Below, in pieces: positions 1 to 64,000 of a DNA stretch of 64,000 nucleotides. The stretch comes from Mesaphorura yosii. Taxonomy: Eukaryota > Arthropoda > Collembola > Poduromorpha > Tullbergiidae. Location of the stretch: NCBI GenBank assembly GCA_009869945.1, contig WIXG01000101.1:124001-188000 (forward strand), written 5' to 3'. Numbering within the stretch: position 1 is the first letter of the stretch; the number at the start of each line of letters is the position of its first letter. Under the pieces are notes generated by a model, which did not search any database, was not told the DNA's origin, and was given only the letters and a program-made list of their open reading frames with translations. A program made the position numbers and the translations under genes.

Positions 1-2698
1 CTCACACCTTGCTCTTGGTATTCCGCGTAAAGGAATGATGAATGCAGTCGATTCATTACCAACTCTCTGCCCTCTGCCCTTAAGTTAAGGCTCGCAATCG
101 TAATTCGTCGTGTTCTATGTAAAGAATATGTAAACCTTGAAAATGACAGCGAACGCGAGCGCGAGAAGCGTACTAATCTTTAATTGCGTTAATGCAGGAA
201 ACTTTTCGAAAGACAAACATTAAATGCAGAAATGAAAGAATTTTTTAGGAAACTAAAACTTGTTTGCTAAGAAGAACTGTAGAATCTATTTGTTTTACCA
301 TTTGGAATGTGTTCTCAGAGTTCGAATGCAAATACTGCTGAATTCTGGATGAGAAGACGAGATGACTTGTTGAATAGCACGAGCATCTCAGAATTTCGGG
401 CGTGTAGAAGATTTTTCAGGCTCACACTGTATGAGATTTCATTTTTTATTATTAAGGGAAGCGTCCATATATCCGAAAACATTTTTTCTTTCAAGATGAG
501 AATGAGGATGAGAAATCGGGTTAATGTGTATGGTGACATCATAATAACCAAACCATCGCGTGTTTTGTTCAGATTTCGGAATGAAACAGACAAAAATAAT
601 GTAATTTTTTCATATTATGAATTTGCATGCATTATGCAGATTTCTGCCGGCTGAGCTGGCGTTTTTCGCTTGAAAAAACATGACTGCTCGGCTGCTGCTT
701 AGCATTTGGTAGGACTCTGGCGAGGACCGGCTTGCTGCGCAGTTTCTACGATGGCGATAATACAGTTCAAAAAATAGGAAATGTCTTCCGAAAGATAAAC
801 AGCGTCTTCACAGCTGAAAGCTTTTGTTTTGACACCATAAATATGAATGAAACAAATCCGAGGAGGATCCACACATACGCGAAAAGCAATAATCTGCGTG
901 CTGCAATGTGTTTGAGAGTCTGGGATTCTATTTTCTCTCATTTCTCGTCAGATTTCTTATTCTTATTTCGTATTTCTGCGTCTGTGAATTAATTGATGGT
1001 GAAAAGAAGTCGAGTCGAGTTGATTCGCTGTCTGCCTGCCTCAAAAAGTCAAACAAATTCATGGCGATGGGCGATTGATGTATTTGACTTGAGTGAGTTT
1101 CATGAATGAAACCTTCGCTGGGGTGCCACCATCCATAATCGTAAATATTTCTTGCAGTTCGTAAACATTCATTCATTTTTAGCACGACCATGGCGTTTGG
1201 CACGGGCTATGAAAGGAAATTGATTGGATTGCAGGCTGAATGAGCAGCTGATGTACGGCGTGCCAGCACGATGGGCAAGTGATAAAAGAATCCAGACAGA
1301 TAAGAATTGTGGTCTCTGGTCTGACTCGGCTCGAGTTCGAGTTGGAGTCGAGCTGAATTTTTGTCTCTTGGAATTAATATTCAGCTTGCAGCCGAGTAGC
1401 GGCTCGGCTGCGGATTATCGGGATTCTGAATTCAAAAGGCTACGGGCACAAATCTGTAACTTTGTTCAATGTTTGCTTTATCAAAATCCATTTCTTTTCA
1501 ATTTCTTTCCCATCTTCTTTCTACTTTCCACTTTTCGCGTCCTCTGCACCTGTTCTGGAATGCAGGCAAATAAAAATGTGCATTGCTGGATGGTGAAATG
1601 AAGAAGATGATAGGAAACAGAATTGATCTGTTGTCTTTGCCTGCTGCTACTGCAAAATGACAGGAATTAAGAACAAGCGTAGGCGGGCGTAGCAAATAGC
1701 GTGATTTGGGGTCACAATATGTTTTTATTATGAATACCGTATTTATCGATTTAATCCGGTAGCCGGTTTATTGTTTGAATGCTCCAATTTCTGAGGGATT
1801 GCGATGAAATAAGCTGACATGCCGGTTTATATCGACCTGCCGGATTAAACCGATTAACACAGTATTTATTTATTCGAACTATTTGCGTCGATTTTTAAAG
1901 TTAAGATTACTCCAAATGATATCAGTTGGCAATCCTGTCATGCATCTGTTGACATCTGGCCAACAATCTCCAGCCCATGAAGCAGAAAAATCAGAAGCCA
2001 TTCACAAAGGCAATATTCTGCGGAAGTGGCTTACAGATACAGATTATTCCTCCATGCTTCTCTCGCACGTGAGATTGAGAAAGTGGGGCAGGCTCGTTAA
2101 AGTTTAATAAGACAAGTCACCTTTCAGCTTTACTCACTTGCATAGAAAAGCAAGCAAATTAAAAAATAACGTTAACACCTTCCGGAGTATGAAGGTATAT
2201 AGGCGAATCGCAGTCTGGAATTGATTTGTTTCCTCTACGAATCTGATGTCCTAATTCACTTCCATTTCTCACTCGCTCACTCGCATACATATTTCGCTCT
2301 TCGTCATCGTTCACCATCCAGTCAGACTGTACAGCGAGAGAACGAGTTCCACATTCGAAAAGGAATGTCATTTTGATTAGATTTTGGTATGAATTAATGA
2401 GAGAGTTCAATTCAATGATTCGACAATCATGTATTCGGAGCTCGAAGCAATAAAGAGGCCGTGCATCGCCCGGAACTCTCCGTCCCGTTAAGCCGCACAC
2501 CAAACCAAGTCAATTGATTCTGGGATGCACTTCTTTGATTTTAGAAACTAGACGAGGCTGATTAGTGTCATAATTCATTAGGCTGAAACTCACTTCTCGT
2601 TGTCTGCTGCTGCTCTTTCCAAACCACAAACCCAGTTCGAACCCATAATCTGTTTAGATGACGTAAATTGAATTAAGTCTGTTTGTATTTATTTTTAG
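1..2698. other. Intergenic / 5' region of the GPCR gene
   Basis: No coding exon could be supported here. The short open frames lack codon-like composition, conserved motifs and paired splice sites. An AG splice acceptor sits directly before the ATG at 2699, so the receptor gene probably has an untranslated exon somewhere in this stretch; I could not place it. A small inverted-repeat element lies at 1737-1862. Confidence 0.5.
1737..1862. mobile_element. MITE-like element with ~28-bp terminal inverted repeats and TA flanks
   Basis: The left end (1737-1764) and the reverse complement of the right end (about 1835-1862) match at roughly 23 of 28 positions, sharing the core TTTAATCCGG. A TA dinucleotide flanks each side (1735-1736 and 1863-1864), as expected for the target duplication of Tc1/mariner-type elements. 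The 126-bp element has no open frame, so it would be a non-autonomous derivative. No second copy was noticed in the window. Family assignment is inference. Confidence 0.55.
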
Positions 2699-5600
2699 AT
2701 GAAAGCAAATATGAAATCATTGCCAATCATCCTTCTCTTCAGCGCCCAACTACTTCTGCTCCTCCTGCTCGCACTTCCTCGTCGCTGCTCCACATTCGGC
2801 TCTTTGGCGTCTACGTCAACTTCATTAAGTGCGAGTGAGTCTTTGGAACAGCAGCAGCAGCGGCGACGACAGTCGATGCTTTTAATTGAAGATGATGACA
2901 AGGAAGAAGACGAAGAAGAACAGCAACATTTTGATGAGTACGATGACAGGCTGAACAGACAACAGAATCTTTTCATCTCAACAGTGGGCGCGAGTAGGAA
3001 GAATTCTTTAGAAAATCAAGACCTCGACGTTGTCGGTGACCGAAATTCGCCGGCGGCGACGGGGCTTCCGCTTCCGGCACAAGTGGCAGAAATTAAACAT
3101 CAGACAGCAGTTAATTATTATCATAATCAGAGTCTCATTGACGTCCACGTCGACTCTTCAAAGAATTCAATTAACTCGGCGGGTCGGGGCGAGAGCGTGA
3201 GCGTCACTCGGTCGGCACGCACGGCAGCCGCAGCCGGCGCGGCGGTGGAGGGCTCCGTGCCCTTTGTGATTCGTGGGAGGTTCATAAACCCAGTCGTTAT
3301 CCTTAATTACAACGACACAGTTTCGTACGTGTACTCGAGCGATAGCGATACAAACACGAATAGCGAAAATGTGCTGCCTAATTCCTCGTCCTCGCGTGAT
3401 GGTGCCGGTGATAACTACAACGATAACGACGATGACATGAAAATGTGTCGTCAACAAGGCTACCTCCCGCAAAAGTTGTTTAATCTCCACAGCTGTGCCT
3501 TGTGTTACTTTTACATGCGGGACGACAACGACACGACCGTCAGCATGTTTGGACGACCGTCGCGAAAATTGGAAAAGCGAACTACACTCTGGAGAATGGC
3601 CACCACCGAACAAGAATTCCAAGTTGCCGTGCTCGGACAAAAGAAAAACCTCGCAGTGACGGTACGTCAGCGCGACTCTGCAGTGCTTTAAAATGAATGC
3701 ACCGCATTTTCTTTACTCGTGTTGCGTTGTGGAATTCATAATTTTAAGATTCGGCTAGCGCAGCACTCACAAAATTAAGCATGCTCATCGTGCAACGTGC
3801 AAGGATAAACTTTCTCAAAAATTTGCATCGCACGATCAAGTTTCAGAAAAATGGACGCAGAGCAAAACATTTCTATACTATTCAGTGCTGAAGAAAGTGG
3901 TGAATAAAAGAGGCAATTACATTAAATGCCCTCTTGACAATTTCATTCTCGAAATGTCTGTACAAAAGGAAGCGAGGCAAGGCAAGTTATGGTCGCGGAG
4001 TGACGAAAAGAGAGATCAGCGTCTCACAATACAGATTACAGCCACAGCGTGCATTACGAGATTATATTTATACGTTCGTTTGTATGTCCCACTGGGCCCG
4101 TCCGCTATCTGAGCGTAGCCTCTTTCTATTCTTTTGCGCTGCACTGCCACCTAGAAAAGACTAGCGACGAGCAAATCCGCTCTGCACCGCATTTAGACAT
4201 TTTTGCAATTTTGCATCTGCACACGGGCACGTGTCAGAGCAATAACGACCAGCATGATCATGATCAGGGTCCCATACCCCGCAAACAGAAGGTAGATCAT
4301 TCAAATTGTGCCTCCGAGTTCTCTGAACCTCCAGTCGGATTACATCGAATGGCTTTCATAAAGTATGCAAGAAAACGTTCAAAGTCGAATTTTTGACGTG
4401 TTTACGAAATGTCGGTGCGCCGACCCACAACAGAATTTTTTTAAGCTTGGCTGTGCGCGAAACTAATATTTTGCTTGTCCTGACCTTTGACAGGTCTTCG
4501 TCAACGTGGACAACCCGGCACGCGAGATTCTGACGACATTTGCGGGCGACGCGGAGCGTCAAAAGTGGGTCCAGTGCTGTCGGGCTGCGGAGCGATGTTG
4601 CGAGAAAATCCACGTCAGGGCGTCAGAACTGAAGTCTCGGGCGGCTGCGGGCTCGAATGGAAGCAAAAATACTGGTGAGTGAGTCCTCGTTGTCGTTGTT
4701 TCGAGTTTATGCCTGCCCATTCAGCTCAGAGTCGCATTTTTGAATTGCCTACATCGTAGCTGTAGCTGAAAATGACAATTTGAGGTTTTGAATACAACTT
4801 TTTCTGATTGCAACCACTTTCACGCAGGCAGGCAGCTCGCGCTTATTTTGTTCTCGCGTGGCTCTGCTTGCTTTCACTACTTTGTTCGTTTAATGAACGG
4901 GTTTTTTGAAGCATGAAATCGAGAACTTGACAGTTACATCTTATAAGCATAAGCACACAAGCACTGAATTGAATTGCAATAATTGCTTGGTTACTTTCAT
5001 ATTCCTCGCGTCTTGCCATCGTGCGTTCGTGCCCAACTTTCTCTTCATCGGCGCTCATTTGCGGCGCAACGCGGTGAATTTCATAGTGGCTCGAGCCGTA
5101 TTCATAATTCATGGGCACTTGGCTCGAGAGTTCCACCGCAGCGTGGAGTAATGATATCCTTCCCTCGGTACTTAAATTGCAACATAGTTCATGGTTACGA
5201 TTAAATGAATACAGGAAGAATTATCGAATCGATCTCGTTAAGCTCCAAAGAATATGCATCGGCAGAGGATAATACATGCTCGTTTCTCGATAAAGGCGGT
5301 GAAGAAGCAATCGGGAGGAAACGAGGAACCATCAATCTCTCTGCCACGATGCCTGTCACTCGTCGTCCTTTTGAAACTTACCCGATAATCTTACCACCGT
5401 GTGCACGCGGCGTTGCATCTTCCTTTGGCTTTTATTCTTGCATTTCAGCCTGCCTTGCCGTGACACGTTGCGCATGGTTATTATTAGATGCTCAGCTTCA
5501 AAGGGCAGGCAGGCAACAAGACTCTACGCACATTGTTGTTGTTGATTATTTGTATTTTCTGGTTTACTGCTTGGATCAATAAAGTCAACTTGTCGCGGTT

Positions 5601-8600
5601 CACTGCAGCCGTGAGAAAGCATAAACAGATGTAAAGGGAGCGGTGGCAGTTGCAAATTGCAAATGATTGGACAAAGAGAAAGTTTTCGACCGAGCAGCTT
5701 TCACTTTATTGCCCTAAATAAACCGAAATGTTCTCACGTCGCCTCGGCGTGCCATCGCCGTGCCATGCTTGTTAGCTTTTTTACCCTTTGATTTCGCTTG
5801 CCAAGTGCGAGTCACAAAAGGTATTCCGTATCAATAATGCAAAAATTTCATTGGCCTTTGAACGCGCTGACGCTGACTCGTCGTGTGTGTCAACAAACCG
5901 GCTATTAACAAATCGACGGAGACGGCAGGTTCGCCGAAGCGCAATAAAAGCAAAGGGCGTGAAAGCGTCGGGTGTTGACGCCCTGCGCGCGCTTGTGTCA
6001 ACTCGGTCAGACTTTTGTCAAGGAATTTAACGCCACGGCACAGTAGGCATTTTCCTCTGAAGTTTGCAATTTGCAGATGGCAATGGAAAGAGAAGTTGAG
6101 TCTTAACCAGACGAAGTAATTTGTAGCAGGACAAAGTCTACAGAAATATAGTTATGGGCCCATTTTCCGAAATGGGGGTCGTTTATCGATAGCGAGCGCA
6201 ATTGCCACAATAATAAAAGTTTCAAGGCTAAAGGCCAGAACAGCCTTTGAGGCCGCTTTCAGTAATTAGCTTGGTTTCGGTCTCACCTTCTTATTGGCCA
6301 TACTAAAGCGAGACAATTCGCATTTATCGAATTCTGGCTTGCAGCTGTGAAATAAACCAAAACTAGTTGTGTTGTGCTTTCACCGCGTCGAGCTGAGCTG
6401 CTTTCTGTCGCCCGGAGTTTAGTGTGCGTAGGCGACGACAATGCGAATGCGAATTGTGTTCATTCATCCTGAGAGAAATGAACCTCAATCCTTTGTGATG
6501 CGATGCGAGCCGGTTTAATGCACTTCGCACTCGCATCGTCTTCGCTCACGGCACTGCTCTACGCTGAGGCAGACACGATGATTAATTACTTTGCAAGTAA
6601 CGCGTTACTCAGAGAAAGTAATCAACAAGAATACTTTTGGTGATTCCTTCGCGCACGTTTCTGTTCGCAAAATATTCCGAAGCCTCATCACTGCTCGCAG
6701 CTCGTGGTTTTACCATTAAGTGGTCTCTGTGCTAAAAAGCTAAAATACATCCGCTTCATGCGTACGTGTATGCGTTATGCGTCGCTTTCCCCTTGGAGTC
6801 ATGCTTCAGTTGTGGCGTTGTGGTTCGCAGAATTTTCATTGCTAAATGAATTTAATTAGCACAACTTTCTTGGGAAGTGAATTCTGCTCTCGCATTGCAA
6901 AGTGTTTATTTTTGTGTGGGTTTCCTGCTTAAAAGTACTTAAAATAGTTTCCACGCTCTGAAAACTCTGAATTGGGAATTTCAGTACGACGAGTACGAAT
7001 TTGACTTTAATTCTTAGTGTCTAATTCTATGAAATTAAAATTGAGTACATATTTACAACTGCTATTCGAAATTCGACTTTTGACGACTGCTTTCTTTCAG
7101 ATGCCGGGAAATGCGTGGCGACGTGGGACGGGTGGCAGTGCTGGAACAAGACGGACGCTGGCACGACGGCGCATGCACTCTGTCCTAATTATATTTACTT
7201 TGTCCTGCGAGAAGCGCCCGCCTGCACAGGTAAGCCAGCCCTCGACCATTAGCCTACGACGCAATTCGCGAAATTAGCAATTCACCAGAAGCTTTTCTCC
7301 TTCGTCGCCCATCCGTTTTTGTGGTTTTGTGAGCCTAATCTTTTATCCTGGAGGCCAAGTTATAAATTTAGCAAATAATAGTACGCTACACGCTTATGCG
7401 TTCGAAGAAAAGTAGACACGAGTTTCTACTTTTGTACTTTTGCGTTTAAACCACGCTTCAAGAAATGCTCTTCTGGCAGCGGTTTTTTACTCAAGCAAAG
7501 CAGTTTCAAATTCTTTACTGTCAAAATTAAGCTGATTTAAATCCGTGCGCGTGTTTGTTTGCTGTGTGCCCCTGCGCTTATCTCTGCCTCTCGGCGAAGA
7601 AATGCGACATGATCCTGTCCTGAGAGCGTATTTATTATCGGGAGATAAAGAAACTTGATTCAAGAGCTGAACAAGAGCAGGCACAATTCAATATCGTGCA
7701 ATTTGGAGACTGTAACCTGATTTCGGAAATGTCTGTGCCTGGAAATTGTAGCAGATGAAAATTACAACTTTGGCCCAACTTCTTCACTTCCCACTCGCTG
7801 TCATTCGATTCCGTGCAATAAAGATATCATGTCTCAATAGCAGCCGCACAAACTACGAGCCAGGTTCATGTTAGCAGGCCGGCCAGTGATCTCTTTGAAG
7901 TGTAATTCTCCTTTTCTCACAGTTCACTTGTCGTGCAGCGTATACAATGTGTTCTGCCGTCCAAGAAACCGACCGACCGACAATTCGCATAAGCCTGCAG
8001 CCCGGCCTTTGGTGGCCTGGCGCGATTCCGATTGCAGAAACAGAAATAAATACGAGAAGCACACAACGTGAAAGTAGAAGAGAAACGCACGGAAAAAGGC
8101 AAAAGTTTAGTAGAGATAAAAAAAAATCAGTCTTCAGGCGGTGTCTTCTTGTACGCCAGGCCAGGCGGCTTGTGACAATACCGCTGTCGTTTTCGTTGTC
8201 GTTGATCCCCAACCACCAGTCAAGTCACATTTTAATATACTGCGAGAGAAAACATGCTCCTTGGGCTTAAGACTATAAACTTCGCGTATAAACGAATAAA
8301 TGCGTATTCGCCTGCCTGCCTACCTGCAATGTGCCTCCGTGTGGAGTGTCGAGATTGAATTATATTGCGAAACATAAACCACCAACTGAGAATTCAGTCT
8401 TCTGCGAAAATGTTCCCAGACACGTCGAATGCGAAATGCGAAATGGAAGGAAAGCATTAACACAAAGTTATTCTTGTAAACGAAATTCAACCCAGCTCAT
8501 GCATGATTCTGATTTCATGACACTTCGAGACGCGATGGAAGCTCTTTCGCAATTCACTTGGCTTTCCACGTGGAGTGCGCACTTTGATCCCAGGAGGTGA

Positions 8601-11600
8601 GCGGAAGAAAGAATAAACTTCAGTCCCCAGCGCCTAGCACGCGTACGCGTATGACGAATTTTTAACCTGCTGAAGCTGAACGTCTGAAGTCTTTATCGGA
8701 ATGACGAATGGCATTGCCGGGATGGATCTGGCATGAACTCTCGCGATCGCGTTTTGCTATTGCGATTAAATTATTCAGCTATGAAGTGGAACAATTCATA
8801 CATGAGAAGAGTTGAGAGAATTCGTTATTCGTATATGTATCCAGATTCTGTGAAATCTGCGCTTCACCTGCGATGCACTGGGCCTCCTCCTTTGAATAGA
8901 GTTTTCCGATCACGGAGTAGGCGACAATTAATATTTATCAGACAAAAAGACGCAGCAGGAATTCCTGGAGTCTTCTGATTTAGCCTGATTCATTTACAGC
9001 GCCTTTCTGGACTGGAAATAGTAATTGCTACTGTGTTACAACGTTTAAAGTCCTGCCCTTTTAATCAATCTCGCACGAGGTGAGGTGAGCACAAAGCATG
9101 GAATTTATAAAGCAATGAAGTCTACACGAAAGATGCTCAACTCAAGGCGATTTCGATTTTGGAGATAAAACTTGGCATCTTCAGTGAATTGAGGACCTTC
9201 AGCTTGAGTGTACGCGAAAATCTTTCGTCTATTCGAATAGGAAACGTGACCAGAATTTCTCGGCACTGCGCGAGTTCGTGTTGGTCATCGCATGAATTAT
9301 CAATGGCTTCAAAAGATATTAATTTGGCATGTAGCGTGGCGTGGCGCAGAAAGATGAAGATGAGGATTAGTCTTCGTCTTGGAACAGAATGCCGCGTGGA
9401 ATTTCTCTCTCACGAAGCTGAAAGAAGGCAAGGCATTTCGCACTCATCGCCATCGCCAGAATACGGAATTGCAGAATGACTGCAGGTCAGGCAGCTTCAT
9501 TTGTGAGGCAGGACCACGCACGAAGGAGAAGAAGAAAAACTCATTTCTGTGATTGCATTGAAATCATTAGAAAAATAGAAAAATGCCATTCACCATTCGG
9601 CATTCACCAAATGCATGACGAAGCTTTTAAGCTTTCTCTTTTCCTATGCTTTTTAGTAACGGCTGAGAAAGTCTGCGAGGCGAATGGGACGTGGTTCGTG
9701 AATGAACGCGGAGAGTGGACCAACTACGCCTCCTGCGCCTCGGCCGTCATCGAAGTACAAAAGCGGCGGAATTACGTCCACGTCATGGCTTATCTCGTGT
9801 CCATCGTCACCATCGTCCCGGCCCTCGTTGTCTTCTTCGCCTACAAGTAAGTACAAAGTGCAAAAGGCTGTTAGGCCCAAAGCTACGTTTTACGAGAGTT
9901 TTCAATTAAAATACCATGCAAAAGCGCTGCTACTGCTCATCAAATTCCTTTTTGCTAACCCATTTTTATGGTCCGCAGGCAGCTGCGAGTCCATCGCATC
10001 ATTCTTCATCAAAACTTCCTGTTTTCCATGCTGATTAATGGACTCCTGGTCGTGGCTTTCAAAACCATCGTGATACTCAGCGAACTGCGGGGCGACTCGC
10101 ACCACAACTCGATTAGCAATCAGGTTAGATTAACAAAATGTAAACACAAACGTGTGGTGATTAATCTGAGGCGAGCCAAAATGGGGCGTGGGTAATAAAA
10201 GGTTTATTAGCGATGACAACGTATTTACATCGAGCCGTGAAAGAGCCGGCAAATAATACGGCATTGTAACGTGTATCATGAACGGTCGAATTGTAATATT
10301 TATTCTTTTGATGGCAGATAATAAACCAATAGTACAAAGCACGCAGGAATTCAGTTCGGACTCGGGCGTAATAAAACTTTCCGTGCTGAGTCAGCGCTCG
10401 AGGAATTTAATTAGATAAATCTCTCGTTTTATGTCTCTCGTTCCATTGTTGACATTTTTACGGCGTGGCCTTAATGTATCGTATTGTTGCTGTTGCAGAA
10501 CGGGATTCCATGTCGGATGCTCCTGATTCTCACGAAATACAGTCGGATGACCAACTACATGTGGATGTTTTGCGAGTCGTTCTACTTGCATCGGCTCATT
10601 GCTGCTGCGTTCGCCGAGCAAAAGTCTCTGCTCGTGTTTTACATCATTGGATGGGGTAAGGCGACTAAACAGCACCATTTTTCTTCCTTTAATCTTCGCG
10701 AAATTGTATTCTATAAATGAAACTTCTTTTTACCCACCCGTCCAGTTTTCCCGATAATTCCAACTTCACTGTACGCCGGATTCCGGATGGCGTGGGCCAA
10801 CGAGAAATGCTGGGTTGAACCGGTCGAGTATTTGGAATGGATTCTCAATGTGCCCAGTCTGCTGAGCCTCCTGGTAAGTGCGCGCCGAAGATTATGCAAT
10901 GTTAAGTAAACAGTCGAGGCAAGACAGCGGAAATTAAAATACGCTTCCGCGTTCCAAGCGATCGGTGTGTATTTCTCAATTGCATTGCTCCAATTAATGA
11001 TATTGCTTCCATGCTTCCATGCTTGCAGGTTAACATGTTGTTCCTGATCAACATCATCCGCGTGCTGCTTACCAAACTCAGAGGTAACAACGCACACGCC
11101 AACGAGCCCGGCCAGTACAGGTGAGTCGGCACAAAAATGATCACGAATCTTAGAATGTCAATCTGTTTATCAAAAAACGCAATCGGATCAAATGGAAAAC
11201 ACAACCGAAGGCGAAACCTGCAACCTTTAACCTTTGTTTTAGCCCAAAGTTCAAAGTAGGCAGCGGCGATTTCAATTTTGAAGCACAAAAATTGACAAAA
11301 TACAAGATGAAAGATTGTACAATAAGAAACATTCTTTTTCTGGTAGAAAATTCATTTATGTTTGGCATGAACTTGTAATCAAACGGTTGAAGCTGAGGCC
11401 AATAAAGAGCTTTTGCTTCCGACCGAGTCGTGAGTCGTCATTACAGAAATTAAATCTAGACTAGACGGGAAACATACTTAAAAGCAAGGGCATTGCAAAT
11501 GTCGATACACGAGTCCGAGGAAAATAGAAAAGTACAAAGGAAATGAAGTTAAATCCTTACAAAAGGTTGTGCTCATATGAAAGAAGGACCATTTTCTGAA

Positions 11601-13440
11601 ACTTTCTTTTCATTCTTTGTGAGCCAGCGATTCCAATTCATTCAGTGCGCGTGTTTTCACTGCTTTCACTATTCAAGTGATTGACTTTCCACTTAACAAT
11701 GCCGAAAGCCGTGGACGTGGACTGAAGACTGAGGACTAACAGGAGACTTGTTTTATTTGCTCTACAGGAAAGCTGTTAAAGCAACACTTATTCTATTGCC
11801 GCTCTTCGGACTTCATTTCGTCGTGACAATTTACCGGCCCTCGTCTGCATCCGGGACTTGTGAGTGGACAGAAATCTACTATTTTGTAAATGACATTCTC
11901 GATGGACTCCAAGGATTCCTCGTCGCACTCATCTTCTGCTATCTTAATGGAGAGGTAAGCAAGATGCTGCCTGTCAGTCAGTTGGCGAAATGACAAGAGG
12001 ATGATACACCATCACCATTTATATCTTGGCTAATAATAAGAGTGACCTTTTCCGCATCATTTGCCGCAGTTTCTTTCTGATGTTTTCGATTCTGCTGAGT
12101 AGCCGAGGTCCGAGTCCATTTTTCCAGCTGTCATCCTTCTTTCGCATCCTCAGTGAGCGCATCTCGTATGCGAACAAGTCGTGTACGCGTTCCTGTAAAT
12201 TTAATCTTGGCAGATTCAGTTGACTGCTTTTATTGTGCCCACTCCGTTTTGTGACTCGACACTGATGGAGGTCGTGCCCGTACCCTAATTGACCATTAGT
12301 AATCAAAGAGGTTCCATTAGACACCCACAAATAGCTTTCACTTGACTCGGGCTCCAACCAACCAACTTTTCTAAATCACGAACCGTGACCGACCTGAAAT
12401 GAAATGAGCTTTGACGTGTTGAATATTGAACAGCGTGCATTATTGAAAGGCGCAGGAGGGAGTCTGTTATTCAGGCTTTGCCTTTTATGAGGTGTAATTT
12501 GTTATTCTAGCCTCGTACTTTCACTAATTGCTTTCTTTGGTTAATCGGACTTGGTCTGGTCTGGGCTGGTCGGGTTGCGTGCTGCGTGTTGCCAGAAATA
12601 GCGTGTGCGCGTGCAGAGTGGACGATAATTGTCAACGGCAAGTGCCCCAATAAAACATTGATTGCCTTATTGCCTAATGACTCCAGCCGCCCGGCGAGGC
12701 AAGTGCCTAAGCAAACAAAAAGCAAGCTAACGGCAACATTCGTGACTGCCTTCGATCGCTCAAAGCTCAGGTCCATTTCCTTCACTCACCTTCTTAAATA
12801 TTTGTTCTCTTGCCACACGCAGGTTATTCTTCTCTTCAAGCGAACGTACTCTCGATGGCGAGAGCAGCGGAGGTCCGGCGGCAGTTGCCTGCGGCAGCCC
12901 TCGTCGGCGGGTCGCCTGCAGCAGATGCGGCACAGTCGCGGTGGTTCGATGATGGGCCGGTCGATCGTGTCGACGCAGTGCTACTCCTCTGTACCTGCCT
13001 CACCGGAAATAATTACGCGGCTCGCCCTCACGACGCCAGGCGCAGGCGGAGGCCACCATCTGTCCACGCCGGGACTGAACCACTCAAACAGCGGATCTCA
13101 AGACAAGAATCTGAACGACAGCGGCAACACGAAGCACCTCGTCAACGGAGGATCAAGTAAATCCTTACTTTTAAACGCTACCCAGCCAAGTAGTGTTAGC
13201 AGTAGTTGCGGAAACTTGCTAAATGCCTCTTCGGGCAGTAATCAGATGTTGAATAATACGATTGTACAGATCAAGAATAATGACCCCAACAACTCGGCGT
13301 GGACAGAAGTAAAACTAGACAACGGCCAAGAGTCTCTCAATTGCCATGAACTAAAGCCACAGAAAAACGTTAAAATTGGTCACCAAACCCCGAAAGTAAC
13401 GTGCAACGGTGCCAGTGCGATCGGTGAACATCAATTATAA
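2699..13440 (+). CDS. Class B1 GPCR, calcitonin / DH31 receptor-like, with long N-terminal extension
   Basis: Proposed exons: 2699-3661, 4494-4674, 7101-7229, 9657-9846, 9979-10123, 10499-10655, 10746-10873, 11029-11120, 11768-11954, 12823-13440; phases agree and give about 929 residues. A leucine-rich signal peptide opens exon 1. The rest of exon 1 (to residue ~321) is acidic and Ser/Asn-rich. Exons 2-4 hold the hormone-receptor domain, with WVQCCRAAERCC, ATWDGWQCW, NGTWF and EWTNYASC. Seven TM segments follow, with NYMWMFCESFYLH, FAEQKSL and KAVKATLILLPLFGLHFV, all typical of calcitonin-type secretin receptors. The ~205-residue C-tail is Ser/Asn-rich. Such receptors bind diuretic-hormone-31/calcitonin-like peptides at the plasma membrane and signal through Gs; the ligand is inferred. 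AATAAA lies at 13814-13819. Joining exon 1 to exon 2 is the least certain step (phase 0 on both sides). Confidence 0.85.
4675..7100 (+). other. Intron 2 of the class B GPCR gene (2.4 kb)
   Basis: It lies between the exon ending AATACTG|GTGAGT and the acceptor TTTCTTTCAG before 7101. It contains CAGG tetranucleotide runs at 4823-4835 and 5503-5515. I saw no nested gene; the open frames here look random. Confidence 0.6.
7230..9656 (+). other. Intron 3 of the class B GPCR gene (2.4 kb)
   Basis: It separates the TWDGWQCW exon from the exon carrying NGTWF and TM1. A CCTG repeat lies at 8311-8328. The open frames on both strands around 7.9-8.3 kb show no recognisable domain and were not called. 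Confidence 0.6.
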
Positions 13441-14560
13441 TTAATTGCAAATTGCTTTCGTGCTTTATTCGGCTAATTGGCTTTCAGTGTACTTAACTGA
13501 GGTCTGGCAATGAATTTTGACCAGTGCAAATTTTGTACTTTTGGAGTTGCGAATTGCGTTGCATTCGTTTTCTGTGCAGCAGCTTAGCCCACGCCTCGAG
13601 AGTAGAATTCCAGAGTTCCAGTCCCTTCCGGTTTTGATCTTGGTCTGCTTTCCGCTATTGTTAGCTGAAAACCTGAATTATCCGTACGCGACTTACGTAC
13701 AAGGCTTTTGCATGTGATTAAGCAACTGCATACTGCAATTATTACATTACAAGAGAGTTGAATGTGAGAGATGTCAACAAGTGATTTATCTGTATTTTTG
13801 GAACCTGTATTTCAATAAATGAACATAACATGACTTTAAGCTTTGTGTCGGCGAAGAGAAATCTGTGATATGAAGTTTCTCGCTTCACAGAAGATGATGT
13901 CGGGACAGCAATTTATTAGGGTCGGGCCAGGCCAAGTAAATGGCAGGCAGGAGAGCGAGGCGGACATGTCTTCAAGTCGACTCGGCTGTCAGGTCCCAGA
14001 AACTTTTGATGTACAACACTGCCAGCTAGCAAACTGAACTGCAAAGTGACACCATTCATTTACTCAACTCTTTCTTCAGCAGCAACAGCGGCGTGCCATG
14101 AACGCCGTGAAGTGTAAACACAAGACACAAGAAGCAAAATCACATCTACTTGACAAAATATTACAGCCCGCGCCGCGTCAACGAGCTGCGAATGATAACT
14201 TGCTGGATTGGAAAAGACAGACGACGTAGCATGGGACAGTCCGGACCGGGCGTGGAAAGGAAACGGGAAACGCAGACACCGACATTGCGATATTATTAAT
14301 GCCAGCTCAAACATAAACTTTGACTACGGTACGCTGAGGCCAAATGTGCACGAAGAAACGCCAGATGTTTATCTCGACTGCGCTCAACACCTTCCTCGCT
14401 TTCTTCGTGATAGTCTTTTCGCGTCATGTGGAACAAATTGATATCAAACACCAAACTTTCCCTCCGCGCCCCGAATCAAATACCAAACAATAGCAATTAA
14501 AGTAGCAGTCGTCATTTTATTTCGATTATAAAAAGTTTTACAAACTATTTGGCTTGGGCA
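13441..14560. other. Convergent 3' intergenic region
   Basis: It lies between the stop of the GPCR gene (+) and the stop of the first NCKX gene (-), so it holds two 3' UTRs. AATAAA on the plus strand at 13814-13819 and AATAAA on the minus strand (TTTATT at 14516-14521) are the likely poly(A) signals. Nothing else was seen. Confidence 0.6.
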
Positions 14561-17500
14561 TCACAAATCTGTTGGGCACGCTGGCAGGTTGACTTTTGGG
14601 AAGATGACGTTCAGCTCCACGAGCGAGGCAAAGACGAGGAAGGTGGCGTACATCAGGAGCGAAATGACTCCGACCTTCTTGTCGAGCACGAAGCGGTTGG
14701 ATGCCAGGAGAATGTAGAGCAGGAAGAGCGAGACGATCAGCATGACTGTGGAATAGCCCATCCCCGTCGAATTAATCTGGATGTAGTTGGTCGTCTCGTC
14801 GTTGGCGATCAGCGAGGAGCGGATGAGCCACGGGACACCTGCGTGAACACAAAGAATCAAGGTTCCAGCCTTTCCGGCTGCCAGCCTGCAAGTTTACACG
14901 GCGTATTTCACGTACCGAGACAAATCAGAATGTCGAACGTGTTTGAGCCAATTGAATTGCTGATTCCCATCGAGCCAAGCCCTGTAAGCATTTAAATACG
15001 CAATTTTATTGAGTGATTTCACACTTTTACACGTCGCGTCGTTGACAACTTGCGTGTTTGATGGATTTCAATGAGACACGCCATCACAGCCGACAGACAG
15101 TACAAAATTATTGATTTTCGTCTTCTTTTACTTTTCTGTAACGCTAATTTACTGGTTGACCAATTGTGTCATTGTCCTAACGCAAACGCATTCATTAACG
15201 GAACAGCGCAGCGTCGCCAATTTCGATCAAGTGCACAGCGCCGAGATACGAGCATGAAGAGAGCGAGTGCAGTGCGTACCTTGTCTGGATACGATGATGG
15301 ATGAGACTGCTTCGGGTACGCTTGTTCCGGCTGAGAGAATGCAAAAGGATTAACATGGCAAGGTACGGCATGGCAAGGCATGTTGATAGCGGCAGCAGAA
15401 AAAGAAGCGTTTTGAATATTTTGCGCGCCTTCTGCTCTGCAAAATTTCTGCATGAACGACCAGCAGCGTGAGCTTACCTGCGATGAACGTGAGTCCCATG
15501 ACAGAGTCTGGAATGTGCAGCGTGTGTCCTGCAACACAAATACAAGAAAACGTGAACGTGGGCTTGGAGAAAGCAGCAGAAGATACAAATGTCAAAAGAA
15601 AATATCTGCTAGCGATGAGGGAGAAGAAGGACGACAGTTATGATTCTGTGTACTTATGATTATGAACCTGTCGTGCCCGTGCCGGGATCGGATCATTTGT
15701 TCATTGTTCAACAAAAGACTTCGTAAATACTAAGTACGTACGAAGTAGAGTAGAAATTGGGACGGAAAACCAACCCGCGCGTGCGGGCGCGTGCAGCAGA
15801 ATACATAATAATCAGAGATTAACTTAACACAAGCTTTCATATATTCACATTCATACTCGTATTCGTATTCTGCTTTTGAGTTTGCCGTGTGGATTTCAAT
15901 AATAATAACTCAATTTAAGCACATCATCGCAACAAAAGCACGGAAAGCAAGTCTGATTTCATTAAACCCTGCCTGGGATTCGGTTTGGCTGCAAATGCTG
16001 ATTTGCTTTTGCATTTCAAAAGGATTTGGGAGTATTTACGCGTTTCGCGTTTCCGCTCAGTGCCTGTCTAATCCATTGCGCTGCTGCTGTTGCTGCTCCA
16101 TTTAATTTCCTCTGTGCAAATATTTGCGAATTTACGATCAGGTTTGAGACCTCTTAAATTTACAAGCACAAATTGTTTCAACACCTCCTCAACAAGACGG
16201 GCTCGTGACTCGCGGCTCCCACGTTCGAAATTGATAAATATGTAATGCGCTGCGTATTTGAGCGTATTAGAAGAAAGTGTTTGTTGATGATGATGACATT
16301 TTCCGACATGTCGAGCCGTGAAAAATGAATTTATCGATTCAGTGCCTGCCTGCCTGCGTCCTCACACCCCATGCACACTTCTTTGCGAAAGTAAACTTCT
16401 TCTTGTTCGTGTAACTCGCAAGTCACAAATTTGCTCTTTCTGTCCGCAACGCGAACGCTCAATCATGCAGCCAAATGCGAGCCAACCATGGTTTCTAATT
16501 CCCAATAGATTATATTACGTAAAAGTGAAAGTGCTCGGACGAGAAATTATTGACACGTCTCGCAATGGCCAACACTTCGCCTCCGCCATTCGCCAATTCA
16601 CGAGTCAAAGATAATGCAATTTCTTAACAAGACAGTAGCGTTGGCGTAGGCGCTTCGGCATCAGCATAAAAGTTAATATGGAATAGACAAAAGTTAGCCC
16701 AGAGAAAATTCCGTCGAGGAATTTCGCGGATAAGTGAGGCAAGTCAAGAAAATTTCTCCACTTTTACTTTTGCTGATGCTGGAATTTGCGCGCACGCAGT
16801 TGTCCGTCGTTTGGCGCAACTGACCCGAGTAAAATTATTGAATTTTTGACGCGAGCTTGAATTGAGTAAGTGAAAGCATCGAGACAAGACTTTCTCGCTT
16901 GGAACTCAAACGTGCTGATCACTCACGAAAGAAAATTCCAGCCTTGTCTTGCTTACCGGAAAAGCCTGTGAATTTTTGCAAAAACAAACTCCGGCAGCGT
17001 CTCAACTTTCGTTGACGTAATGCAAAGTTGGAGTCGGAGAAAGCATTTTCCGGACCAACTTGCGGACCGCAAGGCACAACAGAACAGAGATGCAGAAGGA
17101 AATTTCCAACCGCAAAACATCTCTTAAAAGTTTCATTAATAACAATTTGAGGAGAATAACACAACAGCCAGCACAAAGCGACGGCCAATGCAATGGCAAT
17201 GGCAAAGAAAGCATATGCATGTTTGGTTCTCCGAAGAAGATGCTCTCAAAGACTGAGCCGACTCTTCATCTGCTTTGCATTTTCAGAGAAATGAAGCACG
17301 GGCACGGAGATAGCGAATAGCATCATCTCAAGACGCAAAGGGCCGTGGGCAAAATGAAATGTTTGCCTCACAACTTTTGCATGTGTAGGCCGAGTCTCAT
17401 TTGCAAATTCACATGGCCTTGTCGAAATATCAAAATGATACACAAAAGGAAAGAGCAGAATTAAAGAGAAAGTTGGTACGGTACGCGTACGCGTATGTTA

Positions 17501-20500
17501 GAATGCAAATTGGAAATATGGGTCACTCGTCTCTTTATCAAGGAGTTGATAAATACAAAAGTAATGCTATGACTGGCTCTGGCTCTTATCTACAAAGTAA
17601 TTCCGCATCAATGAACTCATGCGACTGTGAATCTGAATCCATAATTTTCGTGCAAGCGCAGCGCATTGAAAAAGTTTTGCATTTGATTTAATTGGTAAGT
17701 TTGCATAAAAGAAGTCGAGTCGAGTTGGTTACCGATGACTGTCATCATCCACGAGACGATGTACGAGAGACTCCCGATCCAGAGCATGCACATGACAAAG
17801 GTGAGCGGGTACCACCGTCGAAGCCGCTGCTGACGACAGTCGGGCATTGTCATTGTGAGACAAAACCGAATTGGCCAACCGACGATCCATTCAGTCCACT
17901 CAACGACGCTCGCACCTCGTGGAAGTAGAAATAGACCACCTTCCTCTGCAAATTCATTTTTGCGAATGCGAAATTATCGTTTTGAGCCCGCATTCGATCA
18001 GTGCGACACATATCACTTTTCACAGTTCAGAGGCATGTAGCATGTCTCATTAGTAAATAATTCTGCCGTCTGCTCCTTACCTGCTTCTTCCTTTGCGTGT
18101 GCGACTGATTTCTGGAGGGCTTGTGAAATCAATAGCTCGTCGTTCTCCTCCACAGACAGTTTTCTGTGTCTCCCAGTCGGCGGTGGATTTCCATTGTAAT
18201 CATCATTTTCATCTGCTTCGCCTTCCTCGGAATACCCTCTGGGCTCCGAATTGTCTAACGGAGAACTTGTGCCTGTGCCCATGCCCGACTCGTGCCCGCT
18301 CCTTCTTTCTTCTTCGTTGCTCCCTGAAATTGAAAGTGATGAAGCATTGCAGTCGTCGCAGTGAAAGTGAGACTCACATCATAATTTGCACTCGGGGAAG
18401 TAATAATGTGAAATGAGAGGCTGTGATGCGATATTGACTTAAGTATCAACATCAAGTCGGAGATTCGCGTCGGCAGCGGGAAACAAAAAGGCAATCATGT
18501 GCGAGGAGCTCAAAGGTATTGCCAGCGATTCTCATGAGTGCAGCGCACGTCTCATTTGAATGCGGTCCGGATTCTTACGCAAATAGCTCACTTAAAAGAT
18601 GCAGGGAAATGAAAAATGAACTTCCACTTTGAACTAGCAGGCCGGAGCCGAGATTTATGACACAATTTCGATACTGAATTAATGTCCGGGGCTGGTCCAA
18701 ATACGACTGGCGCTATTTTCGCAAAAATTGCCACATTTGCATTGTGCAAGATGGACAGAATAGAGAAAGCACTTTCAGTAAATTGCCCGGCGCTATTTGC
18801 TAGTTGCTATTTGACATTGCTGCTATTTTGTGTTTGGCCAATTTCTTATGATAAATGCGCTATTATGTTCCCTTTCTCCTGCGTCCTTCCAAGCCAAGCC
18901 AAGCCTTATGCCATATACCATCTTGATGACAAATTACATCTGTTTTGAATCTTAAATCACTGCTGCTTTCTCTCTGCTGGACCGGCCTAAAAATATTTAC
19001 TGTGACGTGACTCGCGTCTGCTCTCCATAAATTTGCATTTGCCCTGCGTCTAAAGTCATTCATAAGGAAGGTCGGTCTTAAGGGACGCCACCAGGCAAGA
19101 CGAAGAAAGCACTTACGGATCAGAGGCGTAGTTTCCGTGTTGTGTCGGTGATTCGGAGGCGGTGTGACTCCGCGAATGGACAACGCGCTCCGTTCGGCCT
19201 TCCAATCCTTCCGTGCACGGAAGCATTTGTAGACAAACCCCTCCGCAGATTGTTTCAGGCTGGAATTCTTGTACATCACTGAAAAGAAAGCAGATTATTT
19301 AGTGACAAGTTAATAAATGCACACTGACTTCATGGCGCATGGTTATTTCTGGCAAAGAGCTTAAATTTAAATTCGAATGGCTGAAATGGCAAGAACAAAG
19401 AGGCTCTAATGGGAATATTTTGTGGTCACATATTTCCAGCGTAACTCTGTCATTCTGCGTCTTTGAAGCCTACACGCAAGCCTGGCTGTTGCTGGAGACA
19501 ATGAACTCATCAAATTAAAGTCATTTCTGGAGCGGGTGCTCGTGCTTTTGTCATCCACTCATTATTATTTCCGTTGCCTCGCCTTCTTTCCCATTGCAGC
19601 AGCCCAAAATGACATTCTTGTAGCTCAATTATTTGGAATTGAGTACAAAGGACGGACGATTGAAGCGTTTGTGTGGGAAAGTCGGAGAAATTCCGTCAAG
19701 TGACAATCGCGAAAGACGAATAAAGGAAGAGGAAATATCCTTTCGCCTTTGTTTTTAGAACGATGCGGGCGGCTGATGGCTTTAAGACCTCTAAAACTCT
19801 AAAGCGCACGCAGCAACATCAAAATAATGGAGTTGTTCTTACCTCCGATGTAGACAAAGTAAAAGAGGACGAGAACGAGCGCTTCATACCAGAAGACTCG
19901 CCGGTTCAGTAGAATTACGAGAAGTAAAACTACCGACAGAGAATAAAACAAACAATCTCGCGTCAAGGGCCACCATTCCAGGGGAAGAGGCTGTGACCAT
20001 GAAAAGAAAGGTTAAGACATGCTCAGCCCAAAGTGTTAGTCAACATGCACAGCATTATTGCATGATGAGGCCGAGTGATGTTAATTTTAAATCTTTGCAT
20101 TCGTTGCTCATTCGCATTTGCATCTTTCGGCTTAGTGGCCATGGCGTAATTCCTCCATCCTTAGATCGCGGTGGATAAAAGGCCAGGTCACGCTCACGCT
20201 GTGCGTGTTTGATCCATTAAACTTATCAACGCTTGGTTACTCTTTTAAAGTTTTCAACAAGAAATTATGTCTAAAAGACTTTATGCGGGATCGCAAACAA
20301 TGGCGGAAGGCGAATGAAGCTAAATGCCAAACTTGCTGTCAAAGGCGAAGTTTCTACGAAAAATGTAGGTAAAAGGAAGGACAAGGACCGAAATCAGCTT
20401 TGCTAATGATGACAAAAAGCTCAAAGGCCAAAGTCAAAGGTTAAGATCAAAGGTAATTAAGTGAGGAACAGTAATTACGACATACCCGCCTGGCTGCGAG

Positions 20501-21557
20501 TCCACAACAAGCGCCAATGGCCAGAATGTTAAAGACGGCACTGCCGACAATTGTTCCTGCATCAGGAAACATATGACTTGGAACAAATGCAGGAGATTAA
20601 AGATGATGATTGACATTAGCGTCCTAAATCCGCATTCCTTACCTACTCCAATGTCACCTTGAGTTATGAATGTGCCCACCACGTTTGTAAATAGCTCAGG
20701 AGCTGCAATACAGCATGCAACAAGAGGCCCGGATTAAAATACAATGTAGACTTTTCGCTGAATGAAGGCTTGTTAATTGACTAACCAGATGTGGCGATCG
20801 CCATGAAGGTCGCACCTGATCCACGCGCAAGCAATAAAATGCAAATGTATTAATCCTGGCCAATCCATTGCCATTTAGTTTAATAGTTTGTAAGTAAGTT
20901 TGTACCTCCAACGTCACTCGGCAGATGAAGATCTGAAATTAGTCAGAAGGCAGGCACGTGTTAAGAATTTTGGGAACTAGCCGGGTAAATAAAGGTTTAC
21001 CTTCGCAAATGCACTCGATGGACGGGACGAAGAAGTCATCACAGACAAGGGCGACGCAGTAAAAGATGTACAGCGAGACGAGGAAGTGGATGGCGACTGC
21101 CCCATTAGCCCTCTGCTCTTGCGTGAACAAATCTCGTGGGAAATCGGCAATGGCAGGAGGCGTGCAATTAAGTCCTTCTACCAAATCCCCATAATCTTCG
21201 CTTAACCCGTCTTCGCCTGTCGTGAAATTGTCACCAGCACCGACACTTCCTGCACAACGCGTAAAGGGCACAGAAGTGATCGGTATTCGTGTTCATCGGC
21301 CTTATCATTAAGCATGCTTAATCCAGTGCACAGCAATACATCAAATTATGCATAAATTAACTAACTTCAGGGCACTTACCAGCGAAATTCAGCACCGGTA
21401 CTGCAGCGGCGTTGGATTTTCCAGTCGCTACACTAAAATAAGCAAGAAATGCAGCCCAAAGAAAGAAAATCACTCGTCGTTTGTACGTGATCTTCTTCCT
21501 GTAAAAGACACGTCGGCTTTCGCCACTAAAATCATAAAATGCTGCTGTCGATGACAT
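14561..21557 (-). CDS. K+-dependent Na+/Ca2+ exchanger (SLC24/NCKX), copy A
   Basis: Fourteen exons read 21557-21380, 21249-21001, 20932-20906, 20815-20786, 20702-20643, 20556-20486, 19990-19843, 19278-19117, 18323-18081, 17915-17733, 15528-15478, 15330-15280, 14981-14916, 14838-14561, giving about 598 residues. NCKX proteins swap Na+ for Ca2+ plus K+ across membranes. The alpha-1 repeat (~152-200) carries [17 protein letters not shown] and [14 protein letters not shown]. The alpha-2 repeat (~452-510) carries AAGTSVPEAVSS and SIGSNTFDI. Between them is an acidic cytosolic loop (~255-395). A TM/signal segment lies near residues 25-45, and cysteines in the first luminal region (LNCTPP, ECICEG) match the family. 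Nearly all introns are phase 1; two exons are only 27 and 30 nt. It is a tandem paralogue of copy B. Confidence 0.9.
15529..17732 (-). other. Large intron of NCKX copy A (2.2 kb)
   Basis: It separates the exon ending in WMMTVIG from the alpha-2 exon GHTLHIPDSVMG. It contains a CCTG run at about 16344-16356. No nested gene or RNA was recognised. Confidence 0.6.
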
Positions 21558-22711
21558 GTCGGACCGGGTCTCAACTAAAACTGGCCGGATTACAGAGGAT
21601 TGAACACTAAAACATTAAACACATAAACACGTTCACTTTGATTGCCTTGCCTTTGCCATTGTTGTCCAATCACACATCACGAGTCACGATCAATGCAGTT
21701 ATCGGTTATCGGCCGTTCGTATCTTGCACGTGATTTTGTCTACGCCCACGTCACATGATGAATGACCAGCCGAATATTTAATACTACTTCTAATTAATTA
21801 AATTCCTGAGTGCTCTGACTACTCTGTTAACTCTTTTGTGTTAACAGCCCAGCAGCAAGCTTCACGCAGCTTCTGAGCCTGCACCCACTGCCACTACATT
21901 TAAGTACTGACAATACTGACAAATGCACGCTCTTCACCAAGCCAGCTGTAGTTAACTATTCTACACTTTGAAGTTTTATCTCGTCCCAAATACAGTTAGA
22001 GTTGAGAATCTTTATAGTCTGATGCGGTGTACCTGTGTAAAGTAGTGCGTTGCTCTCGCCTGCCTGCCCTTTGACCTGTGAATCTATTTTAGAATTTTCC
22101 ATTCCTGTTGGTGCGGTGGCGGTGGCGATTATGACTACCACTACGGGCAGGTCAAGCATTTGGCCATTTTCTCACGAATCGGCGAATTTAGCATAATCTG
22201 AGCCCCTGCACTGGATTCTGATTTCTGAAAGTTTTTCCACTCGTTGACTTGACTAGTCACGAGGATGAGGAGAACGAGGACATGCTCGCCTATCGCCTTA
22301 TCGCTCGCTGGAATTGTTTACTTGTCAATATTGAAGTTCAGACTAAAAAGTGTGTTGAAGTGAAATAGTTTTAGATAAGCGGCCCGGTCGTACTAATGCT
22401 AATCTCAGCGTCATGTGGAAAAGTTGACGACGTTCACAGCCGGTATGTGAAAATATCTTCATCGCACCGGTTTGGACTCCCAGAAGCAACCAATAAATTG
22501 ATATACGCACAAATTAGAAAGTAATCGGTCTTATTTAATTCCCATTTCACAATTTCACAGAAGTTATTCAATTCGTCATTCAAATTGATCACTAACTTAT
22601 GCCTCAACTAATGGAGCTAGAATAATAATAATGCTAAAATACTTGCAAAGTTTACCAAATTAACAATACACAAAGAAGAATACTAACACGCGCAAGATAC
22701 GCTTGACTAGA
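21558..22711. other. Spacer between tandem NCKX genes
   Basis: This 1.15-kb stretch holds the promoter of copy A and the 3' end of copy B, both on the minus strand. A CCTG run lies at 22058-22068. No coding exon was found. Confidence 0.6.
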
Positions 22712-25700
22712 TTAATCTTCATGATGAATGCAAGTTGGTAAATTGACGGTGAAAAATACGTTAAGTTCGAAGAGTGAGGCCATCACAAGAAAGCAGCAGT
22801 ACAGCCCTAGCGCAATGAATCCTACTTTGCGATCTAGCACATACTTGTTGCAGCTTAGAATTATGTATAGCACGCCTAACGAGGCAATCAGCATCATCGC
22901 CGAGTACTCCAGCCCGATGGAATTGATTTTGATATAATTCAGCTCGGGGTCTTGAGCGATGATGGACGAACGAATCAGCCACGGCAATCCTGTCAGACGG
23001 CATTAATTAAGAACGAGATTAGCCGAATGAATTAAAATTGCTCTGCGCTCCGCATTAATCAATTTTCTTACCCAGGCACATGAGGATGTCAAACGTGTTG
23101 GACCCAATCGAGTTGCTGAGCGCCATCGTCCCAAGCCCTGTTGAAATTAATTCAAGATGACACCTTAATTAGCGCACGACAAAGTAAACACTGTAAGAAA
23201 AGTAATCTCCAGAGATCAATGTCATTTCTGAGCCAGCAATTATAATGCAGCGCTCGTAATAAATTGGACTCAGCTTCAATCAGCTTTGCCGAATTGCCTC
23301 GGCAAATAAAATGAATCATTTCGCTGGAAGACGCGTGCGTAGCAGAGGACGAGAATTGCATTTAGAAATAAAAAGTGTCACCTTGACGCGAGACAATGAG
23401 CGAGGAGACCACTTCAGGGATGGATGTTCCAGCTGAAATAGGAATCACAAAGAGAAAGCATGAAAGCACTGAGCACGTGTCGTGGTCGTGAAGAAGAGAG
23501 CAATTTTATAGAAGCAGTAAAAGTAAGTAAAAGCTGTAATTGTCACGCCAGCCGCAATTCGTCTAACCGTGACGTGATGGGGCAATGGGAATTGTAGCAG
23601 GAAAGAGAAAAATGGCTAGGGGCGTAAGGCATACCTGCAATAAATGTTAATCCCATCACAGAGTCCGGAATCTTGAGTGTGTGCCCTGTCCAACAACAAC
23701 ACAAAAATGTCACAAGTCAGTATAATAAAAAGTTATGGCGTCCATCCGCCGTAGTTTTGGTCGTAAAACCTGACTCCTTTTCCATTTACACTCAAGGCCG
23801 ACTCAGAAATAAACCAAGTCATATAATGATAATGGCGGTAATTTTGGAGAGGTCTCATTTCAAATTAAGATCGGAGCACCGTACAAAGTGCAAACTGCTC
23901 GCTTGAATTAATTTCAATTCCGAAAATGCAAACGCCCTCACCGATGATTGTCATCATCCAGTTGACAACGTACGACAGCACGCCAATCCACATGATGCAC
24001 ATGAGGAAAGTGACGGGGTACAGTTTTTTCCAGCGCTCCTCTCGACAGTCTGGAATCGTTATCCTGTACGCCAATCTGATTGGCCAGCCGATAATCCATT
24101 CAATCCAAATGCGAAGACCGTATCCATGTGGTAGCTTGCAGAGTGCAAATTCATCTGGAAAGTGGAAATCCATCAGCGCAAATTCGTCAGAGCACATTAA
24201 TTGAATGGATGGGACTCCAACAAGTAGATAATTTAATAAATTAACCTTTTTCTTCTTCGGCTTCAGCCGCCGCCGCCTTCACAGCCTCCTCAACCAGTTT
24301 TTGGTCCCGTCTTGCCTGCTCAGCTTCTTCAGCCTCCTCCTCCTCTTGCTCATTTTTCTCAGCATTGTCACTCACGACCGCAGGCAGGACAAATCCGTTG
24401 GACAGGTTTCTTGACGGGTCCTTCGCGTCCTTTTGGGCTTCCGCGTCCGCTGTTGGAGGGATTGTGTACGATGGTTCAATTCTTCCTCGATTCAAAGCCC
24501 TCTGGATCCGATTTACTAGTTTCTCCGCCTTTTTCTTCAGGAAGGAGTTCTTGTACATTCCTACAAATTTTCCAACCTTTCTTCATCTTGGGCGATGTTG
24601 TTCATTGATAATTGACTCACCCAAAATATAAAACGCATAGATAAGAACAAGAACCATAGCCTCGTACCAATAAATTCTTTCATCTCGGAGGACCGAAATC
24701 AGTAAAATCACGGACAACGAGTAAAACAAACAATCGCGGGTGACGGACCACCATTCCAATGGGACAATCTGAAACAAAGCATTAATTCTCATATTCCATG
24801 AATTACTCAACTCGCGTCCGCGTTTCGTGCGAAGCAGCGCGTGTTCCAAAGTTCATCGAATTATTCACAGAATTATCCACACTGAATACGTGGAAGGATA
24901 CGTGTAAAGTGTTTAGATAGCATGTCAAAATTCGTGTGAGTTGCGACGCAATTTACGAGTCAATTCCTTTATAGTTCATAAAGCGTCACGCGCGCCTCGT
25001 ATTTATTTACTTGTACCGTGCTACTGCGTACGCGTAATCTTGACACGCGTGTTATGCGCCATCGCCATACGCAAAATACACAGCATCTGTGATTGCAGCC
25101 GCTTTTTCCCTGTCGTCATCGGCTTTCGACTAGCTGTAACTAATTACTTCCAGTTTTTGAAAGATTATTTACGAATTTACCATTCCAGCTCCGATTCCAC
25201 AAACGGCGACCACCGCGAGGATGTTGAAGACGGCGCTGCCAACAATCGTCCCGATTCCAATGTCCCCTCGCGTGATGAATGTCCCAATTATGTTTGTAAA
25301 CAATTCAGGAGCTGTAATGCGGCACGCAAGATTGTAAATGAGTTAATTGTGTCGGACTCAGTTGTGAATTTACCTGACGTAGCGATCGCCATGAATGTGG
25401 CTCCTAAAAAGGTAATGACAATTAAAATTAAAACCAAGTTAACGAAAGCATCGCTATGAATCTTAAGTTTTGTAACATACCGGCGACATCACTGGGCATT
25501 TTCAAGCCTGAAACAAACCGAAATGCAAACAGATCAAATAAGGACGATTCAACACACTTCAACTGATTGCATCACCTTCACAAATGCATTCCATGGCAGG
25601 AACAAAGTAGTCATCACAGACCAGCGCAAGAGCATAAAATATGTAAACTGACACTATAAAATGGACGATAAGGAATCCCTGCTGTCGTTGCTTGGCAGAA

Positions 25701-26143
25701 AACAAATCTTCGGGGAAGTCGTCGATGCCCGGCGGAGTGCACGTAAGTCCCGGCACTTCCGATTCTGCATACTTGTGCAGTCTTCTTGATTTGGACTGTT
25801 TCTCTGCAGAAAAACGTCACCGAGTCAAGATTTTGGTCAGCTTTCTCGCCGGATGCCGATAGTCATAAGAAAATGAAAGCGAAAAATCAAATTTACCTTT
25901 GCTCGAATTACTCGTCGGTGGTGGGGAGTCGAGAAGAATTGATTGTGTGCTTGATTTTTCGAGGTCAAACCCCAATTCGTCCAAATCAGGGAAAGCGGCG
26001 TCAGAGTCTTCGAGTTCTTGTGAATGAATGGGATCCTCCGCAGTTAAACTGAACACAATGAAGGCGAGTGTCCACGCGCCAACGATGAAGCGCCTCCTCG
26101 ACTGAGATCTTGACCTCCTCGCTTCCTTTGCAGTCAAATCCAT
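22712..26143 (-). CDS. K+-dependent Na+/Ca2+ exchanger (SLC24/NCKX), copy B
   Basis: Twelve exons read 26143-25897, 25803-25576, 25507-25481, 25403-25374, 25311-25181, 24768-24621, 24560-24246, 24154-23942, 23685-23635, 23432-23382, 23137-23072, 22989-22712, giving about 594 residues. The alpha-1 repeat has [17 protein letters not shown] and the ion-pathway region [15 protein letters not shown]; alpha-2 has [23 protein letters not shown] and [10 protein letters not shown]. The cytosolic loop (~271-375) is Glu/Ala-rich and likely helical. It shares the 27- and 30-nt exons and the 278-nt last exon with copy A. One exon here (25311-25181) replaces two exons of copy A, so an intron was lost or gained after duplication. 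Likely role: Ca2+ extrusion. Confidence 0.9.
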
Positions 26144-28457
26144 TCTGAAATGGCGTGAATATTCACACTATTCTGCTGATTGCACTTTCACTGGTTCCAA
26201 ATTTCAAACAGGCGCTGGTTCAACTAACGAACGAACTCGTCGAAAGAATTTCCATGTCACGCAGCGTCTATCATATGTATGGTTGCTGCGTGTTGGGCAA
26301 CACTAGGTTTAAGTCCCGATTACAGTTAATTCAACACTGCGCTAATTCCCTTTTCACACTGAAATGAATGGTCAAATCTACGGCACGGTTGCCCCTTCGT
26401 TGTGCAGTGTGCTTGTGTCTCCTGCCTTATCTCGACTGTTCCGTTCGTTCATTTCATGTACGTAAATAGCCACAGAAAGTGATTACTGATTGAACGCGAG
26501 TTACGATCGAGTTATAAAGTATTGGAACAACAAAGCGAGTTCTCAAGTGCTTTAGGATTCCTGTCACCGATTCTCACAACTCAGGAAGATTAAGGTTAGC
26601 TATCTCTCATCGGAATAATTACGGATACTACAGTAGCACATCGTGAACATATAATTAGGTTCCTAAGCCTAAACTACCACTAGTTTACATTTGTCGGCTG
26701 AGTTACTGGAGTAGGATTTACTTCAGGAATCGTTCCGCGAAGTTAATTGCTGTTTTGATGCGTTAAACAAAAACAGCAAAACAATGTGCCATTCAAATCA
26801 TACATTTGGGTTTTCGGATTCCTCCGGACTGGACTAGAATCTATGCAACTGATCCGGTTTTCACGGCAAAGGATGTCAATTGCAATGGGTCAGGGTGGTT
26901 GATAAGAAGAGATAGGAAATTGATCCACTTTCCTGTGACTGTTCCATTTTAATCAAGTGGCCGCTAATAATTAATATAAAATGCCACATTCCTGCATCGT
27001 ATTTCAAGAAAGCAGAGGAGCATTCGCGAACCTGGCAAGAGTTTGATCAATTGGTAGGTGCTCTTGCACTTTGAAGAAAGAACTCGCTCGTTTTTGCTTT
27101 CCAGTAGCATAGATCTCAGCCCGAGTCAATGAGCTTTTTACATCAAATAATTTGTGTTTAATGTGTGCCCTCATCCACGCGCATTCTCCATGCACCCGTT
27201 CTATTCAGGCTTCCAATCTCAACAATTGTGAATGGTGCGCTGTCATGTGAGAGATAATTGAAAAGCAGCACGCGTTTTTCGTGATAAGGCTGGCAAATTG
27301 TCTAACTCAAAGTTCATTGGTTGCAATGCAACGGAACGATTATGTGTGGAGCTGATTCGTACCTGACCTGGAGCTAAAGTGATTCACGTGGCAAGCTGCT
27401 GCCTGGCCGGGCCGGGCTAGGCCAATTACCAATGGTAAAATTCCATTTCCAGTCAAAGATCGGCGGCAGTGACAATGGTAATTCAGGCAATTGATAATCC
27501 ACGCTGTTCACTGCAGACGTAAACACAAACAGAATGACGGACGGACTTTTCGTATCTTCAGCACTGCGATGAGTGACGAATAGATTTTTGCTGCCTCGCC
27601 TTGACCGGACAGCCACCTGCTCTGCTGACTTGACTCTTGTACGTCGCCGCGTCTCGTTGTCTCGAAAGTGCCAAATTATGTCAGACGAAATGATTTCTAC
27701 GATTATGCGGGTCGGGCGCGTTTGAAATGAATGACGCAGGCAGACAGTGGGATTGCACTTGCCCGACGTCCTGCACTTGAAATAAGACTGAATTAAGCTG
27801 TATTTCTTTAAACGAGGTTCAATTCTGCAATATTTCATAATTTACTAATCATCACATCAATTTATTTGATTTACAAGGTCAGATGCGACGACGTCAGAAG
27901 GCAGAAGGTGCGGGTTCGTCATACTTCATGCCAGATGGATTAAATTCTGCTTGGTATTAAGGGCCTTAGACATATTAACCCGTTAACATGCTTCATCATT
28001 GCAATGCTCGCAATAATTAATTACATTTTTGAACTAGTATTTTGCCATTGTGGACGATTGAACTGAATTGCGAAAGGCAGGGGTAAACAAAGAGACGCAC
28101 AACGTAATTGAGTCATACCAAGCACGAAACTTTAATGTTCAAAATGCTCCATTACGCAGCAAACTGAAAACTGAAACAAAAACAATCAGACATTAATGAA
28201 ACTTTAATTATTCTACTCTCCACTTTGCCAATTTGTGCCTTGTCTTGTGCAGTTAAATTAAATACGTTTTGAAAATTCGGATGACACCGGCGTGGAGTAA
28301 ATTCCAGTCAGCTAGCCCTGCTTAATTGTGGAATAATCAAATAAAATTCGTCAATCGTTCATTCGGTACAGTGAAGTAAGTTTTTTCTAACCCTCTGACA
28401 CCTATTCTATCAATAAACAGTTGAGAGCTTGCATTTCGACATTAATTGTCATTACAG
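26144..28457. other. Intergenic region with a putative 5' UTR exon end
   Basis: A strong donor (GAA|GTAAGT) at 28376 and an acceptor (ATTACAG) at 28456-28457 define an 82-bp intron in front of the receptor-tail gene. The sequence before the donor has an in-frame stop (TAA about 40 nt upstream) and no ATG, so it reads as 5' UTR. No luminal receptor exons, and no other gene, were recognised upstream. A 154-codon open frame on the minus strand (27374-27838) was judged non-coding. Confidence 0.45.
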
Positions 28458-28505
28458 GGTGAGGTTTCTATTTGCTTGGCGCTAGGCGACAGTAAGCGTT
28501 TCCAA

Positions 28506-28882
28506 ATGTCTTCCACCGCCGACCCAACCGTAATCGTCACGTCCGGCAACGAAGGCCTTTCGATTGGAACTGTGTTTGATCTCCTCTTCTTTATCGGTGG
28601 CTTTATCTACTTTGTCGGCGGAATGCTGCTGAGAAAGTATTTGCGTGGAGCAGAAGGCAAGGAAATGATTCCACACTACGACTTTTGGTCAGAATTGCCA
28701 CTCCTGATTCGAGTAAGTAAGCAATTGCCTGCAGTAAGCAATAATTTGCAGCGTGTTTTATCTACAAGTCTACAAGCACATGGCTAGAGTTTCTACCTTT
28801 TGTATTTCGTTGACGCTTTCAGGATGGAATATTGTTTACAATCAACGGCTGCAAGGCTGACACGACTTACGAGAGGATTTGA
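28506..28882 (+). CDS. Short type I membrane protein like a mannose-6-phosphate-receptor TM and tail
   Basis: Exons 28506-28712 and 28823-28882 encode 88 residues from the first ATG in a 28458-28712 exon. The sequence shows a short luminal stretch, one TM segment (FDLLFFIGGFIYFVGGML), then RKYLRGAEGKEMIPHYDFW, a hydrophobic patch and a C-terminal YERI. The run GAEGKEMIPHYDFW resembles the juxtamembrane part of mannose-6-phosphate-receptor/ATG27-type cargo receptors, and a terminal YxxPhi motif suits AP-adaptor sorting between Golgi and endosomes. The luminal cargo-binding domain is not visible upstream. The gene may truly be tail-only, or its 5' exons were missed. The frame is open 16 codons upstream of the ATG to the acceptor. 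AATAAA lies at 29214-29219. Confidence 0.65.
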
Positions 28883-29351
28883 AATTGAAACGGAACTCTT
28901 AGAGCTTGAACTTGGAACAACAATCAACAATGCGGAAACAAATCACAAACTCAATCAATGTCAGCGTTTTCTGAGATCGCATCGCATAACTACTTAAGCT
29001 TAATAGTATTTAAGACATGCAACATGTATTATCCGTTGCTCTTTGTCTTTGCCAAATGCCTTATCTGAATTAATCTGTCTTCCTCTGTGAATTATGATGC
29101 TAAGATGTGATAAGCCTTCAAGTTCTTCGTATCGTAAATGAAGACAATCAGTGAGTTTTTGCTAGAGACTTCAAAGAATATGTATACGCCTTGTCAACTT
29201 GTATTAACGTAAAAATAAACAATTCTATATTCAACATTGTAATCAAATGACATGTTCATTTACAAGAATTAAGTTATTCAGCAATTGCCGACTACATTCT
29301 ACAGTCATGTTATTGCTTATGCGCTCGTAGGCTATTGATGTTGAGCACCAA
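28883..29351. other. Convergent 3' UTR region
   Basis: It contains the 3' UTR of the receptor-tail gene, with AATAAA at 29214-29219, and the 3' end of the minus-strand WAP-like gene. No further gene was seen. Confidence 0.6.
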
Positions 29352-29692
29352 TTAGCCGGCGAATGAAGGGGTTGAGCAGATTCCACTGCAGCACTTTTGA
29401 TTTCCTGGACACTGGCCGTCACGGGTGCACCGCCTGGATGGCTGCGCTGGAATGCCGTTGCCACCTTGAGAACCTCGGCCACTCGTTCTCGATGAAGAGA
29501 CTGCAGGGCGATAACAGGTGCCAGGCTTAACTGTCAAGAATACAAAAATACACAGTTACTAGAAACTGGAGCTTTTTGACGTATGGCATTGTTGTCGTAA
29601 AACTTACCGGGAGACGCGACGCCAGCTTCTGCCTCCATGAGAAGAGCTGAGGCGAGGACGCAGGTCAGGGCGGCGATGAGGATGAGTTTCAT
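29352..29692 (-). CDS. Secreted WAP-like peptide with six cysteines
   Basis: Two exons (29692-29608 and 29530-29352, phase 1) encode 87 residues. Residues 1-23 form a clear signal peptide (MKLILIAALTCVLASALL). The mature part has KPGTCYRP, a Gly/Ser/Arg-rich linker, then RRCTRDGQCPGNQKCCSGIC. The CxxDxxCPGxxKCCxxxC spacing is that of a whey-acidic-protein four-disulfide core, as in elafin-type inhibitors and crustins. A normal WAP domain has eight cysteines; this one lacks the second and the eighth. Secretion with antimicrobial or protease-inhibitor activity is inferred from the family only. A TATA box and initiator lie upstream. Confidence 0.8.
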
Positions 29693-29808
29693 GGTGACGC
29701 TGAAGTTGAAGTTGTTTAGAGAATAAGCAAGATGCAAGATGTCTGGATGACGCGAAGTTGAAGGAGCACTTGGTCAAGTGTCGTCTGATCTGAAGATGCT
29801 TAAAGCTT

Positions 29809-29845
29809 ACTGATGTCGATACTCTGTATGAAGGATCGTTTTATA
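29809..29845 (-). promoter_or_regulatory. Core promoter of the WAP-like gene (TATA box and initiator)
   Basis: Reading the minus strand, TATAAAA occupies 29845-29839 and a TCAGT initiator occupies 29813-29809, about 34 nt apart. The start codon lies ~117 nt downstream. The spacing is close to the arthropod TATA-Inr norm. The transcription start is inferred. Confidence 0.55.
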
Positions 29846-30700
29846 CCGAATCGATTTAATTCATTATTTTAGCGTATGTACATATTTGTTTTTCATTTTC
29901 GCACGTTTCTTGGAACATGTTTTGAAATTTTTACTTGTTCTAAGAACGACCATCATTGGCACTGCTGTAAAGTACCTATTCATTGTACTGGAAGATAATC
30001 TTCTAACGGCTTGGCTTGACTTGGCTAGAGTCATAAGTTAAATATTATGCGAGCAAATATTTGCTATGTATAAATAGGTATTTGTCAATTATTCCCATTC
30101 ACGGTTGATTCACGCAAAAGGCGAAAAGGTAAGACAAGACCAGTGCGAACTAAGATTGCGATTTGCGAACCTGTGACACATGATTCGAGAGATTACGTAT
30201 TACGTATTTGTACATATCATTCATTAACAGCGACTTCCAGCTGATCTTTGACCTTGTGCTTAGCTTCATAGACACACGCAGAGATCATTTGACATCTTGT
30301 GATCATTCTGACAGCTGGATGCTGGACTGGACTCAAAATTCCAAGAATGGCAAGGCAATTGGAAAGTTTTCATTTCTTTTCTGGAGAATTCTGACACAGA
30401 TCGACAAAGGGTGAAAAGGAGCGAGCGAAATCACGTGAACATTTTGTCCATTGGTCATTGGCCATTTAGCATTTATTGAATACGTTTAAGAAGAGAACAA
30501 AACAGAACAACACGGAATAACAGCAAAATTAATTCAACATTTTGATGTGAAGTATTTTTTATGTACATTTGATATGTCAGTATTCTGGTTTTGTGCTTGG
30601 CACAAGCTTAGCCTAATTAATTGTTCAGTAATGTATTCAAAAAATAAATGCTGAGCTGCCAACTGCAAATCGCTGCACTGTCCATTCGCTAAGATGGTGT
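29846..30700. other. Intergenic region
   Basis: It lies between the promoter of the WAP-like gene and the stop codon of PHGDH. A minus-strand AATAAA (TTTATT at 30472-30477) could be the PHGDH poly(A) signal. No other feature was found. Confidence 0.5.
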
Positions 30701-32889
30701 TTATTTCCTGCGCAGATTGGGAATTTTATCCGCGTTGATGGCGCCGACGAGGGAAGTGCCCTATTCGAGAAGAATCGTTATCAAGTACTGGCATTAGGCA
30801 ACAGAATTTGCGGGGTACCTTGAAAAATCCAACCATCTGTTCGCCAATTTCTTCTGCGACCCGAATTTGAGCCTCTGCAGTGCTGGCGCCCAAATGCGGC
30901 GTGCAAACCATTTTGGGGTGGCTCAACAATTCCCTGAAAAGAATAGCACGAGCTCATAATTTGGCGTGTTTTTCGGGATTTGTGAGTGCATTGTGTCAAG
31001 CTTACTTGTAGTACTCGCTCTTTGGGGGTTCCTCCACAAAGACATCCAGCCCAGCTCCGCCGCACTGCCCTGTCTTGAGGTTTCTCAGCAGAGCCTGCTC
31101 GTCAATGATGCCGCCTCGCGCAACGTTGATGACTCGCACTCCCTTTTTGCACCTGCTGAACACGTCGTCGTTGATCAAATCTGCAGTAAAAATTGAGGCG
31201 AGCTGTTAGTTGATTGACTGGAGATTCTGCACGCGCGGGCAAGGAATTTACGTTTAGTTTCCGGAATCAGTGGAGTGTGAACAGTGATGTAATCGGCCAG
31301 CGGCCAGATTTGATCCAACGACATGCTCTCAACTCCAAATTCTTTCGTGACGGAGCCAGGAATGATTGGGTCGTACCCAATGGTCTGAAAGTAACGAACG
31401 TATCTGAAAATTCTTTGCAAGTTAGGCAAGAACTAAGAGTTTAACTAATCAGTCCTGCATTACCTTCATTCCGTATGACTGCATTCGGATGGCGACCTCC
31501 CGACCGATGCGACCCAGTCCAAGAATTGCCAGTGTCTTTCCATAAAGTTCGTTGCCAGAGTACAGTTTTCTGTCCCAGGCGCCGGTCTTCAGGGAGGCAC
31601 ATGCTTGTGGGACATTTCTGCCAAAAGAGAATGCAAAAGAGTCAGCGCACGGCAGAATTTGGACTTCTACGCAGCGCTTCAGCGCCTGGCTTTTCTGCGG
31701 CTGCGAGCAAGCAAGCGAGCGTCAATTTTGCGGTTAACCTTCTTTCCGGCCTGCAGCGCAGCTGCGAATGCGAATATCTCAAGTTTTACGCGTGCGATTG
31801 AACATTGACCAAAATAGCCAAAATCAGGCTCGAAAGGGAATTCAATTCTTCACTCGATCTGACTTGATCCCAACGGAGAAATGATGAATAAGAAAGCAAT
31901 TAATTCTTTCTTAATTACAACTGGGAGCCGGGCAGATGAAATTACATTGTCAACACGCTTTTTGCATTTTACTGGACTGGAGACACGTAAAGCAAAACCA
32001 AAGGCTGTGACACCGACCGAGAAGATGCGGTTCGAGTGAATTCTATTTGACAATGTTCACCATCACCGTGTACGCATTTGCATTTACATTTACGTTAAGG
32101 TACGAGATTTTATTAGTCATTTCACTTACCGAGCCAAGGAGGCAATCAGGATGCAAGTGTGCTCTGCCGCGGAGAGTGTGTTACCGCCCGGCGTGCTGTT
32201 GTTCAATAAACCATAAAACATCTCTGCTATTATTTGCGAGTTAATTAAAATTCACACAAACAAGAACCAGAGAACCCGAGAAAAGTCTGATTCTGAACAC
32301 TACTGCACTGAAACCAACTCCAAATTCGTTCGAATTACTTTCCTGTTACATATCTCTTTTACGCTTGCTTCATGTTGCTCAATTTCAATTATTTGGAACC
32401 TGAGAACATTATTTTAGAGATTGGTTCCGTAATAAATTGATAGAATTGAAATTCGAAGTAAGTTTCCTTTGCTATATAGTTAGAATTCAGACCTCCAGTG
32501 CTCCATTTGATTAATATGACAATTAGCAATTATGAATAACGTACTTCATCACCAGAATCCCCTTCTTCGTCGCGACATTCACGTCCACGTTGTCGACTCC
32601 GGTCCCGGCACGCCCGACGATCTTCAGCTTGTCACCGGCTGCCTCCAGAACTTCGGCGGTGACCTTCGTCTCGGAGCGCACGATAAGGCCGTCATAATTC
32701 TGCACCAAAAAGTATTGAAATGAATAATTACAGCAATTAATTAGTAATTAGTAGGAGTTGCCTCACCTTGATGGTAGCCAGCAGTTGATCCTTTGTCAGG
32801 CTGAGCTGGTCCACTTCGAACCCGCCCTTTCGGAGCACGTCGGCACAGACGGCGTTGACTGGATCGGAAATCAGAATCTTGCCAGCCAT
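30701..32889 (-). CDS. PHGDH: D-3-phosphoglycerate dehydrogenase, short form
   Basis: Exons 32889-32767, 32699-32545, 32195-32130, 31617-31464, 31384-31252, 31180-31006, 30933-30819 and 30760-30701 join in phase to 326 residues. The enzyme oxidises 3-phosphoglycerate with NAD+ in the first step of serine synthesis, in the cytosol. Visible landmarks are the N-terminal substrate segment ([24 protein letters not shown]), the Rossmann motif GLGRIGRE, the catalytic Arg in [10 protein letters not shown], the Glu in VFVEEPP and the His in TPHLGAS. The protein stops soon after the catalytic domain, without the regulatory ASB/ACT domains of vertebrate and bacterial long forms, as in the short insect enzyme. 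The last intron is only 58 bp. Confidence 0.93.
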
Positions 32890-34640
32890 TTCTCTTTCGG
32901 AGTGAGTGCAGAAGGAACTGAAACCGGTACTTGTGCGAAGTCTACTAAGAAATCAAGGCAAGGAGACTGGAAACCCAAACGCAGTTTGCCGAGTTGTTAA
33001 CTGGTCGAGTGCTGTGGGGCAAAAGGAGCGAGCACATGAGCTTTAAAATCCTCCACTCCCATTTAGGCAACCTACATAATCAAAGTACAGTGTGGGTTAA
33101 CTCGAAAACAACATTATTATTCTGGTTTCAGCCGACGCCGACACTTATTAGCATGTCATACGAATGCTTGCATCTGCTCCAGCCCTGTTCAGCATCATCA
33201 ACAGCTTTTATTCATATTACATAATCGTTATTCGTTAACTGTGCTAATGCTACGCTAAGCCCAGCAGTCAAGTCAGCAGCAGAGTGGTAGTTTATAGTTT
33301 TATGCATATGTGTTTTTACAAAGTTCAAGCTTGAAGGTCATCACGTTTGGGCTCAAGCTCAGAGTCAGAGCGTGGACAAGATTAATGTGCAGCACTCTTG
33401 CACCGCAGCCGCAACCGCTGTCTCCGTACACTTCTTTATGTAGAGCAGTTTTGAACAAATCTAATTACATCAAATTCGTTATCCGTTTGTGTCAATTATT
33501 AACCAGCCCGAACCCAAGCCACTCAAAACGGAAGTTCATCTTCCCTGTCTCTTCCTCCCTAAAACGGCCAGCTACTTTAATGAATGATACAACTATTCAT
33601 CTCACATGATTTTAAGCCGGTCATCGGTCGTCTAGGAAAACATGTGACTAGGTCGATCACGAAGATCTTGTGTGATGCGGATGTATTATAGAATTCCGGT
33701 CTCAGTTATATCTCCACGCACCTCGCGGACGAACTGACCTGACCTCTTGAACCATTTCATTCAATTATGAAGGCGTGTCCTCATTTCTCCACTGCACTCG
33801 TGACTCAATTACGTAATATGTCTGATTGCCAAGCGTCGACCGAGACAGATCAATTCAACTTTCAATGTGAAAACAACAAAACAACAAATCTCAGAAAATG
33901 TGAGGACGAAGATGAAAGATGCGAATGCGTCAAGCTCTCCTTCCTCGCAAAACTCTGAATAAAAAATCATGTCAACTTGTTTTTTACTTCACCGTTTAGT
34001 TTTCGTGCATTAAAAGATGAGCAAGAACAATAAATCAGCAGAATAGGACCACAAAATGCAATGTACTCTTGAAATTTTTTAATCTTTTCAGTCTACTTTG
34101 TTGGCAACTATTTCGCATTATGCATGGGAAATGTGGATCCGTGGAATTTCATTCTTCATGGACAGGAAGTTCGGAGTAAGGTACATTTTCCTTCGTAGAT
34201 TACTTGCAGCAAGGGACAAGACAAGAGAAGTAGCACGGCAAGGTACACAAAATCATGACGGGATGGTCGTATTTAGTCTTCGTTTCGTTTGCGTCTAAAT
34301 TCCTTATCAATGCAAAAACCGCAAATTCTTCGGACCGCACTTGTACTTTGTGCATGGATGGCTGGGACTGGCACACGAGAAAGCATTCATTCTTTGAGTC
34401 TACACACAATGGAAATTAAGACGCAGAAATATCATCACGAAAATTTTCGATTGTCATTGGCGCATCTCGTTCGCAAAGCAATGGTGTCCAGTGCCTGTGT
34501 CTTGGTGGCCTCGTGGTGCTCATCCTCGTCGTGCCCGTGCCTTAATTAAAGTTTTGTTAGTTGTCGAATTCCAATTCCAATTCTCACCAGTGAGCATTTG
34601 CCGTTACTCGATTACTTTATCTTCAGTTCAGTCAGTGATT
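32890..34640. other. Intergenic region
   Basis: This holds the upstream region of PHGDH (-) and of the first four-TM gene (+). Near 34625-34636 are tandem TCAGT-like initiator motifs just before the ATG at 34641. No coding exon could be supported; the open frames at 33.3-34.5 kb show no motifs. Confidence 0.5.
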
Positions 34641-35416
34641 ATGGACCTTTTCCAGAGAAGGCCAGTCGCTGAAGACTACCTGTACAATAATCGGAGACAG
34701 AAATGGGCAGTCAAAATCGCTTTTGCAGATCTGGTAAGTTGGCGAACATCGGCGTTGGCAGCCAATCGGCGTGTCTGATTGCTAGAATGACTTCTTAGTT
34801 CTGTCTCTGTTCAATAGATTCTGGCCAACATTGCCTTCGGCTTGGGCAAGAACGCGTTTTACTATCCGGACTCAGTCGTGACAAACTGGGACCTCCTCAG
34901 CTTTAACATGGTGCAACTCGGCAAGTCAAGCAGGTTTGAATCAGGTTAGTAGTCCGATCTCCACGCCACAAGTAGCACGTAGCACCTTCCACCAATTACT
35001 AATTACAGCGTCAACTGATCGTTGCTCGTCTTTGTACTCCATTTCAGACAATCTTGAAATGATTTCCCTGGCTGTGATATCAATAGGATACATTTTAGAA
35101 GTTGGGCTCTTCATTCTCTTGCATGGCGCGGCCGACAAGGTAATAATACGAAAGGAACTCAAGACTATTACATTAATTAGTTCACTGGACATGCTTTTAA
35201 TTGCAGCGAGACGGTGACAAACTCAAACTGTGGTATCACATCAGATTCATTTTGTACCTCGTCTCATCGACCATCATCGTGACACACGTCGCCATGCTGA
35301 ACGGAACCGTCGAAATATTTCTGGTTCAGAGCTTCCTTGGGCTAATTATCTTATTGTATCGCGGGGGCAGTCTTTTAGTCGTGACGCTGCTGGAGGACCA
35401 AGTCCGCCAATCATAG
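34641..35416 (+). CDS. Four-transmembrane protein, tandem paralogue 1
   Basis: Exons 34641-34733, 34818-34944, 35048-35139 and 35207-35416 (phases 0, 1, 0) encode 173 residues. Hydrophobic segments lie near residues 25-43, 77-98, 114-134 and 142-166. The first exon ends in a conserved AFADL, equivalent to AYIDL and AWLDL in the two genes downstream. The layout resembles small four-TM families expanded in arthropods; whether it belongs to a named Pfam family was not testable. Function is unknown. AATAAA lies at 35465-35470. Confidence 0.8.
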
Positions 35417-35738
35417 CCATTTTATATTTTGTACTCTTCGCATCTTTAATCAGCCATTAAGCGTAATAAAAGAAAATGTTACTCCAATCCCGTCGCCTCG
35501 CCAGGCACAAACCACAAAATCTCAGCCCTTCTGCTTGCCACGTGATTGATTCTTAAATTGGCTTTGATTACCAGCATGAGATTGCGACTGCCTTCGTGGC
35601 TTCTGTTTCTGGGACGCGAGATAACAGAAAACCGCATTTCGTTTTGGTTTCTTCTCTTGAGACTTGTGACCTGTGTTCGCCTAGAATGGTACTTGGCCGT
35701 TGTTTTTCCTGAAGAATTGGAAGATTTCTACTTGTCTG

Positions 35739-36458
35739 ATGGTATCTTTGTTGTGGTGTGGAAATTCACCCAAATCTGGAGTGAAAACCGTAGCCTGGTT
35801 GGATTTGGTGAGCTCCACGCTATCAACTAGAGAAGAGCGGGTAAGCACGTGCTGAAAACGACTTTGTTTTAGGGTTTGGCTCTTTTCCACTTGATCTTTG
35901 GCCTCCTGAGAATTGCACAGCCCCAAATCATCCAGCGTGAAGATGATTCCATCACAATTGTGTACACATTTCAGGATTTTCCAAGCAATTGGTCCATTGA
36001 AAGTATGTCCAAATTCCTCCGTATTCTTACTTTTCTTACGAATTCCGCCATAACTTACTGGGGTTAATTTCTTTCAGCCGGGATTATCGTCACAGTTTGC
36101 GCTAGGCTCTTCGTGTTCCTCGCCGAATTGACGCTAGTTTACCTCCTTTTTAGTGCCGCCAGGGAGGTAACTGCAAAATACCTGAAGGTAATCTCATTTG
36201 CTACGGTCTTATTCCTCTTAATTGTAGCAAAGCACATTCAAAGCCAAATTGTGGATAGCAATCCGCGTCATTCTGCTGATCGTTGGAGTCGTAGGCTACT
36301 CGGTCGAAATTATTCTGGCGGAATTCTCCGAGCAGTACTTTCTCTGGTGGGGTGTTCTGGTGCTGGCGGTCATTTACCGAGTCTACACCATTTTAATTGT
36401 CCGCATGTATTGTAAAGATCTGCTGGCACGGAACTTCCCTCTTCTTAACTCTTCCTAA
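35739..36458 (+). CDS. Four-transmembrane protein, tandem paralogue 2
   Basis: Exons 35739-35807, 35873-36002, 36078-36166 and 36228-36458 encode 172 residues. I chose the start at 35739 because the frame MVSLLWCGNSPKSGVKTVAW runs straight into LDL at the donor, matching the N-terminus of paralogue 3. A longer open frame over the same bases does not fit. A second donor at 36188 would add seven residues in phase, so exon 3 may be spliced two ways. The C-terminal half (VIYRVYTILIV) closely parallels paralogue 3 (ILYRVYTLMIV). AATAAA lies at 36520-36525. Function is unknown. Confidence 0.78.
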
Positions 36459-36892
36459 TCGCATCATCCAATGGCCTTTCATCTTTCGGGCTCCGTGTGT
36501 GATTTTGTACATGTTTTGTAATAAAGTATTGATAATTGCTTTTGTATAGAAATTGAAATTAAACAGAAGCAAGAACCCAATCTCGCCCATATTCATTCAC
36601 ATCGCTGCTCTCCGACCCACATCCGGTTGATTTGATTTGCGGTTGAACGACTCCTGCTCTCATTATCGCGACTCTCCAGTTAATTACGCTCGTCATGCAT
36701 GAAACCAGACCAGGCAAAGCTCGGCTACAGGAATTTGGCCGTTGAAACCATGCACTGGAACTCCGGCGGCATTTGAGCGTTGAATTCCATCCACTCTTTT
36801 CGTTGATTCTGTTCAGTGTTCCAGTTTTGTGGAAGCGTCCGCTTGTGTTCCGTGCAATTGAGCAATTTTGAAGATCTCAAAATCGGGTGGCA

Positions 36893-37632
36893 ATGGGCAA
36901 CATTTTTCGTTGTTGTGGACGAACTGGAAAGCCAGCAGCGCGAGTAGTGGCCTACATTGATTTGGTAAGTCGTTAAGTAGCAGTTTAATTCATTCGTTGT
37001 TAATTGCATTGTTCCATTCTTCCGGTTCATTCATTTTTAGACCATCGCGTTCCTGTCCTTATTGGCCGGATTTTTACTGCTGACGTCTTATCCTGGGCAG
37101 TTTGTTTCAAAACGAGAAGGGGATACAAAGCTTGGAAGTGAGTCTTAAAACTATTAACTGCATTTAAGCTATATTAAGGCTCAGCAAATTAACTTTTAAC
37201 TTTGCAGGCACGCCAAACATCGTGACGATAATCATCTTCCTGGCTGTTTTCTTCGTCGAGTGCTGTTTGGGTGCACTGCTTCTGAGCGCCGCAAGAAATG
37301 TAAGCAAACTCTCGTATTACATCTTTTAATGAGCATAGATCCATAACATAGACAATCTAAAGTTTGCTAACACATTTGTCCTCACACAGAAAGACGCGAA
37401 TCAATGTGACAATTGGTTCAAGATCCGCCTCATCCTCCTCTGCGTGTTTGTGTTTGCACTGATTTACGGCCTGAGTGCGTCACAGTTGCCGGTGATCATT
37501 TTCGTCGGAGGTGGTTTCGGACTCCTGTACATCCTCTACCGCGTCTACACGCTGATGATCGTCAAATTCTTCCAGAACGAGATTGAAAACAACTTCAAGA
37601 TTGCACTGGAAGTGGTACAGCAGAAAGCTTAA
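36893..37632 (+). CDS. Four-transmembrane protein, tandem paralogue 3
   Basis: Exons 36893-36964, 37041-37137, 37208-37299 and 37390-37632 encode 167 residues. The N-terminus MGNIFRCCGRTGKPAARVV is short, basic and Cys-containing, then four TM segments follow (about 20-40, 58-82, 94-115, 120-145) and a charged tail. MG plus CC near the start could allow lipid modification, which is inference. Exon count and phases equal those of paralogues 1 and 2. AATAAA lies at 37718-37723. Function is unknown. Confidence 0.82.
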
Positions 37633-38233
37633 GAAGGCTGGCTGTGGGATGACGATTAATATTTTATAGTAAAGCTAAATTCCTATTCATTTTAATGTTA
37701 CTGTTCGAAGGAGGCCAAATAAAGAGTGCAAGAATGATTCATTAAACAAACTCGTACCAGGCTTGCAGTTTCTGGAGCAGAATTTACATGTACGCAGTTG
37801 GCAGCAGTTACTGGTCGACTTGGTCGGTGATTCATAAGTTGAACTTGGAGTACATGCGAAATATTAACGGTAGAAGTAGAAATCTTTGTTCCTGGAGCCA
37901 GTTGCCAGCAAGCGAAAGCGGCCGCTCACCACAGAACAGAAGTTAATGTAAACATTGTGCCAGTTTTGCGTGTACGTGAATAGCGTTAAGTGTATTAGTT
38001 TATTGAACATATGATAAAGAATGTACATAGGGAACATAGCTGAACAGCTGCGTTGCATGGCATGATAACGAGAGCATTCGTCACCCTTTTCGACGAAATG
38101 CAACAAGTGTTTCCGTGAGTTCCTTCAAAATTGGCATTTGGTAGTCACATTTGGTGCTTCCTCCCTGCTACAATTGCGAAATGTAGTCTACGTTTTAGAT
38201 TAAAAATTTTGTAGTCTTGATTAGTCTAAGAAA
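37633..38233. other. Intergenic region
   Basis: It holds the 3' UTR of four-TM paralogue 3 and the upstream region of the VPS9-fusion gene. No other feature was found. Confidence 0.55.
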
Positions 38234-40371
38234 ATGGGGCTATCAGAAGACGAATTATTTATCGTGAACGTCGTGGGCGAGCAAAACATCAATGTTGAGC
38301 TCCAAGAAATCAAGAATGAGCTCAACGCTTTTCTTGACCCGTTTTCGAAGCACTTCAGACGGAAGTTAATCACCGACGTGCAACAATTAAGACGTGACCT
38401 GGAGACACAGATAAAAGACAAAAATCAGCTTAATTCGCAGACGCAAATCAACATATCAAATCTGCTCAACGAGTTCTTCATGACACTGGAAACCAATCTG
38501 GACCTGGCAGAGTTCAGCGGCGACGCACAGTTCACGGCGGAGACGAAAGACTACCTTCTGAAGCTCGTGGAAAAGTACATCACGACAATTTACTACCAGA
38601 AGTTGTTTCAGCTCGTTGAAATTGAGGACTTTGAAAACGGTGGAGAGCGATTGGAAGAAACGTAAGTTCCTCGGCCGGAAATTGGAGCCCGTTGCAATTT
38701 CTGGCCTTCGCTATTCTATCCTGTCATTGCTGTCATTTTAGAGTCGAAAAATTTCGCTGGATCTGCTGTGAGCATCTTGATCTCAGGCTCAACGAGGATG
38801 ATCAAGACGTTCGCGTGTTTATCTACTCCGCAATACGAAGTATTTGCCAATCGAGTCAGTCATTTCAATGGAATGTCGAATTGACTTGGAATATTTTATT
38901 TGCGACTTGGCAGGTTTGCTTCTTGTAACTTCGGTGAAACCACCACACCAGAAACTAAATTGCATCTCGCAATTCTGCAAGTTTGTGATGGGCGCCTTGT
39001 GCGAATCCCGAGAAACCGAAACCGAAAAGAGCCAATCCATATCAGCCGATGATTTCTTGCCAGCCTTAATCTACAGCCTATTGAAAGCAAAAGTTCCACA
39101 ACTCTCCCTTCACGTGTCTTTCATAAATCACTTTATTGGGATCAGGAGCGATTTGGAACGAGGAGAAGTCGCGTATCACTTCACAAGTTTTGTAAGCCAT
39201 ACCTTCGTGTTTAGAAGTTCTGAATCAGATTACTATTTTCATTTTCGTTTCAGATTGCTGCGCTGGACTTTATAAAGCACCTGGATGGAGCTAGTTTCAC
39301 CGACTCAACGAATTCTTTGCTGCTTTCCAAGTATTTCAACACCTCTGTCAACCTGATCCATGACGAAGTTCGGATGATGAACCAGAAAAAAAGAGAAGAC
39401 ATGTTGCGAAGCTTGAAAGAGAAAATATGCTCCAGTGAAGTACGTACAATACAAAAACCAACAGTGAGGACTCAAACACTCAAACTGTCTTTAACGTTCT
39501 CATGCCTGTGTAATTTTACGTAGAAATTGGTGGCGTCCAAAGCGTCGGACATGAAAGAGAGAAAGTGCTGGAACGTAATCAAATGGATACCTATCGTCAA
39601 TATCGGATACGGAGGAGCACGAAGCATTGCGTACATTTGCAAGGGCAATAAAGAAGAGGCGCTTAATTCTGTTGTGGGTAAGTGGCAATTATCAGTGCTT
39701 TCTTAATTGTTAAGTCTTGTCGCGAGCGACTACTACTAATTCATGTTCGTGTTTGTGGTTGTTGCGCAGGCGTGGCTGGTGGTTTGGCCGGACTCGGAGC
39801 TGGCATCGCTGCAGCGACAATCAGCGGACCAATGATTGTGCCAATAACCGCCGGCCTCATCTGCAGTGGCTCTGCAAATCAGGCCGTGACAGGTGGTGGC
39901 GAGCTGGCGATCGAAGCACGCGAAAATCCCGGCCTGTTCAAGAAGCTATCGCCTGACGGGAAAGAGAAGAAAATCTACGTCAAGATGATAAAGGACGCTC
40001 CAATCCTTGGAATGCTCTACTCGACTCTTCGTTCCACAGTCTACCTGGCCAAAGGGAATAAGAAGGAGGCGAAACAATCGTCCGTCAATGCTGTGGTGAA
40101 CGCAGGAGCCTCCGCTGTCGGAATTTCTGCCGGAGTCGGAATGGCGAAGCTGTCGAGCCAGTTGACGAGTGTTGCCTCGACCACTGTCGATGGCGCGGAC
40201 GACATCGTGAAGCCAATTAGCACCGAAGTCGTTGAATTCATCACTGCGCAGGCGGCCAAGGTAGCAGCGAGTCCAAGTGTCAATGTTGCAGTGCACGTCG
40301 GCGCGAATTCCTGCTCCCGGTATATCATTGAGGAAGGGCTGTTTAGCGAGACTGACGACTACCTGTTTTAG
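38234..40371 (+). CDS. VPS9-domain protein fused to a duplicated Gly/Ala-rich C-terminal module
   Basis: Exons 38234-38661, 38742-38839, 38914-39191, 39254-39439, 39524-39677 and 39770-40371 join in phase to 581 residues. Residues ~1-140 are helical and acidic, like the helical bundle before the catalytic core of Rabex-5. The VPS9 core (~140-300) shows VEKFRWI, SADDFLPALIYSLLKA (Asp221/222) and AYHFTSF, the residues expected of Rab5-family nucleotide exchange factors at early endosomes. After a charged linker come two copies of PI...Y...RS..Y..KGNK.EA (about 353-376 and 459-482). Copy one is followed by GxxxG-rich AGGLAGLGAGIAAATISG. The C-terminal half has no family I recognise; it might insert into or bind membranes. 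AATAAA lies at 40529-40534. Confidence 0.85.
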
Positions 40372-40654
40372 GATTCGTTGTCAAAATTGGTCCAAGTACC
40401 TTGTATTAATCCAATCCAAGATTGTTATTCACCAAAGCAAAGACTGATAAGTGGCCTTCTGTTGAACGCATGCATGGTACAAGCATAAGCTTTTGTAATT
40501 CAATTAGCGCTGATTAACACAAGTTGTTAATAAAAAATATACTACACATTTTTTGATTTGAACTGATTTTATATTTTACATGTATTTCATGCGTTTAACC
40601 TTTTGCGCTTTGCGCTGTAAACTAGAAATTACAGTAGCGGAAAGCTTTACAGTA

Positions 40655-42093
40655 TTAAAATCGTGCGTGCAAATCTTGCGTCTTGAAATACTTCAAATGT
40701 GCGAGTTCCGGAAATACGCACTGCAGATTGGTCATGTCCTCCGAAGTGAGGTACGCGTCAATCCGGATTGCTCTCAATTCTTTATGCTCTCGCACATCTG
40801 CAACGTCTTTCAGCAGACTCGTGAAGTCTTCAAACGGATCCCTGTCACAGACGCGGATCCAAAGTCGACTCAGCCGTGGCAAGTGATTGACAAACTTCAG
40901 ACTGGTGACCAGGTTGTCGGGAACTTCCAGCGTCCGAAGCTCATGCAGCGTGACTCCGTACGGGAAGGCGTCCAAATCGGGAGCAAGCATGCCCCTCCAT
41001 ATTTTCAGGCTCCGGAGGTTGGGCGCCTGCTGCTGCAGCAGGGCTGCGAATCCTCGCTCATTCACGATCTGCCCAACGTCAATTTCGAGTGTTTCTAGCC
41101 TCAGGCCGAGGCTGTGCAGCACTTTCCATTCGTCGTCGCCGATCATTCGTGTTGCGTAATCACTGCGATATTGGAAAAAGAGCACCTCCTGTAAACTCTG
41201 AAAAATGCTAAATTGCTACGCTTAAACTTACGTTTGCCCGAAAATATTCAAGGCTTTGATTTGCATTCGCGATTTGTGTCGAAGCAAACCTGTCAAGCAT
41301 ACGTGCAATTTTTCTTCAGTCAGATCAATTAATTTCAGCTCCTGAAAATGTGAAAATGTGAAAGACATCTAAAAATGTCCAAAATTTGTGAAACCTTACG
41401 CTCAGCGAAGGAAAGGAGTCAAACAATTCATCCCACGTGAAAGGCAGTAAATTCAAGTTTGTAAAGTCAGAATCTTCGTCCGTGTTTATGTAAGTGAACG
41501 ATTTCAGGTTCGTGGAGACTGGAAGATCACGCACGAGGTCACCGTCGTACCGCCAAAAGTAGCTCGACTCAAACGTTAGACGCTCGAGGCTGGAATTCGG
41601 TGAGAACAAAATCTTCCTGAAGTACTGGTCGTTTAGCACGACGTGCGACAGCTTCAGGGATTTCATGTGCGGGACGCAGCGCTCCACGAATTTATCCAGG
41701 TTTTCCCGATCCCACAACCACGAGGAGCTGCCAAGGTTGAAATGCTCGTACCGGAATGAAGTTTGCGGGACAAACTCCAGAAAAGCGAGGAAATGCTCGT
41801 AAAGAAGCGTGCGAAGGTTGACCGAAGCTCGCTCCTGCAGCGGCGGCGACGCGGATCGCGACCAGTCGGCGCAGACGAGACGAGCCGGCTTCAAGTCTGC
41901 CACGCTCAGGTAGGCCAGAATTCGCTCGAGTATCTGAAAACGAAGACGAAGGGGAGACGGTTTACAAAATGACTGAAAATGTGAATGCAAAATCGTCATC
42001 GCCATCGCCTTAAAGCTAACAAAATGTACTTACGGTTGGGTTGAAAAGCGGGTGGCATTCTTCCCGGCCGTCTGGATGAGTGAACACATGCAT
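40655..42093 (-). CDS. F-box protein with leucine-rich-repeat-like C-terminus
   Basis: Exons 42093-42034, 41933-41400, 41341-41232 and 41195-40655 give 414 residues. The join of exon 1 to exon 2 rebuilds an F-box: NPT then ILERILAYLSVADLKPARLV and CADWSR. The rest has irregular LRR-like strands (LKSLKLSHVVLND, LETLEIDVGQIV, LRTLEVPDNLV). Such proteins present substrates to SCF (Skp1-Cullin-F-box) ubiquitin ligases through the LRR part; the substrate is unknown. The acceptor of the last exon (CAGAG before 41195) was set by phase, and an AG two bases earlier is out of frame. F-box/LRR genes of this build are often expanded in springtail genomes. Confidence 0.8.
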
Positions 42094-42544
42094 TTTCAGG
42101 CAGCAAAATGCAAACGGAAGGAAAGCGCAAGTAAAACGAGTCAAATTCCTGAATGACTGGGCAAAATTTTGGAAAATTTCTCGGGTTTTGTGGCTGTGGA
42201 TGCGAATTGCTAAGTCCTGCGTCTGCGTCTTCAGACAACTTCAGGACTTGATTTTCATACGCTGACTCATTTTCAAAGAAAGGGTTTGTTGGTGCATCGA
42301 TGATTTCGAGCTCGGGTGAGCTATATTTAACCCCATGAATGCCGCGGAAGGTTCGACGCTCGACTGACTGTCGCCGTTGCCAAATGACACAATACAACAA
42401 TACAGCCTGTCATGTTGCTATGCGTAACATTTCGTTTCGGGTACTTCGAAGCCCTTCCAAAGGGCCTCTTTTTATGGCCAGATTCGTACGCAACAATCGC
42501 GTACAATTTATTAATAACTTCTGTAACAAGCGTGTTGTGTATTT

Positions 42545-43508
42545 TCAATGGTAGCCACCATAACCACCGTAGCCGCCGCCTCCATGCCCGTAGCCGCCGC
42601 CTCCATGTCCGTAACCGCCACCTCCATGTCCGTAGCCTCCACCTCCATGTCCGTAGCCTCCACCTCCATGTCCGTAGCCTCCACCTCCGCCGCCGCCCCT
42701 GTAAGAACGAAACATGAATCAGTGAAGTAGAATGAGAAAGAAACAGCAACTTGAGTTACCCGTGCCCGTAGCCTCCACCACCGCCGTAGCCTCCATGCCC
42801 GTGCCCACCGCCGCCGTGACCTCCACTGCAAACAAAGTATGCCTTCTTTTCTTTCCACCTGAATCTTCGACCGAAATGGACAATGTATAGGTAAACTTAC
42901 CCGTATCCTCCTCCACCACCATGCCCATAGCCACCTCCTCCGTGTCCGTATCCACCTCCGCCTCTGGAAATCAGATTCACGGTGCCTTCAGCTTCTGGTA
43001 ACTTAATCAGGTGTGTAAAGCAAAGTCACTCCACCGCCCACTTACCCGTGTCCGTAGCCTCCGTGTCCGTATCCCCCACCACCGTGCCCGTAGCCGCCAT
43101 AACCCCTGAAAATATTGCGTGTAATCAAAATGCGATGCAGTGCGAAATACTAATGAGCTATAACCCGAGCCAGTCGTACCCGTGACCACCTCCTCCATAG
43201 CCTCCATAGCCTCCATAACCGCTAAAGGCAAGAAACGCAAACGTGTCATAAGTCTGGAGTGTCTCAACGTGCCCCACCGGGCCACCAGTCGGCACGACTT
43301 ACCCGCCGCCATGTCCATAGCCTCCTTTATGGTACCCTGTTCTGAAAATATTGGATGGATTAAACGATGTGAACTGCGCCACATGCCAGGCATTTGCATT
43401 GACTTTGATTTACCCCGATTCGGCCAGCCTTCCAAAATGCATAAGCAGAACCAGTGTGGCGAAGACGAAGATCTGCCATGTCTGGAAGCCTGAACTCGCC
43501 ATCATCAT
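42545..43508 (-). CDS. Secreted glycine-tyrosine-histidine-rich repeat protein
   Basis: Seven exons (43508-43414, 43341-43303, 43221-43180, 43105-43046, 42963-42901, 42825-42760, 42698-42545) encode about 172 residues. Exon 1 is a signal peptide ending near RLAESG. The other exons are almost wholly GYGHGGG, GGYGGYGG and HGGGG repeats; the last has six GYGHGGG-type units. All introns are phase 2, splitting a Gly codon (GG|N), so each middle exon is a symmetric module. Similar Gly/Tyr-rich proteins are structural parts of arthropod cuticle or defence peptides; which applies here is not visible. A TATA box lies upstream and a minus-strand AATAAA (TTTATT at 42507-42512) downstream. Confidence 0.82.
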
Positions 43509-43568
43509 CGCCTTTGAAGACTAAAATTATAAATTGAAGCTGATCACCTGAAAATCATTAATGACGAC

Positions 43569-43605
43569 TGCAGCGGCGGCGGTGTGACGTGGTGTCCCTT
43601 TTATA
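43569..43605 (-). promoter_or_regulatory. Core promoter of the Gly/Tyr-rich gene (TATA box and initiator)
   Basis: On the minus strand TATAAAAAG begins at 43605, and a GCAGTC initiator-like motif lies about 36 nt downstream near 43569. The ATG follows at 43508. A TGACGT motif sits between them on the plus strand (43585-43590). The transcription start is inferred. Confidence 0.5.
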
Positions 43606-44403
43606 GACTAGTTCTTGCAATTCAAACTGCGTCTGCGTCTTTCATTTTGCCATCCGAAGAGCTCAAGCACTCGAATGATTAATGCAAATTAAGCATGAAA
43701 GTTAATTTCAGGTTGAGATTATTTCCGCAGCTTGAAATAACCTTGGGACTTGAGGCTCTCTGCAACGACAATTAAATATAATTAAAAGGGGTTTCATTGC
43801 ATAATTTCATTGTAGGCAGGCAGGCTCACAAGTTGGGGCAACAATCACAGAAATGCAATGATTGAAAAGAAAAGTTCTCAGAAAGAAGTTCGTGTCAATC
43901 GAATCTCAGTTACAATCAAATTATCGCGTAAACAGTAAACACCTACGCGCAAGCCTGAGATCACATTGGGCTAAATGCCAATGATCGAATGGATTTAAGT
44001 ATATTCAATTGATAGCAAACGATTGCAGAATCTGACTTTCCCACACTACGACAAACCTTTTGTTGTACAGTTTGGTATTTGCAGGAGATTCCACTCGTGC
44101 CAACGGCATTGCGATTGCGAGTCGCCCAGCAGAATCGAATTGGATTCGGATTGGAAGATGCGCTGACATCAGCTGCAATCTTTCATTTGCATGCATGCAT
44201 GTATCGTTTTGATTTTTAGATCAACTGCTTCTGTGTTTCAGTTTCGTAATTACTTCGTCTGTCCTGCTGATGGTTTCATTTACGTTTCCGGATCACACCG
44301 AGACAGACAGACTGGCGACTGGGTTCCGACAATTCTAACTTTTTTCAGTTAACCGTGTAGATAGTTGACAAATTTGTAATCGTGACCAAAGTAAGACACC
44401 GAA
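43606..44403. other. Divergent intergenic region
   Basis: It lies between the promoters of the Gly/Tyr-rich gene (-) and the SINA-like gene (+). A GGCAGGCAGG run lies at 43814-43824. No further feature was recognised. Confidence 0.5.
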
Positions 44404-45557
44404 ATGTCCGATAACGCACACTCTGGCGTCAAGGAGGTTGATCTGGCCCTAACAGAGCTGAAGATCAATGAAGTCAATGGCGAACCTGTCGCTCTTGCCA
44501 ATTCCGAAGACTTGCTCAGGCTGCTAGAATGTCCAATCTGCACTCTGATTCAGGTGGCTCCCATCTATAACTGCGAATCTGGCCATAGCATTTGCTACAG
44601 ATGTCGACGGCAAACTAAGAGATGTCCGACATGTCGGAGACCATTCACAAGTGCAAGAAACTACTTGGCGGAATCGATTGCGGAAACTGCAAAAATCACC
44701 TGTGCTTACACGGACAAAGGCTGCACCGTTGTGTCAACTGTTTTGGATCATTCTGCTCACGTTGCAAACTGTGATTTCAGGTGAGTCGAACATTAATATG
44801 AATTCTTCAGTTCACGCGCTTACCTTGCCTAAGTCATAAATTACTTTGATAGACCTGTCATATGCTACGTAACGAAGACGGCAGTCTGTAAAGGTGTTTC
44901 CGTTGAACTCTCGTCTTTATTCCCTCACTTGATTGGCAAACACTCCATTGCTGGTCATGAATTGGAGTACGATATGCTCTGCGACAAGGTCGAAAGGACT
45001 TCTGTCTTAAATAATGGTAAGTACCTCTCATTCAATATCAAAAATGGTTATGAACTGAACTTATAAATCCTGGGATTAGGAGCAAGATGGCCCCCATTCT
45101 ACCTGAAGGTCGAGAACAACATTTTCTTGAAGGAAACGGTATTTGTAAATGGAATTTTATACTGGTGGATTGTTCTTGTGTCCGCTCGTCCTAAGGATGC
45201 CAACGAATACTGTTCAACCATTGTTATACTATTGAGCAAATCAGATGTAAGTCACTGGACCACTATTATTGACGAACTCCACATGCTTAGCTATCGAACT
45301 TGTAAAATCTTTGAGATTCTGCTTTTTTGCAGGACATGACGTTCAAATACTCGGTTCCAGTGCACCACTTTCGAAAATCGCCGGATCAAATCATTTCATC
45401 TGGAAAATGTGCTTCGTTGCCGTACAACTCCGTGATTCCATTTTCCAGGAGCGAAGAGCATGGAGGAATCATGTACGCGCATTGCTGGGACATGCAATTT
45501 TCGGTTTCCAAGAAAGAGAAAGAAGCCAAGCGTCAAGAACTATTTATAATGTATTAA
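44404..45557 (+). CDS. SINA/SIAH-like RING E3 ubiquitin ligase
   Basis: Exons 44404-44780, 44853-45016, 45080-45246 and 45333-45557 encode 310 residues. The RING finger (~45-82) has CPIC, NCESGHSICYRC and CPTC, the C3HC4 pattern of Seven-in-absentia proteins. A SIAH zinc region follows (ITCAYTDKGC, DHSAHVANC, then FPHLIGKH). The C-terminal half should fold as the TRAF-like substrate-binding domain but is diverged, and it ends in a Lys/Glu-rich tail not usual for SIAH. The protein likely transfers ubiquitin in the cytosol; substrate unknown. It is probably a lineage-specific paralogue, not the conserved Siah. AATAAA lies at 45663-45668. Confidence 0.85.
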
Positions 45558-45706
45558 GGACACTGACATTTTATTAGCTTAGCAATCTTATAATAGCGAC
45601 GGTGTATTTGTTTATACGATTGTAAAGAAAAGATATCACAAAATCAAATGACAAGTACAGACAATAAATTAATAATGTTTAATATAATTCTTTGTCCCGT
45701 CCCACC

Positions 45707-46559
45707 TTACAACTTTATAACACAGACGACAGTGATCACTGTCACGAGAAGACAGGATGGGAGCCAAGTTTTCAGAAATCCGGCGAGTCCCACGAATTTG
45801 CTGTACCACATCATGTAAAATGTCAGCCAAACCATGTTCCATGATTTCGACCCTTTGTAAGTCATGAGGTTCAGCGCGTACGCGCAGTGAGAATGACAAT
45901 TATCGCAGATTAAGTTGTGCATGCGGGTTTTGTACTCTTCAGACGCTTCGTGCACTGCGCGGTCCCAACCCGCCACACCACCCAGGGCGAAAGTGGAGTC
46001 AAGAGTCCAATACTTGGTTGGATTGCCAAATGCCATGCTAGAATATTGCAATTACAGGCGTTATTGATACTGAACGAAATTGGAAGCAAATTAATTATTT
46101 CAGGGGACTCGGTCTTACTTGTCTTCCGTCACGCAGTAAGGACCAGCAAAGTCCCTAATTATTCCACTCGAATAGCAAATGCCCATGTGTCCAATTACTG
46201 GAAACAGCCAGCTGTTAAGATGAAAGTCAGCATTATTAGCTTCGGCTTAGCCAGTACGCACGGTATACCATTAAAGCATTCAGACAATCAACTTACGTAA
46301 GTAGTGGAATTGGACACCAAACAATGGAGAAAGGGTACCGGTGCTTCTTGAAGTCCATTTCTCCAACGCCTCTGTTGCTCATGTTTGAGTCTCTACCCGG
46401 GTGATAGTTTCCAGCGTCTGCACGAGTTGGTGGACTTGAGCCGACAATTTCAACTTCTGGCGATTCTTCTTCCTTATAATCTCCCATTAGACTACTTGCT
46501 TCACTTCCATACAATCCGCTTGACTGTGACGTTACTATTCTGGAAGCGGACTCTGTCAT
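45707..46559 (-). CDS. TMEM222: Transmembrane protein 222 (TMEM222 / RTE1-like)
   Basis: Exons 46559-46297, 46211-46119 and 46037-45707 give 228 residues. After a disordered acidic N-terminus (~1-75) the family core starts: YPFSIVWCPIPLLTWLFPV, then IGHMGICYSSGIIRDFAGPY, then MAFGNPTKYW. EASEEYKTRMHNLICDNCHS and ALNLMTYKGSKSWNMV are near-invariant in TMEM222. Three hydrophobic segments are visible, at the IVWCPIP region and at the C-terminus. Plant relatives (RTE1) act at the Golgi/ER; the animal role is poorly known. Middle-exon boundaries were chosen to restore TWLFPV-IGHMG and are well supported. Confidence 0.93.
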
Positions 46560-47766
46560 TCAGTCGTTCGGACCAAAAGGGAGGTTGCTGTTCTCAAGTT
46601 CGATGTTGACGAATTCGCATGTAACGATAGAACTAAAATTAAGACGGAAAAGCTAAAATGCTAATTTTGTATTTTACAGATTAATTGACCATTCGAATTG
46701 AGTTTCATACCAAAAAAGGTTGCGGAGAATGCGCAGCGGTTGCGGAGTTCGGATTCGACCGTCCGTTGGTTTGAAACGTGCAGCTCCTAATTAATTTTTG
46801 CGAAATTAAAGTTAACTTTTTTGACTTGGCGAGTTTTGGCAATTTGAGTTTTGACTCAGCCGCCCTTTGTTTATTTCAGCTGACGACCACAAAGGCATAA
46901 TGCTCTTTTACCCTTTCTACAGTGCGATTGTGATGTAACGCTTATTTCGAGCAGCAGCAGCAGCGGGGGTGGTGGTGGATTGTGGATTAAGGATAAGGAC
47001 GTCGAATGTGAATTAAACTATACAATTGTTAAGCATTCGCGTTTATTCATTCAATTCAATCTTTCACATGTATGCATGTAAAAAATCTTGAGATCCTTTT
47101 ATCACACGTCGTGAGCATGAAGCTGGGGCTGGCTGGCTATTACTCAACCGTGAGACCCCAAAGCACTTAAGCACTTAATTCAAAATTCTGCTTACGCAAA
47201 TGCTACCAAGCAACGAGACGAAGTAGCGAAGCAACCGAGCTTCAACGTTGGATGGTCACAATCACAAAGCAGCGAGCGAGCGAGCAGCCTGTGGCAGGCA
47301 AGCCGAATGACTCAGTCAAAGACTCAGACTCGGTACTTTACTTGGGAAAGACGTAACGTAAACGCAGCAGTTTAGTGTTTAGTGGGTTTAGAAGAGCAGG
47401 AGCTGTCAGTCACCTTTTGTGCCTTTGCATTTTAAATATTATTGTGAAATTGTCTTTTGTTTTTGCATTTTACGTTTTGCAATTGTAATCTCCCAAGCTG
47501 ATCTTGAACCAAGCCTGCGTCGCGTCTGACGAACCTCCTTCCTGTCGTATCATTGACGCATCCTGTCTTCCATAAGTCACAAGAAATTAAACTAGCTGGA
47601 GCATCAACCACTCGAGATTTAAAGTTCGGAGGTACACTCTTAACGTAGCCACGGCACTTCGCAGCAGTTGCAGTTGAAGAGTTGGAACCAATTGTCCAGG
47701 TGCCTTTCTCTGCTTTACCGTCCATCGCGTTTTGCGTTCGTCGCGTCGTTCACGTCTAATTCGATA
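46560..47766. other. Intergenic region
   Basis: It lies between the divergent TMEM222 (-) and plexin-domain (+) genes. It holds a short CAG/GGT-rich tract near 46951-46980 and no exon that I can support. Confidence 0.5.
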
Positions 47767-50865
<3,099 letters not shown>

Positions 50866-53489
50866 TAAGTTCCAGCGCCAGCGTCGATTGTCTTGTATTT
50901 ATGTTCGTGAAAGTGTTCCATCAAGTCAGGGTAGTTAATATCGAGCAAGCGGAAGCGTAATGTTTTTATGGATGTCGGATTTGTACTCGCAGTAAGTAAG
51001 TCCTTAGTGCTAGGCCTTCACATTGATCTTATGCGAATTGAAAGAGGAGTCATTACGATTAGTCTCACTTAGCTTAGGATACTGTACTCTTAATTTCTTC
51101 GGTTCGTAGGTTGTTCACTGTAGCGATTGATATTAAGCACCTTAAGTGCCTTAGATCTAGAAAACAGAATCTTTGAAATGATGGATTGACCTTCTTGCCC
51201 ATTCAACATATCACATTGCATTGACAATCAACAATCAACTTTCTTCGTGCCTTAGAATTTCCGTCCACGGAATTTGTGAATGTAGCGTTCTACGTCAGGC
51301 TGGAATCTCAGACTCTTAAATCTCTCGTTTTCAATTTTGATCTGAAAGGTTGTATCTGTCAAGATGTGCTATTTGTTCTAAAATTACGCTAAACCACACA
51401 AAGTGTCAATCATTGTGAAAATTAACCATGAGATTAAGCTAAGGATGTGTAACTAAAAGATTAGCACTAGATTCATTAGATAGTTTTCTTTTTACAACGT
51501 ATTTTTCTGTGCTTACATCGTGCTGGTCAAATACCTTTAAAAATTAGAACCAAAAGTTTTATGTTAATGTTATCGAAGATGAGTTACACATTTTATACCC
51601 CAATTTAATGAATTGATAATAAATGAAGTAAATTAACATGAATCGACTCTTCCGTGACATGCATTATTGCATCAGACGCAGATTAATTAAAGCGGTAATG
51701 TGGGAATTGCCTTCAGCTCAAGTGTTCATTCAAGCCGTGGTGGCTCTGACCTTGGCATTGTGTCTTTTGTAACACTCAACTCAAACTCGTGCCTCGTGCG
51801 CGTAGTATTTGATTTTATTTATAAACCTTACCCCAAACCCAATACCATCACGTCGGCTCGGTGCAAATATTTTTACTACGAACTTACGAGTTCCGAGTTC
51901 CTGGTGGTTGTGAATGTGAAAGATTCAGTTTTATAAACTTAATTCATATCAGGAACTCATTCATATTTGCTGTCGTGCTGGAGCAGCTACGCTACGTCGC
52001 AAATGGAGTAACCATTTTATCATTGCTCGTACGCAGTTTGCTGATTTCAAGAATATCATCTTTCTACACTTTTGGCACTTTTCCAGTCATTTTGGCGTGT
52101 GCGGTTCCTGATTTGGGGATCAAAAAGGTAGGTTATCGAATTTGGACGTTGCAAGTTTGTTGGCATGTACGACTGGATATTTTAACATGTAGTTTCGAAT
52201 ATCTGCAGAGCCGCCGGAAAACGTGGATACCGATACCAATATTTCAGATGTTGGATGTGAACTAGTGAACCACATTTATCAGTTTCCACGCTCCTGATAT
52301 CTCAACATCAATTTCTTTACGGTGTCTCCTGTGAGAATGTTTTGAAGGATGCAAGGTGTGACATTCAATTGGATACTTGCTAAAGCTTCCTGCTGCCCAA
52401 CACCAGGTAATTACAATCTGTTCGGTCTCTGTATTCGCGGATTTGCTGATCAATATGACGAATACACAGTTAAACCAGAGTTAGATACTGCGCTTCCGAT
52501 CATGCCATCTTTGCTCAGCGCCTTTTATCGTGATTTTGCTAATGATTTATAGGGAAATGGTAAATCACTGTCTCCGTCATCACTAATTGAATTGGGCAAA
52601 CAAGTGCTGTGATCTCATAATTCTTATCAGCGTAGGTGTAGGTGGTGCGTTTCCTGCTTGCCATGCATTTATGGAGCATGCTACGTTTCATATTTTATTG
52701 CAATCGTTGTCGCAACTTCGCAATACATGTGCTAAATGTCAATTCATTACATAATCATATTTCACCAGCATCAACACAGACTAAGTCGAGACTTTAGACG
52801 CGATCACTCATCTTGTGCATGGTACATATCAGCTTCTGATTAGCCATGTTTCGCATTCGCACTCAAACGGCGGCGGCTGAATAGAACGTATTCTTAAAAT
52901 TCCTTGCATTGCATTAGTAAACTTCTAAACGTGAGAATTCTACACGCAATGCAATTGAAATTGCGAATGCAAAGTTCGAATCTCAAGTGGACTTTGTTTG
53001 GTGGTCACGCCGGCGTGAAATGTCAGAGTCAAGGCCCTGATGTATAAACTGTGAGATAAGAGCCCGGGCTGTATTTTGATTCTAAGATGACACCACTTCC
53101 AGACAGATCAATGGCGTGAGCGACGAGGTTGACCGATGTTTAATCTCACACACGCAAATGATAATTCGCTGAATTCGCTCTTCAGTTAAATACTTCCTGC
53201 GATGATGAAAACTCGAGTTAATTGTTGTCTTCGAACGCACAAAGCAAGAGCAAAATTTGCAAGATTACTGGACTCGTTCAGTTTAGACTTCAGCAGGCTC
53301 AAAGCATGGACACATTGGAATGTGTTTTTAAATTACAACACAGTGATCATTCCTTCATCATTTCAATTTTATATGTGTGCAGAATTCAGTTCTACCTCAA
53401 GAGCTCCAAAGTTAGCTTGGTCAGTGCGTTGAACGTGCTACGTCGGCACCACTCAAACATCAGTGATTATCGCAGTGGGCAGTGACACG
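50866..53489. other. Intergenic region with unassigned open frames
   Basis: The first ~760 bases are the 3' UTR of the plexin-domain gene. Between 51.7 and 52.56 kb are plus-strand open segments with possible splice sites (a hydrophobic stretch near 52031-52128 ending at GTAGGT, and an open frame ending at 52552). I could not link them into a gene or recognise a family. Nothing was seen between 52.6 and 53.4 kb. Confidence 0.4.
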
Positions 53490-56400
53490 ATGAGGAAGCA
53501 TGGCAGACACGACTTTGGAGAGGTAGGAATGGAGGGCGGCGGCTTCGACCGGTCACCGCGAAGAGCCAAAGTGGTGCCAACTCAAGTGGGAAGACTCTTC
53601 TATGCATTTGGATTTCTTGGTGCTACCTACCCAATTGCAGTTATCATTTTTTCTGTCATTATTGTGCTACTTTCGTGGTATGTCACAATGCTATAATTTA
53701 ACACATATGAGGAAGATCTCAAAGAAAGTTTGAATAATTTTTTGTTTTCGCACTTCGCAGTTTTCCTTTGTGGAGCATTCCGACTTCCACAAGCGGAAAT
53801 CGTCCAAAGGAATTTATAACCACTTATGAAAACTATGCACCGCCTTCCGCTCTACACGAACGGGGCGTAAGTTGGCCAAGATGGTACAAAGGATCTCAGG
53901 AAGTGTTTGTGCAACAGATACTTGTCAAATCGTTCATCCATCCCTGGACAGCTGATCTTATAATCACCGATACATTCAGAGCGACGTTGGCAGAGTCTTT
54001 TCAAGTTTTGGATGTCATAAGAAATGACTCGTACACCAAAAACGGAAAGTAAGTTTAGACTCCAGTCTGAACTATTTATTCCTCTGTTCTGGCTTTTTTT
54101 CAGTGAATTTACGCTAATCTTCCCCACATTTTGCAATTCTAGATTGTTGGATTTGGAAAAGCACTGTTTTCATGTGGCGGATGTGAAGTCAAAAGCACTG
54201 AAAGGAAAGAATTCTATGCTACCCGAGCACAGCTGCCTGATCGTGTCTCCAGTCAACTTCTGGCACGGAAATTACGAAATGTTTCAAAATGATCCAGACA
54301 TCTTGGGAACAATTTTGAACTACCGAAGTCGTCTGAGAAGACGGAGTGGACTTGCGGAGCTGTTCCTTGGTCTGAATGTGCGGGATACCGGTTTAAAGAG
54401 GAATCCCTTCAAGCCACGACAAAGACTTATCTCGTACTCGGTCACGCTAATTCTTCAGAAACACGATCCAAAGTAAGCCATGGCCAAGAATTTTGACGAA
54501 GGAGAGCAAAGTTTGAATAGTCTTATCTTTTACAGGTTGGTGGAAAGATTAGAGGAGAAATTAAAGTCATTTTATGGGACAAACATTGCATTTTCGGAAG
54601 ATGAAAGCGTCGACAAGAATGAGACAGCCAGAAAATCGGCCACGAAGGACAAAAGGATCGTTCACATTTTCTACCCACCACAACTGAGTCTTCTTCAGTT
54701 GATGCCCTTAATCATCACGTACATCGCCGTGTTTTCGTACCTGTACTTCTCGCTCAAGAAGGTGGAAATGGTCTACTCCAAACTTGGCATGGCTTTTGCT
54801 GCGCTCAGTGCGATTGTCATTTCGTTGTGCATGTCTGTCGGTCTCTGCACGCACTTTGGAGTTGCGTATCAAGTCAACGCACAGTAAGTTCGAATTTCCA
54901 ATTGGAATACCGGTCGTTTAAATAATTTATCATGTAATTTTCTATTTCAGAGCAATTTTTCCGTACGTCGCAGTAATTATTGGGTTAGAAAATCTGCTTG
55001 TGCTGCTGCGTTCCGTCGTTTCCACTGCGCCGCACTTGGACGTCAAGATTCGTGTTGCCCAAGGCCTCAGCAAAGAAGGATGGAGTATCATCAAGAATTT
55101 ATCTGCGGAAGTGACGATCTTGACGATCGGATTCTTCACTTTCATTCCGCAAATTCAAGAATTTTGCATCCTCACCATCGTGGGACTCTTGTCCGACTTC
55201 TTTATTCAAACTTTCTTCTTCTGCACTGTGTTATCAATTGACATCCGACGAAACGAGCTGATAAGAGGTACACAAAACCCAGCGAATGCATTCACGCCGT
55301 TTCGGAAACCAATTCATCCAAGACTGGACCGCATAAAAAGCAACTCCGCATTGGCCAACGGCTCAGCCGGTGGAGGCAAGATCGGAGGTTCACTTCAGAT
55401 CGTCGCGCCATCTCAGTTGAGCCCAATTTTGGTCAAGATTCCGAAAAGACTTAGAGTGCTTTCGTTTTGGGCTAGAACACGTTTCTTCCAAAGAATCTTC
55501 ATCATTTGCATGGTTGGCTGGATTTCTGGCATCATATTCGAGTCGGGAATAATGCACATCAACGTCCAAGACGAAGCGGACGATGTCGTGATACCAAACA
55601 TCGAATTGGACGAAACGTCGGCTCCGAAACAACCGATCATCGTCTCCGTCGCTCAAAACGCGTCAGGACGGTTTGTGAACAAAACTTTCCGCGACGAATT
55701 TCGTGGCACCCAGGAGGTGTCGTTGAATGACAGTGATCCAAAGACCTTGAACAACAAGTTTCTGAACGAACTGCGAGATTGCAACCCAAACACATGGAGG
55801 CGACTTTCCTGGTATCACTGGCAAGTTCTACTTGGCATCTACAACGTCAGCCTTACCGGGAAATATATTTCCATCCTTCCACCGTTATGCGCTACTTTGA
55901 CGATCGACCCGCACCATGCGCTCCTAAGAAGAAATGTTCACGAGCAAGACCAAGCAGCAAAGTTTAATTGGCATAATTTCGAGACTGGATTTGAAACGAT
56001 GGACGGTCCAGGTAAATTTTGTTTTAGGTAGTAATTTTATACAACTATCATTGAACTATTTGTGTCTGCCAACAGATGAGCACGAAAAGAGCAGTCACAG
56101 CCAATCCAACTTCAAAGAAGATGGTTTTTTTTACTCGTTCTCTGCTTTGGACGATCCATATATTCCAACCACTCCAATTGAACTGGCATTGGTTGTGCTT
56201 TTGGCAATTCCGAGCGCAATCTTCATCTCCTACTCTTTAATCGTTGTGTATCGGTGTGTGTGCACCAGAAATTATGCCGAATGGAGATCGAGCTGGGGCT
56301 GGGGCCCCGACAGTGGACACGATTATTACACACAGGTAAACAGTGTACTAGAATTATCTCAAGGGCAAATTAAGACATTATTGGGTTGTTCGTAGGTTGT

Positions 56401-58697
56401 TTTTGAAGCTGTGCCTTTGGTGCTTGATGGTCACAGAGAAGAAGTTGAATGCATGGGTAGTGATGGAAATATAATTTCCAGCGTTTGTCTAGACGGAGTT
56501 TTAAAGATCTGGAACCTCAATAATGGAGACAATATTGTGACGGTAGATAGAAAAAGGTAATTTTGCCAGACAATTCACTTTTCGCTTTCATGGAACCAAA
56601 TTCGTTTTTGTGTTTATGCCGTAGTTATTTTGAAGAGGTTTCTGGTCGAAATGAAAATGATTCGTCAAATTTCTTCCTTGGGTCTGACGCTGATTCTCCA
56701 ATCGACAACTCTCCGCCGAATTCTGTAAACTATGCTGGAGCAGGAGCAGGAGTGGTCACGGAGCGTGCATCAGCGCAAGTACAAGAAATCAGGAGGCATC
56801 GACAGCACACGTACTCCTGGTCCGAGTCCGATCATCTGCTACCTGCTCGGGCGGATGGTGGCAATTCCGGCCCTTCATCAGCAGTCAACACCATTGCTGG
56901 AATTGACCAGCCAGTTCCAGTGCCCAGGCCTTCGCGGTCCAACTTAAGGTCTTGCCAGCCGCAGTCACAAGAAGACGCTCAACCCGAAGGTCGGCCATTG
57001 AGCAGGACACCGGGCGAATCCGGCCAGTCCTCACCGATTCCAATACATCGCTCTCCGCGCCTGCAAAGGCACAGCGTGACAAACACGAGCGCATCTTTCC
57101 AGAAACGGAATTCTGAGATTTCGTTACGATCTGAGTCACAAAACCGCCACAAGACAGTTGTCAGAACAAATTCGAGGCTGGAGAGCTCGTCTGAGATGAT
57201 TTTCGACGATTCTGTCTTGAGTGACATGCCACCTGTTTGGTGTCTTGACTGCTACGAAAATGTTGTCATTCTTGGAACAGGCTCAGGGCGCATCGAATTC
57301 TGGGACGCGTCAACTGGGCATTTGAAGGTAGACACATCGTAAATTTCGCATTCAACATTTCGTAATTTAAATTTAAAATCATCAGTGCACATTTGACGAT
57401 GATAATGGAGTTGGAGTCACACACATAAAAGTCATCGGGAATAAAATTGTGGCGGCCAAAATCAATGGCTCCATCGACTTTCTGCAACTCGAGTCGACGC
57501 CTCCCCGAGACGAAGATCTTCCTTCAACTTACAGTAGATGTAAGGGTTTGATGGCAGTTGTCAGATTCGAGAAGATTCCTAATTAATATGTTGCTTGTTT
57601 TATTAGTTCCAGGTCACTCTTCAGATGGTGACGAAAATACAGCGAACGTGCATGGCTTTGACTCGAACGTTGTTTGCGTGTGGCTCAGCACGCAGAAGGC
57701 TCATCAGCAGCCAATCACTTGTCTTGACTGTGACAGTGCCAACATTGTCACTGGGAGCCAGGACCACTGCGTAAAGGTAAACCGTGAAGGAATCCCTCCC
57801 GCATTACCAACATCGAAGGAACTTCATTGTCTTTGCATTGTGATCGTCCTGTTTCTAGGTTTTTCGCCTGGAAGACCAGCTCCCTTTTCTCTCACTTCAT
57901 GGGCATTATGGACCTATAACTTGCGTTTTCATAGATAAAGTATCGCCGTTAACTTTAGGGTCTGGAAGCCAAGACGGTAAGCAGCAACGTCAGCGCGTTT
58001 TCATGATGTTCGAGATTCTGGTTGTACGTCGTTTGTTTGTTTGTGCAACAGGACTCCTTTGCGTGTGGGATCTCCAAACAGGTAAAACCCGGGCTTGCAA
58101 CTGAACTTGTAGTATTTTCCGCCTCAAACCTGAACTTGTAATTATTCTTTTAGGAATGTGCATGTACTCAATCCAAGCTCACGACGGGCCAATTAGTGCT
58201 TTAACTTATTCAGTTAGTTACATAATCAGTGCTGGTGGAGACGATAAGATTTGCATTTGGGAACGGTTCCAAGGGCATTTACTCAACACCATTCACTTGG
58301 TAAGTGAACTGCTGCTTCTTCTGGATTTTGCTGGATATGGACGGTGGATTTCACCACGCCTTTGTTAAAACTTGCAGGACAACGCGTACTGCTCCAGTTT
58401 GGTGATGTTGACGCATAACCTTCTAATCACAAGCAAGCAGGTAGGATTTAAGTCACGGGCCGGATTCTGAAATTGGCACGATGCCACGGACACGGATTTG
58501 ATTGATTTGTTTTGCAGGGTTCCTTGGTGGTTTGGGACGTCAGGTCCGGAGAGGCGGTGAGAATCGTGCGCCTTGGACATCGAGACAGCACTGTCTTTGT
58601 GCGTCAAATTATGGTCTGTGCGGACGCGATCCTCTGTGACTACGGCTCGCAGCTCCGTCTCGTCCGCTTCCCGTCTGTCATTTCCAAAGTGGATTAG
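53490..58697 (+). CDS. SCAP: SREBP cleavage-activating protein (SCAP)
   Basis: Fifteen exons (53490-53677, 53761-54048, 54143-54472, 54536-54883, 54951-56011, 56076-56335, 56396-56556, 56625-57327, 57386-57539, 57607-57776, 57859-57976, 58052-58081, 58154-58299, 58378-58440, 58518-58697) give about 1399 residues. SCAP is the ER sterol/lipid sensor that escorts SREBP to the Golgi. TM1 (AFGFLGATYPIAVIIFSVII), the luminal loop (VFVQQILVKSFIHPW) and the sterol-sensing domain (~325-480, with YLYFS, NLLVLLRSVV and TVLSIDIRRNEL) match the family. The C-terminal WD repeats start at DGHREEVECM. A ~180-residue Ser/Pro/Arg-rich insert (about 880-1080) splits the first two WD blades. The vertebrate COPII motif MELADL is not conserved after DIRR. 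AATAAA lies at 59066-59071. The start is the first in-frame ATG. Confidence 0.93.
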
Positions 58698-59676
58698 GTT
58701 GTCATTTGGAAGGAAACTACTGGAAGTGTCACCCGCCAGACAGTCTGTGATGGAATTTTAACACGTGCCAATTTGTGCACAACGCGAAAGACAAAAGACA
58801 CGTTAGTACTCACCTCAGGGACACAAACACGGTTGTTTTAGTATCTTTCTTCGCGTAGTGTGGCGTATCACATCGACTTAAAGTTGCTCGTCTGCTAGTA
58901 ACTCGATGCTTTATAAAACCTGGAGATTTGAGTAGACTTGAACGAATTTTATTTTTCAAATTGACAAAAATGGGAGTTGTAATTGCTAAAGTTCCTAAAA
59001 TGTTTTGTACTGTACTGCTTGTAAATTAATAGAGCCTGTTGAAAAAAAATATATTTTTGTAGCAAAATAAAACCATCAAGCTTTAACTTGTACAGCTAAC
59101 TCCTTGCCTTGTCCTCGAAATTCGAAACAAGTTACCTCAATATCGGGTAATGTTTTGACACAACATTGATTATAAGTATTTATGAGAATATGTCACATTC
59201 AGTTATTCAAATAAGGTACATTCATTCCTTCGACACTTCAACAATTCACAATCGATGGTCATCACAGCTCAACCTTTCGTTTTCCCGTTTTTTGTCTTGC
59301 TTTGGACGTCAGAATCCTTTTGCAGCTTGCACTTAGCAATCATTTCGTGCATAAATTGACAGCATACTAAATATAATTATTAACAGTGATTATGTCAACA
59401 TTCTGCCAGCCAACATCGCTTTGGTACAGATACGGAGTCCAAAGTACGAGCAAATGCAAATATTTTGTCTAAGCCTGCTCTACGTGACAACGAGAATACA
59501 AATACGAGCTCACTTCAGGGAAATGTACAAATGGGATTTGACGAGGACGAGACGATGAATGATTAATAAATAGTAGCTAACATTTATTTGCAATACAGCA
59601 CGTAGCACTAAGCTTTCTCCACTCCAGCAGTTCAGCAGTCCAGCATGCATGCGGGGCTCCGTGGCTCTGTGGTCCT
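58698..59676. other. Convergent 3' intergenic region
   Basis: It holds the SCAP 3' UTR with AATAAA at 59066-59071, and the 3' UTR of orcokinin on the minus strand with AATAAA (TTTATT at 59583-59588). No other feature was recognised. Confidence 0.6.
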
Positions 59677-61735
59677 TTACACGGACCGCTTGACGAAGGA
59701 GCCGAAGCCTGTGCGGTCAATTTCATCAAAGTTTCGCTTGTTGAAGCCCAGACCAACTCGATCAATTTCGTCAAAGTTCCTCTTCACAAAGCTCCCAAAG
59801 CCACTTCGATCGATTTCGTCAAAGTTTCGCTTCTGGTTCCCGTAAGCTGCTCCACTGCAAATTAAAAGACGTCATTTTCTAGCTCAGCCTCAGAATTTAG
59901 ACCAAAAGGGACCATCAAAAATTGACCTCAGGCTTCCAAAGGCCTGTAATTATTGTACGTATTTACCTGAGAGAATCAAACTTCTTATGCGGCGCTCCGT
60001 ACGCGTCCAATGCCAGTCGGTTTCTGATGAGCGCTGCAATTTCAATTTCACGTGTTAAGACTTAATTAATTTTCAGAAACTATTGTAGTGTTTATTTCTC
60101 CCCGGAAAGTTGATCCTGCGTCTGCAGAATCTTGAACTTTGAACTTACAATCGAGCTACTTCTCGTGCCGTGCTTGGTTTCATGCTCTTGCCAGTCATCC
60201 ACATTTTTCATACTGGGATTTGGTAGGCTTCCTCAGTCAGAATCGGAAGTATTTACTTGGAAGCACTGAGGCATTTCCGGCGAGCGCAGCGCATGCATGC
60301 AACGATTGGCCTGTTATTCTGATTCACGTGCGGCATTTCTTAATAAAACATGTGCTCAGTGCTAATAAATAAAAGCAAAATCATACAGTAAGCGAAATGA
60401 AGAGTGCAAATTGCAAATTCCATAAGAGTAGCTGAATTATAACTGAATCCTTTATTTGAACAGACATTACAACTACTAACCGCCCACAACAACGTGTACA
60501 CTTTGCACTTTACCACTAAATTACTTTTACTTTACACTGTTCGTGGGCGAAAGCGAAAGCACACGAAATGAGGCAATTATCGCACTTCATGAATGAATCA
60601 CAAGCTTGCCACGGCTCAGCGCTTTCTTCACTTCAAATATTTCGCTGCTTGCACTCAATAAATTGTTAAACTATTTAACACACTGTAAGTTCCATTTCTG
60701 GAAATTCTTTGTAAAGTCTGATGACTCAGCAAAGCACTGATCAATTTCTGACGTAATATTGTAAGGAAGCAATGCGTGGAAGTTTGGCGGACACACGGGC
60801 TTCTGTCTTTTGCTGTCTCTTCCTAAAGTAAACTACAACTAAAGTTCTTGTTTTGTATCAAATATCATATCTTAACGAAGTGCTTTTCATGCAGAGCAGC
60901 ATGGCAGACGTGCAACTAGCTTAGAGTAAAGTTTACTTAGATGAATTTCGTGATTATGGTTCAATTTTTGGTCTCTGAGGCGGCTGCTCTCTTCAGGATG
61001 TTCCCGTGCCCCAACGAGTCGATGGCGCGCTTGCCGGGCCCACTGGTCCCGGAACCGCTGCCCGGTCGCTCTCCCGCCGCTCCTGCCGCGTTCTCCATCA
61101 TCGCGCTCAGATTGTGCAAGAAGTTGATCGCTTCTTCGTTCTCGCCGACCCTCCTGAGAATGTTGCCTCCGCCGAGCGAGTCTAGCCCCGAGCCGCGTTT
61201 CAGTGAGAATTGAGAGCTTGGCTTCTGGAGGGAGCCGAATCGCCACGAGTTTGACTTGGAGTTGCCCCACTCGCCCGCGGAGCCGAGCCCGTTGAGACTC
61301 CGGAGAATGTTGCCTTGCCCCAGGCTGTCGATGGCCCGCCGAAGGATGTTTCCTTGCCCGAGGCTGTCAATCGCCCGTGCTTGTATGTCAGAATACTGCG
61401 ACTGCAGCAATGACGAAGGGTCGAAATAGTAATTTCCCCGATCTGAGCAGCAGCGTCAGCGTGGCCGTGCGGGTGAAAAAGTGTGCAGGTGAACATGCAA
61501 GGGAAAAGTAATCATGCAAAGTATTACGACATGCAACATGAGTTTGGTTCTGTAGTGAATGAGTGATGTCCAATTTGGAGACGTAAACACAAAACTCAAA
61601 CAGACGTGCTGTCGCCAGTCAACCGAGCGAGCTGGACTCTCAAACGTGCATTGACAGAAACACGGAATCCTTCTTACCTGGATTATTCATCATGTTCCAG
61701 TATGCTTCGTCGTTTCTAAGCAGTCCCGATGAAAT
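59677..61735 (-). CDS. orcokinin: Orcokinin precursor, A-type transcript (5' end not found)
   Basis: Exons 61735-61678 (shared), 60033-59967 and 59854-59677 join in phases 1 and 2. The product contains three orcokinin A peptides: [27 protein letters not shown] and [14 protein letters not shown], each bounded by KR sites, preceded by a spacer that ends GAAYGNQKR. Orcokinins are secreted arthropod neuropeptides acting on gut muscle, clock neurons and moulting. The signal-peptide exon must lie upstream on the minus strand, beyond 61735; I could not identify it in this window. The middle peptide is shortened and altered (VGLGFN). AATAAA for this form lies at 59588-59583. Confidence 0.88.
60961..61735 (-). 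CDS. orcokinin: Orcokinin precursor, B-type transcript (alternative terminal exon)
   Basis: The shared exon 61735-61678 can splice instead to 61442-60961, which enters in the same phase 1 and has its own stop. It encodes four B-type peptides: [11 protein letters not shown] twice, [11 protein letters not shown] and [11 protein letters not shown]. They are followed by RR, a single R, RR and KR. Between them are longer spacers with no repeat. Mutually exclusive A and B exons are the known arrangement of insect orcokinin genes, so this gene model is inferred from that and from matching phases. The 5' signal-peptide exon was not found. Confidence 0.85.
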
Positions 61736-63635
61736 CTACGATGAAAGACAGAAAAAGGTGTTGTAAACTAAACGGATATGTGGAAAATTCTAAGCTGTTC
61801 GCAATTGGGGCTTAAATTCAAAAGAACTCTCCAACTTCACGCTAATCGGACGAAATGCCACCGCAAGTAATATATATATATATATTACTTCCTTGCAAGG
61901 CAAATTGACAACTTGAACGTTCGGACAAGTCCCACTGCCCGATTTCTAATGAACGGCCGTCCAGTCGTCCACGGGCATCTTTGATTTTTGCGGCCAGTGT
62001 CCATGAAAGCCCATTACGGAAATATCACACTACAGGCGAAAATGCAACGGCACAGCGACCGCGTGGACGTCTCCGAAATGAAAGCTTTGCTTTGAAGTTC
62101 TTAAGTGAAATCACTTCTGCAATTCGGTTCTAAGTAACCGCCAAGCACTCCGCTGGACACTTGTTTTGTTTTCGTATATAAACGGCAGACGTCTGTTTTG
62201 TGTTTGTTTGCACGTCAGTCTTAATAAATACGGCCAATCCGGCCAGCATTTTTCTAAACTGGCTACACAATAATAAGAGTCGTGGATCTAAAAAATTGGA
62301 ATAATTGGACAATATAGAGTCGGAGCCACGGGCAACGGGCGCTTGTCCTTGTCTTTCGCTTCTGTTCCCCTTTGCTCTTTGCCACAGGCACGAAGCACGA
62401 ATTCTTGTGAGCCGAATTAATAATGAAAGATGCCCGATTATTTACTCATTCCGAGCATGATGCATTGTAGCATTATTTTGTATTGCATTGTATGATGTGG
62501 ACCAGTTCAAAGAAACAGTGGCAGTCGGAGTGACGTGGGACGAAAGCCACAGTCACACGCACACGGATCGAATTCGTGATTGGAATTTTGAAGAATTGAG
62601 AATTCATTCATTATTTCGAGCACCGTCTGCTTGGAGAATTGTTTTCAACTGCTTGCCTGCCTGGAATTGAGTTGCCCATTTCATTTTCATCTTCCTACAC
62701 GCTTCAAAATTAGAGCCAAAGGGATTCTGATCTGCTTTGAGGTCGCTGCTTCCAAGACACTTGCAGATGCGAGAAGATTGCTGCCATGAATATTTAAAAT
62801 TATTCCTTCCAAGATGTGATCGATGCGTCTGAGCTGCGAGCGTTCGCGCTCACATTCGCAGTGGAAGTCAGACTCAATCTCAATCGGAGTGCTCTCCCAA
62901 TTGGATGTGAATAATTAAGTGTTTACTAAATTCTGCGGGGAGCCAAGAAGCAAAGGCAAATTCTTCCCAGGCATAAAAGCCACCTGACAGCTAGCCGAAG
63001 TAAACAAAATCGATCATCATTTAAAATTGTAATCAGCAATTGAGAATTCCCTTGGGACTTTTGCCATTTTTCTGCCATTTCCATTTCCGCATTGATTCCC
63101 AGACTAAATTACTGCCTAAATTGCGGGTTGAATTTAATACTGGTTCATTAGAGTCATTGTGAAATCGATGCGGAGGGTCATCGATGGACTAAAACTGAAT
63201 GGCCAGAATGCTAAATGCCGGTCCAGCCCAGGTCCAGTACGGCACGGTACGGCACGTGTTGGCACTGGTGAACTTTTTTTAATTGTCAACTGCGGCCAAA
63301 TGCCAAATCATTTCGCAGTGAAATGCTAAGCAATATTGGAAAATACCGATCAAAATTCTTGTGGGTAATTAGACTGAATGTTGCTCCTAGCAGCTAAGCT
63401 CTTTCAGCTGCCGCTTAATTTGCAGGTTGGAATTTGAAAATCCGATAAGATAATAAACTAATAAATTGATTCCGAGAATGCTGAAAGCGCGTCGTCGAGT
63501 TTCCTCCAACGTAAGAAAATTAAGTGTTGAGTAGCAGCAATAAGAATTGTATGAATGAATTTGCGCGTGTTAATTACTCAATTTCTAATCCGAGCTTCGA
63601 GTTAATTACTTCGAGCGCGTCAGAATTCTCCAGAA
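61736..63635. other. Intergenic region and upstream orcokinin sequence
   Basis: It probably contains the first intron of the orcokinin gene and perhaps its missing signal-peptide exon, but no candidate with Met and a hydrophobic run could be supported on the minus strand. An AT-rich palindrome lies at 61865-61890. Confidence 0.4.
61865..61890. repeat. AT dinucleotide palindrome
   Basis: A 26-bp perfect palindrome: AAGTAA, an alternating TA core, TTACTT. It is a short TA microsatellite with symmetric flanks that could extrude as a hairpin. No further function is suggested. Confidence 0.7.
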
Positions 63636-63975
63636 ATGTCCAGAGAAACACTGGCTCCCGATGCCACCCCCGACGCAGCAGGCATGAATCCCGATGAAAT
63701 CAAGCAAGAAGATGTGGGTTACAGATAAATTCAGATGATAAGAGACAATTTCCTGCTATGTCGTATTCACTTATTGCAAAGCAATTATTTTGATGACGTT
63801 GACGTTATGTTTGCAGTTGCGTCAGATCCTGAGCCTGAGCCCAGAATGCAACGATCTGAAGAAGAAGTACGACGCCTGCTTCCGCGACTGGTTTGCGACG
63901 AAGTTCCTCGTCGAGAAGCAGTCGGACATGTCGCCATGCACGGAACTCCTGAAGCAGTACTCGGCGTGCGTTAAG
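63636..63975 (+). CDS. TRIAP1: TRIAP1 / Mdm35-like twin CX9C protein, 3' end outside the window
   Basis: Exons 63636-63713 and 63817-63975 (phase 0) encode 79 residues before the reading runs into a donor (GTGAG) near the window end. Two CX9C motifs are visible: CNDLKKKYDAC and CTELLKQYSAC, with FRDWFATKFL between them, the hallmark of TRIAP1/Mdm35. The protein works in the mitochondrial intermembrane space with PRELI/Ups lipid-transfer proteins, moving phosphatidic acid. A 26-residue N-terminal exon rich in Asp/Pro precedes the core; the vertebrate protein starts almost at the core. The rest of the gene lies beyond position 64000. Confidence 0.88.
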
Positions 63976-64000
63976 GTGAGATGAAGGCGACTGTGAACTG

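Follow-up and report, generated by a model that had tools for sequence, protein, structure and literature searches.

A predicted Rabex-5 duplicate with a duplicated glycine-rich tail in the springtail Mesaphorura yosii

Introduction

How its exchange factors are recruited determines where Rab5 becomes active. The closest described system to the gene analyzed here is Rabex-5 (RABGEF1), in which the zinc finger and the MIU are reported to bind ubiquitin (PMC6855807), the membrane-binding motif after the MIU together with the helical bundle forms an early-endosome targeting domain (PMC4102244, PMC2821916), and the coiled coil that follows the VPS9 domain both binds Rabaptin-5 and contributes to autoinhibition (PMC4102244, PMC2821916). 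Four residues, Asp313, Pro317, Glu351 and Tyr354, are described as important for nucleotide exchange (PMC4379102).

Novel VPS9 domain combinations are reported from several lineages (PMC6032885), and lineage-specific VPS9 fusions as a general idea are therefore already known. As in our gene, VPS9 is joined to lineage-specific partner domains in RIN, VARP, Alsin, GAPVD1 and an ochrophyte PDZ-PX-VPS9 protein; in contrast, no glycine-zipper or membrane-hairpin tail is named for these proteins in the available part of PMC6032885, and the word 'transmembrane' is absent from its text. Among the matches listed in searches of the open-licence literature, we found neither a fusion of VPS9 to a glycine zipper or to a transmembrane segment nor a mention of VPS9 in springtails.

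Here we describe a gene of M. yosii that lies in a contiguous stretch of 64,000 nucleotides, referred to as the window. What appears to be new in this gene is its design, namely a predicted Rabex-5 core with other C-terminal exons, in which the usual C-terminus is replaced by a duplicated tail.

Results

Gene model

The gene is predicted to consist of six exons (Table 1), and its five introns (80, 74, 62, 84 and 92 bases) all carry GT-AG borders. The exons join into one open frame of 581 aa that ends at 40371. An in-frame stop begins 12 bases upstream of the ATG, which has an A at −3 and a G at +4, and exon 6 keeps 200 codons open, for which the chance at its base composition is near 2 in 10,000. 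In addition to the likely polyadenylation signal, the motif search returned A(A/T)TAAA at 38199, 39647 (inside exon 5) and 40654. The model is drawn from the DNA sequence only, and in this form it agrees with the single continuous six-exon gene proposed in the first-pass annotation.

Table 1. Predicted features of the VPS9 gene (positions in the window; residues of the 581-aa protein).
Feature	Position	Strand	Residues and exons	Basis or remark
Whole gene	38234..40371	+	581 aa, six exons	Spliced frame and GT-AG sites; pieces colinear on contig C101
Exons	38234-38661, 38742-38839, 38914-39191, 39254-39439, 39524-39677, 39770-40371	+	exons 1-6	
Helical-bundle-like region ahead of VPS9	38303..38635	+	24-134, exon 1	Likeness to the genome's own Rabex-5
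Intron 1, phase 2	38662..38741	+		Shared, in position and phase, with the canonical Rabex-5 of this genome
VPS9 domain	38824..39286	+	171-279, exons 2-4	Pfam PF02204 and PDB Rabex-5
Intron 3, phase 0	39192..39253	+		Position as in canonical Rabex-5, after FTSF / FTNL
Tail repeat, copy one	39554..39960	+	341-445, exons 5-6 (intron 5 inside)	Repeat alignment; supported against copy two for 341-403, remainder assigned by position
Glycine-zipper-like hydrophobic stretch of copy one	39662..39864	+	377-413 (intron 39678-39769 inside)	Kyte-Doolittle
Tail repeat, copy two, and C-terminus	39961..40368	+	446-581, exon 6	Repeat alignment, matched by copy one; supported for 446-513, outer limits of both copies approximate
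Ala/Gly-rich stretch of copy two	40081..40152	+	486-509	Kyte-Doolittle at most 1.44
Likely polyadenylation signal AATAAA	40529..40534	+		Motif search

VPS9 core and helical bundle

The VPS9 domain is matched far above the curated Pfam cut-off (PF02204, E 8e-22, 78 bits vs a cut-off of 27), and the closest PDB sequence to the predicted protein is Rabex-5 (E 8.7e-23). Eight PDB sequences were listed in this search: six with E < 1e-10, all of them VPS9 proteins with Rabex-5 first, and two apolipoproteins at E 0.016. The motifs SADDFLP and AYHFTS, from which the front half had been read as a Rab5-type exchange factor, are located at residue 219 and, within GEVAYHFTS, at residue 259, and the Pfam and PDB matches uphold that reading. 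According to the PDB alignment and the spacing, the four Rabex-5 residues named above correspond, in the same order, to D221, P225, E260 and Y263. The conservation of these catalytic residues makes it most likely that the protein exchanges nucleotide on Rab5-subfamily GTPases. The VPS9 domain is followed by charged sequence, and the alignment to human Rabex-5 extends to residue 315, which leaves room for a possible Rabaptin-binding helix there. A search of the genome for the Rabaptin family gave one match, which is below cut-off (E 0.22).

Upstream of VPS9, a region in exon 1 resembles the helical-bundle exon of the genome's own Rabex-5, with 26 of 103 residues identical and an alignment score of 88 that none of 3000 shuffles reached (maximum 71); the corresponding genome search gave E 0.01. 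The bundle exon of the own Rabex-5 is recognized by Pfam DUF5601; against the likeness, this family is unlisted for the window protein. The protein model starts 23 residues ahead of the bundle-like region. With an A20 zinc-finger profile, for which 12 genome candidates were scored, matches were obtained on contigs C633 and C192 and none on the window contig; an upstream exon with other domains, or a zinc finger too diverged for the profile, may nevertheless exist.

Relation to the genome's own Rabex-5

The VPS9 profile search of the genome runs exon by exon, so that its counts are lower bounds and further VPS9 genes are possible. It detected VPS9 in at least four places, i.e., in the window and on contigs C192, C490 and C137. 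The C192 gene, in which an A20 zinc finger, a DUF5601 bundle and a VPS9 domain occur together, is a canonical Rabex-5, and on C137 the VPS9 domain is joined to ankyrin repeats in a VARP-like arrangement.

Two introns of the window gene recur in the C192 gene: one of phase 2, separated by five residues from the Trp at the start of the VPS9 region, and one of phase 0 after FTSF/FTNL. The C490 gene reads through the latter site without an intron, and intron 2 of the window gene is absent from C192. The window gene is identical to the own Rabex-5 in 59/130 residues (45%) and to human Rabex-5 in 47/130 (36%), and the own and human Rabex-5 proteins share 73/130 (56%). The two common intron positions and phases, together with the closer sequence to the own Rabex-5, indicate that the core derives from a Rabex-5 duplication. 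We therefore regard it as a diverged, presumably fast-evolving duplicate, which judging from the identities probably arose once its lineage had separated from that of vertebrates. In line with this, the C192 gene and not the window gene would fit as the Rabex-5 orthologue (56% vs 36% identity to human, in addition to the zinc finger). The common introns, alike in position and phase at two sites, also led us to reject an origin of the VPS9 core independent of Rabex-5.

Compared with Rabex-5, the window protein thus has a bundle-like region, a VPS9 core and the four catalytic residues, and its gene shares two intron positions with the Rabex-5 of the same genome. It differs in that no A20 zinc finger was found for it, that the protein starts near the helical bundle and that it ends in a duplicated tail rich in glycine. 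When three pieces from the C-terminus of the own Rabex-5 were compared with this tail, their scores stayed at shuffle level (reached by 800, 451 and 529 of 1000 shuffles).

The duplicated tail

The tail comprises residues 331–581 and contains two copies of a repeat. The two PI...Y...RS..Y..KGNK.EA copies, placed about 106 residues apart in the first-pass annotation, were located at exactly that distance (KGNKEEA at 370, KGNKKEA at 476). Alignment of residues 341–403 with 446–513 gave a score of 105, which is far above chance: 2000 full shuffles reached 54 at most, and 2000 shuffles preserving local composition reached 75 at most. When each copy was run against the whole genome, copy one retrieved copy two at E 8e-5, and copy two retrieved copy one at only E 0.56. 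Identical residues occupy 25 of the 63 aligned pairs, and 13 of those 25 use different codons. Differences at codon positions 1, 2 and 3 number 27, 27 and 43 over the 63 pairs (no statistical test), which fits what would be expected of a coding repeat of some age under constraint.

The hydrophobic stretch of copy one is a run of 37 residues without charge, interrupted by Ser-Gly-Pro and with A, G or S at every fourth position. Its Kyte-Doolittle values over 19-mers reach 1.76, compared with a maximum of 1.44 for the corresponding stretch of copy two; as a yardstick, the value for a soluble helix in the VPS9 region (165–183) is 1.31. This matches the earlier description of glycine-rich hydrophobic sequence after copy one and Ala/Gly-rich sequence after copy two. 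Amphipathic segments with a moment of 0.44–0.50, calculated without a shuffle control, lie at residues 353–371 and 512–541.

The tail had been called unrecognized, and it found no confirmed domain match in any of the four libraries: none exceeded the curated cut-offs of Pfam and NCBIfam, PHROGs gave no E below 0.1, and PDB gave only two monooxygenase sequences at E 0.23 and, for a two-copy profile, 0 matches. Among animals, the tail searches covered the own genome and PDB. No further copy was found in the genome by searches that scored the best candidates. A degenerate pattern, Y..KG[ND]..EA, occurred at the two known places and once on C478, and four times in the reversed control, counts that are no evidence of a further member of the repeat.

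Several candidate relatives were rejected. For the tail, OsmE and DUF502 came nearest to acceptance. OsmE reached E 0.0024, which is below cut-off, and DUF502, lytic monooxygenase, apolipoprotein, RhoGAP, RRM_Rrp7 and a cyanobacterial two-transmembrane domain were below cut-off or weak. For DUF502 (PF04367), residues 123–173 of the tail, in copy two, match positions 28–80 of 107 at E 0.0027; with 18 bits, however, this is under the 23.8-bit cut-off, the whole protein gives E 0.024, and the family is unlisted for copy two alone. Candidate origins were likewise rejected. Of 12 stretches in viral contigs and 106 bacterial or archaeal matches to a peptide pattern, none was confirmed (exon 6 as query, a search that reaches close relatives only), and the whole tail had no match in phage records.

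DUF4781 is an animal glycine-rich family. Its profile (PF16013) weakly matches the glycine-rich part of copy one at E 0.19–2.3, but the tail queries score 9.9 and 11 bits vs a cut-off of 27.9. The genome's own DUF4781 gene lies on contig C840 (L016 1108-2211; 67.9 bits), and one glycine-rich piece of it is unlike the tail; in a direct comparison of the two, 537 of 1000 shuffles reached their score.

Discussion

The best explanation of this locus, to which we assign a probability of about 0.5, is that a Rabex-5 duplicate encodes a Rab5-family exchange factor anchored to a membrane by its duplicated tail. The core, with helical bundle and VPS9 domain kept, would catalyze nucleotide exchange on Rab5-subfamily GTPases. 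The protein would do without the A20 finger, which in Rabex-5 belongs to the region that binds ubiquitin, and beyond the post-VPS9 helix it would carry the two-repeat tail instead of the usual C-terminus. The hydrophobic stretch of copy one, with its Ser-Gly-Pro break, might fold into a helical hairpin that occupies one leaflet, with copy two as a weaker version. The tail could then hold the exchange factor directly on the membrane, perhaps via packing of the two hairpins, and would fix the site of Rab5 switching without ubiquitin or Rabaptin. Hairpin, membrane binding and the site of binding are speculative, and insertion of the tail into a membrane is a guess based on hydropathy. A role in defense or at the phagosome, raised as speculation in the first-pass annotation, likewise stays purely speculative. 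Given that no zinc finger was found, that the C-terminus is different and that the bundle has been retained, a re-wiring of recruitment to the tail would be the simplest reading. In its strongest form, in which the ubiquitin/Rabaptin recruitment of a lineage-specific Rabex-5 duplicate has been replaced by a tandem-duplicated membrane hairpin and Rab5 activation is thereby tied permanently to a single membrane, we regard the proposal as rather unlikely; if true, it would represent a new way of placing a Rab exchange factor.

Glycine/alanine-rich helices can be soluble. It counts against the membrane model that Kyte-Doolittle peaks near 1.7 are borderline and that copy two is hardly above the value of the soluble yardstick helix. 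The main rival is accordingly a soluble tail, i.e., a glycine-rich helical repeat that stays outside the membrane and, as a substitute for the Rabex-5 coiled coil, regulates the core through autoinhibition or by binding a partner. The borderline hydropathy, weak in copy two, would agree with such a tail, as would the two amphipathic segments (their moments lacking a shuffle control) and the reported part of the Rabex-5 post-VPS9 coiled coil in autoinhibition (PMC4102244), but the 37 uncharged residues of copy one with values up to 1.76 would be uncommon in a regulatory segment that is wholly soluble, and we consider this alternative somewhat unlikely. The tail might also be a widespread invertebrate domain missing from the libraries searched, which would make the protein an ordinary member of a known family and would be compatible with membrane anchoring. 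We take this seriously without favoring it: the animal collections searched were the own genome and PDB, and DUF4781 was touched, though weakly; on the other hand, the tail has nothing over the Pfam and NCBIfam cut-offs or under E 0.1 in PHROGs or PDB, the DUF4781 piece scores at shuffle level, and the best genome candidates scored included no second copy.

Two further alternatives concern the gene itself rather than the nature of its tail. Exons 5 and 6 could be a separate gene joined to the VPS9 exons by a gene-model error, and an in-frame ATG inside exon 5 (MKERKCW) as well as the AATAAA at 39647, as a possible end of an upstream transcript, would be compatible with this. We consider it very unlikely, as the join of exon 4 to exon 5 is a phase 0, GT-AG intron of 84 bases like the others (62–92), and intron 4 holds neither AATAAA nor ATTAAA. 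That the gene is a decaying duplicate without function appears extremely improbable: its greater distance from human Rabex-5 than that of the canonical gene (36% vs 56% identity) would be expected of decay, but 581 codons are open, the splice sites are intact and the four catalytic residues are kept.

A natural Rabex-5 paralogue that retains the catalytic core but bears another tail instead of the usual recruiting parts, beside a normal Rabex-5 in the same genome, would offer a clean test of whether Rab identity is determined by recruitment alone. In the libraries searched, the tail repeat is a module without a name.

Neighboring genes in the window

Directly upstream of the VPS9 gene, a small gene on the plus strand (36893-37632) has several hydrophobic exons and by eye resembles a multi-pass membrane protein. 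Convergent to the VPS9 gene, positions 40655-42029 on the minus strand contain F-box-like and leucine-rich-repeat-like frames, both below cut-off. Further downstream, the region 54922-57342 encodes a sterol-sensing domain (E 1.6e-31), after which comes a weak, below-cut-off match to the SCAP propeller, and is probably an ordinary SCAP gene.
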